A DNA stretch of 64,000 nt from Gordonia sp. PDNC005. Lineage in GTDB: Bacteria; Actinomycetota; Actinomycetes; Mycobacteriales; Mycobacteriaceae. Shown piece by piece: positions 1 to 64,000 of the stretch. The notes beneath the pieces are model-generated. The model was not told the origin of the DNA. It saw only the letters and a program-made list of their open reading frames with translations, and did no database searches. Both the position numbers and the translations under genes were made by a program. Location of the stretch: assembly GCF_016919385.1 (NCBI RefSeq), contig NZ_CP070351.1, forward strand, positions 3,596,001 through 3,660,000, in the 5' to 3' direction. The stretch's first letter is position 1; each line of letters opens with the position of its first letter.

Positions 1-529
1 GACGTGTCCAGAACCCGTTGAGCGACACCCGTCCGCCTGCACCGAACTCGCGGACAAGGAGAGACGTGATCAGGAAACCCGAGAGGACGAAGAAGATGTC
101 GACGCCGAGATATCCGCCGCGCATCACATCTCCGAACAGGTGATAGATGACGACGGAGAGCACTGCAATACCGCGCAGGCCGTCGAGGGCCGGGGCCCGA
201 CGGATCCCACCCGTCTTGGGCTGCGGCTTCAGCGCGGGCTCCGGATCAGCCTCTGGTTCTGGCTTGGAATCTGGTTCCGGCGCGACTGCTTCCGGCTCCA
301 CAACCAGTCCGGCAACCGGGAAGGTCAGGTCGACGGGCTCTTCGACAACCGGATCGACGGTCTCGTCGACCGGCTCCGGTGCAGGCGGGGCGTCCGGCAA
401 AGTCTCTTCGACAACGTTGATGACGTCGTCGGATTCGGGCAGCGCGACGTCCACGGTCTCTTCGACGAGCCGCGGTTTCCGGATGGCGACAGTGTGGACG
501 CGTGGGCGCTCGGTGATCGTTCCCGTCAT
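1..529 (-). CDS. Acyltransferase-3 family membrane protein, partial (runs off the left edge)
   Basis: Amino-terminal 176 residues of an OafA/YrhL-type acyltransferase that would transfer acyl groups to an envelope glycan or glycolipid at the membrane. From ATG at 529 the first ~110 residues are a Pro/Glu/Val-rich extension with no recognisable fold, probably cytoplasmic. The family hallmark follows: DGLRGIAVLSVVIYHLF (about 116-132, with the conserved His at 130), then GGYLGVDIFFVLSGFLITS. The frame stays open to base 1, so the carboxy end is missing. It is divergent from a second acyltransferase-3 gene starting at 795, with 265 bp between them. Family membership is clear; the acceptor substrate is unknown. 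Confidence 0.85.
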   Translation of the reverse strand, partial: MTGTITERPRVHTVAIRKPRLVEETVDVALPESDDVINVVEETLPDAPPAPEPVDETVDPVVEEPVDLTFPVAGLVVEPEAVAPEPDSKPEPEADPEPALKPQPKTGGIRRAPALDGLRGIAVLSVVIYHLFGDVMRGGYLGVDIFFVLSGFLITSLLVREFGAGGRVSLNGFWTR

Positions 530-794
530 CGGATGCACTCCTGCCGCGCCTGTTTGTCGACGGCGTCAACGCAGAGCACGCGGCCCAGCATAACGGAGCA
601 GATCGGCCACAGCCGATCGGACGACAGGCGTTCGTCATCCGTTCGATGCACGTCACAGTGAGGGCGTTCGGGAGCGGCCGTGGACGAGTCCGGTTCGTCG
701 CGGCTGCTAGAATCGCAAGCTGCGAACCCGGCACCTGCCAGGGGAAACGCGGTGTCCACCCGACTGCAGGTGGGAGCAGGAACGGGAGACGACC

Positions 795-2969
795 ATGGCG
801 AATCCGGCGGTGAGCGGGGCCGGGAAGTCGGAGTCGTCCGGAAAAGCCGCCAGCCCCGCCTACCGCACCGACCTCGACGGACTCCGCGGTATCGCCATCG
901 CCCTCGTCGCCTGCTTCCACGTGTGGTTCGGTCGGGTTTCCGGCGGCGTCGACGTGTTCCTCACCCTGTCCGGATACTTCTTCATCGGGTCACTGGTCCG
1001 ACACACCATCCACAGCCAGTCGAGCTTGATCGGTTTCGGCGAGACGATCAGCCCCTGGCCACGACTCAAGCGGCTGCTGCGGCGGCTGCTCCCTGCGCTC
1101 TACACAGTCCTGATCGTCGTAGCGCTGCTGACGATTGCAGTCATCGCACAGACTCGCTGGCTGAACGTCGGGCGCGAGGTGATCGCGAGCGCCCTGTACT
1201 TCCAGAACTATCACCTGGCGAAGAACTCGCAGGACTACCTGGCCGCAAGTTCGGCCAACAGTCCTCTCCAGCATCTGTGGTCCATGTCGATGCAGGGCCA
1301 GTTCTTCGTCGGAGCCCTGCTGGTCCTGCTGACGGTCGCCGGCGTCATCAAGATCCTCGGTTCACGCTTCGAGGTGTTCACTCGGCCCGTGGTGGTCCGT
1401 GCGATCTTCGCCGTGCTCGTCGGCGCGGTGGCGGCCGCATCGTTCGTCTGGGCGCAGCACCGGCTGCACATCGATCAGCCGTACAACTACTACGACACCC
1501 TGTCGCGACTGTGGGAGCCGCTGGTCGGCGGCCTTCTCGCGATATGGATGCCGACCTGGCGGGTGCCGACGCGGATCCGCAGCGCCGTGACCGTCGCCGC
1601 GCTGATCGTCATCGCCACCTGCGGTTGGTGGATCGACGGCGTAGCCGAGTACCCCGCAGCACTGGCGTGGGTCCCGGTCGGGGCGACGCTGCTGATCATC
1701 TGGTCCGGCCAGGTCTCCCCCGGTCAGAACCGGCCCGCGGCGAACGGGATGCTCGCGAGTCACCGAGCCGTCTGGTTGGGCGGACTGTCGTACTCGCTGT
1801 ACCTGATCCACTGGCCGCTGCTGATCTTCTACCTGACCTGGCACGGGACCGACCACGCGACGTTCGTCGAGGGCACCGCGATCCTCGCCGTGTCCCTCGG
1901 CCTCGCGTGGTTGATGAAGCGGTACGTCGAGGATCCCATGCGGGGCGGAGGACGGTCGTCCATCACACACGTGCGGTGGCCGTCGCACCCGCGCGTGACC
2001 TACCCGGCGATCCTCACGGTGGTGCTCGTGGCTGCCTCCGCGGGTACCGCGGGTGCGATCACCGCGTGGGACCGTCACATCTCGGGCGTCCACGTCGACA
2101 CCGCCAACCTCGATCCGGCGCTCTACCCAGGCGCGCGGGCACTCCTCGACGGAGTCCCCGTGCCCGCCGTCGACCCGCAGCCGACGCCCCTCGCCGCCGC
2201 GTCCGACCTGCCGCAGACGTTCTTCGACGGTGTGATGGTCGAGATGGACGTGACGACTCCCGGCGTCGGCGTCTACGGCGATGTGAACGGATCGAAGACG
2301 ATCGCGCTGGTGGGCGGATCCCACACCGAGATGTGGCTGGGCGCGGTTGATCCCATCGCCAAGGCCAACGGCGTCAAGATCCTCACGTACGTCAAACGCG
2401 GCTGCCCGATCACCGTCGACGAGAATCCCGCCTACCTCGAACGGGTGCCGTACCCCGAGTGTTACGAGTGGAACCTCGCGGTGATGGACGACCTCCTCAA
2501 GATCAGGCCGGACGCCGTCATCACGAACTCGACGCGGCCCGCGGAATCCGGCCCGGGAGACTTTCTCCCGCAGGGCTACATCACCGCGTTCCAGGAGTTG
2601 ACGTCCGCGGGCATCCCGGTGATCGGCATCCGAGACACCCCGTGGCCGCACAATGATCAGGGACCGATCGACACGCCCAACTGCCTGTCCGGCGGCGGCA
2701 CCGCCACCTCGTGCGGCACCGATCGGGCGAGTGCACTGAGCGCGGTCGACCCAGCACGCGCGCTCGCCGCGCGCGATCCGCTGTTCCATGCCCTCGACTT
2801 CACCGACGGCGTCTGCACCGCCGACTTCTGCCCGGCGATCGTCGGGAACATCATGGTGTACCGCGATCCGCATCATCTGACGCAGACGTATGTGCGGACG
2901 CTGATCCCCGAACTCGAGCGTCAACTCGCCGAGGCCCTTCCCTGGATTGCGCCGCCGCCCGCGCAGTGA
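795..2969 (+). CDS. Acyltransferase-3 / SGNH-domain membrane O-acyltransferase
   Basis: A 724-residue protein of the OafA type: an acyltransferase-3 membrane domain followed by an extracytoplasmic SGNH-hydrolase-like domain. DLDGLRGIAIALVACFHVW (from residue 26, His near 42) and GGVDVFLTLSGYFF mark the acyltransferase, with about ten hydrophobic segments to residue ~420. In the carboxy-terminal third, GGSHTEMW (~506) and DPHHLT (~690) resemble the Ser and Asp/His blocks of SGNH esterases. Proteins with this architecture usually acylate cell-wall polysaccharide or glycolipid. A purine-rich GGGAGACGACC precedes the ATG. It is divergent from the partial paralogue at the left edge. Confidence 0.88.
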   Translation: MANPAVSGAGKSESSGKAASPAYRTDLDGLRGIAIALVACFHVWFGRVSGGVDVFLTLSGYFFIGSLVRHTIHSQSSLIGFGETISPWPRLKRLLRRLLPALYTVLIVVALLTIAVIAQTRWLNVGREVIASALYFQNYHLAKNSQDYLAASSANSPLQHLWSMSMQGQFFVGALLVLLTVAGVIKILGSRFEVFTRPVVVRAIFAVLVGAVAAASFVWAQHRLHIDQPYNYYDTLSRLWEPLVGGLLAIWMPTWRVPTRIRSAVTVAALIVIATCGWWIDGVAEYPAALAWVPVGATLLIIWSGQVSPGQNRPAANGMLASHRAVWLGGLSYSLYLIHWPLLIFYLTWHGTDHATFVEGTAILAVSLGLAWLMKRYVEDPMRGGGRSSITHVRWPSHPRVTYPAILTVVLVAASAGTAGAITAWDRHISGVHVDTANLDPALYPGARALLDGVPVPAVDPQPTPLAAASDLPQTFFDGVMVEMDVTTPGVGVYGDVNGSKTIALVGGSHTEMWLGAVDPIAKANGVKILTYVKRGCPITVDENPAYLERVPYPECYEWNLAVMDDLLKIRPDAVITNSTRPAESGPGDFLPQGYITAFQELTSAGIPVIGIRDTPWPHNDQGPIDTPNCLSGGGTATSCGTDRASALSAVDPARALAARDPLFHALDFTDGVCTADFCPAIVGNIMVYRDPHHLTQTYVRTLIPELERQLAEALPWIAPPPAQ

Positions 2970-2975
2970 TTGCGG

Positions 2976-3617
2976 TCAGTCGTCGTCCGCAGAACTCCAC
3001 TCCCACACGAGCGGGCGCCTGCCTGGCTTCCCGACGTCCGGAGCCTGAGTGGACCGCAGTTGCGAATGTCCCGAGAGAGCGCGCCGAAGATTCGACTGAT
3101 GCACCGGCTCGCCGGTGACGTCGCTGGTCAGACGCACAGCGTCGGGTGTGGAGAACCACGGACCGGTGAGAGCTCGGGTGGTGTCGTCGTCGGACCAAAG
3201 TCGTTGTCGGACCTGGGCGAGCGCCATCGTCACGATCGAGTTGTGATCGAACGGCAGAGTCGGCTCTTCGTCGGCTGACGTCCACGACACCCCGGCCGCC
3301 CCGTCGTCCACGACGTTCGGGGCGATCACGGCGACGAAGGCCACCGAGATCGCATGCCGACGCGGTTCGCGGTTCGGGCCGTCGAACGCGCCGATCTGAA
3401 ACCGGTGACGCACGGAGGACGGCCTGATCCCGGCCTTGCTGTCGAGCGCGCGGCTTGCCGCCTCGGCGAGCCGCTCACCAGTCCCGAGAAGCACACCGGG
3501 GAGTGCGAACTGTCCGATGAACGGTTCGAAGCGCCTGCGGGCGGTGCCGACGACGAGTCCGGTCTGCGTCCATGCGATCGGGACGACGTCGACGGCGATC
3601 AGCGGCTGGTCGGTCAT
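2976..3617 (-). CDS. nrtR: NrtR-like regulator of NAD metabolism (Nudix-related domain plus winged helix)
   Basis: A 213-residue protein with the two-domain plan of NrtR, the Nudix-related transcriptional regulator that senses ADP-ribose or related NAD metabolites. The Nudix-like domain spans about 1-115. Its box (residues ~40-63, ending ALDSKAGI) has lost the catalytic REUxEE glutamates, as expected of a sensor rather than a hydrolase. Residues ~120-213 (LPFDHNSIVTMAL, then NLRRAL and a basic GKPGRRP) match the NrtR winged helix. Its ATG overlaps the stop of the upstream nadR-like gene by 4 bp, and pnuC precedes that, so a NAD-salvage role is strongly suggested. It could still be a degenerate hydrolase. 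Confidence 0.78.
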   Translation of the reverse strand: MTDQPLIAVDVVPIAWTQTGLVVGTARRRFEPFIGQFALPGVLLGTGERLAEAASRALDSKAGIRPSSVRHRFQIGAFDGPNREPRRHAISVAFVAVIAPNVVDDGAAGVSWTSADEEPTLPFDHNSIVTMALAQVRQRLWSDDDTTRALTGPWFSTPDAVRLTSDVTGEPVHQSNLRRALSGHSQLRSTQAPDVGKPGRRPLVWEWSSADDD

Positions 3618-4729
3618 GCGAGCACCGTCGATTCGGCCCACTCCGGGGAGTCGAAACGGCACGTTCGGCGCCACGCCGCGTCGACAGTCGCGATCGCATA
3701 CTCGAGACGTTCGGATGGGGAGCCCCGCAGCAGAACCCACGAGTGGCCGGCGGCGGTCAGCTCGTCGACGAACCAGTCGTGCATCGTGACTCGGATGTGT
3801 TCGCCGTCGCGCCAACCGTCCTGCTCGAACGGGACACCGACGTGATCGGTCACGAGGTACAGCGCGCGTCGGGGCAGTTCCGACGTCGCCGCGGTGAGCG
3901 CCCCCGTACTGTGCGAGCCGACATACCGCCGCTCCCACAGCATGGTCGCGAAGGCGTCCGTGTCGGCGATGACCAGCGGATGGGCGCGAGCGGCGTCGTT
4001 CTCGCGGCGCGTCTGCTCCGCGGCGATGGCGGTGAACTGCTCAGTGGTCCACTCGAGGCCGTCGAGTGTCGGAGTCGGTCGTCCGGCGCGTGCCGCCGCC
4101 TCACGCGTCTGGCGGTACAGCGAGTACGTGAACTCCCGGCCGTACTCCTCGACTCGCCGCATGCCGTGGTGGCCGGGCAGCGATCGGTAATGGTCGACCA
4201 GTCCCCTGGCGAGGGTCGTCGTGCCCGTCGATTCGGCTCCGACGACGATGATCCGCGTCGCCAGCCCGAGCCGCACGGCTTCCGGGAGTTGCCCCCACCG
4301 ACCGACCACATCGGTGCGGACCGCGGTGCCGCTGACCGAGATCCCCGACCGGAGCGGGTCGTACACGTCTGCGGTTGCACCGAGTTCCGCGGCGAGCCGT
4401 TCTCCGTAGCTCTCGCTCGAGACCACAACGTCCGGCAGGGGCAGCCCGTTCACCCGCAACGCCACCTCCATCGCCTGGACGTGTGCGGTCCAGGCGACTG
4501 ACGACGTGTAGTCGACCGGCGCGTCGTCGAGCATGCCCACGACCGTCACCTCCGGCAGGTGTGACGACGCCTGCCGCAGCCAGTCGACTCGGTTGGCGAG
4601 CGGAATCGACTCCTGCGTCGCGGCCATCACCAGGATCACGGCGCGACCGTATCGCGCGGCGTGCTCGATCAGCGCGAGGTGACCGTTGTGCGGCGGGTAG
4701 AACTTGCCGATGACCAGTGCTGTCGTCAT
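3614..4729 (-). CDS. nadR: NadR-like NMN adenylyltransferase / ribosylnicotinamide kinase
   Basis: A 371-residue bifunctional NAD-salvage enzyme. The amino-terminal nucleotidyltransferase domain has GKFYPPHNGH (8-17) and ISVSGTAVR (130-138) and would adenylate NMN to NAD. The carboxy-terminal P-loop domain starts GAESTGTTT (164-172) and would phosphorylate nicotinamide riboside to NMN. The usual P-loop lysine (GKS/GKT) is Thr170 here, so kinase activity is uncertain. Unlike enterobacterial NadR there is no amino-terminal DNA-binding domain, which fits the separate NrtR-like regulator downstream. ATGA overlaps link it to pnuC upstream and to the regulator downstream, implying translational coupling. 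The start at 4729 is set by the GKFYPPHNGH context and this overlap. Confidence 0.87.
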   Translation of the reverse strand: MTTALVIGKFYPPHNGHLALIEHAARYGRAVILVMAATQESIPLANRVDWLRQASSHLPEVTVVGMLDDAPVDYTSSVAWTAHVQAMEVALRVNGLPLPDVVVSSESYGERLAAELGATADVYDPLRSGISVSGTAVRTDVVGRWGQLPEAVRLGLATRIIVVGAESTGTTTLARGLVDHYRSLPGHHGMRRVEEYGREFTYSLYRQTREAAARAGRPTPTLDGLEWTTEQFTAIAAEQTRRENDAARAHPLVIADTDAFATMLWERRYVGSHSTGALTAATSELPRRALYLVTDHVGVPFEQDGWRDGEHIRVTMHDWFVDELTAAGHSWVLLRGSPSERLEYAIATVDAAWRRTCRFDSPEWAESTVLA

Positions 4730-5367
4730 CCCACGACCACCACGTCGGGCGTGCCCGCCTGGGCTGCGAGGTCTCGACGCCACCGTCGCAGGCCGTCGAT
4801 GCACAGGCAGAGGAAGCCCGCGTACAGGATCGCGGTGAGCCACAGTCCCTTGTGCACGTACAGCGGGATCGAGACGATGTCGACGACGATCCACACCCAC
4901 CACTGCTCGATGATCTTCCGCGCCTGGCCCCACGTGGCCAGCAGTGATGCGGCGAGGATGAAGGCGTCCGGCCACGGGACCGTGGAATCGGTCTGACTGT
5001 GCAGGAGAAGGGCGACGGCGACGGTTCCGGCTGCTGTCGCCAGCCCTCCGGCAACCGCTTCGATCGGCGTCACACGACGGACCGGCAAGTCGGACGCCGA
5101 TGCTGCACGCCGCCACATCCACCAGCCGTACAGGCCGAGCACCGCGAAGATCACCTGGAGGGCGGTGTCTGCATAGAGTCCAGCACCGAGGAACAGGACG
5201 ATGAACACGACGTTGTTGGCGATGCCGATCGGCCAGTTCCACCTCAGTTGACGGGTCACCGCCCACACGCAGAGGGCGCCCGTCACGAAGCCGAGCACCT
5301 CGACCGCCGTCAACGGCTGATTCCCGATCGTGAACACCGTGGTGTTCAGCATGTCGATGACGTTCAT
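4726..5367 (-). CDS. pnuC: PnuC-family nicotinamide riboside transporter
   Basis: A 213-residue polytopic membrane protein of the PnuC family, which takes up nicotinamide riboside by facilitated diffusion driven by intracellular phosphorylation. About seven hydrophobic segments are visible, with the aromatic-rich family signatures LRWNWPIGIANNVVF and LGLYGWWMWRR. ATG 5367 is preferred because GAGGGGAG lies 5 nt upstream; a longer reading from 5394 has no such site. It is the first gene of the pnuC-nadR-nrtR set, and its product would feed the kinase domain encoded next. Confidence 0.88.
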   Translation of the reverse strand: MNVIDMLNTTVFTIGNQPLTAVEVLGFVTGALCVWAVTRQLRWNWPIGIANNVVFIVLFLGAGLYADTALQVIFAVLGLYGWWMWRRAASASDLPVRRVTPIEAVAGGLATAAGTVAVALLLHSQTDSTVPWPDAFILAASLLATWGQARKIIEQWWVWIVVDIVSIPLYVHKGLWLTAILYAGFLCLCIDGLRRWRRDLAAQAGTPDVVVVG

Positions 5368-5400
5368 GGCACTCCCCTCGTGGTTCTGTGCCATGACGAT

Positions 5401-5425
5401 AGTTGAAAAACTCAGTTCGAGTCAA
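5401..5425. promoter_or_regulatory. Candidate operator or promoter region upstream of pnuC
   Basis: The short gap before pnuC is unusually AT-rich and contains nested inverted repeats: AGTT-GAAA-AACT, and on the other strand ACTC-GAACT-GAGT. An ACTCAG followed by TCGA is also found upstream of nadB (53312-53324). It is a plausible NrtR operator, but the consensus for this lineage cannot be verified from sequence alone. Confidence 0.35.
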
Positions 5426-6916
5426 TCATCTCTTCGTCAGCCCCTGCCGCTGCGCGTCCGCAGCGAGAGCGGGCTCCCTGATCGTCTCCGGGTCGGTGCC
5501 GTCCCAGCACTCGACTCCGGTGAGTCCCGGGACGTCGCCGCGGTGGAACACCGGGTCCAGGCCGCGTGATCGCTGCTCCGAGTAGTTCTTCAACAGCACT
5601 ACCGCAACGCCACCGATCGCGAACAGCCCGACGATGTTCACCGTCGCCATCACCGACGAGAAGAGATCCGCGAGGTTCCAGACGAGCGACACCTTGGCGA
5701 TAGCGCCGAAGAACACGAAGCCGACGACGACCACGCGGAACACGTTGAGCACCCACCGCCGCCGCGTGAAGAACGCGATGTTCGTCTCGCCGTAGTAGTA
5801 GTTGCCGATCACGGAGCTGAACGCGAGGAAGAACAGGATCACCGCCAAAAGGGGCCCCGCCCAGGATCCGATGTGCTGCGCGAGCGCCGTCTGCGTCAGC
5901 TGCACACCCTCAAGATCACTTCCATAATCCGGGTTGGACAGCAGAATGATGAACGCGGTGGCCGAGCAGACGATCAGGGTGTCGAAGTAGACGCCGAGAG
6001 TCTGCACGAGGCCCTGCTTCACCGGGTGGGACACGGCTGCGGTCGCGGCGGCGTTCGGTGTCGATCCCATGCCCGCTTCGTTGGAGAACAGTCCACGACG
6101 CATGCCCTGCATGATCGCCGCCCATACCCCGCCTCCGACGAACTCACGCCAGCCGAAGGCCGACTCGACGATGTCTCGGATCACGCCGGGAAGCTGCGTC
6201 AGATTGGTCAGCACCACCAGCAACGCGAGCCCGACGTACAGCACCGCCATCGCCGGGACCAGCACCTGGGATACACCGGAGATGCGGTGGACTCCGCCGA
6301 AGATGACCGCCGCGGTCAGGACTGCCAGCACCCCTCCGATCACGTACGGGAGCCATTCGCCGTCGACGTCGACCGCCAGATCGACCGCTGACGTGATCGA
6401 GTTCGACTGCACAGCGTTGAACACGAATCCGTAGGTGAACGTGATCGCCATGGCGAACACGAACGCCATCGCGATTCCGACTCTCCGGTTCTTGATCCCT
6501 CGGCTCAGGTAGTAGGCGGGACCGCCGCGGTAGTCGGCGCCGTCGCGCACCTTGTAAAGCTGGCCCAGAGTCGATTCGACGAAAGCGGTGGCCCCGCCGA
6601 TGATCGCGAGCATCCACATCCAGAACACGGCACCCGGACCGCCGATCGTGAGCGCCACGGCGACACCCGCGACGTTGCCGGTCCCCACGCGGGATGCCGC
6701 CGAGATGCAGAACGCACGAAACGCCGAGATCTGAGCGCCGCCGTCCTTCCCGGTGGGCGGGCGCTCTTTGATCGCACGGGCCATCTCTGGCGCCATCCGG
6801 AGCTGGACCACTGCCGTGCGCACGCCCCACCACAAGCCGGCACCGACCAGCAGGACGATGAGCACGTACCCGTAGTGATCGTTGAACCAGACGACTGCAT
6901 CATCGAGGGCGTCCAT
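5426..6916 (-). CDS. AGCS-family sodium:alanine/glycine symporter
   Basis: A 496-residue integral membrane protein of the alanine or glycine:cation symporter family. It would import a small neutral amino acid with Na+. Diagnostic stretches are AFCISAASRVGTGNVAGVA (near 70-88), GGPGAVFWMWMLAIIGG, the GQLYKVRDGADYRGGPAYY loop, and GLFSNEAGMGSTPNAAATA near 275-293. Length and about 10-11 hydrophobic segments are normal for the family. It ends 58 bp before pnuC in the same direction, but no functional link to NAD salvage is evident. No strong Shine-Dalgarno is seen at ATG 6916. Confidence 0.9.
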   Translation of the reverse strand: MDALDDAVVWFNDHYGYVLIVLLVGAGLWWGVRTAVVQLRMAPEMARAIKERPPTGKDGGAQISAFRAFCISAASRVGTGNVAGVAVALTIGGPGAVFWMWMLAIIGGATAFVESTLGQLYKVRDGADYRGGPAYYLSRGIKNRRVGIAMAFVFAMAITFTYGFVFNAVQSNSITSAVDLAVDVDGEWLPYVIGGVLAVLTAAVIFGGVHRISGVSQVLVPAMAVLYVGLALLVVLTNLTQLPGVIRDIVESAFGWREFVGGGVWAAIMQGMRRGLFSNEAGMGSTPNAAATAAVSHPVKQGLVQTLGVYFDTLIVCSATAFIILLSNPDYGSDLEGVQLTQTALAQHIGSWAGPLLAVILFFLAFSSVIGNYYYGETNIAFFTRRRWVLNVFRVVVVGFVFFGAIAKVSLVWNLADLFSSVMATVNIVGLFAIGGVAVVLLKNYSEQRSRGLDPVFHRGDVPGLTGVECWDGTDPETIREPALAADAQRQGLTKR

Positions 6917-7024
6917 GAGGCGAGTGTATCGACGGGTTGATCGGATTCACTGCGACGGTCCCGGGCGCGACGACCGTCCGGTCGGGGCCGTTTCGAGGTC
7001 CGGTGCCGCACCCCGAGTCCCGCG

Positions 7025-7065
7025 GCGGGTGCGGACTCGGTATCGCCTACCGAGTCCGCACCCGC
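7025..7065. terminator. Long perfect hairpin downstream of the MFS gene
   Basis: A perfect 18-bp inverted repeat (7025-7042 with 7048-7065) around a 5-nt TCGCC loop lies just past the stop of the MFS gene and upstream of the AGCS gene. There is no T-tract on either side, so it would be a U-less actinobacterial-type terminator or an mRNA-stabilising hairpin. Confidence 0.7.
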
Positions 7066-7077
7066 ATTCTGTGTCGG

Positions 7078-8547
7078 TCAGACTCGGTCGGCGACGGAGG
7101 GCATCACGACTCGCGACCGCGACGACGCCACCGCGACGACGATCAGAGCTGCGATGCCGACCACGATCCAGTAGCCGATGCCGAACTGGCCCTTCGACGC
7201 GATCTCGATGTCAGTACCCGGAATGACGAGTGTCGACCAGCTCAGCACCGTCGTGACCACGGCCGACCCCAGGGAGAATCCGACGGCCATGGCCGTGCCC
7301 ACCATTGCGCCCGCCATACCCGCCTTCTCCTCGCGCACCGACTGCTGCACGAGGGCGAAACACGCCGAGTAGACGATCGAGCAGCCGAAACCCACCACTC
7401 CCGAGGCGACCAGGAAGCTCCACTCCTGGTCAGAGACCGCGATGAGCAAGACGAATCCGGCGAGAGCGATCACTGCGCCGACGTTGAAGACCGCCAGTCC
7501 GCGGCCCGCAGCGACCGGGCGTTCAGCTACGGCGCCACCGATCAGGAAGGTCACAGCGAACGGAATCATGAGCATGCCGGTGTCGAGCGCGCTGAGACCG
7601 AGTCCGTACGAATCGGACGGAGCCAACCACGCGGGGTCGACCTGGGCGAAGTTGCTCATCAGGACGAGGAAAGCCGCGTTGACCATGGCGATCAAGGTGA
7701 TCACGATGCACGACAGAATCACCGGCGACGACTTCGCGACCGACGGATCGAATACGGGCGTCGACGTCTTCCGCTGCGCCTGGAGCCACGTCGCGGCACC
7801 GACAATGCCGACGACGAGCGGGATCAATGCTCCCGCACCCCACTCGAGCCCCTGCGTCATGGCGAGCAGGAGGGCGCCAATCCATGCGACGAGCCAGGTG
7901 GTGCCGATGACCGGGATGCTCCCACCAGAGATCGACTGCGCGTTCTGCGGAATGATGAGCGCGGACGCGAAGATGGTGACAGCGAAGCACGCCGTGAGGA
8001 TGTAGAAGAACATCTGGACCGACACGTAGTCGACGATGAGTCCGCCGCCGATCATGCCGATGACGATGCCGGCACCGGTAGCCATCACCAAGACGGCCAC
8101 CGAGATGGCCAGGCCGCTCTCGCCGAGAGCTCGACGCAGGAAGCCGAGCGGGAGCAGCTGGGCGGCGCCTCCGAAGCCCATGACGACTGCACCGGCGAGC
8201 AGCGCGCCGTAGGAGTTGCCAACGGCGATGATGCCGCCGCCGAGTGTCATCGCGATACACGCCGCCACGGCTGCGGTGCGGTCGCCTGCGACATCGGACA
8301 GTTTCGGCAACACGATGAAGCCCGCACCACCGCCGAGAGTGAGAAGCGTGAAGATCCAGGTCGCGGCGGCCACCGAGGTGATCTGGTACTCCGCCTGAAT
8401 CACCGGAAGAAGAGGTGGAAGCAGGAAGGTGAGCGCGTTGGTCAGGATCACGAGCAGCGACGCGACTCCGATCAACTGTAGTCGGGTCGAGCCGGCGACT
8501 CTCGGTGCGGCGGCGGCGACGCCGAGAGGCGACAGTGCATCTGTCAT
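7078..8547 (-). CDS. MFS transporter, DHA-type
   Basis: A 489-residue major facilitator protein with 12-14 predicted hydrophobic segments. The first half carries the usual loop-2/3 pattern (KLSDVAGDRTAAVAACI) and LLPLGFLRRALGE, and it reads like drug/metabolite:H+ antiporters. It has a good Shine-Dalgarno (AGGAG, about 8 nt from ATG 8547). It is divergent from the imine-reductase-type gene across a 573-bp region holding two operator-like palindromes, so it probably moves a substrate or product of the catabolic island. Direction of transport and substrate are unknown. Confidence 0.85.
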   Translation of the reverse strand: MTDALSPLGVAAAAPRVAGSTRLQLIGVASLLVILTNALTFLLPPLLPVIQAEYQITSVAAATWIFTLLTLGGGAGFIVLPKLSDVAGDRTAAVAACIAMTLGGGIIAVGNSYGALLAGAVVMGFGGAAQLLPLGFLRRALGESGLAISVAVLVMATGAGIVIGMIGGGLIVDYVSVQMFFYILTACFAVTIFASALIIPQNAQSISGGSIPVIGTTWLVAWIGALLLAMTQGLEWGAGALIPLVVGIVGAATWLQAQRKTSTPVFDPSVAKSSPVILSCIVITLIAMVNAAFLVLMSNFAQVDPAWLAPSDSYGLGLSALDTGMLMIPFAVTFLIGGAVAERPVAAGRGLAVFNVGAVIALAGFVLLIAVSDQEWSFLVASGVVGFGCSIVYSACFALVQQSVREEKAGMAGAMVGTAMAVGFSLGSAVVTTVLSWSTLVIPGTDIEIASKGQFGIGYWIVVGIAALIVVAVASSRSRVVMPSVADRV

Positions 8548-8789
8548 GTCGATACTCCTGTAAGAAGGGATGCTTCCGGGCGCTTGCCTGGACGGGGAAT
8601 GGCCTGCGCGGGGGCGGGCCGGGCGGACGCGACCGGGAGGTCACGTCGGACGAGCATGGGGGCCGAAGAGCAGTCTCGACTCCTCAGGTGGGCGCTTCCG
8701 GCTCACATCCGGCGCTTCTGCTCGGCGTGACACAGTTCCCAATCGGTTGTCACTGTGACCCGATGCACAGCGTAGGGCAACATGGACGC

Positions 8790-8815
8790 TTGATCAATAG
8801 TTTGACTAAATCAAA
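8790..8815. promoter_or_regulatory. Candidate TetR operator (TTGATCAA and TTTGA-N5-TCAAA)
   Basis: TTGATCAA (8790-8797) is followed by TTTGA-CTAAA-TCAAA (8801-8815). The same TTTGA-N5-TCAAA palindrome, also containing TTGATCAA, lies upstream of the TetR gene at 16504-16522. That shared motif is the basis for assigning it to this TetR regulator. Confidence 0.6.
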
Positions 8816-8995
8816 TGACCAGCGCGGTATCCGTCCGAATTGCTCGTCCGTCGACTGTCGATGCGATCGACGCTGCGGTGACGACCACTCGCTCGTAGTG
8901 ACCCCACGCAGAGCGACGCAAGGTGTGCACAACGCACCGCGGCGCGACCGAGGACGGTGACATCCGAATATGGTCGTCACCTCTTCCATCAATGA

Positions 8996-9018
8996 GAGTG
9001 ATTCAGTACACATCACTC
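8996..9018. promoter_or_regulatory. Second operator-like palindrome, GAGTGAT-N9-ATCACTC
   Basis: Perfect 7-bp arms (8996-9002 and 9012-9018) separated by 9 bp, about 100 bp upstream of the imine-reductase-type start. It is unrelated in sequence to the TTTGA-N5-TCAAA motif, so a different regulator, for example the PucR-like protein of the island, could bind here. The assignment is speculative. Confidence 0.45.
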
Positions 9019-9120
9019 AGTGACGGTCATAGCCGCAGCGCAGACGGCTTCTCCAGTCGCACCCAATCGATGGCTCCGGCGTGGAATCGACCGGCAGCCC
9101 TGGTGAAAGAAGGCATGGAC

Positions 9121-10002
9121 ATGACCACATACCCATCCCCGAACACCGTCTCGGTGCTCGGAACCGGGAACATGGGCGCCGCCATCGTGCGCGCCCTGCT
9201 GACCTCCGGCCGTCGGGTCGTCGCATGGAATCGGACGCCCGAGAGGGCACACGCACTGGTCGCAGACGGCGCCCTGTTGGCGCCGACCGCCGCCGAAGCG
9301 GTGCGGGCGTCGGAGTTGACAATCATCTGCGTATCGACCACCGACGCCGCGCAGACGGCCCTCGACGGAATCGCTCTCGAGGACTTCGCCGACCGCACCG
9401 TCCTCAACCTGACCACCGGCACCCCGGACGACGCGCATGCGCTGACCGGCTGGGCGGCCGACTGCGGAGTCAGATACCTCGACGGTTCCATCGGCGCATA
9501 CCCCGAACAGATCGGCGGCGACGACACCCTGATCACGGTGTCCGGCGAGGAGACCCTCTGGCTCAAGCACCGCGACACGATCCTCGCCTTGGCGGGACGC
9601 TCGATGCACGTCGGCGACGACCCCGCAGCCGCCAACATCATCGACGCAGGACTCACCGGCGCGTTCTACATGTCCAGCCTTGTCTCCTTCGTCGAAGCGG
9701 TCCGCTACATGAACGGCGCGGGCGTCTCCAACGACGCGATCGCCGGGCTGGTCGACTACACCACCGCCGTACTCGCCCACCAGATGCTGGCCGCGCTGCG
9801 CGAGATCGACGCGGACGATTTCGACACCGATCAGGCCACGATCGACGTATTCGCGCACACATCCGCCGCGTTCGCCGAGGCGATCAGCGCAGGCAGCGAC
9901 GCAACGATGATCAACGCGACCGCGAGCACGTTCCGCCGAGCCGCCGACGCAGGACTCGGCGAGAAGGCTCTCGCGGCACTGCACACGCTCGCATCGAACT
10001 AG
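9121..10002 (+). CDS. Imine-reductase-type NADPH-dependent oxidoreductase
   Basis: A 293-residue protein of the 6-phosphogluconate-dehydrogenase/beta-hydroxyacid-dehydrogenase superfamily, closest in pattern to imine reductases, which reduce cyclic imines or perform reductive amination. The Rossmann motif is SVLGTGNMGAAIV (11-23), with WNRTPER (36-42) as in NADPH-specific members. LDGSIGAYPEQIG (120-132) and a NIIDAGL segment place Asp175 where many imine reductases carry the proton-donor Asp. The start at 9121 is chosen because AGAAGG lies 7 nt upstream; ATG 9115 is too close to it. It leads a six-gene plus-strand set. The physiological direction and substrate are unknown. Confidence 0.75.
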   Translation: MTTYPSPNTVSVLGTGNMGAAIVRALLTSGRRVVAWNRTPERAHALVADGALLAPTAAEAVRASELTIICVSTTDAAQTALDGIALEDFADRTVLNLTTGTPDDAHALTGWAADCGVRYLDGSIGAYPEQIGGDDTLITVSGEETLWLKHRDTILALAGRSMHVGDDPAAANIIDAGLTGAFYMSSLVSFVEAVRYMNGAGVSNDAIAGLVDYTTAVLAHQMLAALREIDADDFDTDQATIDVFAHTSAAFAEAISAGSDATMINATASTFRRAADAGLGEKALAALHTLASN

Positions 10003-10022
10003 GGCGTGTCTGACACGCCCTA
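10000..10022. terminator. Hairpin overlapping the stop codon of the imine-reductase-type gene
   Basis: Perfect 10-bp inverted repeat TAGGGCGTGT-CTG-ACACGCCCTA. The first three bases are the TAG stop of the upstream gene. It sits 43 bp before the aminotransferase start, so it may attenuate transcription within the operon or protect the upstream mRNA. No T-tract follows. Confidence 0.6.
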
Positions 10023-10065
10023 ACCTCGCGCTCCCCCACCGAAGTACCACTAGTCAAGGAGAACC

Positions 10066-11336
<1,271 letters not shown>

Positions 11337-11340
<4 letters not shown>

Positions 11341-12341
11341 CGACCAGTGTGGTGCTCATCGGCCTCGGCGCCACCGGCCGGGCCATCGCGTCGTCGCTCC
11401 GACGACGAGACGACATAGAGATCATTGGGGCCGCAGACTCGAATCCCGCGACAGCCGGCGAAGACCTCGGCACAGTACTCGACGAGTCGGAGCACGGCGT
11501 CACCGTCGTCGCCTCACCGTCTGAACTGCCCGTCGCCGACCTCGCGGTCATCGCGACCACATCCGATCTGCGGCAGGTCGCGGGCACCATCCTTCCGCTG
11601 CTCGAGCTCGGGTACAACGTGCTCAGCATCTGCGAGGAGCTCGGCTACCCGTGGCGCAGCCATCCCGACATCGCGCGTCGCCTCGACGCGACCGCGAAGG
11701 CCCACGGGGTCACCGTCGCAGGCGGCGGAGCCAACCCCGGCGTTCTGATGGACACTCTTCCGTTGCTGCTCAGCACTCTGACTCAGCGGGCGCGCACGGT
11801 CCGCATCCGCCGACGGACCGACATGTCGCCGTACAGCGGCATCCTGCCGAAGTTCGGCCTCGGACTGACCGTCGCCGACTTCGACGACGCCCGCCGACGC
11901 GGCGACGTCGTGGGACACCACGGTTTCGCGGAATCGATCGAAGCACTCGCAACCGGACTCGGGTGGCGGTTGGACACGATCGAAATCGGCGAACCGACAC
12001 CCGGCAAGGTCCGCGCGTCGGGCCAGATCTGCGCGATCAACCATGGCGCACGCGGTCTCATCGACGGCGAGGCGGTGATCGACCTGGAGATCATGTTCGC
12101 GCTCTTCGACCCGTCCGACGACGTCTCGGCCGGCGACGAGTACCAGATCGTCGGCGACGATCAGACCATCGATCTGCGGTCCGACGTCGGCTTCGACTCC
12201 TTCCGCAGCACCGTCGCCGCGGCTGTCAACTCCGCCGCAGCCGTCGTCGAAGCGCCACCGGGCCTGCTGTCGATGGGAGACCTGTCGGCCCGGGCCATCG
12301 CATCGAAAGGCCGGCGCACGCGCCTGGCCACCATTCACTGA
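11337..12341 (+). CDS. Rossmann-fold NAD(P)H-dependent amine dehydrogenase-like protein (diaminopentanoate-dehydrogenase family)
   Basis: A 334-residue protein with an amino-terminal GLGATGRAI dinucleotide-binding motif (residues ~8-16) and a dihydrodipicolinate-reductase-like fold. The segment ISICEELGYPW (written here as LSICEELGYPW, near 101-111) and GGGANPGVLMDTLP resemble 2,4-diaminopentanoate dehydrogenase and related amine dehydrogenases, which deaminate amino acids oxidatively or run in reverse. Its ATG overlaps the aminotransferase stop (ATGA), indicating coupling. Next to an aminotransferase and an imine-reductase-type enzyme, it supports an amine-processing route. Substrate unknown. 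Confidence 0.68.
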
Positions 12342-12357
12342 CATAGGAGCGACCACC

Positions 12358-13707
12358 ATGAACAGTCCCGAATACACCGTCATCGACCCCGCGACCGGCG
12401 AGGCCGCGTCCACGTTCTCGACCGCGACCGACGCCGACATCGACGCGGCCTTGAGTGCCGCAGATGGCGCCTACCGCGGATGGTCCGCCTCCTCGACCGT
12501 CGCCCAGCGCGCCGAGTTGCTCCGCGCCGCTGCTGCGCTCCACATGGAGCGACGAGACGAGCTTGCCGCGATCATTCACCGCGAGATGGGCAAGCCGATG
12601 GACCAGTCCGTCGGCGAGGTGGAATTCAGCGCCGCAATCTACGAGTACTACGCCGACAACGCGGAGCGCTTCCTCGCCGATCAGCCGATCGAGCTCCTCG
12701 CAGGTGACGGCAGCGCACGCATTCGACGGGAAGCCGTGGGCGTCCTGCTCGGCGTGATGCCGTGGAACTACCCGTACTACCAGGTCGCGCGGTTCGCGGG
12801 ACCGAACTTGGTCCTCGGCAACACCATCGTCCTCAAGCACGCTCCGCAGTGCCCGGAGTCGGCGGCCGCGATCGAGAGGATCTTCGTCGACGCGGGCTTC
12901 CCCGAAGGCGCCTACGTCAACGTCTACGCCTCACACGATCAGATCGCCGACGCCATCGACGACACGCGCGTCCGCGGAGTGTCGTTCACCGGTTCGGAGC
13001 GCGCGGGCGCCCAGATCGCCGAGATCGCGGGTCGCTGCCTGAAGAAGGTGGTGCTCGAACTCGGCGGCTCCGACCCGTTCATCGTCCTGTCGTCCGACGA
13101 TCTGAGCGCCACCGTCGACGCCGCTCTCGAAGCCCGCCTCGAGAACACCGGTCAAGCCTGCAACGGCGCCAAGCGGATGATCGTCATCGACGACCTGTAT
13201 GACGAGTTCGTCGCCACGTTCACCGAGCGGATGCTCGCCGCGGGCGACGGCGTGGCTCCGCTCTCATCGGTGGCCGCCGCACAGCGGCTGGAGCAGCAGG
13301 TCGCGCGGGCCGTCGCCGAGGGCGTCACGCTGACCAGCGCAGGCGAGCGAAACGGCGCGTTCTTCCCGCCCGCCGTACTCACCGACGTGAAGCCCGGATC
13401 GCCTGCCGCCGCCGAAGAACTCTTCGGCCCGGTCGCCACCGTCTACCGCGTCGGGTCGGAGGACGAGGCGGTGGAGCTGGCCAACGACACCTCGTACGGC
13501 CTCGGCTCCTACGTGTTCACCACTGATCCCGCACAGGCCGAACGCGTGGCCCAGCGGATCGAAGCCGGAATGGTCTTCATCAACGGCGTCGGGATGGAAG
13601 GCGTGGAGCTGCCTTTCGGCGGCATCAAACGATCCGGCTTCGGCCGCGAACTCGGCAGCCTCGGCATCGACGAGTTCGCCAACAAGAAGCTCATCCGTAC
13701 CGCCTGA
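12358..13707 (+). CDS. NAD(P)-dependent aldehyde dehydrogenase (succinate-semialdehyde-type)
   Basis: A 449-residue aldehyde dehydrogenase that would oxidise an aldehyde to a carboxylate. The general base Glu234 lies in VLELGGSDPF and the catalytic Cys268 in ENTGQACNGAKR. PWNYPYYQV and SFTGSERAGAQI form the cofactor-binding part and LPFGGIKRSGFGRELG the carboxy-terminal signature. The protein is slightly short but complete, typical of the succinate-semialdehyde group. It starts 16 bp after the upstream gene with GGAGCGACC before the ATG. Downstream of a transaminase it probably oxidises the aldehyde left after deamination, or the product of the adjacent alcohol dehydrogenase. Confidence 0.88.
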   Translation: MNSPEYTVIDPATGEAASTFSTATDADIDAALSAADGAYRGWSASSTVAQRAELLRAAAALHMERRDELAAIIHREMGKPMDQSVGEVEFSAAIYEYYADNAERFLADQPIELLAGDGSARIRREAVGVLLGVMPWNYPYYQVARFAGPNLVLGNTIVLKHAPQCPESAAAIERIFVDAGFPEGAYVNVYASHDQIADAIDDTRVRGVSFTGSERAGAQIAEIAGRCLKKVVLELGGSDPFIVLSSDDLSATVDAALEARLENTGQACNGAKRMIVIDDLYDEFVATFTERMLAAGDGVAPLSSVAAAQRLEQQVARAVAEGVTLTSAGERNGAFFPPAVLTDVKPGSPAAAEELFGPVATVYRVGSEDEAVELANDTSYGLGSYVFTTDPAQAERVAQRIEAGMVFINGVGMEGVELPFGGIKRSGFGRELGSLGIDEFANKKLIRTA

Positions 13708-13723
13708 CGACAAGGAACTTTTC

Positions 13724-14842
13724 ATGACCATCGAATTCCGGGCCGCGATCTTCCGCGCGCCCAACACGCCCCTCACCATCGAGACCGTCTCGATCCCGTC
13801 CACTCCGCCGCCCGGCGAGGTCCTCGTCCGGATGAAGGCGAGCGGGCTGTGCCACAGCGATCTCCACGTCATCGTCGGCGAATGGGACGGCATGCCCACC
13901 CCGATGATCCTCGGCCACGAGGGCGCAGGTGTCATCGAAGCCGTGGGCGACGGCGTCACGAACGTCGCGGTCGGTGACCACGTGGTGCTGTCGTGGACGC
14001 CGTCGTGCGGTCGCTGCCGGTACTGCGTCAGCGGGCGGACCGTGCTCTGCGACAAGGCGGCCGAGCACTCGGCCAACCACGTGTCGTTCGACGGCGGCAC
14101 CCGCATCACCTCGGCGTCGGGCGAACCCGTGTACGGCTTCGCCGGTCTCGGCACCTTCGGCGAGTACGCGATGCTCCCCGAATCCGCGGCGATCACCGTC
14201 GACGCGGCCGCACCCTTCGAGCAGTCGGCCCTCGTCGGCTGCGCCGTGACCACCGGTATCGGCGCCGCCGTGAACACCGCGCGCGTCCTCAACACCGAGA
14301 CCGTGCTGGTCATCGGATGCGGCGGCGTCGGACTCAACGCGGTCCAGGGCGCGCGTTTGGTCGGCGCGCGCCGCATCATCGCCGCCGACATCTCCGACAG
14401 CAAGCTCGCCCAGGCCAAGGCCTTCGGCGCCCACGACGTGATCAACAGCGCCACCGAAGACCTCTCGGAGCGGATCGCGGAGATCACCGAGGGGCACGGC
14501 GTGGAGGTCGCCATCGAGGCGATCGGTCTGCCGCAGACCATCGAGGCCGCCTACAGCGCCCTCGCTCGCGGCGGTCGTGCGATCGTCGCAGGCCAGGTGG
14601 CCGACGGCGTGAAGGTGTCGATCGATCCGTTTGTCATGTCCGATCAGGAGCTCTCGCTCATCGGCTCCAACTACGGCTCCAGCAGGGCCGCCGTCGACTT
14701 CCCCAACCTCGTCGAGCACTACCTGAACGGTCGAATCGACCTCGACTCGCTGGTGACCGGGGTGATCGGCCTGAACGACATCAACGACGGCTTCGACGAG
14801 ATGAAGCGCGGCGAAGGCATCCGGTCCGTGATCCGCTACTGA
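13724..14842 (+). CDS. Zinc-dependent class III-like alcohol dehydrogenase
   Basis: A 372-residue medium-chain dehydrogenase. Catalytic zinc ligands are in SGLCHSDLH (Cys and His) with GHEGAG following. Four structural-zinc cysteines are in CGRCRYC and the following LC. The NAD site is VIGCGGVGLNAVQ (near 199-211). It resembles actinobacterial class III or NDMA-type alcohol dehydrogenases and would oxidise an alcohol to an aldehyde or ketone. It lies 16 bp after the aldehyde dehydrogenase, so the two may act in sequence. Substrate unknown. Confidence 0.88.
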   Translation: MTIEFRAAIFRAPNTPLTIETVSIPSTPPPGEVLVRMKASGLCHSDLHVIVGEWDGMPTPMILGHEGAGVIEAVGDGVTNVAVGDHVVLSWTPSCGRCRYCVSGRTVLCDKAAEHSANHVSFDGGTRITSASGEPVYGFAGLGTFGEYAMLPESAAITVDAAAPFEQSALVGCAVTTGIGAAVNTARVLNTETVLVIGCGGVGLNAVQGARLVGARRIIAADISDSKLAQAKAFGAHDVINSATEDLSERIAEITEGHGVEVAIEAIGLPQTIEAAYSALARGGRAIVAGQVADGVKVSIDPFVMSDQELSLIGSNYGSSRAAVDFPNLVEHYLNGRIDLDSLVTGVIGLNDINDGFDEMKRGEGIRSVIRY

Positions 14843-14879
14843 CCGACGTCCACCCGACACCGAAACAAGGAGACCCACA

Positions 14880-15779
14880 ATGACTGGTCTGACCACACTC
14901 CCGGCGACCGCGTCGGTCGACGAGGCTGCGGCCGTCGTCGACCGTGACGGCGGCGTCATCATCGAGGACTTCTTTTCCCCGGAGACGATCGTCGAGCTCC
15001 GAGCCGAGATCGACGCGGCGCTGAACGAGGTGCCGTGGGGCCAGGACGACTTCTCCGGGCAGCGCACCAAGCGCCTGTACGGGGTTTTCCAGCACACCCA
15101 GCATGCCGCGACGGCGGTGCGGCATCCCCTCTACGCCGGGCTCGCCAAGTACTTCCTCGAACGCGAGGTGCCGACCTGGGCCGGCGAGTATCAGTTCCCG
15201 ATCGCCCCGACCTACCAGGTGGGCGTCAGCTCGATCATCGACATCCACCCAGGTGAGGGCGCGCAGCCGCTCCATCGCGACGACGCAGTCTGGCAGTGGC
15301 GACACGAGCCGGGCTACCGCCAGGCCAGGGTCCAGATCATGGTCGCGGTAACCGACTTCACCGCCGAGAACGGCGGCACCATGGTCATTCCGGGGAGCCA
15401 CCTGTGGGGCGACGACCGCGGACCGCGCGTCGACGAGGCGATCCCGACCGAGATGTCGGCCGGCTCCGCTCTGATCTGGGTCGGCGGCACCTTCCACGGC
15501 GGTGGCAACAACACTTCCGACAGCAGCCGGATCGGACTCACCATCGGGCTCGACCTCGGCTACCTGCGGCAGGAGGAGAACAACTTCCTCACCTACTCCC
15601 CCGACGTGGTGAAGAGATTCGACGAAGACATCCAGGCATTTCTGGGCTGGTCGACGTGCCCGCCCGGAACCGGATTCGTCGCCCATGAGGGTGTGATGGC
15701 CGACCCGATCTTCCTGCTCAAGGACGGAGCCCCGGTCGTCAACACCTTCTCGCAATTCGACGAGAAATCCGACGCCTGA
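14880..15779 (+). CDS. Phytanoyl-CoA dioxygenase (PhyH) family protein
   Basis: A 299-residue Fe(II)/2-oxoglutarate-dependent dioxygenase. The HxD facial-triad pair is His132 and Asp134 (LHRDDAVWQW), the distal His is probably His206 (TFHGGGN), and the 2-oxoglutarate-binding Arg is near Arg217. It would hydroxylate an unactivated carbon with O2 and 2-oxoglutarate. It is the last gene of the plus-strand set and is followed by a strong bidirectional terminator. A distant paralogue with the same layout lies at 19455-20315, so the island may use two hydroxylation steps or two substrates. Confidence 0.82.
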   Translation: MTGLTTLPATASVDEAAAVVDRDGGVIIEDFFSPETIVELRAEIDAALNEVPWGQDDFSGQRTKRLYGVFQHTQHAATAVRHPLYAGLAKYFLEREVPTWAGEYQFPIAPTYQVGVSSIIDIHPGEGAQPLHRDDAVWQWRHEPGYRQARVQIMVAVTDFTAENGGTMVIPGSHLWGDDRGPRVDEAIPTEMSAGSALIWVGGTFHGGGNNTSDSSRIGLTIGLDLGYLRQEENNFLTYSPDVVKRFDEDIQAFLGWSTCPPGTGFVAHEGVMADPIFLLKDGAPVVNTFSQFDEKSDA

Positions 15780-15802
15780 CGGCACGGCGCGTCCCCCCGA
15801 CG

Positions 15803-15840
15803 ACCCCGCTCGGCGAAAGCACCACTTCGCCGGGCGGGGT
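15803..15840. terminator. Bidirectional terminator between convergent PhyH and TetR genes
   Basis: A 15-bp stem (15803-15817 with 15826-15840, one G.T wobble) with an 8-nt loop. It lies in the 75-bp gap between converging stop codons, and TTCTCC follows on the plus strand. Confidence 0.75.
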
Positions 15841-15854
15841 TCTCCACGTTCGGT

Positions 15855-16457
15855 CTACTGTCCCCGGCTGCTGCCCGCGGCCCGAGCCGTCGCGCACAGC
15901 GACGGGAGGCCCGCACAGAGCATCTCGACGAAGGCGTCCACCCGAGCAGTGTCGCGATCGGCCGCCCACTGGACCACCAGTCCGTCGAGCCCGGCAGTCA
16001 GTATCGAGGCGAGAGTCTTCACCGAGACGTCGTCGATCCCCGGTTCGGCCTCCGTCAGTATCTTCACGACGGCGTCGAGGTAGCCGTCGACCGATTCGAC
16101 TGCCTGGTCAGGGCGATTTCGGCACATCCACAGATGCAGGTCGAGCTGGGCCAGCGCGTAGTCGGGGTGCGTGACGATCCATGCGCACGCCCTCCGGATG
16201 AGGCGTTCGGCAGCGGCTTCGAGCCCTACGGGATGGACGTCCGCGAACGGCCGAGCGGCCTCTTCCGCGAGGTGTTCGAACACCGCGTGGAAGAGGCTGT
16301 CTTTGTCTCGGAAGCAGTAGTGCAACGATGCGAGCGGAGCGCCGGCCGCCTCGGCGATGCGACGGGTAGTCGCACTCGCGACTCCCTGCTCCGCGATCAC
16401 CTTGGCGGCGGCCTCGACGAATTGCACCGACCGGTCCGCTGTCGACACATGCGCCAC
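15855..16457 (-). CDS. TetR-family transcriptional regulator
   Basis: A 200-residue TetR-type regulator. The amino-terminal helix-turn-helix is clear (VIAEQGVASATTRRIAEAAGAPLASLHYCFRDK is the region at about residues 19-51), followed by a variable all-helical ligand domain. The GTG at 16457 is preferred over the upstream ATG at 16514 because GGAG lies about 8 nt before it and the length then suits the family. A 7-bp-arm palindrome just upstream (16504-16522) is likely its own operator, and a matching core occurs at 8801-8815, so it probably controls both itself and the MFS/imine-reductase promoters. Inducer unknown. Confidence 0.85.
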   Translation of the reverse strand: MAHVSTADRSVQFVEAAAKVIAEQGVASATTRRIAEAAGAPLASLHYCFRDKDSLFHAVFEHLAEEAARPFADVHPVGLEAAAERLIRRACAWIVTHPDYALAQLDLHLWMCRNRPDQAVESVDGYLDAVVKILTEAEPGIDDVSVKTLASILTAGLDGLVVQWAADRDTARVDAFVEMLCAGLPSLCATARAAGSSRGQ

Positions 16458-16503
16458 GACTATCACTCCTTGCCGACGGTTCCAGGACGCATCCCGGAGA
16501 AAT

Positions 16504-16522
16504 CGTTTGATCAAGTCAAACG
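16504..16522. promoter_or_regulatory. Candidate autoregulatory TetR operator
   Basis: Palindrome CGTTTGA-TCAAG-TCAAACG lies 47 bp upstream of the TetR GTG start, in the gap before the CoA ligase stop. It shares the TTTGA-N5-TCAAA core and the embedded TTGATCAA with the region at 8790-8815. Confidence 0.65.
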
Positions 16523-16545
16523 TACCGGAGTCGGCGCACGACGAT

Positions 16546-18096
16546 CTACAACTGGGCCGCCCGCTCTCGCAGGACGAACTTCTGGGTCTTGCCGGTTGTC
16601 GTCTTGGGCAGTTCGTCGAAGACCACCACCCGCGGCGCCTTGTAGCGGGCGATCTGGCCCTTCACGTGAGCGATGAGCTCGTCGGCTCCGACGTCGGCAC
16701 CTGGAACGAGATGGACGAATGCCACGGGGATCTCGCCCCACTTCTCGTCGGGTGCACCCACCACGGCCGCTTCGAGTACCGCCGGGTGCTCGGCCAGCAC
16801 GTGCTCCACCTCCACGCTGGCGATGTTCTCACCGCCGCTGATGATGATGTCCTTGCTGCGATCGCGAAGCTCGATGTACCCGTCGGCGTGTCGAACGGCC
16901 AGGTCACCGGTCCGAAACCACCCGTCGGGGATCGCCTTCCGCGTCGCTTCCGCGTCGTCGAGATAGCCGAGCATCACGTTGTTTCCGGCCAGCGCGATCT
17001 CGCCGATCGTCGCGCCGTCGGCGGGTACGTCCGAACCGTCGGGGCGGACCACCCGAGGCGGCAGCGACACAAGGTTTCCAACTCCCTGCCGTGCTTTGAG
17101 CCGGATGATCGACTCGTCGTCGCGGTCGGCCCATTCCGGCGGAGCCTCGCAGATGAGCGCGGGTCCGAAGCTCTCGGTGAGCCCGTAGAGATGAGTGATG
17201 TCGAACCCCAAGCGCGTCATCCGGCGCAGAACCGCCGGTGCGGGCGGAGCACCGCCGGTGCCGATCGAGACGGTGCGCGCGAGGGGCGCAGCGCTCGGCG
17301 AGTGCGCGATCATGTCGAGCACGGCCGGCGCGCCGTTGAGGCTGGTCACGCCCTCGGTCTCGATCAGGCGCCAGATCTCGTCGGAGTCGACCTTGGGCAG
17401 ACACACGTGCGTACCGGCTGCGGCGGTGACCGCCCACGTGAAACACCAGCCGTTGCAATGGAACATCGGCAGAGTCCACAGGTGGACGGTGTCCGGCCCG
17501 AGCGCAAAGTGGCTGGTCATCGCCAGCGCCTGCAAGTAGGCACCGCGATGGTGGTACTGCACGCCCTTCGGCGCACCCGTGGTACCCGAGGTGTAGTTGA
17601 TCGCGAGCACCGACCGCTCGTCGTACACCTCGCTCCGAAACGGCGCCGACCGACTGACCAGCGTCTGGTACTCGGTATCGGGGCCGCCGGAGACGATCAT
17701 TCGGGGCGCATCGGCGAGGCCTCCGCAGACCTCCGCCACCAGCTCCGCGAACCGCGAATCGTAGATGAGCACGCCTGCGCCCGAGTGCGCGAGGATGTAC
17801 GCGAGTTCCCGCGTCCCCAATCGCGTGTTCAGCGCGACCAGGGGCACGCCGGCCCACGGCACGCCGTAGTGCGCTTCGAGCAAGACGTGATTGTTCGGCG
17901 TCAGCACCGCGATCGGCCTACCGTCGCTGATGTCCCGCAACCCGCCCGCCAGACGCAGGCACCGGTCACGGAATTCCTGGTAGGTCCATCGGTGGTCGCC
18001 GTCGACGACAGCGATCCGGTCACCGTGCGCGGCCGCGGCCCGATCGAGCAGGGCGGTAGGGGTCAGCGGAGCCCACGCATGCGATGCGTCATTCAT
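16546..18096 (-). CDS. Acyl-CoA ligase (AMP-dependent synthetase)
   Basis: A 516-residue ANL-superfamily ligase that activates a carboxylic acid to its CoA thioester through an acyl-adenylate. The P-loop-like YTSGTTGAPKG is at 168-178, the LYGLTE motif near 305, GWFRTGDL near 393, and the catalytic lysine is Lys503 in KTTTGKTQKF. It resembles medium-chain or methylmercaptopropionate-type ligases, but specificity cannot be read. It lies downstream of the PucR gene (45-bp gap) on the minus strand, so CoA activation of the acid made by the dehydrogenases or by Baeyer-Villiger and esterase steps is a reasonable role. Confidence 0.87.
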   Translation of the reverse strand: MNDASHAWAPLTPTALLDRAAAAHGDRIAVVDGDHRWTYQEFRDRCLRLAGGLRDISDGRPIAVLTPNNHVLLEAHYGVPWAGVPLVALNTRLGTRELAYILAHSGAGVLIYDSRFAELVAEVCGGLADAPRMIVSGGPDTEYQTLVSRSAPFRSEVYDERSVLAINYTSGTTGAPKGVQYHHRGAYLQALAMTSHFALGPDTVHLWTLPMFHCNGWCFTWAVTAAAGTHVCLPKVDSDEIWRLIETEGVTSLNGAPAVLDMIAHSPSAAPLARTVSIGTGGAPPAPAVLRRMTRLGFDITHLYGLTESFGPALICEAPPEWADRDDESIIRLKARQGVGNLVSLPPRVVRPDGSDVPADGATIGEIALAGNNVMLGYLDDAEATRKAIPDGWFRTGDLAVRHADGYIELRDRSKDIIISGGENIASVEVEHVLAEHPAVLEAAVVGAPDEKWGEIPVAFVHLVPGADVGADELIAHVKGQIARYKAPRVVVFDELPKTTTGKTQKFVLRERAAQL

Positions 18097-18141
18097 TACA
18101 GGAGAGTCCTTTGTGAAGGTATGTGCATAGGTGCCCTCAGA

Positions 18142-19389
18142 TCACGCCGGGTCACGGCGCAAGAGCAGCAGTGTCAGTGCCGCCGCCACTTCAGTGGGGT
18201 GCTGAGCGAACGGCTTGGGGAGCAACTCGTCGACCCGCGCGAGACGGCGATCGATGGTGTTGCGGTGGGTGTACAGCCGCTCGGCCGTGCTTGTCCGGTT
18301 GAGCCCTTCCTCGACATAGACCAGCACCGTCTGATGCAGCACGGGACTCGCGTCGAGGAAGTCGCCCAATACGTCGGCGACGAACCGGTCCGCCGCCGCG
18401 ACATCGGCCGAGATCAGGTCGACGAGCTGGACGTCCTCGTAGCGGACGATGGACAGATGGGAGTCGAGACGGGCCAAGAGCCGCTGTGCCGCTGCGGCGT
18501 CCATGTGGGTGCGCCGAAATCCGGCGACGTCCTTCGCGGGCCTGCCGAGGGCCACCCGAACGCGCCGCTGGCCGCGCAGCCGATCGGCGAGCACTGCGGG
18601 CGACGGTGTGGCGACCGCCGGAATCCACAGCCACAGCGCCACCGTCCCCGCGACCACGGTGAGCCGGCTCTCCGCCCCACACGCCCTCATCACCTGTTCG
18701 GCCGCACGCTCGAGCAGACCGATGTCGTCCTCCGAGTCGACCCAGACCACGGCACCGACATGGGAGCCGGTGAGCGCGTATCCGAGCTGCGCCTCCGCCG
18801 TCGGGGTGGCGACGTCGGCCCCCTGCAACAACAGCTCAACGGTGGCATACCGCTGCAGTTGAGCGCCGCCGGCCAGCTGTTCCCGGATCCCCTGGACGTA
18901 TCGGGACAGCTCCGCCATCGAGTCGTCGGTCGCGGTGGCGAACATGTTCCCGGAGACCTCGCAGAGCTCACGCAGTTCGTCGAGGTCGTCAGTGGCCTTG
19001 AAACATTCTCCAAGCCACCACTTCCACCACACACGCTCCACTGAGCGCCACGCTCCGATGTCATCGACGACGAGCCCGCGCAGGACGACATCGTGGGCGA
19101 ACGTCAACACTTCGCCACCTGTCATCGGCGGCACTCTCCGCCCGGGGTTGGTGATGTTCGATGTCAGCCATTGCTTGAGGAACGAGACGACCAGGGCCGC
19201 GTCGGCTTCGGCGAGTGCGGGATCGTCCACGATCATCTGATAGCGCGGATCCGACACCGACGCGGCTATCGACGATTCGACGATCTCGGCCGTCCGACCG
19301 AGCAGGTCCTCGGCCAGTTCCCGGATCAGGCGCGCCACCGGCTCAGAGGGGTCGGGCCACAGCTGATCTGGAGTCGTCATAATGGCCAT
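18142..19389 (-). CDS. PucR/CdaR-type transcriptional regulator
   Basis: A 415-residue regulator. The carboxy-terminal TSTAERLYTHRNTIDRRL (about 372-389) is the PucR helix-turn-helix, preceded by a CdaR-like GGDEF-related middle domain; the amino-terminal ~170 residues form a RsbR-like helical sensor. Such proteins usually activate adjacent catabolic genes in response to the substrate. ATG 19389 (spacing 3 from GAGG) and ATG 19380 (spacing 12) are both possible. It lies between a PhyH gene and the CoA ligase on the same strand, in a likely four-gene unit with the TetR gene. Confidence 0.82.
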   Translation of the reverse strand: MAIMTTPDQLWPDPSEPVARLIRELAEDLLGRTAEIVESSIAASVSDPRYQMIVDDPALAEADAALVVSFLKQWLTSNITNPGRRVPPMTGGEVLTFAHDVVLRGLVVDDIGAWRSVERVWWKWWLGECFKATDDLDELRELCEVSGNMFATATDDSMAELSRYVQGIREQLAGGAQLQRYATVELLLQGADVATPTAEAQLGYALTGSHVGAVVWVDSEDDIGLLERAAEQVMRACGAESRLTVVAGTVALWLWIPAVATPSPAVLADRLRGQRRVRVALGRPAKDVAGFRRTHMDAAAAQRLLARLDSHLSIVRYEDVQLVDLISADVAAADRFVADVLGDFLDASPVLHQTVLVYVEEGLNRTSTAERLYTHRNTIDRRLARVDELLPKPFAQHPTEVAAALTLLLLRRDPA

Positions 19390-19454
19390 TTTCCTCGCGT
19401 CGGCGTCGACCTTCCGTGATTCGGCGGAAGAATTGTCCACACCCCGAGAATTCT

Positions 19455-20315
19455 CTACAGGCCGAGGTAGTCGGCGAGCTCGGAGTAGTCGACCTGCCAG
19501 AGGCCGGGTGAGCCGAGCGGGTACTGCGAGCGGAAGCCGAGGATCCGCTGGACGCGCTCGGGGAGCTTGGCCGCGGTCTCGCGGGACACCAGGAAGGGGT
19601 AGGCCTCCTCGCCGACCAGGTAGCCGGGGTTGAAGGCGAACGACACCGCGCGCCGGTACTCGCCGGTGGTGACGTTGGCTCCGCCGCCGTGGACGGTCTT
19701 GCCGCTGATGAACAGCGCGTCGCCGGCCTTCATGGTTGCGGGGATCGTCTTCTCCGGAGCGCCGCGGTCCTCGAAGTCGGGCCAGAGGTGGCTGCCCGGG
19801 ATCACTCGGGTCGCGCCGTTCTCCTCGGTGAAGTCGGTGAGGGCGATGAGGAAGTTGAGCGTGATCTCCGGTCCGGCGGGGCCCATGCCGACAAAGGGGT
19901 ACCAGTTCTCGAGATCCCGATGAAGCATCTGGGCGCGGTTGCCCGGACCGATCTCGATCACCTGAGCGGTCGTCATCCAATAGGTGCCCGACTCCGGGAG
20001 GAATCGCGTGTCACACAGCTCATGGACCAGATCGAGGTCGATGACCTCGTCGCGGAACACATCGCTGCGATTGACCAGGTTGGTCAGACGCTTGGTGTTC
20101 ACGCCGTGGAACTCCTGGACGAGCTCGTTCTCGTGGGTGCTGCCCGCGGCGAGCGTCGCGACCGAGGGATCGATCTCGGAGTTGAAACGCGCGACCTGGT
20201 CTGCGGAGAGCAGTCCTTCGATGACGACGCCGCCGTCGCGGTCAACGATCGCGAGGATGTCGGCCGCTCGGGTTGTGCTCGGGACTCGCTGGAGGCCTGT
20301 TTCGACGCTGGTCAT
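19455..20315 (-). CDS. Phytanoyl-CoA dioxygenase (PhyH) family protein, second copy
   Basis: A 286-residue Fe(II)/2-oxoglutarate dioxygenase. The triad is His122 and Asp124 (LHRDLENW) plus His179 (KTVHGGGAN), and the 2-oxoglutarate Arg is near 191. It shares the DRDGG.VIE start and GSHLW motif with the protein at 14880-15779 but is divergent from it. It is the first gene of the minus-strand unit and faces the Baeyer-Villiger monooxygenase across a 366-bp promoter region. Probable role: hydroxylation of the island substrate. Confidence 0.82.
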   Translation of the reverse strand: MTSVETGLQRVPSTTRAADILAIVDRDGGVVIEGLLSADQVARFNSEIDPSVATLAAGSTHENELVQEFHGVNTKRLTNLVNRSDVFRDEVIDLDLVHELCDTRFLPESGTYWMTTAQVIEIGPGNRAQMLHRDLENWYPFVGMGPAGPEITLNFLIALTDFTEENGATRVIPGSHLWPDFEDRGAPEKTIPATMKAGDALFISGKTVHGGGANVTTGEYRRAVSFAFNPGYLVGEEAYPFLVSRETAAKLPERVQRILGFRSQYPLGSPGLWQVDYSELADYLGL

Positions 20316-20681
20316 GGGATTTCCTATCTGTGGGGATCCGGTTCGCCGACTACTCAGCGAGCTGAGTTCCAGGGGAATCCGGGTCGGTGTGCTGTGGCGC
20401 AGATCTCACTATCGACATCTCGTGGCCCGCTGCCTATCCGCACGTTTGAGCATCTGTCGCGGCGAGGCGGTGCATATCGCACCCTCGCCGCAGGTCCGGG
20501 CGATTCGGGACCACGGCGCGAGATCCGCCGCGAGGAAAGTGTGTGAGATTTCCACACCTCCGCTCGACAAGACGCTGAGATTCGATGTGGCGTGCGTTAC
20601 ACCGATTTCGGCAGGCTGAGCCACATCACATAGTCACATCCACCCCGGAGGCGCCGTCCTGGCGCGGAATGAGAGAAGAAG
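20316..20681. other. 366-bp divergent promoter region
   Basis: No gene is visible. The stretch separates the second PhyH gene from the Baeyer-Villiger monooxygenase. GTGTG-N7-CACAC (20541-20557) is an operator-like inverted repeat, and a short GGCGCC hairpin lies near 20651. Neither matches the TetR motif of the island. Confidence 0.5.
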
Positions 20682-22223
20682 ATGAGCAGCGGTAGCTCAG
20701 CAACGCAGCCGGAGTACTTCGACATCGTCGTCATCGGCGGCGGCATCTCGGGAATCGGCTTGGCCGTCTACGCGACGCAGGAGTTCCCGAAGAAGAAGGT
20801 CGCACTGCTCGAGGGTCGCGACTCCGTCGGCGGAACGTGGGACCTGTTCCGATACCCCGGCATCCGTTCCGACTCCGACCTGCACACCTTCGCGTACGAG
20901 TTCAAGAACTGGAAGGACGAGAAGGCGATCGCCGACGCTCCGCTGATCCTCGACTACCTCAAGGAGACTGTCGAAGAGTACGGGCTCAGCGACATCGTGC
21001 GGTACCGGCACAGGGTCATCTCAGCGGAATGGTCGAGCGATGACGCCGAGTGGCTGCTGACGGTCGAGGTCACCGACGCCGACAGCACCGTCCACAGCGA
21101 GGTTATCAAGGCCGGCTGGGTGTTCGGGGCCACCGGCTACTACCGGTACGACGAGGGTTTCACTCCCGAATTCGCCGGCCGCGAAGACTTCGAGGGCGAC
21201 ATCATCCACCCGCAGCACTGGCCGGAGGACTACGACTACTCCGGCAAGAAGGTGGTCGTGATCGGCAGTGGCGCCACCGCCATCACTCTCATCCCGTCGA
21301 TGCTGATCGGCGACGGCGCGGCGTCGCACGTCACCATGCTGCAGCGGACGCCGACGTACATTCTGACGTTGCCGCGCGTGGACACCGTGGCCCTGAAGCT
21401 CACCAAGCTGCTCGGCGAGCGCCGCGGCTACCTCGCGACTCGCTGGAAGAACACCTTGACCGACTGGGGCTTGATGAAGGTGCTCACCACCTTCCCGAAG
21501 GCGGGACGCAAGTTCATCCGCTGGGTCAACACGCAGGAGCTGCCCGACGGCTTCGACGTCGACAAGCACTTCAACCCGCCCTACGAGCCGTGGGACCAGC
21601 GCCTCTGCCTGGCGCCCGACGGCGACTTCTTCGGCGCCATCCGCGACGGCAACGCCGATGTGGTCACCGATCGCATCCGTCGCTTCACGAAGACCGGCAT
21701 CGAACTGGAGTCGGGCGAGCACCTGGACGCTGATCTGATCGTCACCGCGACCGGGCTCAACATGCGTCTCTTCGGCGGTGTCGACATCTCGGTCGACGGC
21801 CGACCGGTCAACGTCGCCGACTCGGTGGTCTACCGCGGCATGCTGCTGTCCGGCATCCCCAACTGGTTGATGGCGGTCGGCTACACCAAGTCGTCGTGGA
21901 CGTTGAAGATCGGCCTGCTCGGAAAGAGCCTCATCGAGATTCTGCGCCACATGGACACGCACGGCTACGACACCGCGGTCCCTGTGGCCCCCGAAGGGAC
22001 CGGCACTCGACCTGTCATCGACCTCGATTCCGGATACATGCTGCGCGCCAAGCACACGTTGCCGCGCCAGGGCGACGAGATGCCGTGGCAGCAGAAGCAG
22101 GTGTTCCTCGAAGACCGCCGGATGTACCGGGGACCGACGATCACCGACGCACTGCACTTCTCGTCGCGCCTCGAGCGCGAGTTGGGCGCGAAGCCGGTCG
22201 CGGCCGAAGGAACCCAGCGATGA
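20682..22223 (+). CDS. Flavin-dependent monooxygenase, Baeyer-Villiger type
   Basis: A 513-residue class B flavoprotein. The FAD motif GGGISGIG begins near residue 20, the second (NADPH) Rossmann motif GSGATA lies near 194, and FEGDIIHPQHWP (about 170-181) fits the Baeyer-Villiger fingerprint FxGxxxHxxxW[P/D]. It would insert oxygen beside a ketone to give an ester or lactone. The next gene, a lipase/esterase, starts inside its stop codon (ATGA), the classic pairing for ketone degradation. AGAGAAGAAG precedes the ATG. Cyclic or linear ketone specificity cannot be decided. Confidence 0.88.
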   Translation: MSSGSSATQPEYFDIVVIGGGISGIGLAVYATQEFPKKKVALLEGRDSVGGTWDLFRYPGIRSDSDLHTFAYEFKNWKDEKAIADAPLILDYLKETVEEYGLSDIVRYRHRVISAEWSSDDAEWLLTVEVTDADSTVHSEVIKAGWVFGATGYYRYDEGFTPEFAGREDFEGDIIHPQHWPEDYDYSGKKVVVIGSGATAITLIPSMLIGDGAASHVTMLQRTPTYILTLPRVDTVALKLTKLLGERRGYLATRWKNTLTDWGLMKVLTTFPKAGRKFIRWVNTQELPDGFDVDKHFNPPYEPWDQRLCLAPDGDFFGAIRDGNADVVTDRIRRFTKTGIELESGEHLDADLIVTATGLNMRLFGGVDISVDGRPVNVADSVVYRGMLLSGIPNWLMAVGYTKSSWTLKIGLLGKSLIEILRHMDTHGYDTAVPVAPEGTGTRPVIDLDSGYMLRAKHTLPRQGDEMPWQQKQVFLEDRRMYRGPTITDALHFSSRLERELGAKPVAAEGTQR

Positions 22224-23275
22224 CCGTCACCGCCGCCCCGCCGTCCTCGTCGCCGCGCAGCTTGACCGGCGCCGAGCGAGTTCAGCGCGCCGTGTTCACC
22301 GCGATCGGTCGACTGCCCCAACGGCTGCTCACGCGAATCGCGCCGAACGTCGTCAACTCCGACGGCGACGTCATGGCGCCAGAGATCGCAATCATGTTGA
22401 AGGCAACCGAATCGGCGCCCGATTTCAGCGACGGCTCCGTGGAGGACGCGCGCATCGGAATGGACACGGACTGCCTCGTGTTCGCCGACGATGCGCCGAC
22501 GATGGACGTCGACGATCTCGTCCTGCCGAGCGGCATCCATGCCAGCCTGTACCGTCCGGCTGGGCGGTCCGACGGTTTGATTCTGTTCGTGCACGGCGGC
22601 GGATTTGTCATCGGCAGCCGCGAGGAATACGACTCGCCGGTCCGACTGATCGCCGATCGTGTCGGGGTGGCCGTGTTGTCGGTGGAGTACAGACTCGCCC
22701 CGGAGGCTCCGTTCCCCGGTCCGGTCGACGACACCGTCGAGGCCTGGCGGTTCGCCGTCGAGCACGCCGCCGAGTGGGGTGTGGATCCGCGCAAACTGGT
22801 TCTGCTCGGCGACAGCGCAGGCGGAAATCTGTGCGCGGTCCTCGCCAACGAGATCGCGGGCGAGGACGTCCAGCCTCGACTGCAGGTGCTGATGTACCCA
22901 GTGGTCGACTCGGTCGGCGACTACGCGTCGCGCCACGAGTTCGTCGACAGTTCCGCGCTGTCCGGCAAGCAGATCGACTGGTTCACCGGCCACTACCTGC
23001 CCGAGGGACAGTCTCCGAGCGATCCGCGTCTGTCGCCGATGTTTGTCGACGACCTGTCCGGGGCGCCTGCCACGCTGATCACCGTCGCGGGCTTCGACCC
23101 GCTCCGCGACGAGGCATTGGCCTACGCCGACCGTCTGACCGAGGCCGGCGTCTCGACTCGGGTGATGCGCGAGAGCGGTCTGGTGCACGGCTACATCTCG
23201 ATGACGCGGATCAGTTCCAACGCCCGCGCCGCCGTCGACCGCGTCTCCGACGCCATCGCGTCTGCTCTCGCCTGA
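22220..23275 (+). CDS. Alpha/beta hydrolase, hormone-sensitive-lipase family esterase
   Basis: A 351-residue esterase of the HSL (GDXG) family. The oxyanion-hole motif HGGGF starts at residue 125 and the nucleophile Ser199 lies in GDSAGGN; the Asp is in the GFDPLRDE segment and the His in LVHGYI. It would hydrolyse the ester or lactone made by the overlapping monooxygenase. The start at 22220 overlaps the upstream stop by 4 bp. The amino-terminal ~80 residues before the fold are typical for this group. Confidence 0.87.
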   Translation: MTVTAAPPSSSPRSLTGAERVQRAVFTAIGRLPQRLLTRIAPNVVNSDGDVMAPEIAIMLKATESAPDFSDGSVEDARIGMDTDCLVFADDAPTMDVDDLVLPSGIHASLYRPAGRSDGLILFVHGGGFVIGSREEYDSPVRLIADRVGVAVLSVEYRLAPEAPFPGPVDDTVEAWRFAVEHAAEWGVDPRKLVLLGDSAGGNLCAVLANEIAGEDVQPRLQVLMYPVVDSVGDYASRHEFVDSSALSGKQIDWFTGHYLPEGQSPSDPRLSPMFVDDLSGAPATLITVAGFDPLRDEALAYADRLTEAGVSTRVMRESGLVHGYISMTRISSNARAAVDRVSDAIASALA

Positions 23276-23283
23276 GGAACCAC

Positions 23284-24012
23284 ATGTCCATCACTCACAT
23301 GATTCTGGTGTTGATCGCCAACCTCGCGATGCTGGGCGCCGGTTACGTCTACGGCGTTCGGCTGCTTCGGCGCCACCGCAACTTCCTGCTCGGGTTCGAG
23401 TGGATCGTGATCGCGTTGTCGGGCACCAACGTGCTGCTCCTCGCCGCCACCGGTGTCTCACACGACAGTTTCAGTTATCACCTGATGGTGTTCTTCGACG
23501 CCTTCTCGCGGTCGTTCGGCATGACCGTGATCTTCATCCTCGGCATGATGGCCGTGACTCACCGGTACCGGCCCACCTGGATCGTCGAGGCCGTCGCGAT
23601 TCTGGCGGGCGTGGCCGTCGGTCTCAACCGCACCCTCGACGTCCGCCCGGTGAGCCTGGGGTGGACCGCGTTCTACACCGTCACCAACCTCGCCGTCGCG
23701 GCGTTCATGCTGTACGTCGCCGCGCGGCTGTTCCGGATCGGCGAGCGCCGTCACGGCGTCTGGGTGTCGGTGGCGACCGTCCTCGGGACGCTCATCGCAG
23801 TGTCGTACGACTTCGTCCGCATCCCCGGCGACGACGCCGACCACACGCTCTTCTACAGCATCGCCATGGCCGTCTGGGCGCTCATGCTCGTGACGTACTA
23901 CTACGGCTACCGGGCACTCGACGAGCACCAGAACCGGGTCGCGCCGGAGTCGGCGTCGGCGTCGGCGTCGGCGTCGGACGAGACAACCGCGCCACTCACC
24001 GCATCGCAGTGA
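23284..24012 (+). CDS. Seven-helix integral membrane protein of unknown function
   Basis: A 242-residue polytopic protein with about seven hydrophobic segments. It starts 8 bp after the esterase, so it is probably co-transcribed with the monooxygenase and esterase. No catalytic or transport motif is recognised. The tail is a low-complexity Ser-Ala repeat encoded by a GTCGGC hexanucleotide run. A role in transport or sensing for the pathway is conceivable from position only. Confidence 0.75.
   Translation: MSITHMILVLIANLAMLGAGYVYGVRLLRRHRNFLLGFEWIVIALSGTNVLLLAATGVSHDSFSYHLMVFFDAFSRSFGMTVIFILGMMAVTHRYRPTWIVEAVAILAGVAVGLNRTLDVRPVSLGWTAFYTVTNLAVAAFMLYVAARLFRIGERRHGVWVSVATVLGTLIAVSYDFVRIPGDDADHTLFYSIAMAVWALMLVTYYYGYRALDEHQNRVAPESASASASASDETTAPLTASQ
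23949..23977 (+). repeat. GTCGGC hexanucleotide tandem repeat inside the membrane-protein gene
   Basis: Four perfect copies of GTCGGC plus a partial fifth encode the Ser-Ala repeat near the protein carboxy terminus. The unit is a multiple of three, so slippage would lengthen the tail without a frameshift. Confidence 0.8.
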
Positions 24013-24032
24013 CATAACGCCATCAATGCACC

Positions 24033-24073
24033 GCCGTGACCTCGATCGAGCCTCAGCCGATCGAGGTCACGGC
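24033..24073. terminator. Perfect-stem terminator after the monooxygenase operon
   Basis: A perfect 16-bp inverted repeat (24033-24048 with 24058-24073) with a 9-nt loop, 20 bp beyond the stop of the membrane-protein gene. No T-tract follows. Confidence 0.75.
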
Positions 24074-24169
24074 AGTGTTGGAAAGGCGCCGAACGATCGT
24101 GCGCCGCGACTGTCCGCATCACGAAATTCAGTCGCTACGCGCTTCGCCGGGCCCGTATCCTCCTCGCTC

Positions 24170-24451
24170 ATGAAACTCTTCGTCGACGACCTTCGCGATC
24201 CACCCGACGACACTTGGACCGTTGCACGGACTTCTGCCGAGGCGCTCGTCGTCCTCCGAGGCAACGAACCGGTCGTCGAACTGTCGTTGGATCACGATCT
24301 CGGCGGCGACGACACCACTCGGCCGGTGGTCCTGCACCTCGCTGAACACGGCGGCTGGCCGCCGATCGTGCGCGTGCACTCGGCGAATCCGGTCGGCGTC
24401 AGCTGGCTGGTCGGCATGGTCGAGCGCTACGGCCCGGGCATCACTCGCTGA
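24170..24451 (+). CDS. Cyclic-phosphate-processing receiver-domain protein, standalone
   Basis: A 93-residue single-domain protein. VDDLRDPP (5-12), LSLDHDLGG (38-46) and VHSANPVG match the cyclic-phosphate-processing receiver (cREC) family, which is thought to act on cyclic nucleotide or RNA termini. The fold is receiver-like, but it is not a phosphorylated response regulator. It is shorter than a CheY domain and stands alone between a terminator and an untranscribed-looking stretch, with no RNA ligase nearby. The ATG is set by homology to the family start. Role here unknown. Confidence 0.72.
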   Translation: MKLFVDDLRDPPDDTWTVARTSAEALVVLRGNEPVVELSLDHDLGGDDTTRPVVLHLAEHGGWPPIVRVHSANPVGVSWLVGMVERYGPGITR

Positions 24452-24698
24452 GGGAACGCATCCGTGGCCGCGACCTGCACCGAGCCTACTGACGTCGTGG
24501 CAGCACCAAGCCTGCTACGGCGTGCTCATCCAGGTCGCCTACTCCGAGGCCCCGATTTCGAACCCCCGGAGAGCCCCTGCACGTCAACCGGCGATCGGCG
24601 GGTCAAGGCTGGGCTCAGCCGACTGTCTCGATGCGCATCAAAACAGGCTCTCATTGGACGAGGTAGTGACGATTACCTCGAATCCTGTCGACCGCCGG

Positions 24699-25067
24699 CT
24701 ACCACAGCGCCAAGATGACGATGATCATCGAAGGGGACGCACACGCCACGCCGATCGCTACGATGGCTCCCCAGCCCTGACGCTCGTGTTCACTCCTGCC
24801 GAGCGTGCCCCGGTGAAACCGCGTGTACGGCGGCGCGTAATAGATATCAACAGCAGCACCCGATGCCACCCCGACGTCGATCGCGTCGTGGCCGACTACT
24901 TCGAGTCGATGGGTTCCCACCCGAACGGGAAGGTCGGTGACGCCGAAGCTCGTCTGGCATTTGCGCCCGTCCAGCAGGACCGTTGTGCGCCCGATCGGCG
25001 TGGTGAGAAGTGACCCTTGCCGATGCAATCGTATCGATTGCGACATCTCAGGCGAAACATTTGTCAT
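24699..25067 (-). CDS. Small membrane protein with a PEGA-like domain, hypothetical
   Basis: A 122-residue predicted protein. Residues ~25-75 (VLLDGRKCQTSFGVTDLPVR, then GTHRLEVVG) read like a small PEGA-type beta domain, and the last ~22 residues are a hydrophobic anchor. Codon use is less GC3-biased than in neighbouring genes. ATG 25067 and the internal ATG 25046 are both possible starts, and no clear ribosome-binding site decides. It lies between the receiver-domain gene and tRNA-Ser. Whether it is real or a remnant is uncertain. Confidence 0.5.
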   Translation of the reverse strand: MTNVSPEMSQSIRLHRQGSLLTTPIGRTTVLLDGRKCQTSFGVTDLPVRVGTHRLEVVGHDAIDVGVASGAAVDIYYAPPYTRFHRGTLGRSEHERQGWGAIVAIGVACASPSMIIVILALW

Positions 25068-25142
25068 GGGCGTGGACTCTAGGCGCTTCGATGCGCCGAT
25101 GGCGCCTGCGACACGACGGCGACGTGCACGGACCGACGAAAG

Positions 25143-25173
25143 GGCCCTCGAACCGCAAGAACGGTCGAGGGCC
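25143..25173 (-). terminator. Terminator of tRNA-Ser
   Basis: A 9-bp stem (25143-25151 with 25165-25173) with an inner ACCG/CGGT extension across a bulged A lies 5 nt beyond the tRNA 3' end. A short CCTTTCG follows on the minus strand. Confidence 0.7.
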
Positions 25174-25178
25174 TGCTG

Positions 25179-25263
25179 CGGAAGCGGAGGGATTTGAACC
25201 CCCGGTGGTTTTACCCACGCTCGCTTTCAAGGCGAGTGCATTCGGCCGCTCTGCCACGCTTCC
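25179..25263 (-). tRNA. tRNA-Ser (anticodon TGA)
   Basis: The minus strand folds as a complete class II tRNA. The 7-bp acceptor GGAAGCG/CGCTTCC is followed by a G discriminator; the anticodon arm is CTCGC-CTTGAAA-GCGAG with anticodon TGA, then a long variable arm and a GGTTCAAATCC T-loop. CCA is not encoded. It reads UCN serine codons, chiefly UCA. Confidence 0.96.
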
Positions 25264-25340
25264 CTAGCCGACCACGTTAGCGCACGTCGTCCGACGTCGG
25301 CCCACGTGCCCGGACTGTCGATCGGTGGAACACTGGAGCT

Positions 25341-26303
25341 ATGCGCGCGATTGCAGGTTCCGAGCCCCTCGACGTCACCGACCTACCCGAGCCGGAACCT
25401 GCGCCGGGAGAGGTGATCGTCGACGTTGCGGCTGCCGGAGTGAATCGCGCCGACATCCTTCAGGCCGCAGGCAACTACCCGCCGCCGCCCGGGGCGTCGG
25501 ACGTCCTCGGCCTGGAAGTGTCCGGAACGATCTCCGCGATCGGAGACAATGTGTCCGGCTGGTCGATCGGCGACGAAGTGTGCGCACTCCTGGCGGGCGG
25601 CGGCTACGCGGAAAGAGTGGCCGTTCCGGCACCGCAGTTGATGCCGGTGCCCCGGGGCGTCGACCTCGTGTCCGCCGCGGCCCTGCCGGAAGTCGCCTGC
25701 ACCGTGATGTCGAACATCGTGCTGACCGCCCACCTAGGGCCTGGTGAACTTCTCCTCGTGCACGGCGGCAGCAGCGGAATCGGCACCCACGCGATCCAGT
25801 TGGCGCACGCCCTGGGCGCGCGAGTCGCCGTCACTGCCCGCAATCAGGGCAAGCTCGACCGCTGTCGAGACCTCGGTGCCGACATACTCATCGACTACTC
25901 GACTCAGGATTTCGACCAGGTCATCGCGGCGGAGGGCGGGGCGGACGTCATCCTCGACATCATCGGCGCCAAGTATTTGTCACGGAACGTGACAGCGCTG
26001 GCGACGGGCGGGCGACTCGTCATCATCGGCATGCAGGGTGGAGTGAAGGCCGAGCTGAACATCGCGGCCCTGATGACCAAGCGCGCCGCAGTCGTCGGCA
26101 CCACGCTCCGCGGCCGCCCGGTGGTCGGCCCTGGTTCGAAGGCGATGATCGTCGCGGAGACGATTGCCCGGACGTGGCCGCTCGTCGCAAGCGGCGACGT
26201 CCAGCCGATCATCGACTCTGTCTTCGACCTGGCCGACGCAGGTGCCGCGCACGCTCGGCTCAATTCCGGCGAAGCCGTCGGGAAGGTGCTGCTCACCATC
26301 TGA
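25341..26303 (+). CDS. NAD(P)H:quinone oxidoreductase, zinc-free MDR type
   Basis: A 320-residue medium-chain dehydrogenase/reductase of the quinone-oxidoreductase (QOR/PIG3) group. It has AAGVNRADILQAAGNYPPP near the amino end, a VHGGSSGIGTHAIQLA cofactor motif (near 140-155), and lacks the four structural cysteines and catalytic zinc ligands. It would reduce a quinone or alpha,beta-unsaturated carbonyl with NADPH. It is probably monocistronic or paired with the downstream CHAP gene (27-bp gap). No substrate clue in the neighbourhood. Confidence 0.88.
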   Translation: MRAIAGSEPLDVTDLPEPEPAPGEVIVDVAAAGVNRADILQAAGNYPPPPGASDVLGLEVSGTISAIGDNVSGWSIGDEVCALLAGGGYAERVAVPAPQLMPVPRGVDLVSAAALPEVACTVMSNIVLTAHLGPGELLLVHGGSSGIGTHAIQLAHALGARVAVTARNQGKLDRCRDLGADILIDYSTQDFDQVIAAEGGADVILDIIGAKYLSRNVTALATGGRLVIIGMQGGVKAELNIAALMTKRAAVVGTTLRGRPVVGPGSKAMIVAETIARTWPLVASGDVQPIIDSVFDLADAGAAHARLNSGEAVGKVLLTI

Positions 26304-26330
26304 GACGAGTCTCGGCTACCGTTGGCGGCC

Positions 26331-26951
26331 ATGACAACGGCAGACGACACCGACGTTCACCCGCCACGCAAACTGCGTCGCCGGTGGATTGTGCTCGCGG
26401 TAGTCGCCGTCATCCTCGCGGGAGGTGCGGTCGTCGCTGAACAGACAGGAGCGATCCGCACGGGATTAGCCTGGTGGGACAGCCGCAATCTCACGTATCC
26501 GGACGTCGACACGGCGCAGCTCTCACCGGTACAGCAGCGCATCGTGGACGTGACTCGCGCCGAGTACGACGCACAGCCTGCCGGCACCAAGTACTCCCAG
26601 GGCGTCGAGGAGGAATGGTGCGCCGATTTCGTCAGCTGGGTGATGCGCTCCGCGGGCCGCGAGTTCAGCAACCCGAACTCCGGCAGTTGGCGCATCCCCG
26701 GCGTGTACACGCTCACGGAGTACTTCCAGGCTGAGAAGCGATTCCGACCCGCAGGATCCGGCTACACGCCCAAGCTCGGCGACGTGATGCTGTACGGCCA
26801 CGACAGTCCGTTCCGGCAGCACACCAACATCGTGCTGACTGTCGACGATGGAGTGGTCACCACCGTCGGCGGCAACGAATGGGGCGGCCACGTCCGGATC
26901 AGTCGGTTCGACCTGTCCGACCGCGGTCTGGTCGGGATCGGCGTGCTCTGA
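26331..26951 (+). CDS. Membrane-anchored CHAP-domain peptidoglycan hydrolase
   Basis: A 206-residue protein with a basic amino terminus, one transmembrane anchor (about 19-37) and an external CHAP domain. The catalytic pair is Cys97 in EEEWCADFVSW and His164 in RQHTNIVL, with Asn182 in VGGNE as a likely third residue. It would cleave peptide bonds in peptidoglycan at the cell surface. ATG 26331 is chosen over the TTG 9 bp upstream. It converges with the DUF222/HNH gene. Confidence 0.82.
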   Translation: MTTADDTDVHPPRKLRRRWIVLAVVAVILAGGAVVAEQTGAIRTGLAWWDSRNLTYPDVDTAQLSPVQQRIVDVTRAEYDAQPAGTKYSQGVEEEWCADFVSWVMRSAGREFSNPNSGSWRIPGVYTLTEYFQAEKRFRPAGSGYTPKLGDVMLYGHDSPFRQHTNIVLTVDDGVVTTVGGNEWGGHVRISRFDLSDRGLVGIGVL

Positions 26952-27016
26952 TCACAGAGTTCCCCGGAACGGGCTTTAGTCGACTGCGGACATGGCGGCG
27001 TCCCCGCCTGACCAGC

Positions 27017-28525
27017 TCAGGCGAGGTTCCGCACCACGTCGGTCCCGGGTGGGGCCGGTGGTCCCGGTGGTGGTGCCGGGATTCGGCAGGAGAGCCACTT
27101 CTCCACTGCCGATCCGGACTTGGTGGCCCGAACTGCCGGGAGGAGCTTCTCCGGCTGCAGGGAGTGGTTGACCTTCCACGGCTCGTTCGAGCCGGTGGGT
27201 CGCCAGCCGACCCGGCCCTTGAACGGGCCCGAGGTGAGGATGGTGGTCTCCCATCCGCCGGGTGTGGTGGAGACGCTGCGGTTATGTCCTCCGCACGCAC
27301 CGCCCAGGTGGTCGATGTCGGTGGGTCCGCCGTCGTGCCAGTCGGGCATGTGATGGGCCTGGGTGCGTGACCACGGGGTGGTGCAGCCGGGTGCGGTGCA
27401 GCCGCGGTCCCTGCCGAACAACGCGAGGCGTTGGGCGAGGGACGCCAGGCGGCGGCCACGCCCGAAGTGCAGGATCTGCGACGACTGGCCTTCGAAGACT
27501 TCGAGCCATGGGGTCGCGTCGGCTGCGATGTCGACCAGATCGGTGACCGGGAGACGCGTGCCGGTCGCGGTGACGGCAACGCCTGCCCGGTTTTCGAGGT
27601 CTTCGAGCGATGCGGTGACCACCAAATGTGAGGGGAGGGCGACGGAGTCGCCGAGGGCGCCGTTGGCGAGGAGGTGGTCGAGCATTGCTTCGAGTGCGTC
27701 ATGGTTGCGCTGGGACTGCGACCGGCTGTCCCGTTCGCGGGCGGCGGAGAGTGCCTCGGCGTCGGCGCCGTAGGCCGCTCCGCGGGGTGATTCGGGGTCG
27801 TCGGGGTTGTTCATCCCGGGTTCTGCCCACAGGGTGAGGATTGCTTCGAGCTTGGCTCGAAGCGCCGGCGACAGTTGTGCCCGGATCTTGGACATCAGGC
27901 GCTTGTCCTGCGGTTGGATCGCAAATCCTCGGGTCCGGGCGCGGTCGGCGTCGTCAGTCAGCGAACCGTCGGGGTCGAGGTGAGCCAGGATGCGGCGTCC
28001 GACTTCGCGGGTGCCCTCCGGGGTCAGGTCGCGGGACAGTTCGGCGAGCTCGGCCTCGGCACGAGCCTTGTCGTCGGCGGGGATCGCGGCGGGGATCTCC
28101 TCGATCACGGCGACGATCTCGTTGACGTGGTCGACCGAGAGGTCGCCATCGGCGACCGCTGCTGCGGTGGCCGGCAAGACCGGGTCAAGCTGGTCGCCGG
28201 AGTAGTTGTACATCGGGCTGATCGCCAACGCCGCGGCCAGGCGACGCTTGCTCGCGCCGGCACCGAGGCGCAGCGCGGCGGTGAGGTACTTGCCCGGCGT
28301 CTGGGCGCCGGCCTTGCGGTACGCGCCGCGGGTAGAGACCTCCGCGAAGAGGCGGGCGTCCACGCCGTCCGAACGCCGATGGGAGCGCTCAAGAACACCC
28401 GACATCAGCAGCACGTCGTCATCGGTCATCGGGGTCAGCGACACCGACGACAACTTCACAGCCACCGCGTCCTGCAGGCGGGCCAGCTCCAGAGGCGAAT
28501 CGGGGAGATCGAAGGTGTTGGCCAT
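27017..28525 (-). CDS. DUF222 / HNH endonuclease-domain protein (13E12-type)
   Basis: A 502-residue protein of the 13E12/REP family typical of mycobacteria and relatives. The amino-terminal ~330 residues form the helical DUF222 region. The HNH-like module follows: CTAPGCTTPWSRTQAHHMPDW (about 395-415 is the region), then GGPTDIDHLGGACGGHN, with Cys and His residues for metal binding. Such genes occur in many copies per genome and may be mobile. A palindrome-like AAACCTACT...AGTAGTTT lies in its promoter region. Function is not established for the family. Confidence 0.85.
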   Translation of the reverse strand: MANTFDLPDSPLELARLQDAVAVKLSSVSLTPMTDDDVLLMSGVLERSHRRSDGVDARLFAEVSTRGAYRKAGAQTPGKYLTAALRLGAGASKRRLAAALAISPMYNYSGDQLDPVLPATAAAVADGDLSVDHVNEIVAVIEEIPAAIPADDKARAEAELAELSRDLTPEGTREVGRRILAHLDPDGSLTDDADRARTRGFAIQPQDKRLMSKIRAQLSPALRAKLEAILTLWAEPGMNNPDDPESPRGAAYGADAEALSAARERDSRSQSQRNHDALEAMLDHLLANGALGDSVALPSHLVVTASLEDLENRAGVAVTATGTRLPVTDLVDIAADATPWLEVFEGQSSQILHFGRGRRLASLAQRLALFGRDRGCTAPGCTTPWSRTQAHHMPDWHDGGPTDIDHLGGACGGHNRSVSTTPGGWETTILTSGPFKGRVGWRPTGSNEPWKVNHSLQPEKLLPAVRATKSGSAVEKWLSCRIPAPPPGPPAPPGTDVVRNLA

Positions 28526-28589
28526 GGCGTTCGCCCCCCTTTCAGCGCGTTGCGGACGGGGTGTCCGGTTTTGCTGTTATCTCCAGTGT

Positions 28590-28620
28590 AAACCTACTGT
28601 GTGACAAATCATAGTAGTTT
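28590..28620. promoter_or_regulatory. Operator-like inverted repeat upstream of the DUF222 gene
   Basis: AAACCTACT (28590-28598) and AGTAGTTT (28613-28620) form an inverted repeat with one extra C, about 65-95 bp before the start codon in an AT-rich stretch. The binding protein is unknown. Confidence 0.4.
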
Positions 28621-28688
28621 CGCACCTTAGTTCTAGTAGAGGGCCGAGGCTTCGTGCCGAAACTGGTGAGGAGCGCTGCTCCTGGGCG

Positions 28689-28780
28689 GCCTTTCGACTC
28701 GCTCCGCTCGCTCAAGGAGCAGGGGACGCGCGTTGCGCTCACGACGCAAAGGACGCGTGTTGCGCTCAAGGAGCGGGGAA
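28689..28780. repeat. Dispersed 33-bp element with adjoining GGACGCG tandem repeats
   Basis: The 343-bp gap 28526-28868 has no gene. Bases 28689-28721 are a 33-bp element that recurs, inverted and with one mismatch, at 63298-63330. It is followed by two copies of an 18-bp unit starting GGACGCG (28724-28741 and 28751-28768, one mismatch) and a third CTCAAGGAGC. These look like copies of an intergenic repeat family that also read as 'SERSESKG' when translated. Confidence 0.75.
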
Positions 28781-28798
28781 ACGCTTCCGGCACAAATA

Positions 28799-28836
28799 GT
28801 TTCAGGGCCGATCCAGCAGCGGATCGACCCTGAAAC
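28799..28836 (-). terminator. Terminator hairpin after the Ddn-family gene
   Basis: Stem GTTTCAGGG/CCCTGAAAC plus CGATCC/GGATCG with one C.A mismatch and a 6-nt loop, 33 bp beyond the stop of the gene at 28869-29285. ACTATTTG follows on the minus strand. Confidence 0.7.
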
Positions 28837-28868
28837 TGTCAGGACGCTCGACGGCGTCCAACGGTTCA

Positions 28869-29285
28869 CTACTCCAGCACGAAGACGGGGATGAGGCGGT
28901 CGGTCTTGGTCTGGTACTCCGCGTAGGGCGGGAACGCCGCGACGGCGAGCTCCCACCAGTGGGCACGCTCGTCACCGGACACTTCGCGGGCGGTCTTCAC
29001 GGAGACGACGTCGCCGTCCTGCACTGTGACCTGCGGGTTGGCCTTCACGTTGAAGTACCACGACGGGTGCTTCGGGTCGCCGCCCTTGGACGCGACCATC
29101 GCATACTTGCCGTCTTCTTCCACGCGCATCAGGGGCACGTAACGCTCCTTGCCCGACTTCGCGCCGAGCGTGGTGAACAGCACGACCTTCATTCCGTTGA
29201 TGCCGACACCGTCGGTGGTTCCTTCGGCGAGGATCTTCTCGGTCTGGTTGCGGACCCAGTCAGTGGGGCTCAGTTCAGGAGTCAT
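28869..29285 (-). CDS. Ddn-family (deazaflavin/F420-dependent nitroreductase-type) protein
   Basis: A 138-residue protein of the split-barrel Ddn/DUF385 family. The core motifs are LFTTLGAKSGKERYVPLMRV (near 36-55) and HPSWYFNVKANPQVTV (near 72-87), as in F420-binding quinone or nitro reductases of mycobacteria. It would reduce a hydrophobic substrate with F420H2. ATG 29285 is set by family length; a longer upstream reading has no family similarity. Probably monocistronic, with its own terminator. Confidence 0.87.
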   Translation of the reverse strand: MTPELSPTDWVRNQTEKILAEGTTDGVGINGMKVVLFTTLGAKSGKERYVPLMRVEEDGKYAMVASKGGDPKHPSWYFNVKANPQVTVQDGDVVSVKTAREVSGDERAHWWELAVAAFPPYAEYQTKTDRLIPVFVLE

Positions 29286-29380
29286 GTCTTCGACGGTAGC
29301 GCGGTTCGCCTCCGGCGGGCGCGGACATGAGAGGACCGCCCGGGCGGGGGATGTCCGGGCGGTCCGTGCTCTCGTTGATG

Positions 29381-31219
29381 TCAGCTCAGATGATGCACCT
29401 CCTGCAGTCCGTAGACGGGGGTGTCGAGGCCTTCGAAACGGGCCTTGAGCTGGAGTGCGAGATACAGGGAGTAGTGGCGCGACTGGTGCAGGTTGCCGCC
29501 GTGGAACCACAGGCCGGGCTGCTGCGTCGGCTTCCACATGTTGCGCTGCTCTCCTTCCCAAGGCCCGGGGTCCTTCGTGGTGTCGGAGCCGAGGCCCCAC
29601 ACCTTGCCGACTCGGTCTGCGACTTCCTGTCCCATCAGGTCGGCCGCCCAGCCGTTCATCGAGCCGTACCCGGTCGCGTAGACGACGACGTCGGCGGGCA
29701 GTTCGGTGCCGTCGGAGAGCACCACACTGTTCTCCGTCAGATGATCGACGCCGCCGTGAGCCAGCTTGATGGTGCCGTCGGCGACGCGCTCACACGCGCC
29801 GACGTCGATGTAGTAGCCCGAACCGCGCCGCAGGTACTTCATGAACAGTCCGGAGTCGTCGTCGCCGAAGTCGAGGTCGAACCCGGCGGCCTCGAGTCGT
29901 GCGTAGAAGTCCTTGTCCCGTTCGCGGATCTGGTCGTACAGCGGGATCTGGAACTGATGCATGATCTTGTACGGCAACGAAGCGAAGGTCATGTCAGCCT
30001 TCTTCGTGGTCATGCCGCCCTTGACCGCCTGCTCGCTGTAGAGCGCACCGAGTCCGATCTCCATCAGCGAATCGGACTTCACGATGTGCGTCGACGAACG
30101 CTGCACCATCGTGGTGTCGATGCCGTTCTCGACAAGCGCCTTGCAGATGTCGTGCGCCGAGTTGTTGGCGCCGATGACGACTACCTTCTTGCCCGCGTAC
30201 GCGTCCGGCCCCGGGTGCCGGCTGGAGTGATGCTGGTCGCCGGCGAAGATCTCCGCGCCTGGGAACGTCGGAACGTTGGCCTTTCCGGACATGCCGGTCG
30301 CCAAGACGAGCTGAGTCGGATGCAGCGTCATCTTCTCGCCGTCACGAACCAACTCGACGGTCCATCGGCCCGCTTCTTCGTCGTACGACGCCGACGTGCA
30401 CTCAGTTTTGCTCCAGTACGGGACCTCCATGACCTTGGTGTAGAACTCCAGCCAGTCGCCGATCTTGTCCTTCGGCGCAAACACCGGCCAGTTGTCCGGG
30501 AACGGCAGGTACGGGAGGTGGTCGTACCAGACCGGGTCGTGCAGGCAGAGCGTCTTGTAACGGCTGCGCCACTGGTCACCCGGGCGGTCGTACTTGTCGA
30601 CCACAACCGACGGAACACCGAGCTGCCGCAGCCGGGCGCCGAGTGCGATGCCGCCCTGGCCGCCACCGATGACCAGCACGTACGGCTGGACGGCAGTGCC
30701 GAGTTCGGCCTCCTCGTCTTCCCGCTTCTCCGCCCACGAGCGTCGGTCCGGGTCGTTGCCGTGGACTGCGCCCATCGGTCGCGAGAAGCCGTTGCGCTCT
30801 TCGTGACCTTTGAGTTCCTGGAGGGTGGTGAGCAGCGTCCACGCCCGATCCTCCCCGTCGTCGTCGGCCTTGATGCGGAGATGACCGTCGCCGCGGCCGG
30901 TGGCCGTCTCGAACTCGATGAAAGCCTCAACAACCCCGTCCGACTCCGACGGGGCCTCGCTCGGTGCAAATCCGCGCGGAGCCGTCTCGGCGAGGCGTTC
31001 GGTGAGCATCTCGACGATCCGATCCGGGCCCTCAACGGTCTTGAGATTCCAGGTGAACGCCACCAGGTCGCGCCAATAGCTGTCGGCGACGAACAGGGAC
31101 GCCACCGCCTGCGGGTCGTTCGCTGCGAGCGCGTTGTTGAACTTGGCCAGCCAGGCGTCCATTCGCGCTCCCGGCGAGTCGGCTGCCGTGTCGATCACGA
31201 TGTCGGCGGTCTGCGTCAT
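29381..31219 (-). CDS. NTF2-like domain fused to a flavin-containing monooxygenase
   Basis: A 612-residue fusion. Residues ~25-160 are a SnoaL/NTF2-like domain (WLAKFNNALAANDPQAVASLF, then YWRDLVAFTWNL, in the region 29-63). Residues ~175-612 are an FAD/NADPH oxidoreductase with VIGGGQGGIALGARLRQLG (FAD) and VVIGANNSAHDICKAL (NADPH). The classic Baeyer-Villiger fingerprint is not obvious. GAGGGAAG lies before ATG 31219. It is divergent from a GAF-domain regulator, which probably controls it. Likely substrate: a ketone, aldehyde or heteroatom compound; unproven. Confidence 0.85.
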   Translation of the reverse strand: MTQTADIVIDTAADSPGARMDAWLAKFNNALAANDPQAVASLFVADSYWRDLVAFTWNLKTVEGPDRIVEMLTERLAETAPRGFAPSEAPSESDGVVEAFIEFETATGRGDGHLRIKADDDGEDRAWTLLTTLQELKGHEERNGFSRPMGAVHGNDPDRRSWAEKREDEEAELGTAVQPYVLVIGGGQGGIALGARLRQLGVPSVVVDKYDRPGDQWRSRYKTLCLHDPVWYDHLPYLPFPDNWPVFAPKDKIGDWLEFYTKVMEVPYWSKTECTSASYDEEAGRWTVELVRDGEKMTLHPTQLVLATGMSGKANVPTFPGAEIFAGDQHHSSRHPGPDAYAGKKVVVIGANNSAHDICKALVENGIDTTMVQRSSTHIVKSDSLMEIGLGALYSEQAVKGGMTTKKADMTFASLPYKIMHQFQIPLYDQIRERDKDFYARLEAAGFDLDFGDDDSGLFMKYLRRGSGYYIDVGACERVADGTIKLAHGGVDHLTENSVVLSDGTELPADVVVYATGYGSMNGWAADLMGQEVADRVGKVWGLGSDTTKDPGPWEGEQRNMWKPTQQPGLWFHGGNLHQSRHYSLYLALQLKARFEGLDTPVYGLQEVHHLS

Positions 31220-31293
31220 CTGAACTTCCCTCTCGTTTCTCATGCACTTGATGTGATGGACAGCACACTCCACCGCCTGGTGGGCCGACAAGG

Positions 31294-31320
31294 GTTGCAG
31301 AGCGTTGCAACGTCGTTGCG
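31294..31320. promoter_or_regulatory. Three helically phased GTTGC repeats in a divergent promoter
   Basis: GTTGCA at 31294-31299 and 31304-31309 and GTTGCG at 31315-31320 start 10 and 11 bp apart, one helical turn each. They lie between the monooxygenase fusion and the divergent GAF-domain regulator, and are a candidate binding site for that regulator. Confidence 0.55.
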
Positions 31321-31395
31321 CCGACGTCACCGAGCGGCGCACCCTGGACGACGAGCAGATGTGACTGCCGCCACACCGTGAGGGACGAGGTCCAG

Positions 31396-32613
31396 ATGAC
31401 GATCACAACAGGCCACCCCGCACCCGAACCGGCCCTCGCGACCGGTGAGGATCCGCGCGAGTTCGCGCAGGTCCTGCACGCCGTATACGACGCGGCGATG
31501 GCAGGCGAACGTCTACCGGCACGTCCCCGCTCGGTGATCGGGCAGTCGTGGGAGCGGGCCGCCCACGCGGGCGTCGACCCCGACCGAGGCGGACCGTCCG
31601 ACCCGATCGCCGCCGCCGACCTCACCGAGCGACGTCGCTCGTCCGGCCTCGCCGATCTCCTGGACGACCTCACTCACGGCCTCGACGCCGTCGTCCGCGA
31701 CAGCCCGAACATCCTCGTGGTCGCCGACGCCGACGGGCACGTGCTGTGGCGGGCCGGCACCTCCGCGGTGCGACGCCGCGCCGACCACCTCGGTTTCGTC
31801 GAGGGTGCGTCGTGGGCCGAAGGCGCCGTCGGCACCAACGCCATCGGCACCGCGCTCGCGTCCGGCCGGGCCGTGCAGGTGTTCTCCGCCGAGCACTTCG
31901 TCCGCACACATCACGCGTGGACCTGCACCGGAGCGCCGATCCACGATCCGCGAACCGGTGGGCTGCTCGGCGCCGTGGACGTGAGCGGCCCCGCGTCGTC
32001 GATCCACCCGGCGACGGTCGCCCTGGTCGACTCGGTGGCCCGACTCGCCGAAGCCCGACTGCAGATCGCGCATCACGACCAACTCGACATGCTGCGCAGC
32101 GTCGCCGCCCCGATCCTCGCCAGGGCAGGTCGGCCCGCTCTCGCCGTCGACGAGTTCGGCTGGGTCGCCGCAGTAGACCGCGTTCCGCCGCGACGACGGA
32201 TCGTCCTGCCCTCCGACGTCGCGCCCGACCGGATGCACGTCGCCGGCCTCGGCCTGTGCGACCTCGAACCCCTTCCCGGCGGATGGCTCGTGCGGCCCGC
32301 CGACGTCGAGTCGCGAACCGGGACGACCGTCGTGATCACCGACGAGCCCGACGGCCGAGCCGCCGTCACCGTCCGAACGACGGACGGCGAATGGACCCAC
32401 CGAGCCACCCCTCGACACCGAGATCTGTTGGCGCAGTTGGCAGTTCATCGCGAGGGCCGAAGTGCCGCGGAACTCGCGTCCACCATCTTCGGCGACCCGA
32501 CGCGCACCGTCACCGTGCGCGCCGAGATGTCACGGCTCCGCAGGACGTTCGGCGCGCTCCTCGCCACCGGGCCGTACCGATTCGCGAAAGACGTCGACGT
32601 CACGGTCGCCTGA
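31396..32613 (+). CDS. GAF-domain transcriptional regulator (AcoR-like, lacking an AAA+ domain)
   Basis: A 405-residue regulator. The amino-terminal half matches AcoR-type activators: SVIGQSWERAAHAGVDP near 34-50 and a GAF domain with EGASWAEGAVGTNAIGTAL near 136-154. The sigma-54-interacting AAA+ domain of true AcoR is absent. The carboxy end (RHRDLLAQLAVHREGRSAAEL... to FGALLATGPYRF) looks like a winged-helix unit. ATG 31396 is preferred over GTG 31378 because GAGG lies 5 nt upstream. It probably senses an aromatic or carbonyl compound and regulates the divergent monooxygenase. Confidence 0.8.
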   Translation: MTITTGHPAPEPALATGEDPREFAQVLHAVYDAAMAGERLPARPRSVIGQSWERAAHAGVDPDRGGPSDPIAAADLTERRRSSGLADLLDDLTHGLDAVVRDSPNILVVADADGHVLWRAGTSAVRRRADHLGFVEGASWAEGAVGTNAIGTALASGRAVQVFSAEHFVRTHHAWTCTGAPIHDPRTGGLLGAVDVSGPASSIHPATVALVDSVARLAEARLQIAHHDQLDMLRSVAAPILARAGRPALAVDEFGWVAAVDRVPPRRRIVLPSDVAPDRMHVAGLGLCDLEPLPGGWLVRPADVESRTGTTVVITDEPDGRAAVTVRTTDGEWTHRATPRHRDLLAQLAVHREGRSAAELASTIFGDPTRTVTVRAEMSRLRRTFGALLATGPYRFAKDVDVTVA

Positions 32614-32649
32614 TCGGCCGCCTTCGGGCGCTTCCGATAGCCTGGGGTC

Positions 32650-33384
32650 ATGTTCGTCGTCGCCCAGATCAGCGACCTGCACTTCCGCAACTCCGACCCG
32701 GAGCAACTCGCGCGCATCGACGCCGTGATGCGCTACCTGAACGAGCGCTGCGGCGGTCCGTCGGCGATCGACGCGCTCCTGGTGACCGGCGATCTCGCCG
32801 ACGACGGACTCCCCGGCCAGTACGCGGAAGCGGCCGCGCACGTCGTCACCGAGATCCCGACGCTCACACTGCTCGGCAACCACGACGACCGCACCGCCTT
32901 CCACGGCGGCCTGCAGCCGGTGAACACGTCACTGCTCGTGGACGGACTGCTCCTCCTCGGCCTCGATTCGTCGATACCCGGTCGCCAGGACGGTGAACTC
33001 ACCGAGACGACGCTTGCCTGGGCGTCCGAACAGATCGAGGCCGCGGGTGACGCCCCGGTCCTGGTCGCATTCCACCATCCGCCCATCGATGTGGGCATGC
33101 CGTTCATGGACTCGATCCGCCAACTCGACCCGTCGGCGTTCGAGGCGTTTGTGCGCCGTCACGAGAACATCGTCGGCCTGGTGTGCGGGCACATCCACTC
33201 TCCGTCGACGACGATGTTCGCCGGAGTGCCACTGGTCACCGCGCCGGGTGTGGCGTCGACGTTGAACTTGCCGTTCGAGGGCGATGACGTCCTCAACGAC
33301 ACACAGCCGCCCGGCATCGCCTTCCACTTCATCGACGACACCGGACGTCTGACCACCCATTTCCGTAGCGTTCGGCTCGACTAG
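32650..33384 (+). CDS. Class III cyclic-nucleotide phosphodiesterase-like metallophosphoesterase
   Basis: A 244-residue calcineurin-type phosphoesterase resembling CpdA/Rv0805. Metal-binding motifs are complete: DLH (Asp9, His11), GDLADDG (Asp48), GNHDD (Asn77, His78), FHHPP near 147 and GHIHSP near 178. It would hydrolyse cAMP or related phosphodiesters with a binuclear metal centre in the cytosol. It follows the regulator by 36 bp and may be co-transcribed. It converges with the FtsX permease gene 18 bp away. Confidence 0.87.
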   Translation: MFVVAQISDLHFRNSDPEQLARIDAVMRYLNERCGGPSAIDALLVTGDLADDGLPGQYAEAAAHVVTEIPTLTLLGNHDDRTAFHGGLQPVNTSLLVDGLLLLGLDSSIPGRQDGELTETTLAWASEQIEAAGDAPVLVAFHHPPIDVGMPFMDSIRQLDPSAFEAFVRRHENIVGLVCGHIHSPSTTMFAGVPLVTAPGVASTLNLPFEGDDVLNDTQPPGIAFHFIDDTGRLTTHFRSVRLD

Positions 33385-33402
33385 CGCGGGCCCGAACTCC
33401 GG

Positions 33403-35876
33403 TCAGACGGCGCTTCCCGGCTCCGCGCCGCGCATCGCGACCCGGGTGCCGACCGCGAGTGCCGCCAATCCGATCCCGCACATCGCACCGACGACCACGA
33501 CCGAGCCGACAAGAGGCAGGGTCGGCACCGCGGACCCGCCCATGCCGATGCTCAGACCGACCAGCGGCGGCGCCGCCACCAGCAGACCGAGGACAAGCGC
33601 CGCGCCTGCGACGAGGAGCGATTCGATCCGCATCATCGACCGGATCTGCTGCCGCTTCGCGCCGACCAGGCGAAGTAGAGCGAAGTCCCGACGCCGCTGA
33701 GTGGTGGCCATGACCAGGGTGTTCACCACAGCTACCGCGATGTAGCCGAGGATCACCACGAGCGCGATCGTATTGACCCAGCCCTGCTGCTCAGCTTCGG
33801 CGCGATCGGCGGGATCATCCGACGGAGCCACTGCGGTCAGACCCATGTCCGACACCCTGGACGCGACGTCGGCGCCCGGTTCGGTGGACAGGAGAGCCTG
33901 CGTGCTCACTCCCGATTCGGTGTGCGCTCGGACCGTGTCGTCCGCCATCAGCGCGGCGCCGAACCCGAGGCCGCGGGTGTACACGGCAACCACCGTCGCG
34001 TCGAGCGGTGCGCCGTCCCCGAAGAAGCCGACCAGCCGACCACCTACATCCACCCTCGCCGTGGACGCGAAGTCCGTGCTGACGGCCACCGTGTTCTTCT
34101 CTGCGAGCCGAGCGAGGTCGCCCGAACGGACGTCGACGTCGAGGGTGGCGGGCAGCGATTCGGGATCGACGCCGGTCAGCGACATCGTCGACCGGGTGTC
34201 CCTGTCGTCGTCGACCATCCGGTACTGCGCGACCGCCTGTGTCGCCGTCAACGGATTCACCGCCAGCACACCCCGAATGTCGCGGAGGTCGTCGATCACC
34301 TCGGGCGCAAGCCCTCCGGGGTGCCGGACCGCGAGGTCGGCGGTCACTCCCACTCGGACTTCCGTCGACGCCGCCTCCGCCGTGATGGCCGGCGCGCCCA
34401 ACTGGACGAGTCCGAGCCCGATCCCGAGTGCAAGCGGAGTCACCGCCGCCGCGAACCTGCGGGTGTCGTGCCGCGCGGACTCGGCGGCCAGCACGGGCGC
34501 AGGCGCTCCTGTACTGCGCAGCACGGCGCCGACGACTGCCGTCAGCGCCGACATCAACCACGGACCGAGCAGCGCGACAGCGATGATCAGCAGCATCGCG
34601 GCACCCGCGGACGATGCCCGCGCGGCCTCTCCTTCGGCCATCACCGGCCCGGCGGACGCACCCAGGCCACCCACTCCGAGGAGGACGCCCGCCACCAGCC
34701 GGGCCTTGTGCGGCGTCGCCGTCGGCGCCGCGGCGTCTCGCAGGGCGTCGACCGGATCGAGTTTCGCCGGTCGTCGCGCGGCGAGCAGCCCCGCGACGAC
34801 CGCGGCGACGAGCACGGACCCACACCCCACGACAGCAGGGAGCGGCCCGGTGGCGAGTTCGAAGTCGGACGGGATCACGCCGCCTTCGACGAAGCCCCAT
34901 TGGAGCACGCCTGCGAGGAGGTAGCCGGGGACAACGCCCGTCGCGGCGCCGAGGACGGCGACCAGGAGCACCTCGCGCGTGACGATGCCGCGGATCTGCC
35001 TGCCCGACGCGCCCACCGCGCGGAGCAGCGCGAAGTCGCGGTGCCTCGACTGCACCGACAGCGAGAGCGTGCCCGACACGACGAACAGCGCGACGAGCAG
35101 GCAGGTGCCGGCGAAGGCGGCGCTGATCCCGATCAGGGCGGCCCGACCGGCACCCGCATCGCGGAACTCGGTGTCACCGCGACTGCTGCCGGTGCGAGCT
35201 TCGATTCCGGGAAACGCGCCCCGGATCCGATCGGCGACCGACTCCGGCGACTCCCCCTCGCGCGGAATCACGGCGAGCACACGGGCCGAGCCGGGCGCGA
35301 TCGTCGCCAGCATCTTGTCACCGAGGTAGACGTCGGACGGCCGGTCGTCTGACCGACCGAGGTCGTCGACGGTCCCGACAACCGTGACGTCCACCTGGCG
35401 TCCGGCACGGTCGACGACGGTGCGATCGCCGACCGACAGGCCGGTGCCATCGGCGACGACCGCCTCACCGTGAGCTGCGGGCGCCCGACCGTCGACGATC
35501 TCGAGGCCCGCGATCTGGACGGACTGCCATCCATGTGCGATCACCGGTCGCCCGCCGACCAGCACCGGAACCGATCGATCCCCGATCACCTTCTCGACCT
35601 CCGGCATCGCCGCGATCCGCGACGTCGCGTCCTTCGGCAGCGGGGCGCGTTCAGCCAGTGGCAGATCGGCGTCTTCGATCACGTCGACAGTCTGCGGGCC
35701 GGAGACGACGATCGGTGCGCCCGCCAGTCGTTGAGGTTCAAGACCGCCGCGGAACCCGGATTCGAAGAGCACGCCCAGTCCGGTGATCAGCGCCGTCGCG
35801 ATGAGGACCGCCACAAAAACACCGATGAAGCTTGCACGCGAGTGCCGGAGATCGGCGAAGACGAGTCGACGCACGG

Positions 35877-35883
<7 letters not shown>
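33403..35883 (-). CDS. ABC transporter permease, double-FtsX type
   Basis: An 826-residue membrane protein with two FtsX-like units. An amino-terminal helix and ~200-residue extracytoplasmic domain precede a three-helix bundle near 260-370 (AVGASGRQIRGIVTREVLLVA is within the first coupling-helix region), then a second extracytoplasmic domain and a last bundle with FALLRLVGAKRQQIRSMMRIE near 725-745. It is the mechanotransmission-type permease of a MacB/LolCDE-like system, not a conventional importer. It overlaps the ATPase gene by 7 bp with a GTG start. A divergent histidine kinase suggests antibiotic or envelope-stress response. Confidence 0.88.
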
Positions 35884-36608
<725 letters not shown>

Positions 36609-36712
36609 GGGGAGAACGCTATGAACCATTCCGATCGTTTCCGATACAGCAGACTGCCGAGTTCGAGGTATAGCCAGCTGTAGTGTCATCGTCCGACGGC
36701 TACGGCAGACTC

Positions 36713-37972
36713 ATGTCTGTGAATCGACAGCGTGAGCCCCGTCCGATGCGGACGTGGTGGAACGCTCTGCGGTTCGTCGCCGTCGAGACTGCGGCCGCCG
36801 TGGGCTCCACCGCGATCGGGATGGTGCTGCTGCTGGTGTCGCCGCTCATGCTGTTCACGGGCGGTTGGATCATCGTTCCGGCGCTCGCCGGGGTTCTTCA
36901 TCGGTGGGCCGGACGTGCCCGGGCCCGGTCACGAACATTTCTCGGTCGGCCGCAGACCCTCGATCGAACATCTGGCGCCGTACCGGTCACGAGACGCGAA
37001 CAGCTGAGGGCCGCACTGTCTCGAACTACCGGACGGGAACTCTGGTGGCTGGTCCTGCACGGGCTCCCTGCCCTGATCATCGGCCTGATCACGGTCGCAG
37101 TGCCCCTCGGAGTGGTGTCGTCGCTGTCGGTCCTGATCCGCTGGCAGTACGCCGCCGAGGGTGAACCCCTCATCGGTCCATTCACCGTCACCTCGTGGGC
37201 GCAAGCGGCGTGGGCGCCGGTGGCGGCCCTCGGCTACGGGCTCCTCGCATGGTGGCTCGTTCCCGCAATCGCAGCGTTGTTCGCGCGGACCACCGACGCG
37301 GCACTGACGCCGTCCCGCCGCACCGAACTGGCGGCCCGCGTCGACTCGCTGACTCTCAGCAGGGCCGCGGCGCTCGACGCTCACACCGCCGAGCTCCAAC
37401 GCATCGAGCGCGACCTCCACGACGGAGCGCAGAACAGGCTCGTCGGCGTCGTCATGATGCTCGGCCTGGCTAGGCGGGCCCTCGATTCCGGCGACCCCAC
37501 CGCCGTCGACTACGTCGAACGGGCACAACAGGCCGCGTCTGACGCGCTGGCCGGACTGCGCTCGACGGTCCACGACATCTATCCGCCGGTGCTCGCCGAC
37601 CTAGGTCTGTCCGGTGCACTGTCCGCGGTGGCAGGACGCAGCGCCGTGCCGTGCGATCTACAGGCCGACGATGTTCCGCGAGTGCCGGCCGCGGTGGAGG
37701 CCGCGGTGTACTTCGTCGTCGCGGAGTCGCTGAACAACGTCGCCAAGTACTCGAATGCCACACACGCGCAGATCAGCCTGACACACGACCGGCCCACCGA
37801 TCGCCTTGTCGTCGAGGTGGTCGACGACGGTGTCGGAGGCGCCTCTATCCGGCCCGACGGTGGCCTCGAGGGGATCGTTCGGCGGGTCCAGGCGTTCGAG
37901 GGGACCATGACCTTGTCCAGTCCGGTGGGCGGCCCCACCGTTGTGAGAACGGAAATGCCATGCGGATCGTGA
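36713..37972 (+). CDS. Sensor histidine kinase, NarL/DesK-type
   Basis: A 419-residue membrane kinase. The amino-terminal half has about four hydrophobic segments around a loop. The HisKA_3 box RIERDLHDGAQNRL contains the phospho-acceptor His236. The ATPase domain shows ESLNNVAKYSNA (N-box), VDDGVGG and GGLEGIVRRV. ATG 36713 is preferred; GTG 36683 and ATG 36746 also fit. It overlaps the response-regulator gene by 13 bp and is divergent from the ABC transporter, the usual layout for stress-sensing pairs. Confidence 0.88.
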   Translation: MSVNRQREPRPMRTWWNALRFVAVETAAAVGSTAIGMVLLLVSPLMLFTGGWIIVPALAGVLHRWAGRARARSRTFLGRPQTLDRTSGAVPVTRREQLRAALSRTTGRELWWLVLHGLPALIIGLITVAVPLGVVSSLSVLIRWQYAAEGEPLIGPFTVTSWAQAAWAPVAALGYGLLAWWLVPAIAALFARTTDAALTPSRRTELAARVDSLTLSRAAALDAHTAELQRIERDLHDGAQNRLVGVVMMLGLARRALDSGDPTAVDYVERAQQAASDALAGLRSTVHDIYPPVLADLGLSGALSAVAGRSAVPCDLQADDVPRVPAAVEAAVYFVVAESLNNVAKYSNATHAQISLTHDRPTDRLVVEVVDDGVGGASIRPDGGLEGIVRRVQAFEGTMTLSSPVGGPTVVRTEMPCGS

Positions 37973-38598
37973 TCGCCGAGGACGACACCCTGCTCAGGGA
38001 GGGGCTAGCGCTGTTGTTGCGGAGCGAGGGTTTCGACGTCGTCGCGGCCGTCGACACCGGCGAGGCGTTCCTCGGCATGCTCGACGACGCCGACGCCGCT
38101 GTTCTCGACGTACGGATGCCTCCGACGTTCACCGTCGAAGGACTCGAGGCAGCTCGTGAGGCGCGGCGACGCCGGCCAGGATTCCCCGTGCTCGTGCTGT
38201 CGGCGTACGTCGAGGACAGGTACGCCGGACAACTCGTCGCCGAGGGCGCCGACGGCCTGGGATACCTGCTGAAGGAACGCGTGGGCGACGTCGCCGCATT
38301 TGTCGACGCACTCCGCCGAGTGGCTGCGGGCGGCACGGTGATGGACCCGGAAGTGGTGTCTCAGCTGATGAGCAGGAGGGCGACCGGCGATCCGGTGCGA
38401 GCGCTGACCCCGCGGGAACGCGAAGTCCTCGGTCTCATGGCCGAAGGACTCGACAACCAGACGATCGCCGAGCGTCTGGTTGTGAGCGACACGGCTGTCA
38501 GCAAGCACATCGGCAACATCTTCGCCAAGCTCGGTCTGTCCCCGTCCGACGGAGGGCACCGGCGAGTGTTGGCCGTGCTCGCGTACCTGCAGGACTGA
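37960..38598 (+). CDS. LuxR/NarL-type response regulator
   Basis: A 212-residue response regulator. The receiver domain has AEDDTLLREGL, the phospho-acceptor Asp50 in AVLDVRMPP, and a KER Lys. The LuxR-type helix-turn-helix is LTPREREVLGLMAEGLDN, then SDTAVSKHIGNIFAKLGL. It starts inside the kinase gene and is its likely partner. Its stop abuts the converging TPR gene stop at 38599 with no spacer. Probable target: the divergent ABC transporter. Confidence 0.91.
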   Translation: MRIVIAEDDTLLREGLALLLRSEGFDVVAAVDTGEAFLGMLDDADAAVLDVRMPPTFTVEGLEAAREARRRRPGFPVLVLSAYVEDRYAGQLVAEGADGLGYLLKERVGDVAAFVDALRRVAAGGTVMDPEVVSQLMSRRATGDPVRALTPREREVLGLMAEGLDNQTIAERLVVSDTAVSKHIGNIFAKLGLSPSDGGHRRVLAVLAYLQD

Positions 38599-41433
38599 TC
38601 AGCCGGGAAACTCCAACTCGCTGAGCAGATCGAGCAGCGCCGGGTGGTCGGGTGCATGACGCAACGCCTCCTGCACGAGGGCGAGGGCGTCTGCGGTCAG
38701 GCCGTCCTCGGCGGCTATGGTCGCGGAGAGGTGCAGAACCGGGATCAACAGGCCGATCCAGTTTGCGGCCCGGGCGCGTGCCGCCACGTCCAGGAGCAGC
38801 GCGCTGGAACGCTCCGGGTCGGACACCCGCACGATGTCGGCTCGCGCGAAGTCGAGGCGGGCTCGTTCGAAGTCGACGGGTGCTCCCGTCGCCAACTCTT
38901 CGTATGCCTGGTCGGCACGCGCGAGATAGGCATCCGCGCCGTCGTGGTCACCCGCGAAGTACGCCGTCAGTGCGGCCGTGCGCAGGCAGTCCGCCGCGTC
39001 GAATCCCGCACCTGACTCCGAGTACCAGGTGACGGCGGCATCGAGGTCGGCGAGAGCTTCGGGGAACTGCTGCTGGTCGGCGTGCTCGACGGCCCGCGCG
39101 GCGTGGAGCTGCGCCTGAACCACCGGTGGCACATGGTCGGTGTACGCGTCGATCACCCGGGTGTACGACTCCACCGAATCGCCGGAGCGTCCCGCAGCCG
39201 ACTGCGCGCGTGCCAAGACCTGCATGCCCTGCATCTGTGCGCCGATGTCGCCGCGCGTCTCCATCGTCGCCACCGCCGACTCCACGAGTTCGATCACAGC
39301 GAGCGGGTCCTCCTCACGCATCAGCATGATGTGCCCGAGGTCGAAACGCGCGATGTCGGCGGCCCCATCGTCGCCTTCGACCATCCACACCGCAAGAGCC
39401 CGCTCGGCGTCGTCCCGTGCTACGTCGACGTCGTCGAGGTCGAGCCGCAGCGCCGATCGTGACGCCAGGACCTCGGCCAACAACGAGTACCGTGCAACGG
39501 TCTCCGCCTCACCGAGCAGGAGGAGCGCGGCAGCGCCGTCCGTCCGCGCAGCCACCCCGGCCGCAAGCTGGAGCGCCCCGACGAGTTCCGATCGATACAG
39601 CAAAGCCTGGTCGGCGTCGCTCGCGAGGTCCGCGGCGCGCCGAGCCGCCACCAGCGCGGCATCCACCTCGCGCGACGGGTCGAAACCGTCGGATCCGCGG
39701 GCGAGTTCACCGAGCACGTCCACCCTCAGGCGGTGCAGCGCGGATCGGGAGGCCGCCGCGTCGGCGTCCACCGAACCTGTCGCCGCGAGTGCCTCCGGAT
39801 CGTCCAGGAGGGGAATCTCCCCGGCGTCCACCCGGTCGAGCACTGCCAGGCCCTCGTCGACAGCCGCGAGCGCGCGGGTCGGGTCGAACGGGGCGAGAGC
39901 CATGCCGAGGAGCCGTGCGAAGTTCGCACGTGCGCCCGCGCTCCATTCCGGATCCGCGTCGCGCCAACCGACGAGCAGGTCGGGCGACGCTCCGCCGCTG
40001 TGCACCTCGAGCAGTGCCGCGAGCAGGTCCGACTGCGCTGACCACGCCGGGTAGCCCGACCGGCTCGAGTCTGCCGCGGCGCGGAGTTCCTCAACGGCCC
40101 CATGCGGATCGGTACGGCGGCGATCCCAGGCCAACATGTGCCGCGCTCGGATGCGAGTCCGGCCGGACAATTCCTCGACCCGCGGCCGCAACGCGTCCGC
40201 ACACTGTTCTGCTCGGCGCGGTGATGAGGACGCGAACGCCGAGAGGCCAGACACCAGCTCCGCCGCCGTCCGGTTCGCGATCGGCTTCACCCGAGCGTCG
40301 GCCTTGGTCTGCAGGGCGGTGGTCGAACGGACTGCCAGTACCTCTTCGAGCGCCGACGACACGGCGTCCGACGCGTTGCGCACGTCGAACCGACCCGCCG
40401 TCACCCGGACGTAGTCGGCGAGTTCGGCGGCCACCTGCGACGCGGCGACCGGCCCGGGCACCCCGTCCTCGTCGCGTCGAACGACGACGGTGTCGGCGTC
40501 GCTGTCCGCGGCCGAAGCGAAGGTCGCCGACAGGGCCGCGGCGAGTTGTGCCGCCGACAGGGGGTTCGGGCACTGGTCGACGACGTCCGCATGCCGGAGA
40601 GCCATCGGCAGCGCATCGGCGAGCGCGTCGACCCGCAGGAGTGCGACCATCGCGTGAGCGATGTGCCCGTACAGGTGAACCGGGCCGTACGTCTCCTCCA
40701 GCGACCGCGCCGCCCTGATCACGTCGTCACGACGTCCGGCGCGACCCCACGCCTCGATCAGCGCGCCGTACGTCTCCGCCGGATAGAAGCCGCACCGTTC
40801 CGCCGGATCTCCGTCGAGGTCGGGAGTCGACAGCGCCTCGGCCTGCGCGTACGCACCCGCCGCGACGTAGACCGCACCCACGGTCGCACGCGTTCCCGGC
40901 CCGCAGGTCCCGGCGGGCGGACGATAGTCGACACATTCGTCGAGAATCCGGATCGCGTCGTCCGACCGGCCCTGATGGACCGCGATGTCCGCGTGCACGG
41001 CCGCTTCCACGGCGGGCGCGTAGTACACCGTCCCCTTGACTCTCCTCGACCAGTCGTCGGTGATGCCGCGGATCTGCTCCAGGGACAACTCGGGGATTCC
41101 GGTGAGCGAGTCGAGGAGGTCGACGACGGTCGTCTGGAACTGCTCCACCTGCCAGTCGTCCAACTCGAAGTCGGCGCCGTGGGCGTCCTGCGTCCGGTAC
41201 AACCAGGCGACGAGTGTGAGCACATCGGTGGTCCGGCCCGCCCAGAGCGCGGAGTACGCGCCCTCGAGTCGCGTGAGCACCCGCAGGTCGAGGTCGCCGG
41301 TCTCGTCGGCCCGCGCGATCAGCGACGGGAACGGACCGAAGTCCTCGTGCCCGAAACGCGGGTCGCCGTGCCGCGCCATCCAGAGGTCGTCGAGGATCTC
41401 ACCGATCGCCGGGTTGATGTGCGGGCCGCTCAT
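38599..41433 (-). CDS. Large tetratricopeptide-repeat protein, partner of the Hsp90-like protein
   Basis: A 944-residue soluble, Ala-rich helical protein. The second half shows recurring TPR-type helix pairs (for example AIRILDECVDYRPP near 158 and ALADLDAAVTWYSESG near 805); the carboxy tail ends ALVQEALRHAPDHPALLDLL. No enzymatic motif or signal peptide is seen. It starts within the Hsp90-like stop (ATGA overlap), so the two are translated in a coupled way. In eukaryotes TPR proteins are Hsp90 co-chaperones; by analogy it may be a client adaptor or effector. Function in bacteria is unknown. Confidence 0.78.
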   Translation of the reverse strand: MSGPHINPAIGEILDDLWMARHGDPRFGHEDFGPFPSLIARADETGDLDLRVLTRLEGAYSALWAGRTTDVLTLVAWLYRTQDAHGADFELDDWQVEQFQTTVVDLLDSLTGIPELSLEQIRGITDDWSRRVKGTVYYAPAVEAAVHADIAVHQGRSDDAIRILDECVDYRPPAGTCGPGTRATVGAVYVAAGAYAQAEALSTPDLDGDPAERCGFYPAETYGALIEAWGRAGRRDDVIRAARSLEETYGPVHLYGHIAHAMVALLRVDALADALPMALRHADVVDQCPNPLSAAQLAAALSATFASAADSDADTVVVRRDEDGVPGPVAASQVAAELADYVRVTAGRFDVRNASDAVSSALEEVLAVRSTTALQTKADARVKPIANRTAAELVSGLSAFASSSPRRAEQCADALRPRVEELSGRTRIRARHMLAWDRRRTDPHGAVEELRAAADSSRSGYPAWSAQSDLLAALLEVHSGGASPDLLVGWRDADPEWSAGARANFARLLGMALAPFDPTRALAAVDEGLAVLDRVDAGEIPLLDDPEALAATGSVDADAAASRSALHRLRVDVLGELARGSDGFDPSREVDAALVAARRAADLASDADQALLYRSELVGALQLAAGVAARTDGAAALLLLGEAETVARYSLLAEVLASRSALRLDLDDVDVARDDAERALAVWMVEGDDGAADIARFDLGHIMLMREEDPLAVIELVESAVATMETRGDIGAQMQGMQVLARAQSAAGRSGDSVESYTRVIDAYTDHVPPVVQAQLHAARAVEHADQQQFPEALADLDAAVTWYSESGAGFDAADCLRTAALTAYFAGDHDGADAYLARADQAYEELATGAPVDFERARLDFARADIVRVSDPERSSALLLDVAARARAANWIGLLIPVLHLSATIAAEDGLTADALALVQEALRHAPDHPALLDLLSELEFPG

Positions 41434-43202
41434 TCCACGTCTCCCTCGATGCTGTCCCGGGTCGCGAGATCGGCGAGCAGGGTGATCGCCGAGTCGAGTT
41501 CGGACGCGGCAGCCACCCGCACCGACCGACGGGCGCGGAGCATCGCCTGGCTGTAGATCACTCGGATGAGAGCTCCGGCGACAACGTCGTCACCCAGGGT
41601 CGGGAGACGTTTCACCAGGGCGTTGGTCGCGTTGAGGACCAGAACCGGCCGCGTCGGCGGGACGTCGCCGTCGTCGAGCGCTGCCAACGCGGCCAGCCAC
41701 GCGTCCGGTTCACCCGCGGCCTCCGACAGCATCTCGGTCCGATCTTGTGCGATGCGCGCCGAGTCGTCGGTCAGCAGCAGCGCGGACACTCCGTCGGGCT
41801 CGAACTCTCGCAGGCTCACCTCGCAGTCGAAAGGCGAGACCGCACGTCGAGCGAGGTGGACGGCCGCGTCGAACTCCGCGCGCAGTTCCGCGCTCGGCGT
41901 CGACAATGCGGACAGCAGAAACTGTTGCCCGATGGGTTCGCACTGCAGCTGCGGGTCTGCGGCGATCAACGCTCGGATGACGGCGGTCTCGAAAGCGTGC
42001 CCTGCGTTGACCAGGCCGATTCCCCGCCCGGCGAGGATGTCGGCGAGCACCCGGTAGTCGTCGACGCTGCCCGCATACCGGATCGTGTCGAAGCGGGCGC
42101 GGAACGTGGCCAGTGGCATCGGACCGACGTTGGTGTCGAAGACGCAGTGCTTGTCGACGAAGCCCAGCAGTTCCGGCCGGTGAGCGGCGAGGGCTTTGAC
42201 TCCCTGCTCGTGCACGTTGAGGAACCGTTCCCGCACCACCGGACGCGACCCGAGGCCCGTCAGCCACCCGGAGATCTGCTCACCGAGCGACACCGACACG
42301 GCCTCGAACAGGTCGTCACGGACCAGTCCTTCCCGCGACGCCGTCGGCTTCAGTCCGGTCGAGTCGACGACGAGCCGCACGAAGTACGCCCATTCCGGGA
42401 CCAGGGCGGGGACGTCACCGACCAGGAGGCCCTTCACGTACACACGATGAGTGGCCCTGGCGACGAGGTCACCACCGCTCGGCCGCACGAACGCGACGCC
42501 GCGCATACCGGCTTCGGGGACGTCGACGTCGAACATCTCCAACGGTGTGAAGCCGAGTTCGTCCTGGCTGAACGCGACACGCGCGGCGTCTCGGCCGCCG
42601 GACGGGCCCCCGAACAGGCCGGGACCTTCGTTGACGCGCTCGCCGTTGACCAGTACCGGGGTCGGATGCATGGCGGTGTACTCGGCGGCGAGGGCCCGGA
42701 CCTTCTCCGGCGCGAGCCATGAGCGAGTGTCCGGGCGGGCGGTGATGCGGACAGTGGTTCCGGTGGCCTTGCGGTCGCCGGGTGTGAGTTCAACCTCGCC
42801 CGTTGATGTACCGGTCCAGACGACGGCGTCGGCGTCGTCCGCGCGGGAGGTGACTTCGATGCGGTCGCCGACGAGGAATCCGCTGAGGAGACCAACACCG
42901 AACTGGCCGATCTGAGAGGTCGATCCGAACCCGAACGGGTCGCGCTTGGAGCTGGCGCCGATGGTCCCGAGCAGACGCGCGATGGTGTCGCCAGTCATGC
43001 CGACCCCCTGGTCGGCGATCTCGAAGACTGATCCGTCCGCCGTGATCTCGATCGGCGCATCCGACCGATCAGCCTCCGACTGCGCGTCGATCGCATTCTG
43101 GAGCAACTCACGGACGTACACGCCCGGCCCCGTGTAGAGATTGGTCCCGAGCACGTCGATCAACGCACTCAGATCGACGTCGAACACACTGGCGTCATCC
43201 AT
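41430..43202 (-). CDS. Hsp90/HtpG-family ATPase, divergent member
   Basis: A 590-residue protein with an intact Hsp90-type GHKL ATPase domain: RELLQNAIDA with Glu32 and Asn36, IADQGVGM with Asp64 and Gly66/Gly68, GQFGVGLLSGFL (99-110) and GTTVRI. The middle domain follows; the carboxy-terminal region is not like canonical HtpG and the MEEVD motif is absent, as in bacteria. Length is slightly below HtpG (~620-640). It is probably not the housekeeping HtpG but the actinobacterial 'HSP90 family' relative. It is coupled to the TPR gene and preceded by a structured region. Confidence 0.85.
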   Translation of the reverse strand: MDDASVFDVDLSALIDVLGTNLYTGPGVYVRELLQNAIDAQSEADRSDAPIEITADGSVFEIADQGVGMTGDTIARLLGTIGASSKRDPFGFGSTSQIGQFGVGLLSGFLVGDRIEVTSRADDADAVVWTGTSTGEVELTPGDRKATGTTVRITARPDTRSWLAPEKVRALAAEYTAMHPTPVLVNGERVNEGPGLFGGPSGGRDAARVAFSQDELGFTPLEMFDVDVPEAGMRGVAFVRPSGGDLVARATHRVYVKGLLVGDVPALVPEWAYFVRLVVDSTGLKPTASREGLVRDDLFEAVSVSLGEQISGWLTGLGSRPVVRERFLNVHEQGVKALAAHRPELLGFVDKHCVFDTNVGPMPLATFRARFDTIRYAGSVDDYRVLADILAGRGIGLVNAGHAFETAVIRALIAADPQLQCEPIGQQFLLSALSTPSAELRAEFDAAVHLARRAVSPFDCEVSLREFEPDGVSALLLTDDSARIAQDRTEMLSEAAGEPDAWLAALAALDDGDVPPTRPVLVLNATNALVKRLPTLGDDVVAGALIRVIYSQAMLRARRSVRVAAASELDSAITLLADLATRDSIEGDVE

Positions 43203-43290
43203 GCGTCGATCGTACGTTCACGCACGTCTGCCGTCGTCCGCCCGAAGTCGCATCGTCGTGAACAAGGTGCCGCAAAAGTCACATAAGGGC

Positions 43291-43370
43291 GGTGTACGAA
43301 ACACACCCCGGTGTTGCCTTTCGGCCAGGGCGTGAGTTTCGTGCTCCCTGCGATGCCAGGGAACTGCTCC
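43291..43370 (-). other. Structured upstream region of the Hsp90-TPR operon
   Basis: Between the pntB terminator and the Hsp90-like start lies a set of nested inverted repeats. GGTGT/ACACC (43291-43295 with 43303-43307) encloses the 7-nt loop ACGAAAC. Its exact complement GTTTCGT is at 43336-43342, so a pseudoknot is possible. CCCTG-N6-CAGG(G) and a GCC-TTTC-GGC (GAAA tetraloop on the minus strand) are also present. No known riboswitch consensus was recognised. If transcribed, it would be a leader of the minus-strand operon. Confidence 0.45.
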
Positions 43371-43383
43371 CCGACGACCAAAA

Positions 43384-43420
43384 GATCGCCCCGCGAACCG
43401 AAGTGGTTCGCGGGGCGATC
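43384..43420 (-). terminator. Intrinsic terminator after pntB
   Basis: A perfect 16-bp stem (43384-43399 with 43405-43420) with a 5-nt loop, 16 bp beyond the pntB stop. TTTT follows the stem on the minus strand, making it the most canonical intrinsic terminator in the window. Confidence 0.88.
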
Positions 43421-43435
43421 GTGGTGAAGCGACTC

Positions 43436-44875
43436 TTACAGAGCGGAGATGATGTCTTCCACTCGGTCCTTCGCGTCACCGAACAGCATCTGCGTGTTCT
43501 CGCGGAAGAACAGCGGGTTCTGGACACCGGCGTAACCGGCGGCCATCGAACGCTTGAACACGATGACGTCCTTGGCGTTCCAGACCTCGAGGACCGGCAT
43601 GCCCGCGATCGGCGAGCTCGGATCCTCCGACGCCGCCGGGTTCACCGTGTCGTTGGCGCCGATGACCAGCACGACGTCGGTCTCCGGGAAGTCGTCGTTG
43701 ATCTCGTCCATTTCCAGAACGACGTCGTACGGCACCTTCGCCTCGGCGAGCAGCACGTTCATGTGGCCGGGCAGACGGCCGGCGACAGGGTGGATGCCGA
43801 AGCGGACGTCGACGCCCTTCGCGCGCAGTTTGGCGGTCAGATCGGCCACCGGGTACTGCGCCTGTGCGACGGCCATGCCGTAACCCGGCGTGATCACGAC
43901 GGACGATGCGCCTGCGAGGAGCTCGGCGGCGGCGTCGGCCTGGATCTCGCGGTGTTCGCCGTAGTCCTTGTCCTCGGCCGGGCCGGCTTCGATGCCGAAG
44001 CCGCCTGCGATGACGGAGATGAACGAGCGGTTCATCGCCTTGCACATGATGTACGACAGGTACGCACCCGAGGAGCCGACGAGCGCACCGGTGACGATCA
44101 GCAGATCGTTGCTGAGCAGGAAGCCCGACGCGGCCGCGGCCCAACCGGAGTACGAGTTGAGCATCGACACGACGACCGGCATGTCGCCGCCGCCGATCGA
44201 GGCCACCAGGTGCCAACCGAGGAACAGCGCGAGCGCGGTGATGACCGCGAGCAGGACGTAACCGGTGGTGTCGTCCTTGGCGTCACGCGCCACGTAGATG
44301 CCGGTCAGCACTGCGAACACGACGATCGAACCGACGTTGATGAAGTTCTTGCCGGGCAGCATCAGCGGCGACGACTTGATCTTCGCCGACAGTTTCAGGT
44401 TGGCGACGATCGAACCGGTGAAGGTCACGGCGCCGATGAAGATGCCGATCGCGACCTCTGCGGCGTGGATACCCGTGAGGGCGCCCGCATCATCGGGGTT
44501 GACACCCTCGAGGTGAGCGCCGGTGATGGCGCCGTTCCAGCCGATGAGGACGGCGGCGAGACCGACGAACGAGTGCAGGAGAGCTATGAGCTCGGGCATG
44601 CCCGTCATCTCGACGATCTTCGCTCGCCAGAGGCCGATCAGGGCGCCGATGACAACGGCGCCGCCCATCAGGCCGATGGAGATCCACTTGCCGTCGAGAT
44701 CGGTCATGTTGTCGACGGCGAGGGCGATCGTCGCGATGATCGCGACGGCCATGCCGACCATGCCGTACGTGAGGCCGCTCTTGGCGGACTCGTGCTTGCT
44801 CAATCCGGCCAGCGACAGGATGAACAGGAGCGACGCGACGATGTACGCCGCAACAGTGATCGAATTGATGTCCAT
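43436..44875 (-). CDS. pntB: NAD(P) transhydrogenase subunit beta
   Basis: A 479-residue subunit of the proton-translocating transhydrogenase, which uses the proton gradient to make NADPH from NADH. About eight to nine amino-terminal transmembrane segments carry [10 protein letters not shown] and [26 protein letters not shown] (a 26-residue region near 245-270). The carboxy-terminal NADP-binding domain has [32 protein letters not shown] and ANDTVNPAA. It starts 5 bp after pntA and ends at a strong terminator. Confidence 0.95.
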
Positions 44876-44880
44876 GGACG

Positions 44881-46413
44881 TCAGGCCCCCTTGCTGAACA
44901 TGGCGAGCATGCGTCGGGTCACTGCAAAGCCGCCGAAGATGTTGATGGAGGCGAGCAGGATCGCGATCGCGGAGAGCACGCGAATCGTGGTGTCTTCGGT
45001 GGCGATCTGCAACAGCGCGCCGACCACGACAACGCCGGAGATGGCGTTGGTGACCGACATCAGCGGCGTGTGCAGCGCGTGTGCGACCTTGCCGATGACG
45101 TAGTAGCCGATGACGATCGCCAGCATGAGCACCGTGAAGTGCTGCGGGATCGGATCGGGCGCGACGGCGACGACGAGGCCGTACAGGACGATGCCGGCAA
45201 GGACGAGGGCGACCTTCTTGCCGGCCGACATCGGAGCCTTGGGCTCGGCGACCGGCGCGGGCTCGGCCGCGGCGGCCTTCGGAGCTGCGGACACCTGGAC
45301 GGGCGGCGGCGGCCACATGCCTTCGCCGTCACGCGTCACCGTGATGCCGCGCTGGACGATGTCGTCCATGTCGAGCGTCAGCTCACCGTCCTTCGACGGG
45401 GTGAGGAGCTTGAGCAGGTTGACGATGTTGGTGCCGTACAACTGCGACGTCTGAGCGGCCAGCCGGCCTGCCAGGTCGGTGTAGCCGAGGATCGTGACGC
45501 CACCGTCGGTGACGACCTTCTCGTCGGTGACCGTGCCTGCGGCATTGCCGCCGTTGGCGGCCGCCATGTCGACGATCACGGACCCGTGCTTCATGCCCGC
45601 GACGGTCTCCGGCGAGAGGAGCTTGGGAGCCGGACGGCCGGGGATCAGCGCTGTCGTGATGACGATGTCGGCGGCACGCGCCTCCTCGTCGTACATCGAC
45701 GCGGTGGCGGCCTCCTGCTCGGCGGTCATCTCCTTGGCGTAGCCGTCTTCAGACTTCTCCGCCTCGAATTCGACGTGCACGAACTCCGCGCCCATCGACT
45801 CGACCTGCTCGGCGACCTCGGGACGCACGTCGAACGCACGAACCACGGCGCCCATCGCGGACGCGGCGCCGATCGCGGCCAGACCGGCCACACCGGCGCC
45901 GACCACGAACACCCGAGCGGGCGGGATCTTGCCGGCTGCGGTCACCTGACCGGTGAACATCCGGCCGAACTCGTGTGCCGCCTCGACGACGGCGCGGTAG
46001 CCCGCGACGTTCGCCATCGACGACAACACGTCCATGGACTGCGCGCGCGAGATGCGCGGGACAGCATCCATGGCGAGCGCGGTGACGCCTGCGTTCGTCA
46101 GCTTCTCAACGAGTTCGGGGTTGCGCGCCGGGGCCATCATCGAGATCAGCACTGCGCCGCGGCGCATGCGAGCGATCTCGGCGTCGGTCGGAGCGTTCAC
46201 CTTGACGACCACGTCGGCGGCCCACACGTCGTCGGTCGAACCGACTCGTGCGCCCGCCTCGGTGAACGCCGCGTCGGGCTGTTCCGAGAGCGAACCCGCA
46301 CCGGCCTCGACGAGGACGTCGTATCCGAGCTGCTGCAGCTGGCCGACCGTCTTCGCGGTCGCAGCGACGAGCGTCTCGCCTGTCTTGGACTCCTGAGGGA
46401 TGCCGATCAGCAT
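44881..46413 (-). CDS. pntA: NAD(P) transhydrogenase subunit alpha (fused PntAA-PntAB)
   Basis: A 510-residue alpha subunit. The amino-terminal NAD-binding domain spans ~1-380 with IGIPQESK at the start, [18 protein letters not shown] (near 168-185) and [11 protein letters not shown] Pro/Ala-rich linker follows, then a membrane part of four helices (near 420-510). In some mycobacteria these two parts are separate genes; here they are fused. AGGAG before ATG 46413 sets the start. It is the first gene of a two-gene operon with pntB. Confidence 0.95.
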
Positions 46414-46676
46414 GTCGATGCCTCTCCTGCATTCATATCTGTTGTTCTCACCTTGATCTGATCGCCGCATCAGACAAGATCGACGGGCACAAGGTACAGG
46501 TCAACGCCAGGAGCTCCCGCTCCGGAGAACGGTTCCATAGTGACCGGCAAGTGCTTCATCGAACTCGCGCGATGCTGCAGGAAACGTGGGGTAACCCGCA
46601 TGATGGAAAACGTGGGACGAACTTAGCACGGGGTAAGAATCACCCAAGAGTGCCTGTAAGTCAGATCACAGCACTG

Positions 46677-48134
46677 CTAGATGTGTGCTGCGGCGGATGC
46701 GCCGGCACGCCTGCCGAAGTAGGAGCCTTCTCCGAGCTGAGTGCCCGAAGCGTAGCCCTTTCCGTCCTGCGCAAGATTGGCTGCGCAGGCTCCGGCGGCG
46801 TACAGGCCCGGGATTACCGAACCGTCCTCGTGCAGAACCGCGCCGTCGACAGTGGTCGCCATTCCGCCGATGGTGAAACCTGCGTACAGCGCCTTGCCGA
46901 GGCTCATGTCGAAGGCCGCCCACGGCCCGCGATCCTGCGGGGCGAGGAACTCGGGGCTCTTGTGGAAGTCGGGATCCTCGCCGTTTGCAGCATAGGTGTT
47001 GTACCGGTCCAGAGTCGAAACGAGGGTGTCACGATCGAGGCCGAGACCGTCGGCCATCTCCTCCACCGTCTCCCATCCGTCGATGAACGGGCACAGCGGG
47101 AACTCGGGCCGCTGCATGTGCGCTTCGTCCACGATCAGATACGCGGCTCGATCGGTCTGGTCCATCACGAATCCCGACGTGCGGGAGTGATAAGAATCTT
47201 CGGCGACGAACCGCTTTCCCTCCTTGTTGACGGCGAGACCGGTCAACAGAATCGACGGCGGGTACACGGGTGCGGTGATGAACGCCTGGTCCATGTGCTT
47301 GAGTTTGGCGCCGACCGAAACGCCCATGCGGATGCCGAGACCGTCGTCGTAGGTGCTGCCGAGTGTGAACGGCTTCTCGGCGAGCTGCGGAACGTACTCG
47401 GCGACCATGTCGGGGTTCATCACAAACCCGCCTGCCGCGATGATCACCGATTTGGCCTTGATGCAACCTTCGGTCGCACCGTCCTTGAAGCGGGCGCCGA
47501 CCACCGCGCCGGAGTCGTCGACGATCAGGGCGCGGCCACCCACCTCGTAGCGGATCGGGACGCCGAGCTCACCGAGGCGGTCGACGAGTAGGCCGATCAC
47601 CATGCCCGCGCCGCCGGTGTCGCCGGGCACCGGCACTTTGTGGCCGCGGGGCGCCGGGATCGCCTGATCCTTGTACGGCCAGACCTTCTCGTTGCCGGTG
47701 AACATCAGTCCCTGCGTCTGCGGCTGAATGACGGCCTTCTCCGGGTAGTAGGAGCGCTCGAACTCGAAGCCGAGGTTCTCCAGCCAACCGAAGTGCTCAA
47801 CACTGTCGTCGCAGTAGGCACGGATCTTGTCGGGTTCGGGATCGCGGGAGACGGCGGTCAGGTACTTGGCCATCTCGTCGGCACTGTCATCGTGGCCTGT
47901 CGCCTGTTGGACGGCGGTTCCTCCCCCGAGGTAGAAGTGCCCGCCCGCCATGCAACTGGTGCCGCCTGCCGCCGCCGACCGTTCGAGCACGATGACACTC
48001 GCACCCGCCGCCGCGGCCTCGACTGCGGCACAGCACCCGCCGATCCCCGCACCGAGAACCAGCACGTCCACGTCGTCCGTGTACTCCGCGACATCGTTCG
48101 CATCAACTGTTTCCGGGATGTCCAAGCCACTCAT
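46677..48134 (-). CDS. FAD-dependent oxidoreductase, fumarate reductase/3-ketosteroid dehydrogenase-like
   Basis: A 485-residue FAD_binding_2 flavoprotein. The FAD motif is VLGAGIGGCCAAVEAAAAGA (about 27-46), followed by GGTSCMAGGHFYLGGG. The carboxy-terminal half has GLYAAGACAANLAQDGKGY and SGTQLGEGSYFGRRAG. It resembles 3-ketosteroid delta-1-dehydrogenases and related steroid flavoproteins but is shorter than typical KstD. A palindrome matching the KstR operator (48157-48172) lies in the promoter shared with the divergent epoxide hydrolase, supporting a sterol- or steroid-related role. Exact substrate unknown. Confidence 0.82.
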   Translation of the reverse strand: MSGLDIPETVDANDVAEYTDDVDVLVLGAGIGGCCAAVEAAAAGASVIVLERSAAAGGTSCMAGGHFYLGGGTAVQQATGHDDSADEMAKYLTAVSRDPEPDKIRAYCDDSVEHFGWLENLGFEFERSYYPEKAVIQPQTQGLMFTGNEKVWPYKDQAIPAPRGHKVPVPGDTGGAGMVIGLLVDRLGELGVPIRYEVGGRALIVDDSGAVVGARFKDGATEGCIKAKSVIIAAGGFVMNPDMVAEYVPQLAEKPFTLGSTYDDGLGIRMGVSVGAKLKHMDQAFITAPVYPPSILLTGLAVNKEGKRFVAEDSYHSRTSGFVMDQTDRAAYLIVDEAHMQRPEFPLCPFIDGWETVEEMADGLGLDRDTLVSTLDRYNTYAANGEDPDFHKSPEFLAPQDRGPWAAFDMSLGKALYAGFTIGGMATTVDGAVLHEDGSVIPGLYAAGACAANLAQDGKGYASGTQLGEGSYFGRRAGASAAAHI

Positions 48135-48152
48135 GGACGCCAGCCTAGACGA

Positions 48153-48172
48153 TGTTCTAGAACATGTTCTAG
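48153..48172. promoter_or_regulatory. KstR-type operator between divergent genes
   Basis: CTAGAACATGTTCTAG (48157-48172) is a perfect 16-bp palindrome that fits the KstR consensus TNNAACNNGTTNNA. It overlaps a second palindrome, TGTTCTAGAACA (48153-48164). It lies between the FAD dehydrogenase start (48134) and the hydrolase start (48205). KstR represses cholesterol-catabolism genes in mycobacteria and rhodococci. Confidence 0.75.
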
Positions 48173-48204
48173 TGTCACTGGAACTCGAAGCGAGAGGAGT
48201 CACG

Positions 48205-49173
48205 ATGACCAGGCATCACACGGTGGACGTCGGCGACATCACGATGCACGTCACCGAGCGGGGCGAGGGCGACGCCATAGTCCTGTGCCACGGCTTTCCC
48301 GGCCTCGGGTACAGCTGGCGGCACCAGATCGACGCGCTCGCCGACGCAGGCTATCGAGTGATCGCCCCCGACATGCGCGGCTACGGTCGGACCGACGCAC
48401 CGTCCGATCCACGGCTGTACGACCGCGAGCACACTGTCGCCGACATGGTCGGCCTGCTCGACGCCCTCGACATCGACCGAGCAGTGTTCGGCGGCCACGA
48501 CTTCGGCGCCCACCTGGTGTGGGACCTGCCAGCGCGCGTGCCCGACCGTGTCGTCGCGCTGGCGCAGTTCAGCGTTCCGCGCGTCGCACGGATGCCGGTG
48601 CGGCCCAGCGTCGCGTTCGAGTACATGGCCAAGCAGCACTTTCTGCACCTGCACTACTTCCAGCGGCCGGGCGTCGCCGAGGTCGAACTCGACGCCCGTC
48701 CCCGCGAGTTCTTGGCGAAGCTGTTCCACGCTCTCAGCGGTGACGGCCGCTACCTCGACTGCTGGGGATTCGCGTCAGAAGGCAACGGGTACCTCGACGT
48801 GCTGCCGGAGCCGCCCGTCCTCCCATGGTCATGGCTGTCGGAGGCGGAGTTCAACGTGTACGTCGACGAGTTCGCACGCACCGGTTTCACCGGCGGTCTC
48901 AACTGGTACCGGGCCGAAGACCTGGTGTGGGAGCAGAACGCGGAATTCCACGACGTCCCCATCACGGTGCCGACAACGTTCATCGTCGGTGCCGAGGACC
49001 CAGTCCTGCAGATGATGGGCGACGATCCCCTCTCCCAGACTGCCGACCGCGTTCCCGGACTGCGGTCGACACACGTGATCCCGGGCGCGGGGCACTTCGT
49101 GCAGATGGAAGCCGCGGATCACGTCAATCGGATCCTCATCGACTTCCTCGACGGGCTGGGGCGCGCCCCTTAA
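48205..49173 (+). CDS. Alpha/beta hydrolase, epoxide-hydrolase type
   Basis: A 322-residue alpha/beta hydrolase. HGFPG (29-33) forms the oxyanion loop; the nucleophile is Asp99 in GGHDFGAHLVW, the Asp/His pair lies in VGAEDPVLQ and PGAGHFVQME. Asp rather than Ser as nucleophile marks epoxide hydrolases or haloalkane-dehalogenase relatives. GAGAGGAG lies 5 nt before ATG 48205. The stop overlaps that of the convergent secreted-protein gene. Sharing a KstR-type operator, it may act in steroid or terpenoid breakdown. Confidence 0.85.
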   Translation: MTRHHTVDVGDITMHVTERGEGDAIVLCHGFPGLGYSWRHQIDALADAGYRVIAPDMRGYGRTDAPSDPRLYDREHTVADMVGLLDALDIDRAVFGGHDFGAHLVWDLPARVPDRVVALAQFSVPRVARMPVRPSVAFEYMAKQHFLHLHYFQRPGVAEVELDARPREFLAKLFHALSGDGRYLDCWGFASEGNGYLDVLPEPPVLPWSWLSEAEFNVYVDEFARTGFTGGLNWYRAEDLVWEQNAEFHDVPITVPTTFIVGAEDPVLQMMGDDPLSQTADRVPGLRSTHVIPGAGHFVQMEAADHVNRILIDFLDGLGRAP

Positions 49174-49694
49174 CGCCACACCCAGAACGTGATGATGCGG
49201 CGCGGACCGTCGAACCCGTATCCGAGATACACGCCGTTGCCGAGCCTACGGATCTCGTCGTGCAGGCCGCTGCGTGCGTAGTCGATGCGGATCACGCGCT
49301 TCCCGTCGACCGCCGAACGCCCGTAGTAGACGTTCGCCGGCAGCGCCTCGCCGCCGAGCACGCGGTTGGTGAGCCATCCGCGGTAGAAGTGCTTGCCCGC
49401 CCACACACCGCCGATGGCCGACGACGCCCCGTTGTTCGGGCCTCCGATCGGCCGCGCCTGTCCGTTGTAGACGCCGACCGGCAGAGCGCCCGCCTGCGCC
49501 GCGCGGAACAGTCGGTCGACGCCCGCCTGACTGCACGTGTTTCGCAACGCGGACACGGTCGCAGCCTTCGACGTCGCCGCGATGACAGTCGTCGGGCACC
49601 TCGGCGCGGCGTCCGCCTGTGCGGGGACCGCGACGAGCGCAGCCGTCGCCGCACACCCGGCCGCGAACACAGACAAGGACTTCCGAACGTTCAT
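49170..49694 (-). CDS. Secreted protein of unknown function
   Basis: A 174-residue protein with a clear Sec signal peptide (MNVRKSLSVFAAGCAATAAL, AlaxAla cleavage near residue 28-30). The mature part has two cysteines (CPTTV and NTCSQ) that could form a disulfide, and a GGVWAGKHFYRGW segment. No domain was recognised. AGAGG lies 6 nt before ATG 49694. Its stop shares TTAA with the convergent hydrolase stop. Upstream lies an unusual array of inverted 19-bp repeats. Confidence 0.75.
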   Translation of the reverse strand: MNVRKSLSVFAAGCAATAALVAVPAQADAAPRCPTTVIAATSKAATVSALRNTCSQAGVDRLFRAAQAGALPVGVYNGQARPIGGPNNGASSAIGGVWAGKHFYRGWLTNRVLGGEALPANVYYGRSAVDGKRVIRIDYARSGLHDEIRRLGNGVYLGYGFDGPRRIITFWVWR

Positions 49695-49797
49695 GATGGA
49701 CCTCTCGTGAGTCAGGGTTCCCGGCCTCATTCAAGTCTGCGCGCCCGCGGCCCCGATCGGTAGACCCGGATTCAGTCGGCGTCCGACAATGGCCCCG

Positions 49798-49884
49798 CAT
49801 CCGCTCCCTTCAACGACATCCGCTCCCTTCCCGGAGGGAACAGATGTCGCTGGAGGGAGCGGATGTAGCGGAAAGGAGCGGATG
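49798..49884. repeat. Inverted array of 19-bp CATCCGCTCC repeats
   Basis: Two direct copies of a 19-bp unit beginning CATCCGCTCC (49798-49816 and 49817 on) face three inverted, partly degenerate copies (to 49884) across a short CGGA centre, so the whole block can fold into one long imperfect hairpin. It lies between csoR and the secreted-protein gene, both on the minus strand. Confidence 0.75.
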
Positions 49885-49926
49885 GAGGTCACCCGCTGCG
49901 CCGCTCACGTGCTCATTTGACGAGGG

Positions 49927-50247
49927 TCAGGACTTGACCAGGCGCGTGATGGCCTTCATCGCCTCGGCGATCTTCTCGTCGGCCGCCTCATCGCTCTCGC
50001 GGGCGGCGGATACCACACAGTGGTTCATGTGGTCCGACAGCAGCCCGAGGCTCACCGCCTCGAGCGCCTTCGTCATCGCCGACACCTGCGTGAGGATGTC
50101 GATGCAGTACGCCTCTTCCTCGACCATCCGCTGGAGGCCGCGAGCCTGCCCCTCGATCAGCTTCAGACGACGGACGTACCCGGCCTGATTGCCGATGTAT
50201 CCGTGATGACCGTGGTCGCCTTCGTCAGTGTTGTCGTGTGCGCACAT
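49927..50247 (-). CDS. csoR: CsoR-type copper-sensing repressor
   Basis: A 106-residue DUF156 protein. The Cu(I) ligand set Cys-His-Cys is intact: Cys in EEAYCIDIL (near 48), and His and Cys in SDHMNHCVV (near 73 and 77). A basic QARGLQRM helix would bind DNA, and the His/Asp-rich amino terminus (HDNTDEGDHGHHG) may bind metal. It represses target genes until copper binds. Two matching palindromes upstream suggest autoregulation. No copper ATPase or chaperone gene is adjacent, so the regulon lies elsewhere. Confidence 0.9.
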   Translation of the reverse strand: MCAHDNTDEGDHGHHGYIGNQAGYVRRLKLIEGQARGLQRMVEEEAYCIDILTQVSAMTKALEAVSLGLLSDHMNHCVVSAARESDEAADEKIAEAMKAITRLVKS

Positions 50248-50264
50248 GGCCCACCCTTTCGCCT

Positions 50265-50327
50265 ATACCCCCTGCTGGTATCAGTGATACCCGCTCAGGA
50301 CGATTTCGTCTACCCCTGCGGGGTATC
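50265..50327. promoter_or_regulatory. Two CsoR-operator-like GTATACCCC palindromes
   Basis: ATACCCCCTGCTGGTAT (50265-50281) and TACCCC-TGC-GGGGTA (50311-50325) lie 17 and 63 bp upstream of csoR. The G/C-run palindrome with TA ends is the CsoR operator type, so autorepression is likely. Confidence 0.72.
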
Positions 50328-50335
50328 TGACGGTG

Positions 50336-51625
50336 TCACTCGGGGAGTCGTGACGCGATCTCAGCGATGGCGCCCGCGACATCTCGGAGCGCCTCGCGGA
50401 GCTCTCGGGCGTCGTCGGCGACCGCTTCATCGCGTAGACGATCAGCCGCGCCGCGAACAGCGGCGGTCATCGCCTTGAGGTCGTCTCCGGTGAGGTCGGG
50501 CGTCGGAGCGGCGGCACGCCGCAGCGTCGTCGGCACCCCCATCCGCAGGGGATCGTCGTTCGAGGCGATGACCTGCAGGATCGACGTGGTCAGAACCGCG
50601 TCGGACGTCGGCCGGACCTCCATCAGAGTCGCGTCGGGATCGTCCCGGAAGACGACCGTCGTCGCACCTCCCGGCGCGTCGTCGCCCAGCGACGGCTCGT
50701 ACGTGTTGTCGACCTTCTTGCGCTTGTGCTTCTGCCGCTTGCCCGACCGGTCGTCCGCGGGCACGAACTGCGCCGGACCGGAGGTCACCGACTCCTCGGA
50801 CGTGATGATCACCGGTTCCGGATGGACGGCGACAGCACCGTCGGGTATCTCGATCGGCGCGACGTCGTCGACCGGACCCGACGGCGGGTCCACGGTGTCC
50901 ACCTCGTCGACATCCACGACCTCAACATCGACGACGTCGACCTCAGCGGGCTCCACTGGGACCGGATCGGGCGGAATCGCGGCGACCGGGGTGGGCGGGG
51001 CGTCCCCGAACGTCCGCCAGGTGCCGTCCGGCGACGGAGGCACAAAAGGGGCGTCCTCGGGGCGGAGGGAAGGGAGGTCCGCGAAGAGTCGGTCCATGGC
51101 CGTCCGAGAGTCCACGTCGTGCGGCCACCCCGGCGGAGTGGGCAACGGCGCGAACGTCTCGGTCGGCGGGTCTGGATCCATGTCGAACGCGGACGGTGCG
51201 GGCCAGGGAGCCGTCGGAGGGAACGAGGGGCGGCTCGGCGGCACATACGCCGCAGCCGCGGCCGGCCTGCGGTCCATCGGCGAAGCAGGGTCGGCCCGTG
51301 GAGCCTCCATGACGGGCGGCGCAACGGACGCAGCCACACTGTGCGGTCCACTGTGGCCCCGGTAGAAGCGGCACGGCGACCCGTCGACGCCCGCCATCGG
51401 GCACGGGTCCTCGTCGCGGAGCATCTGCGCGCCGCGTGCGAAGTCGCCCCAGACCAGCCATCGCCTCCGACCGTGGTGCAGCTGGTCACCGTCCGATGCG
51501 TGGGCGCCGGGATGACCTTCGTAGAGGACACATCCGATGAGCCACTCGGCGTCGGGTCCGAGACTGAGGGCGGCGCGTTCGTCCGATGTGGCGACGATCG
51601 ACGACCAGCATCGTCCACCACTCAT
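50336..51625 (-). CDS. Proline- and acid-rich protein with twin C-x2-Y-x-G-H-x-G-x-H motifs, hypothetical
   Basis: A 429-residue protein of unknown function. Two related motifs, C-V-L-Y-E-G-H-P-G-A-H (Cys32 to His42) and C-R-F-Y-R-G-H-S-G-P-H (Cys85 to His95), look like paired metal- or ligand-binding elements. A long Pro/Asp/Val-rich disordered middle (about 105-300) follows, then a basic KRQKHKRKK patch near 312 and a short helical tail (360-429). ATG 51625 is preferred over GTG 51631 because GAAGGGG lies 7 nt upstream. No signal peptide is seen. It lies between nadB and csoR on the same strand. Confidence 0.72.
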   Translation of the reverse strand: MSGGRCWSSIVATSDERAALSLGPDAEWLIGCVLYEGHPGAHASDGDQLHHGRRRWLVWGDFARGAQMLRDEDPCPMAGVDGSPCRFYRGHSGPHSVAASVAPPVMEAPRADPASPMDRRPAAAAAYVPPSRPSFPPTAPWPAPSAFDMDPDPPTETFAPLPTPPGWPHDVDSRTAMDRLFADLPSLRPEDAPFVPPSPDGTWRTFGDAPPTPVAAIPPDPVPVEPAEVDVVDVEVVDVDEVDTVDPPSGPVDDVAPIEIPDGAVAVHPEPVIITSEESVTSGPAQFVPADDRSGKRQKHKRKKVDNTYEPSLGDDAPGGATTVVFRDDPDATLMEVRPTSDAVLTTSILQVIASNDDPLRMGVPTTLRRAAAPTPDLTGDDLKAMTAAVRGAADRLRDEAVADDARELREALRDVAGAIAEIASRLPE

Positions 51626-51683
51626 GGACACACCCCTTCCCGGCTGCTGCTGTGTGCAGTGTACGGAGGTTGCCGGGCGGTAT

Positions 51684-53273
51684 CTAGGAGGTTGGCACGG
51701 CGCGTTCGCGCGCCGCGACCAGCCGATCGCCGTCCAGCACGAACTGCCGAGACACCCGATTCACCGACGTCGCAGGGTGATCGGCACGTTGGTGGCAACC
51801 ACGCGATTCCTCGCGATGCAGGGCCGCGGCGACGATCGCGCGGGCGGTGAGGGTGAGTGCGGCGTCCTCCGCGGACCGCAGGTCCGTCAGGGGACGCAGC
51901 GGCGAACCGTCGAGCAACACGGCGACCGATTCGAGTCCCGCGGCGTCGCGATCGAGGGCGACGTCGTGCGACATCGCGTCCTGAAGTGCAGTCCGGTCGC
52001 AGGTCCGAGCCGCACCCGACTCCGGCACATCGACCTCGACAACCCGACGCCCGGCCCTCGACGACGCCTCGACCGCGCTCCGACGGCCCATCACAAGACC
52101 TTCGAGAAGGCTGTTGGACGCGAGGCGGTTCGCGCCGTGCAGCCCGGTGCGGGCGGTCTCACCTGCGGCGAGGAGTCCCGGCACGCTGGTGCGACCGTCG
52201 CCGTCGGTGGCGACGCCTCCGCACAGGTAGTGCGCGCCGGGGACCACCGGAAGGTAGCCGCCGGTCACGTCCAGCCCCGACGCGCGGACACCGGCGGTGA
52301 CTGTAGGGAAGCGGTCGGCGAAATCGGCGACACCGGTGATGTCCAGGTGCACGCAGTCCGCGCCCGTCCGCTCCATCGCGGCGGCCACGGCGCGGGCGAC
52401 CACGTCACGCGGGGCGAGATCACCGAGCGGGTGGACTCCGGCGGTCACAGACTGGCCGTTCACGTCGACGAGCCTTCCGCCTTCACCTCGAACCGCCTCA
52501 CTGACCAGTGTCCGACGTCCACGGGCGCCCGGGACGAACAGCATGGTCGGGTGGAACTGCACGAACTCGAGGTCGGCGACGGCCGCACCGGCTCGAAGAG
52601 CGAGCGCGATCCCGTCTCCGGTGGCGCCTGCCGGGTTGGTGGTGGCGGCGTACACGTGGCCCACTCCGCCGGTCGCCAGCAGGACCGTCGGCGCCCACGC
52701 GACACTCTGCACGCCCGACGTCACGTACGCCGCACCGACGACTTCGCCGTCGTGCACGAGGACGTCCGACGCCCATGTGTCGTCGAGGACCGTCAGCCCG
52801 GCGCGCCCGGCGGCCTCCCCCAGTGCCTGCTGCACACGGGCCCCGGTCGCGTCGCCGCCTGCGTGGATGATGCGGCGGACACTGTGTCCTCCCTCGCGGG
52901 TGCGCAGGAATCGACCCTGGACGTCGGTGTCGAAGTGTGCGCCCCGATCCACGAGTTGGCTCACCGCGGGCCAACCGTCGGCCAGGATCGGCCTGGTGGA
53001 CGTCGGATCGGTGAGGCCGGCGCCTGCGTTCAGGGTGTCGCTGACGTGCAGTTCGATCGAGTCGTCGGGGATCGCCGGATCGACGACGGCGATGCCACCC
53101 TGGGCGTAGAAGGTCGAGGTCGGATGTTCGGCGTCGCCCGGATTCCACCGCTGCCCCTTGTTGAGGACCACCACGTCGAGCCCGCGCTCGGCCGCCGACA
53201 GCGCGGCCGTGAGCCCGGCGATCCCGGCACCGATCACAACGAGGTCGGCACGACGTTCCGTGCGTGCACCCAT
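51684..53273 (-). CDS. nadB: L-aspartate oxidase
   Basis: A 529-residue flavoprotein for the first step of de novo NAD synthesis: aspartate to iminoaspartate. The FAD motif is VVIGAGIAGLTAALSAAERG (12-31), with GGIAVVD, FLRTREGGHSVRRIIHAGG (near 125-143) and the signature LHGANRLASNSLLEGLV near 395. AGGAGG precedes ATG 53273. NadA and NadC are not adjacent, unlike the usual nadABC order, so this gene stands alone. It faces the ABC1-kinase gene across a 137-bp divergent promoter. Confidence 0.9.
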   Translation of the reverse strand: MGARTERRADLVVIGAGIAGLTAALSAAERGLDVVVLNKGQRWNPGDAEHPTSTFYAQGGIAVVDPAIPDDSIELHVSDTLNAGAGLTDPTSTRPILADGWPAVSQLVDRGAHFDTDVQGRFLRTREGGHSVRRIIHAGGDATGARVQQALGEAAGRAGLTVLDDTWASDVLVHDGEVVGAAYVTSGVQSVAWAPTVLLATGGVGHVYAATTNPAGATGDGIALALRAGAAVADLEFVQFHPTMLFVPGARGRRTLVSEAVRGEGGRLVDVNGQSVTAGVHPLGDLAPRDVVARAVAAAMERTGADCVHLDITGVADFADRFPTVTAGVRASGLDVTGGYLPVVPGAHYLCGGVATDGDGRTSVPGLLAAGETARTGLHGANRLASNSLLEGLVMGRRSAVEASSRAGRRVVEVDVPESGAARTCDRTALQDAMSHDVALDRDAAGLESVAVLLDGSPLRPLTDLRSAEDAALTLTARAIVAAALHREESRGCHQRADHPATSVNRVSRQFVLDGDRLVAARERAVPTS

Positions 53274-53304
53274 GACATCCTCCTGCCCGACCCGACCACC
53301 AACC

Positions 53305-53330
53305 AGTTATCGACTCAGAATCGAAAACTC
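53305..53330. promoter_or_regulatory. AT-rich candidate operator upstream of nadB
   Basis: AGTT...ACTCAG...TCGA with GAAAACTC resembles the pnuC upstream region (5401-5425). It is a weak candidate for NrtR control of nadB, or a plain promoter element. Confidence 0.3.
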
Positions 53331-53410
53331 TGGTCGACGGTAGTCCTGCGCGGGGCGCGAGGCAATGACGAATCGGACGCGGGCGTCGGAACCAACTAGA
53401 CTCCTCAGGC

Positions 53411-54778
53411 GTGACGACCGTCGAACCCGATCCGGACTCTGGCCGAGGCGCCCTGCCCGCCGTGTCGCCGATCAGCGAAGTCGGCCGTTTCACGTCGACT
53501 TCCGTACATGCGGCGGCCGGAGTGGGGCGGCTCGCCGTCGGCGCCGTCGGCGGACTCCTCCGTGGTCGGACGCCCGGCGCGGCGGATGTGGCCCGCGAGG
53601 TCCGACGCACCTTCGAGCACCTCGGCCCCACCTACGTGAAGCTCGGGCAGCTGATCGCGTCCAGCCCCGGAGTCTTCGGCCCGACGCTCTCGGGCGAGTT
53701 CGAGAGTCTCCTCGACCAGGTGCGCCCCCTCGACTTCTCCCAGGTCAAGGCCCTCTTCGTCGAAGACCTCGGAGCTGCGCCCGACGAGGTGTTCGCGACG
53801 TTCGACGAGACGCCGATCGCGTCGGCGTCCATCGCGCAAGTCCACACCGCGACGCTGCACAGCGGCGACGAGGTGGTCGTGAAGATCCAGCGGCCCGGCA
53901 TCGCCGACCGCCTCGCACCCGACGTCGCGATTCTCGAACGCCTCGCCGGTCTCGTCGAGATCTCCGAGTACGGCCGCATGCTGTCGGCACGCCACGTCGT
54001 CGAGGACTTCGCCGACGGTCTCGGCGCCGAACTCGACTTCCGCAACGAGGCCGCGACGATGGCCGAGTGGTTCGAGTGCCTGCAACCCGGGCCCTTTGGA
54101 GACCGCGTCCGCGTCCCGCGTGTCTACCCCGAACTGACGACCCGCCGTGTCATGACGATGGAACGGATCTACGCCACTCGTATCGACGACGCCGCGGCAG
54201 TCCGCGCGGCAGGTCACGACGGTGAGGCGCTGGTCCGCAACCTGCTGCTGTCGCTGCTCGACTCGGCGTTCCACGGCGGGCTCTTCCACGGCGACCTGCA
54301 CGCGGGCAACGTGCTCGTCGACGACGACGGCAAGCTCGTCCTCCTCGACTTCGGCATCGTCGGACGATTCGACGCCCGCACGCGCCGCATCCTCCGCCAA
54401 CTTGTCGTGGACTTGATCGTGAAACAGGACTACGACTCCGCGGGCCGCGCCATCTTTCTGCTCGGTGCGGTCCACAACCCCGGTTCGACGTCGAAGGGCG
54501 GCGACGACCTGCGCAAGGTCACCTCGCCGCTGTCGACCACCGAACTCGGTTCGATGAGCTACACCGACCTCGGCAGGCAGCTCGCGGCCGTCGCGAAGGC
54601 GCACGACGCGCGGTTGCCGCGCGAGCTCGTGCTCGTCGGGAAGCAACTGCTCTACGTTGAGAAGTACATGAAGCTGCTCGCGCCTCGATGGAAGGCGATC
54701 AGCGACCGAGAGATCTACGGCTACATGGCCGGGATCATGAAGGAAGCCGAACGTGATCGAAGGAGCCGTCTGAAATGA
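53411..54778 (+). CDS. ABC1/UbiB-family kinase-like protein
   Basis: A 455-residue UbiB/AarF-type atypical kinase. The family-specific KLGQLIASSPG (extending the KxGQ motif) precedes ASIAQVH, the ATP-anchoring Lys158 in VVKIQRPG, and the catalytic HGDLHAGNVLV (from His293) with LDFGIVG. These proteins control quinone or lipid synthesis. A GTG start is used. It overlaps the DUF3068 gene by 4 bp, so a role in envelope lipid or mycolate physiology is inferred from position. Confidence 0.88.
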   Translation: MTTVEPDPDSGRGALPAVSPISEVGRFTSTSVHAAAGVGRLAVGAVGGLLRGRTPGAADVAREVRRTFEHLGPTYVKLGQLIASSPGVFGPTLSGEFESLLDQVRPLDFSQVKALFVEDLGAAPDEVFATFDETPIASASIAQVHTATLHSGDEVVVKIQRPGIADRLAPDVAILERLAGLVEISEYGRMLSARHVVEDFADGLGAELDFRNEAATMAEWFECLQPGPFGDRVRVPRVYPELTTRRVMTMERIYATRIDDAAAVRAAGHDGEALVRNLLLSLLDSAFHGGLFHGDLHAGNVLVDDDGKLVLLDFGIVGRFDARTRRILRQLVVDLIVKQDYDSAGRAIFLLGAVHNPGSTSKGGDDLRKVTSPLSTTELGSMSYTDLGRQLAAVAKAHDARLPRELVLVGKQLLYVEKYMKLLAPRWKAISDREIYGYMAGIMKEAERDRRSRLK

Positions 54779-56397
54779 AGCGCGTCCTACTGGCCTTCAC
54801 TGCGTTCTTCGGCGTCGCGTTCATCGCGGCCGCCGTCGTGATCCCGATCTACCTGGTGCCGAAGCTGAAGGTGGTGCCGCTCGACCTCGACATCACATCC
54901 GTCGCGTCCACCGTCCCGGCCCAGGGCGAGACCGGCGACCGCTACCCCGCGGTCATCTTCGACCGTTGCTCTGTGACCAAGAAGAAGGCGGCGCAGTTCG
55001 ACGCCAACCTGACTCAGCAGCGCCGTTCAGTGATCGTCGACCCGTCCGACGCCGACCAGGCCACTCTCCAGTCCGCGCAGACCGTGCGCATCGACCGCGT
55101 CCGCGATTCCGCCGGCAGGGAACGCGACCTGACGATGTCGACCGACGGCGAGCGAGCCTGCGACGACGCGCTGCTCACCGCGACAGTCGACCGTGTGTCG
55201 GTGAATCGCAAAACCTCGGTCCCGAACGGTGTCGTCAGTTCACTGCAGCTCGAGTCGGTTCCCGAGGGCGGCAACGTCGACGAGGCCTCGGTCCGCCTCG
55301 ACGACCGCAAGGGCTTCCAGTACAAGTTCGGCTTCAACGTCCAGAAGCGCGAGTACTACTACTTCGACACAAACACACGCCAGGACTCCCCGGCGAAGTT
55401 CGTGGAGGAGAAGGTCATCAACGGCGTGAAGACCTATCACTTCGAGGCCGACGTTCCCGAGAAGGATCTGTCCGACCTGCCGAACCCGCAGGGCGACGCC
55501 GCACTCGGCACCATTCTGAACATGCCCGCCGGCTGGTGGGGCATCACCGGCAGGGGCGTCAAGGCCAAGGACATGGTCGAGATGCACCGCTACGGCGCCG
55601 CGACTCGCCACGTGTACGTGGAGCCGGTCACCGGCACGATCGTCTCCGGTTTCGAGGAGCAGCACCAGTACTTCAAGTCGCCCGACGACAGCTCGGAGAC
55701 CCCTCGCGCCATCCGCGAATTCCGCATGGACGCTCTCAAGGCGACGTTCCAGTGGTCCGACGAGACGGTCGCACAGCAGACCGACCGGGCGAAGCACTAC
55801 GTGAACCTCCTCAAGTGGGGCGGCACGTATGTACCGATCATCCTGGGCGTCCTCGGCGGCCTCCTCCTTCTCGCGTGGGTGTTCCTCGTCTGGCGTGGCC
55901 GCAAGAAGCCTGCCGGGTCGACCGACGACCCCCAGGACCCTCAGGACCACCCGGCGTTCAACGAGCCGACGGGAGACGCGCCGCCCGCCGTGGCCCTCGA
56001 CAAGACGCCCGTCGACGACACACCGACCACGTCGTACGCGGTCAGCGACGGCGCGTACACGTACGACCCGTCGTCGTTCGGCGACCCGAATCACCAGCGC
56101 CCGACGTTCGCGGCTCCCTACGCGCCAGCGCCGGACACAACCGTGATCCCGCAGGTGGCACCCGAGGCCCCGGACACCACAGTGATCCCGGAACAGTCAG
56201 AGTGGCAGCGTGCCGTCCCCCAAGAGTCGGAGTGGCATCCCCGCCACGAGGCGCCCGACTCCGAGACGTCTGAGCCGACTACGCCCGGTCATGTCGCGCC
56301 GAGCCCTCTCGACGAAACGGACACCGGAGCATTCCGTTCACCGTTCGCCGACCCCACCCGACCTATGCCAGATCTCGACCAGAACCGCGATCGGTGA
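54775..56397 (+). CDS. DUF3068 (PorA-family) envelope protein
   Basis: A 540-residue membrane protein of mycolic-acid bacteria. An amino-terminal anchor (about 5-30) leads to a ~310-residue extracytoplasmic DUF3068 domain, a second helix (YVPIILGVLGGLLLLAWVFLVW, near 346-367) and a Pro/Asp-rich cytoplasmic tail. It is named for distant similarity to porin PorA in annotation, but is not shown to be a channel. Coupled to the upstream kinase-like gene (ATGA). Mycolyltransferase follows. Function unknown; envelope assembly is inferred. Confidence 0.82.
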   Translation: MKRVLLAFTAFFGVAFIAAAVVIPIYLVPKLKVVPLDLDITSVASTVPAQGETGDRYPAVIFDRCSVTKKKAAQFDANLTQQRRSVIVDPSDADQATLQSAQTVRIDRVRDSAGRERDLTMSTDGERACDDALLTATVDRVSVNRKTSVPNGVVSSLQLESVPEGGNVDEASVRLDDRKGFQYKFGFNVQKREYYYFDTNTRQDSPAKFVEEKVINGVKTYHFEADVPEKDLSDLPNPQGDAALGTILNMPAGWWGITGRGVKAKDMVEMHRYGAATRHVYVEPVTGTIVSGFEEQHQYFKSPDDSSETPRAIREFRMDALKATFQWSDETVAQQTDRAKHYVNLLKWGGTYVPIILGVLGGLLLLAWVFLVWRGRKKPAGSTDDPQDPQDHPAFNEPTGDAPPAVALDKTPVDDTPTTSYAVSDGAYTYDPSSFGDPNHQRPTFAAPYAPAPDTTVIPQVAPEAPDTTVIPEQSEWQRAVPQESEWHPRHEAPDSETSEPTTPGHVAPSPLDETDTGAFRSPFADPTRPMPDLDQNRDR

Positions 56398-56584
56398 CGG
56401 CCCGAGCAGCGTGAACTACCGGAGGAACGTCCGACAATGGCAGGTGGCGAACCATGTCTCCGCTTTGGACACACCATCACGATTAGATTACGCTGAACGA
56501 CCGAATGGGGGATCGGGCCGGTCTCAGTCCCTTGATTACGATCTTCCGGCGGCTTCGGCCGTCGCAGACGAAAAGGAAAACCGA

Positions 56585-57547
56585 ATGCTCTCCAGCGCCC
56601 GTAAGCGCTTGACTGCCGGTGTGCTCGCACTGGCCACGGCTGCCACCGCGGCCGTTGTCGTCACTCCCGCACCGCAGGCTCAGGCCGCGGGCGTCGTCGA
56701 GAACGTCTGGTCCGCCGCGATGCATCGCAGCGTCCCCGTCAAGATCATCGACGGCGGCGCAGGCAAGTCGAAGCCGACCCTCTACCTGCTGGACGGTCTG
56801 CGTGCCCCCAAGCACAACAGCGGCTGGCTCATCGAGACCAACGTCGACAAGTTCATGGTCGGCAAGGGCACCAACGTCGCGATCCCGTTCGGCGGCGGCG
56901 GCAGCTTCTACACGAACTGGGAGCGCCGCGACCCTAAGCTCGGCCTCAACAAGTGGGAGACCTTCCTGACTCGGGAACTCCCCGCGTACATGAAGAAGAA
57001 CCACGGCAGTGACAACCGTCGCAACGGTGTCGCAGGCCTGTCGATGTCGGGCACCGCAGCGCTGAACCTCGCATCGCGCCACCCGAACTTCTACAAGGCC
57101 GTCGCCTCGTACTCCGGTTACCCGACCGTCACCATGCCGGGCTTCGGCCAGGGCATCCAGGCCTCTGTCATGGAGATGGGCGGCAACCCGGTCAACATGT
57201 GGGGTGTCTGGCCCGCAGGCGAGTGGGCCGCCAACGATCCGTTCCTGACTGCAGGCAACCTCGCCGGCCACCGCGTGTACGTCTCCTCGGGCACCGGCGT
57301 CGGCTCCAAGTACGACTCGTCGCTCACCCCGGGCAGCCCGAACTTCAACGCGACCAAGTTCGCTCAGATGGTTCCGCTCGAGGTCGCCGCGTCGACCAGC
57401 TCGCAGCTGTACATCGCGCGTCTCGCGACGGTCCCCGGCGTCCGCCTCACCACGCACATCTCTCCCGACGGCGCGCACTGGTGGGATTACTGGCAGGCAC
57501 GTTTCAAGGAGTCGTGGGCCTCGACCTTCCGCCCCGCCTTCTTCTGA
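56585..57547 (+). CDS. Secreted mycolyltransferase / antigen-85-type esterase
   Basis: A 320-residue secreted alpha/beta hydrolase. The signal peptide spans ~1-34 (cleavage after QAQA). The nucleophile Ser145 lies in GLSMSGTAAL, and His298 in SPDGAHWWDYW is the catalytic His. It would transfer mycolates onto trehalose or arabinogalactan at the cell surface. AAAGGA lies ~8 nt before ATG 56585; upstream readings have no family similarity. A hairpin terminator follows. The family is restricted to mycolic-acid actinobacteria. Confidence 0.92.
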   Translation: MLSSARKRLTAGVLALATAATAAVVVTPAPQAQAAGVVENVWSAAMHRSVPVKIIDGGAGKSKPTLYLLDGLRAPKHNSGWLIETNVDKFMVGKGTNVAIPFGGGGSFYTNWERRDPKLGLNKWETFLTRELPAYMKKNHGSDNRRNGVAGLSMSGTAALNLASRHPNFYKAVASYSGYPTVTMPGFGQGIQASVMEMGGNPVNMWGVWPAGEWAANDPFLTAGNLAGHRVYVSSGTGVGSKYDSSLTPGSPNFNATKFAQMVPLEVAASTSSQLYIARLATVPGVRLTTHISPDGAHWWDYWQARFKESWASTFRPAFF

Positions 57548-57574
57548 TCTCTCCCCGCTCGTCGAGCGGAAACT

Positions 57575-57608
57575 GACGGCCGGCACCCCTTGTGGGTCGC
57601 CGGCCGTC
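57575..57608. terminator. Terminator after the mycolyltransferase gene
   Basis: GACGGCCGGC (57575-57584) pairs with GCCGGCCGTC (57599-57608), with an inner ACCC/GGGT extension. It lies 27 bp beyond the stop, upstream of the peroxidase gene. Confidence 0.75.
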
Positions 57609-57652
57609 GGCGTGTCAGCACTGGAGTCGGCAGGCCGGGCTAGGGTAGACGA

Positions 57653-58660
57653 GTGGGTACCGGACAGCACATTCTGACGAGTAAAACGCCGACGGCGGTG
57701 TTCCTGGTGGTGACAGTCGACGAGGGCGGGGAGGATGCCGCGCGTGACGCGCTCGAAGGCCTCGCGGGCATCGTGACCACCGTGTCGTCGCGCGTTCCGG
57801 ATGCCACGCTGTGCGCGGTCGTCGCGATCGGGTCGGATGCGTGGGACCGACTCTTCACCGGGCCGCGCCCCGCCGAACTCCATCCGTTCGTCGAACTGAC
57901 CGGTGAGGTCCACACCGCGCCCGCCACCCCCGGCGATCTGTTGCTTCACATCAAGTCCGACCGCGCCGACCTCGCCTACGAGGTCGGACGGCTCTGGACT
58001 GCGCAGCTCGGCGAAGCCGTCACCACCGTCGACGAGACGCACGGCTTCCGGTACTTCGACATGCGCGACCTGATCGGATTCGTCGACGGCACCGAGAACC
58101 CCAACGGGCCGGACGCGGTCTCCGCGATCACCGTCGCCCCCGAGCAGGACCCCGACTTCGCGGGCGGCAGCTACGTCGCCGTGCAGCGGTACGTCACCGA
58201 GTTCGCTGAGTGGAATGCACTGCCGACCTCCGATCAGGAGGATGCGATCGGACGGAGCAAGCTCGAGAACGTCGAGATGGACGACGACACCAAACCGTCG
58301 AACGCCCACACGGCATTGACGAACCTCCCCGACGTCGACGGCAAACCGCAGGACATAGTCCGCGACAACATGCCGTACGGCGACATCGCAGGCGACGGGG
58401 TGAAGGGCACGTACTTCATCGCCTACTCGAAGACCCCGGCGATCACCGAGGAGATGCTGCGCCACATGTTCCTCGGCGATCCGCCCGGTAATCACGATCG
58501 GCTGCTCGACTTCACCACCGCGGTCACCGGAACGCAGTTCTTCGCACCGACCGCCGAGTTCCTCGCCGACCTGCCGCCCGCACCCGAGGCCGAACCCGCC
58601 GAACAGCCCACGACCGTCGGACCATCCGACGGATCGCTCGGCATCGGATCGCTCCGCTGA
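57653..58660 (+). CDS. DyP-type peroxidase, encapsulin cargo
   Basis: A 335-residue dye-decolorising peroxidase. GFVDGTENP holds the catalytic Asp145, NAHTAL the proximal heme ligand His219, and VRDNMPYG the distal Arg237. The last residues, DGSLGIGSLR after a ~30-residue Pro/Glu-rich linker, form the encapsulin-targeting peptide, so it is packaged in the nanocompartment encoded 40 bp downstream. It would use H2O2 to oxidise phenolics or protect against peroxide. A GTG start is used. Confidence 0.95.
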   Translation: MGTGQHILTSKTPTAVFLVVTVDEGGEDAARDALEGLAGIVTTVSSRVPDATLCAVVAIGSDAWDRLFTGPRPAELHPFVELTGEVHTAPATPGDLLLHIKSDRADLAYEVGRLWTAQLGEAVTTVDETHGFRYFDMRDLIGFVDGTENPNGPDAVSAITVAPEQDPDFAGGSYVAVQRYVTEFAEWNALPTSDQEDAIGRSKLENVEMDDDTKPSNAHTALTNLPDVDGKPQDIVRDNMPYGDIAGDGVKGTYFIAYSKTPAITEEMLRHMFLGDPPGNHDRLLDFTTAVTGTQFFAPTAEFLADLPPAPEAEPAEQPTTVGPSDGSLGIGSLR

Positions 58661-58700
58661 CCCCACCGAAGTGAACGCCGGACTGAAAGGACAACACCCC

Positions 58701-59492
58701 ATGACCAATCTGCACCGCGAACTCGCGCCGATCTCGAGCGCCGCCTGGGCCGAGATCGAGGAGGAGGCCACCCGCTCCTTCAAGCGGAACGTCGCCGGCC
58801 GCCGCCTGGTCGATGTGAAGGGCCCGCTCGGCCTCGACACCGACTCGGTGACCATCGGCCACCGCACCAAGATCGACGCCCCCTCCGACGGAATCCAGGC
58901 GTACCTGCGCAACGCGCAGCCGCTCGTTGAGCTGAAGGTCCCGTTCACCGTGACCCGTGAAGCGATCGACGATGTGGAGCGCGGCGCCGCCGACTCCGAC
59001 TGGGACCCCGTGGTCAACGCGGCCCGAGATCTCGCACACGCCGAGGACCGGGCGATCTTCTCCGGGTACCCGGCCGCGAACATCTCGGGCATGTCGGCGG
59101 GCGCCACCAAGATCGCGCTGCCCGAGGACGTCCGCGACTACCCGGAGGCTCTCAGCCAGGCGATCAACGCGCTCCGTCTCGCATCCGTCGACGGTCCTTA
59201 CTCGCTCGCCCTGTCCGCCGACCTGTTCGCGCTGGTGAACGAGACGTCCAACCACGGTTACCCGATCCGCGAGCACCTGCGGCGGCTCCTGGTCGACGGC
59301 GAGATCGTGTGGGCGCCCGCCATCAGCGGCGGATACCTGGTGTCGACCCGCGGCGGTGATTTTGAGCTGACCATCGGCCAGGACGTGTCCATCGGCTACG
59401 ACTCGCACGACGCCGATGTCGTCAATCTGTACTTCACCGAGTCGTTCACCTACCTGAACTACACCGATGAGGCAGCCGTCGCACTCACCTGA
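58701..59492 (+). CDS. Encapsulin shell protein (family 1)
   Basis: A 263-residue HK97-fold nanocompartment protein (linocin-M18 type). NLHRELAPISSAAWAEIEEEA (first ~22 residues) forms the amino-terminal helix that binds the cargo peptide, GPLGLDTDSV and SGYPAANISG mark the E-loop and P-domain parts, and LYFTESFTYLNYT ends the A-domain. ATG 58701 rather than the ATG-like start at 58671 fits the family. It would assemble a T=1 shell around DyP peroxidase. Confidence 0.95.
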   Translation: MTNLHRELAPISSAAWAEIEEEATRSFKRNVAGRRLVDVKGPLGLDTDSVTIGHRTKIDAPSDGIQAYLRNAQPLVELKVPFTVTREAIDDVERGAADSDWDPVVNAARDLAHAEDRAIFSGYPAANISGMSAGATKIALPEDVRDYPEALSQAINALRLASVDGPYSLALSADLFALVNETSNHGYPIREHLRRLLVDGEIVWAPAISGGYLVSTRGGDFELTIGQDVSIGYDSHDADVVNLYFTESFTYLNYTDEAAVALT

Positions 59493-59544
59493 GGAGACGA
59501 ATTTCGAAGTGCCATGACGCCGGTGAGTGCGTAGGGTCGATCGA

Positions 59545-61278
59545 GTGCTGATCCGACTCCTTCGCATGTACCTGACGAAGTACCGCAGTCTGATCATCGC
59601 CGTGATCGCCCTCCAACTGGTGGCGACCGCGGCGATGCTCTATCTCCCCACCTTGAACGCCGACATCATCGACCGTGGTGTCGCGGCAGGCGACACCGGA
59701 TACATCCTGTCGACCGGCGGGTGGATGCTGCTCGTGTCGCTCGTGCAGATCGTGTGCTCGGTCGCGGCGATGTACTTCGGCGCGAAGGCCGCACTCGGCG
59801 CGGGCCGCGACATGCGCCACGACCTCCTGCATCGGGTGAACGAGTTCTCCGCACGCGAGGTCGGACACTTCGGCGCACCGTCGTTGATCACACGCACCAC
59901 GAACGACGTGCAGCAGGTGCAACTGCTGGCCGTCATGTCGATCTCCATCCTGGTGACCGCTCCCATCATGGGCATCGGCGGCATCGCGATGGGCATGCAC
60001 GTCGCGCTCCCGATCTCCTGGGTTCTTGTTGTCGCCGTCCCCGTCCTCGGGATCACGATGGGCCTGATCATCGGCCGCATGATCCCGGCGTTCCGTTCGA
60101 TGCAGGAACGCATCGACAACGTGAATCGCGTGATGCGCGAGCAGATCACCGGAATCCGCGTGGTCCGGGCGTTCGTCCGCGAACGGTACGAGACGCAGAG
60201 GTTCGGTGTCGCCAACGACGATCTCGCGGATGCGACGCTGAGGGTCGGCCGGATGACTGCGCTGATGTTCCCCGCGGTCATGCTGATCACCAACCTCACG
60301 TTGATCGCCGTCCTCTGGTTCGGTGGACATGCCGTCGACGACGGCACCGTCGAGATCGGATCGCTCACGGCGATGATCAGTTACGTCATGCAGATCATGA
60401 TGTCGGTGATGATGGCGTCGTTCCTCGCGATGATGGCCCCACGCGCCGGTGTGTGCGCCGAACGCATCTGCGAAGTCCTCGACACCGAGTCCTCGGTGCA
60501 CTCTCCCGCGGTGTCGAAGGAGCAGACCGCCGACCCGGCGGTCGTCGAGTTCGACGACGTCGAGTTCCGGTACCCGGGCGCTGCCGAACCGGTCTTGTGC
60601 GGAGTGTCGTTCACCACCGCGCCGGGCACCACGACGGCGATCGTCGGCTCCACCGGATCGGGCAAGACGACGCTGGTGAATCTGATCCCGCGCCTGCTCG
60701 ACACGACCGGCGGAGTGCTGCGCATCGGCGGAGTCGACGTCCGCGAACAGGATCCCGACCTGCTGCGGTCCGGCATCGGCGTCGTCCCCCAGCGGCCGTA
60801 TCTCTTCTCCGGAACAGTCGCCACCAACCTCAGGCACGGCAAGCCCGACGCGACCGACGACGAACTGTGGGAGGCGCTGACCGTCGCACAGGCCGCGGAC
60901 TTCGTCCGGGCCATGCCCGACGGGCTCGACACAGCGATCTCGCAGGGCGGCACCACTGTCTCGGGCGGGCAACGACAGCGGTTGGCGATCGCGCGCGCGC
61001 TCGTCCGCCGCCCTGCCGTGTACGTGTTCGACGACTCGTTCTCGGCCCTTGATCTCACCACCGACGCTCGACTGCGCGCCGCCTTGGTGCCCGCCACGCG
61101 CGACTCCGCGATGATCGTCGTCGCGCAGCGCATCTCGACGATCACCGGAGCCGACCAGATCGTCGTCCTCGACGCCGGAACCGTGGTCGGCATCGGAACA
61201 CACGACGAACTGCTGGAGTCGTGTCCCACCTACGCTGAGATAGCCGAATCTCAGCTGTCGATCGGAGCTGCACAGTGA
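59545..61278 (+). CDS. ABC exporter half-transporter, degenerate-site subunit
   Basis: A 577-residue type IV ABC exporter: six transmembrane helices then an ATPase with Walker A GSTGSGKTT, signature VSGGQRQRLAIARAL, and Walker B VYVFDDSFSALD. The Glu after Walker B is replaced by Asp, the usual sign of the degenerate site in heterodimers such as TM287/288. GTG 59545 is preferred over 59527 because AGGG lies 8 nt upstream. It overlaps the next half-transporter gene by 4 bp. Probably exports a lipid, drug or peptide. Confidence 0.88.
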   Translation: MLIRLLRMYLTKYRSLIIAVIALQLVATAAMLYLPTLNADIIDRGVAAGDTGYILSTGGWMLLVSLVQIVCSVAAMYFGAKAALGAGRDMRHDLLHRVNEFSAREVGHFGAPSLITRTTNDVQQVQLLAVMSISILVTAPIMGIGGIAMGMHVALPISWVLVVAVPVLGITMGLIIGRMIPAFRSMQERIDNVNRVMREQITGIRVVRAFVRERYETQRFGVANDDLADATLRVGRMTALMFPAVMLITNLTLIAVLWFGGHAVDDGTVEIGSLTAMISYVMQIMMSVMMASFLAMMAPRAGVCAERICEVLDTESSVHSPAVSKEQTADPAVVEFDDVEFRYPGAAEPVLCGVSFTTAPGTTTAIVGSTGSGKTTLVNLIPRLLDTTGGVLRIGGVDVREQDPDLLRSGIGVVPQRPYLFSGTVATNLRHGKPDATDDELWEALTVAQAADFVRAMPDGLDTAISQGGTTVSGGQRQRLAIARALVRRPAVYVFDDSFSALDLTTDARLRAALVPATRDSAMIVVAQRISTITGADQIVVLDAGTVVGIGTHDELLESCPTYAEIAESQLSIGAAQ

Positions 61279-63194
61279 CCCGCCCCGGAGCAGCCGGCCC
61301 ACCCGGAATGACGCCGTCGATGGAGAAGGCCCACTCGTTCGGCCCGTCGCTGAAGCGTCTGGTGCGCCACCTCGGCGCGTACCGGACGATGATGACCGTG
61401 ATCGTCGTGTCGATCATCGGTTCCGTCGCACTCAACGCGTACTCGCCGAGGGTCCTCGGTGACGCCACAGACGAACTGTTCTCCGGCGTCATCGGATCGC
61501 AGTTGCCCGCCGGTCTCACCAAGGACCAGGCCGTCGAGGGGCTCCGCCAGTCGGGCCACGACACGTTCGCCGACATGGTGTCCGCGATGGACGTCGTACC
61601 GGGCCACGGAGTCGACTTCAGCGCCGTCGGACGGATCCTCGCGATCGTCCTGGCCTTGTACGTGGCGTCGGCGCTGTTCGGCTGGCTCGGCGCGTACCTG
61701 CTGAACAAGGTCGTCGTCTCCACCATCACCGACCTGCGCGGACGCATCGAGGCCAAGATCCATCGCCTTCCGCTGTCGTTCTACGACGAGTCCAAGCGCG
61801 GCGATCTCCTCAGCCGCGTGACGAACGACCTCGACAATCTCTCGCAGTCGTTGCAGCAGACCATCAGCCAGTTGCTCAACTCGGTGCTCATGGTGATCGC
61901 GATCCTCGTGATGATGCTGAGCATCTCACCGCTGCTGTCGCTGATCGCTCTCGCCACCGTCCCGATCGCGGCGATCGCGACAGGCATGATCGCCAAGCGC
62001 TCCAAGCCGCATTTCATCGGCCAGTGGTCGTCCACCGGCGCGCTCAACGCACAGATCGAGGAGGCCTTCACCGGCCACGAGCTCGTCAAGGCGTTCGGCC
62101 GTCGAGAAGCGGTCGAAGCCGACTTCGACGAACGCAACACCGCGCTCTACGAGTCGTCGTGGCGCGCCCAGTTCATCTCCGGCATCATCATGCCGACCAT
62201 CATGTTCCTGGGGAACCTGAACTACGTCGCCGTCGCCGTCGTCGGTGGTCTGCGTGTGGCGTCCGGCCAGCTCAGCCTCGGTGAAGTGCAGGCGTTCATC
62301 CAGTACTCCCGGCAGTTCACGCAGCCGCTCACCCAGATCGGGTCGATGTTCAACCTGATGCAGTCCGGCGTCGCATCGGCCGAACGCATCTTCTCCGTCC
62401 TCGACGAGCCCGAAGAGACCCCGGACCCCGCGAAGCCGGAGTCGCCGGAGACCAGTCGCGGACGCATCGTGTTCGACGACGTCTCGTTCCGGTACGTCGA
62501 CGATCGTCCGCTGATCGAGAACCTGTCCCTGACCGCTGAAGCAGGCGACACAGTCGCCATCGTCGGACCGACCGGCGCAGGCAAGACCACCCTGGTGAAC
62601 CTGATCATGCGGTTCTACGAGGTGGACGAGGGAACCATCTGGATCGACGGCGTCGACGCCTCGCACATGTCACGCGACGACCTCCGGGAACGCACCGGAA
62701 TGGTGCTGCAGGACTCGTGGTTGTTCGGTGGGACGATCTACGACAACATCGCCTACGGTGATCCCACTGCAAGCCGCGAGGAGGTCCTCGAAGCGGCCCG
62801 GATAAGTCACGTCGACCACTTCGTCAGGACACTGCCCGACGGTTACGACACCGTGCTCGACGACGAGGGCGGCGGCGTCTCCGCAGGTGAACGACAGCTC
62901 ATCACGATCGCGCGCGCCTTCCTCGCCAAGCCGACGGTGCTGATTCTCGACGAGGCGACGAGTTCCGTCGACACCCGCACGGAACTCCTCATCGGCAAGG
63001 CGATGGCCAACCTGCGTGCCGACCGCACCAGCTTTGTCATCGCGCACCGCCTCTCGACGATCCGCGACGCCGACGTCATCGTGGTCATGGAGGACGGACA
63101 CATCGTCGAGCAGGGTTCGCATGAATCACTTCTCGAAGCAGAAGGGGCCTACTTCCGCCTCTACTCCGCCCAGTTCTCCGCCGCCGTCACCTAA
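61275..63194 (+). CDS. ABC exporter half-transporter, partner subunit
   Basis: A 639-residue partner of the preceding subunit. It has six helices, Walker A GPTGAGKTT, Walker B with the canonical Glu in VLILDEATSSVD, and H-loop FVIAHRLST. The signature is VSAGERQLITIARAF rather than LSGGQ, complementary to the other subunit, so one composite ATP site is consensus and the other degenerate. A GTG start overlaps the upstream stop. The arrangement matches mycobacterial Rv1272c/Rv1273c-like lipid exporters, though this is a resemblance only. Confidence 0.88.
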   Translation: MTRPGAAGPPGMTPSMEKAHSFGPSLKRLVRHLGAYRTMMTVIVVSIIGSVALNAYSPRVLGDATDELFSGVIGSQLPAGLTKDQAVEGLRQSGHDTFADMVSAMDVVPGHGVDFSAVGRILAIVLALYVASALFGWLGAYLLNKVVVSTITDLRGRIEAKIHRLPLSFYDESKRGDLLSRVTNDLDNLSQSLQQTISQLLNSVLMVIAILVMMLSISPLLSLIALATVPIAAIATGMIAKRSKPHFIGQWSSTGALNAQIEEAFTGHELVKAFGRREAVEADFDERNTALYESSWRAQFISGIIMPTIMFLGNLNYVAVAVVGGLRVASGQLSLGEVQAFIQYSRQFTQPLTQIGSMFNLMQSGVASAERIFSVLDEPEETPDPAKPESPETSRGRIVFDDVSFRYVDDRPLIENLSLTAEAGDTVAIVGPTGAGKTTLVNLIMRFYEVDEGTIWIDGVDASHMSRDDLRERTGMVLQDSWLFGGTIYDNIAYGDPTASREEVLEAARISHVDHFVRTLPDGYDTVLDDEGGGVSAGERQLITIARAFLAKPTVLILDEATSSVDTRTELLIGKAMANLRADRTSFVIAHRLSTIRDADVIVVMEDGHIVEQGSHESLLEAEGAYFRLYSAQFSAAVT

Positions 63195-63221
63195 CCCGCC
63201 CCCTGCGAGCGCGCCCCTGCT

Positions 63222-63330
63222 CTGCTCCTCGGGCGCGCTCTCCCCACTGCTCCTCGGGCGCGCTCTCCCCACTGCTCCTCGGGCGCGCTCTCCCCACTGC
63301 TCCTTGAGCGAGCGAAGCGAGTCGAAAGGC
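63222..63330. repeat. Three 25-bp tandem repeats joined to the dispersed 33-bp element
   Basis: Three exact copies of a 25-bp unit (63222-63246, 63247-63271, 63272-63296), starting CTGCTCCTCG, run into a related fourth segment that is the 33-bp element (63298-63330) also found, inverted, at 28689-28721. It lies between converging genes and could act as a transcription barrier. Confidence 0.85.
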
Positions 63331-63345
63331 GTCCCCGTCCCACCC

Positions 63346-63443
63346 GGTCAGCGGGCGGAGACGTCCACTTCGGCAGTCCTCGCGGGCTCGCCTATCGGCT
63401 CGCGCGCTGCGGAGGGCTCCGCGGACGTCTCCGCCCGCTGACC
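63346..63443. repeat. Perfect 21-bp inverted repeat at the 3' end of the EamA gene
   Basis: Arms at 63346-63366 and 63423-63443 are exact inverted copies, enclosing 56 bp with a further GC-rich inner hairpin. The left arm contains the EamA stop codon, and both arms are translated in the EamA tail. It can also serve as a terminator for converging transcripts. Confidence 0.85.
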
Positions 63444-64000
63444 TCGTTGTGGTGCCTTCTTCCGGCTGCGTCGCTCCCCTCTCGAGAGTGTGCTGTCTGT
63501 TGCGGCGCTCATCGTCGTTCCGATGCTCGCGGCTATGACGGACGCGATGGCGAGGGACGGGAGGACGCCGATCGGTTGGTGGAGCAGTGCAAACCCTGCG
63601 ACGGCGGCGATCGCCGGCTCCAAGCTCAGCAGGACGCCGAACACGTTCTTCGGCAGGCGGCGCAGGGCATTCAGCTCGAGCGAGTACGGGATGAGCGAGC
63701 CCAGGAGCGCGGTGCCCGCGGCGAGCGCGAGCAGACGCCAGTCGCCGAATGCGGGCGCGGCTGCGGCCCCGCCCATCGGCAGCAGCACGATCGACGAGAT
63801 CACCAGCGCCGCGGCGAGACCACCCGTACCCGGCACGCGGGCACTCACCTTGGCGCCCGCGAGGATGTAGCCGGCCCAGAAGAGTCCCGCGAGCAGTGCG
63901 AACAACACACCGGTCGGGTCGAGCGACGACGCGCCGAGCACACTGTCCACACCGAGCAGCATCATGCCGACGAACGCCAGACCGACCCACAGCAGGTCGG
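63348..64000 (-). CDS. EamA/RhtA-type DMT-family transporter, partial
   Basis: Carboxy-terminal ~216 residues of an EamA-domain exporter of small metabolites (RhtA-like, amino acid or homoserine efflux); the start is beyond the right edge. About six hydrophobic segments are visible, with ALLAGLFWAGYILAG and the family LRRLPKNVFGVLLSLEPAIAA near the end of the domain. After the last helix comes a ~45-residue polar tail (from SRGERRSRKKAPQRG) encoded by the inverted repeat 63346-63443, which looks like an insertion-derived extension. The frame is open to base 64000. Confidence 0.85.
   Translation of the reverse strand, partial: DLLWVGLAFVGMMLLGVDSVLGASSLDPTGVLFALLAGLFWAGYILAGAKVSARVPGTGGLAAALVISSIVLLPMGGAAAAPAFGDWRLLALAAGTALLGSLIPYSLELNALRRLPKNVFGVLLSLEPAIAAVAGFALLHQPIGVLPSLAIASVIAASIGTTMSAATDSTLSRGERRSRKKAPQRGQRAETSAEPSAAREPIGEPARTAEVDVSAR

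Follow-up and report, generated by a model that had tools for sequence, protein, structure and literature searches.

The question raised by this locus is whether some bacterial Hsp90s operate with a helper protein of their own. The window analyzed here, a stretch of 64,000 nucleotides from Gordonia sp. PDNC005, belongs to a genome assembled as a 4.26-Mb single contig. It carries on its minus strand an Hsp90-family gene (41430..43202; 590 aa) that runs into the gene for a 944-aa TPR protein (38599..41433), the stop of the first and the start of the second sharing the four bases ATGA (41430..41433), as can be seen directly in the sequence. An earlier sequence-only reading had described this arrangement, an Hsp90-family ATPase with GHKL motifs overlapping a 944-residue TPR protein, and our analysis confirms it. 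That reading also called the ATPase divergent and the pair little described, which is fair, although the Hsp90 half is already a named NCBI family.

Specifically, the 590-residue protein scores 486.2 bits against the NCBIfam entry NF010683 (PRK14083, ‘HSP90 family protein’), for which the cut-off is 455, and only 123.9 against the HtpG equivalog NF003555, for which it is 371. By sequence classification it is a PRK14083-type, non-housekeeping Hsp90 and not HtpG; a canonical htpG is found at a separate site of the same genome (G000:C1:1854215). An htpG-type match is present in 58 of 59 Gordonia genomes and a PRK14083-type protein above the cut-off in 10 of the 59, and the latter is therefore accessory within the genus. 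The predicted fold shows the complete N-M-C architecture, with approximate boundaries, chosen from alignments, that place the N-terminal ATPase domain at 42618-43202, the middle domain at 41928-42617 and the C-terminal domain at 41430-41927 (all minus strand). The residues of a GHKL-type Bergerat fold are present as E32, N36, D64, G66, G99/G102/G104 and R290, and all of these are common to the 10 aligned Hsp90s, one of which is HtpG. By correspondence to yeast numbering, they represent the Glu general base, the Asn, the Asp of DxG, the glycine lid and the middle-domain Arg. In the same alignment T150 is not conserved in the Listeria and gammaproteobacterial proteins, and position 294 is Val in the window Hsp90 and Gln in HtpG and five of the eight others. 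The Hsp90 cycle involves ATP-driven N-terminal closure and an Arg of the middle domain; given this established knowledge and the conserved residues, the 590-residue protein is likely to run an ATPase cycle.

Two further candidates concerning the Hsp90 itself were rejected. An apparent Hsp90–TPR gene fusion (G272, with the Hsp90 inside a 1634-aa frame) has an extra part with no Pfam match and a partner in a separate ORF. The geldanamycin-resistant HtpG of Streptomyces hygroscopicus, for which a passage of PMC3603443 reports E88G, was considered as a PRK14083-type member, and E88G found no match, all 13 PRK14083-type Streptomyces sequences in the alignment having Asp.

The partner is modeled by AlphaFold with a mean pLDDT of 91.7 as a superhelix of helix-turn-helix repeats, the hallmark of the TPR superfamily. 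Structure matches liken residues 456–944 to the TPR superhelices of LGN and OGT and barely cover the N-terminal half; by sequence, no solved chain was matched at E 1. Searches of NCBIfam, PADLOC and PHROGs returned zero matches to the 944-residue protein; the PRK14083 entry covers the Hsp90 half alone, and an enzymatic effector domain was looked for in the partner and not found. Alignment divides the protein into a conserved N-terminal core of about 360 residues (40354..41433, minus strand) and a divergent repeat array of residues ~361–944 (38602..40353, minus strand), a composition that is usual among actinobacterial partners. Across 30 aligned sequences D350, R352 and N353 of the core are invariant or nearly so, and three cysteine columns are kept in 27, 25 and 27 sequences, the middle one being absent from the window partner. 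Median cross-genus identity over 72 loci is 61, 57 and 51% for the Hsp90 N, M and C domains, 36.4% for the core and 22.6% for the fast-evolving array.

With respect to conservation, the sequence-only reading had pointed to a dedicated pair and asked whether it is conserved as a unit distinct from housekeeping htpG, and this is supported. Neither outcome that it named as refuting was observed: the pair extends well past close relatives, and the genome has its canonical htpG in addition. Among named actinobacterial loci, for which the best 80 of at least 546 encoding stretches in a scan of named genomes were used, the partner follows the Hsp90 in 80 of 80. When the in-frame start nearest –4 is chosen, the TPR gene begins less than 200 bases from the Hsp90 stop in 73 of these loci, and the overlap is exactly –4 in 54 of the 73. 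The remaining seven still carry the core downstream; in six (L020, L025, L055, L061, L063 and L067) a contig end cuts the partner, and in L021 the partner is split over two frames. Within a class sample of 296 genomes, 36 genomes hold an Hsp90 above the cut-off (41 copies) and 38 hold the core (44 copies). The core is the next gene downstream on the same strand for 40 of the 41 Hsp90 copies, and 40 of the 44 cores occupy that position. By genome, 35 have both, one the Hsp90 only, three the core only and 257 neither, which gives a Fisher p of 8e-41, a figure that ignores the kinship of the sampled genomes and is not a true probability. All 30 of the class-sample Hsp90 loci listed carry the core. 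As a control, the core was sought beyond htpG and was found at none of 21 htpG-type loci (813–933 bases beyond the stop), in contrast to 10 of 10 pair loci (1431–1506 bases beyond the stop).

The two genes are also duplicated together. In five of five two-copy genomes, all from one genus (g23), a partner accompanies each of the ten Hsp90 copies, one partner being split into two ORFs, and in the two genomes that contribute two loci each to the set of 80, the Hsp90 at every locus agrees with its TPR protein in nearest relative. The mirror-tree correlation is 0.864 for 72 pairs (the 73 with assigned starts less L023, whose 424-aa partner continues in another frame), compared with a maximum of 0.167 in 200 shuffles, and partly reflects shared species history; Hsp90 and partner have the same nearest neighbor in 52 of the 72. 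Within 10 kb on either side of the 80 loci no other family recurs widely, the next most widespread being found at scattered positions in 8 of 28 genus labels. For this count some flanks were shorter, frames overlapping the pair were excluded and families in at least four labels were listed; labels were assigned by hand, one standing for unnamed Micromonosporaceae MAGs, one for an Actinomycetales MAG, and Amorphoplanes and Paractinoplanes being lumped into Actinoplanes.

Beyond the actinobacteria, the pairing was seen in two organisms of the Bacillota. A Paenibacillus Hsp90 gene of this type shares an ATGA overlap with the gene for a 353-aa protein made up of the core alone, and in Listeria the Hsp90 (799 bits) precedes a pair of core proteins, 324 and 320 aa long. 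The window core is homologous to these stand-alone Bacillota partners of 320–353 aa. A core profile built from 73 actinobacterial partners matches the window protein at 2e-70, the Paenibacillus protein at 1.6e-61 and the two Listeria proteins at 1e-55 and 1.9e-55. From gene order we take lmo0941 to be the Listeria partner. In the Listeria record (L208:5980-10607) the two tandem cores are 72% identical and are followed by an SMI1/KNR4 protein; the record is labeled a plasmid, and its gene order looks chromosomal. Two actinomycete loci (L256 and L257) show the Listeria arrangement of an Hsp90 and then two tandem matches to the core. A core-only partner of 380 aa, with no significant array match nearby, also occurs within Gordonia (G051), where it was observed (L148:9838-10980) to share a GTGA overlap with a PRK14083 Hsp90 of non-Gordonia type. 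Because core-only partners exist in Paenibacillus, Listeria and this Gordonia genome, the core is, judging from these alignments, the minimal partner and the array its elaboration; the core would then be ancestral to the form with core and array.

The core is nonetheless not exclusive to Hsp90. Four class-sample cores lack an adjacent Hsp90, two of them (G153 and G252) being associated with YbjN and two (G147 and G350) with neither. In the former two the core gene overlaps that of a YbjN-domain protein (PF10722, E 8.7e-26 and 6.9e-28) and its product bears a second YbjN domain at its own C terminus (E 5.5e-17 and 1.2e-17). An order sample contained 83 genomes positive for the core; twenty of their loci, picked mostly for unusual frame length and thus not a random draw, comprised eight with the YbjN arrangement, eight with Hsp90 and four with neither; one of the eight with Hsp90 (G859; L255:3374-8986) has a single-strand YbjN–YbjN–Hsp90–core array. 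In all, ten loci (L230:5532-7609, L231:4939-7019, L242–L248 and L251) have the core operonic with and fused to YbjN in place of Hsp90, and an Actinomyces oris core with no adjacent Hsp90 comes after two YbjN matches. YbjN, whose fold resembles secretion chaperones, was not matched by a profile from six sequences in the flanks examined at 120 other loci. Orphan cores with neither gene alongside were observed at L232:3802-7014 and L233:5873-8755, the latter after a frame that by eye looks like a MerR-like regulator.

Taken together, the protein domains and the pairing lead us to favor, as the probable explanation, an obligate Hsp90–TPR complex, with the core docked on Hsp90, the array recruiting clients and Hsp90 acting on them. 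The PRK14083-type Hsp90 would function as a dimer driven by ATP, and the partner as its dedicated co-chaperone or adaptor. The helical core of about 360 residues may dock at a surface of the Hsp90 that is not an EEVD tail, the long, fast-evolving array would capture and present particular client proteins, and the Hsp90 cycle would then mature or remodel them; in the cell, the ATGA overlap may couple translation of the two genes. The slower evolution of the core and the faster evolution of the array would fit docking and client roles, respectively. Gene pairing alone is no proof of a complex, and it is from such genomic evidence that we infer a physical one.

The likeness to eukaryotic systems such as Sti1/Hop and Cpr6 lies in the proposed work of an Hsp90 with a helical TPR partner. 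According to a passage of PMC4428384, the TPR protein Cpr6 binds a C-terminal MEEVD motif. Eukaryotic Hsp90 docks its TPR proteins through this EEVD tail, whereas EEVD is absent from the last 40 residues of PRK14083-type Hsp90s in all 80 tails (again the best 80 of at least 546 stretches). The analogy drawn in the sequence-only reading is not supported in this respect; the missing motif argues against the standard eukaryotic docking, yet a TPR co-chaperone that docks otherwise would be compatible with it. Other Hsp90s have been portrayed as working alone: E. coli HtpG is called a stand-alone machine with no known co-chaperones in part of PMC4428384, the 21 htpG-type control loci lack the TPR partner, and mitochondrial TRAP1 is described in a passage of PMC9312948 as lacking co-chaperones, unlike the partnered PRK14083 Hsp90 proposed here.

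Pairs of a related kind, with an Hsp90-like gene directly before a helical-repeat partner, occur in the gammaproteobacteria. In E. coli, Salmonella, Xanthomonas and P. aeruginosa (L215:9001-13144, L213:4962-9109, L214:4947-9170 and L216:7881-12122) the second gene encodes 764–774 aa, and the P. aeruginosa pair is, from gene order, presumably PA1068–PA1069. The pair is present in 245 of 5426 complete E. coli genomes, and in the one record examined it lies between fdhD and yiiG rather than among defense genes. These partners are mutually homologous (38–77% identity), and those of Salmonella and Xanthomonas give weak TPR matches; none of the four convincingly matches the core (E 0.008 to 1.5). 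The two Hsp90s scored also differ from that of the window in falling below the PRK14083 cut-off (Salmonella 286 and Xanthomonas 277 bits). In PMC4053335 PA1069 is mentioned as affected by high calcium and as apparently forming an operon with an Hsp90; PMC5541441 names it among genes changed on adhesion, and PMC13411936 includes it in a list of interactions. A further genome from the same family as Gordonia (G205; L151:8593-11369) has a divergent Hsp90 whose gene overlaps, again by ATGA, that of a 297-aa TPR protein with no significant core match. On a Pseudanabaena plasmid (L218:14219-19801) we observed an 877-aa Hsp90-like protein adjoining a TIR gene, with a TPR gene near; its C terminus has a sub-cut-off TIR match (CAP12/Pycsar TIR, E 0.001). 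A broader proposal is that bacteria have Hsp90 co-chaperone systems of their own, in which non-canonical Hsp90s are generally paired with a helical-repeat partner of at least three types with no detectable shared core (the Actinomycetota/Bacillota core, the ~770-aa gammaproteobacterial protein and the short G205 protein), the core being a portable client adaptor that takes its power from Hsp90 or is instead coupled to YbjN domains. We offer it tentatively, as somewhat short of an even chance.

In eukaryotes Hsp90 matures or restrains NLR receptors, and the TPR protein could, by analogy, be a client or effector that the Hsp90 matures or restrains, its array sensing stress or an invader. The array does evolve in a sensor-like manner (22.6% identity versus 51–61% in the Hsp90 domains), the distant Pseudanabaena Hsp90 has its TIR match with TIR and TPR genes close by, and Listeria lmo0941 is reported, in a passage of PMC6901971, to be under selection with no function assigned. 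We nevertheless consider such a role unlikely, given that the window partner lacks a recognizable effector domain, that core-only partners dispense with the array and that nothing recurs widely beside the pair. PADLOC-DB 2023, moreover, gave only weak matches confined to the Hsp90 ATPase domain (TmtA and type II REase models) and none for the window, Bacillota or gammaproteobacterial partners. The defense system raised by the sequence-only reading found no support, PADLOC runs on the pair, the distant pairs and ten window ORFs, together with the open-access PMC literature, having yielded nothing specific.

Less probable still is that the Hsp90 serves as a general chaperone for protein stress, induced as part of the heat-shock regulon, and that the TPR protein only tunes its activity. 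The Hsp90 fold and ATPase residues would suit it, and a second Hsp90 was not found at E 1e-20 in 25 of the 36 PRK14083 genomes of the class sample (a sub-cut-off second match being present in the other 11), so that the PRK14083 protein may stand in for HtpG there. In addition, lmo0942 appears among Listeria heat-resistance genes in part of PMC10393277. On the other hand, CIRCE and HAIR are not enriched ahead of the Hsp90 match at the 80 loci (~350 bases scanned at each) and fare worse than simple shuffles, which leaves heat-shock control, one form of the stress system suggested by the sequence-only reading, unsupported. Of two sigma-type patterns scanned in these regions, an ECF-like one occurs at up to one mismatch in 25 of 80 loci, compared with 7.6 in shuffles. 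Partial accounts also list htpG SCO7516, a candidate PRK14083 type, as downregulated in acid shock (PMC2631018) and the gammaproteobacterial analogue PA1069 as down about four-fold at heat shock (PMC4957987). Finally, that the operon and overlap serve only co-expression of two proteins acting in one pathway with no mutual binding is very unlikely: compact bacterial operons often contain genes that overlap, 19 of the 73 assigned starts lie elsewhere than at –4 and the neighbor differs in a few genomes, but strict pairing, co-duplication, conservation from Bacillota to Actinomycetota and the lack of any other recurrent companion argue against it.

The surroundings of the Gordonia pair are consistent with the remark of the sequence-only reading that no neighbor reveals the client, as no client was identified. 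A plus-strand response-regulator frame ends at 38598, one base before the TPR stop. Upstream of the Hsp90 lies pntAB (window 43436-46470), with an intrinsic-terminator-like stem-loop in the pntB–Hsp90 interval (43384..43420, minus strand; 16 pairs then TTTT, fold z-score –6.35). The pair lies within ~1.2 kb after pntB in eight Gordonia genomes with a close pntB and was not matched in the 1.5 kb examined in 13 others, and in G011 (L142, whose matches are identical to those of G. desulfuricans, L004) a divergent pntAB of 38–43% identity is upstream. A functional link was rejected, as pntB is found in 59 of 59 Gordonia genomes versus 10 of 59 for the PRK14083 Hsp90, does not recur beside the pair elsewhere and is separated from it by the terminator; the proximity is probably inherited synteny. 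Elsewhere in the window (53411-54778) an ABC1 atypical kinase with weak PADLOC PD-T4-6 matches precedes a PorA-like protein.

In terms of distribution, a phylum sample of 296 genomes yielded 10 above the PRK14083 cut-off, all from the same class. Protein homologue searches reach relatives that share exact words. Among 72,556 plasmid records the 944-residue window partner has no match, the Paenibacillus core matches seven, and the Hsp90 is at least 80% covered in six, several of them chromosome-sized; the pair itself is present on a mobilizable plasmid of Streptomyces globosus. One phage record, an unverified contig, also covers at least 80% of the Hsp90. An Hsp90–core pair was observed at L211:1915-6488 on a 6.6-kb record from feces, unverified and labeled ‘Bacteriophage sp.’, and the PHROGs families phrog_32952 and phrog_34905, both with no assigned function, match the window Hsp90 and the Paenibacillus core, respectively. 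The pair can thus reside on plasmids, and these records gave no sign of predominant mobility.

As a system, the pair was not found described in searches of open-access PMC full text. The recurrence of this pair of genes in other bacteria suggests that certain bacterial Hsp90s may rely on a helper of their own, of a type familiar mainly from eukaryotes. Little is known about which clients bacterial Hsp90s serve, and a partner found beside 40 of 41 sampled Hsp90 copies provides a handle for finding them. The pair also lets one ask whether TPR regulation of Hsp90 arose more than once, and its presence in Streptomyces, along with what may be an analogue in certain E. coli strains, makes that question directly testable.
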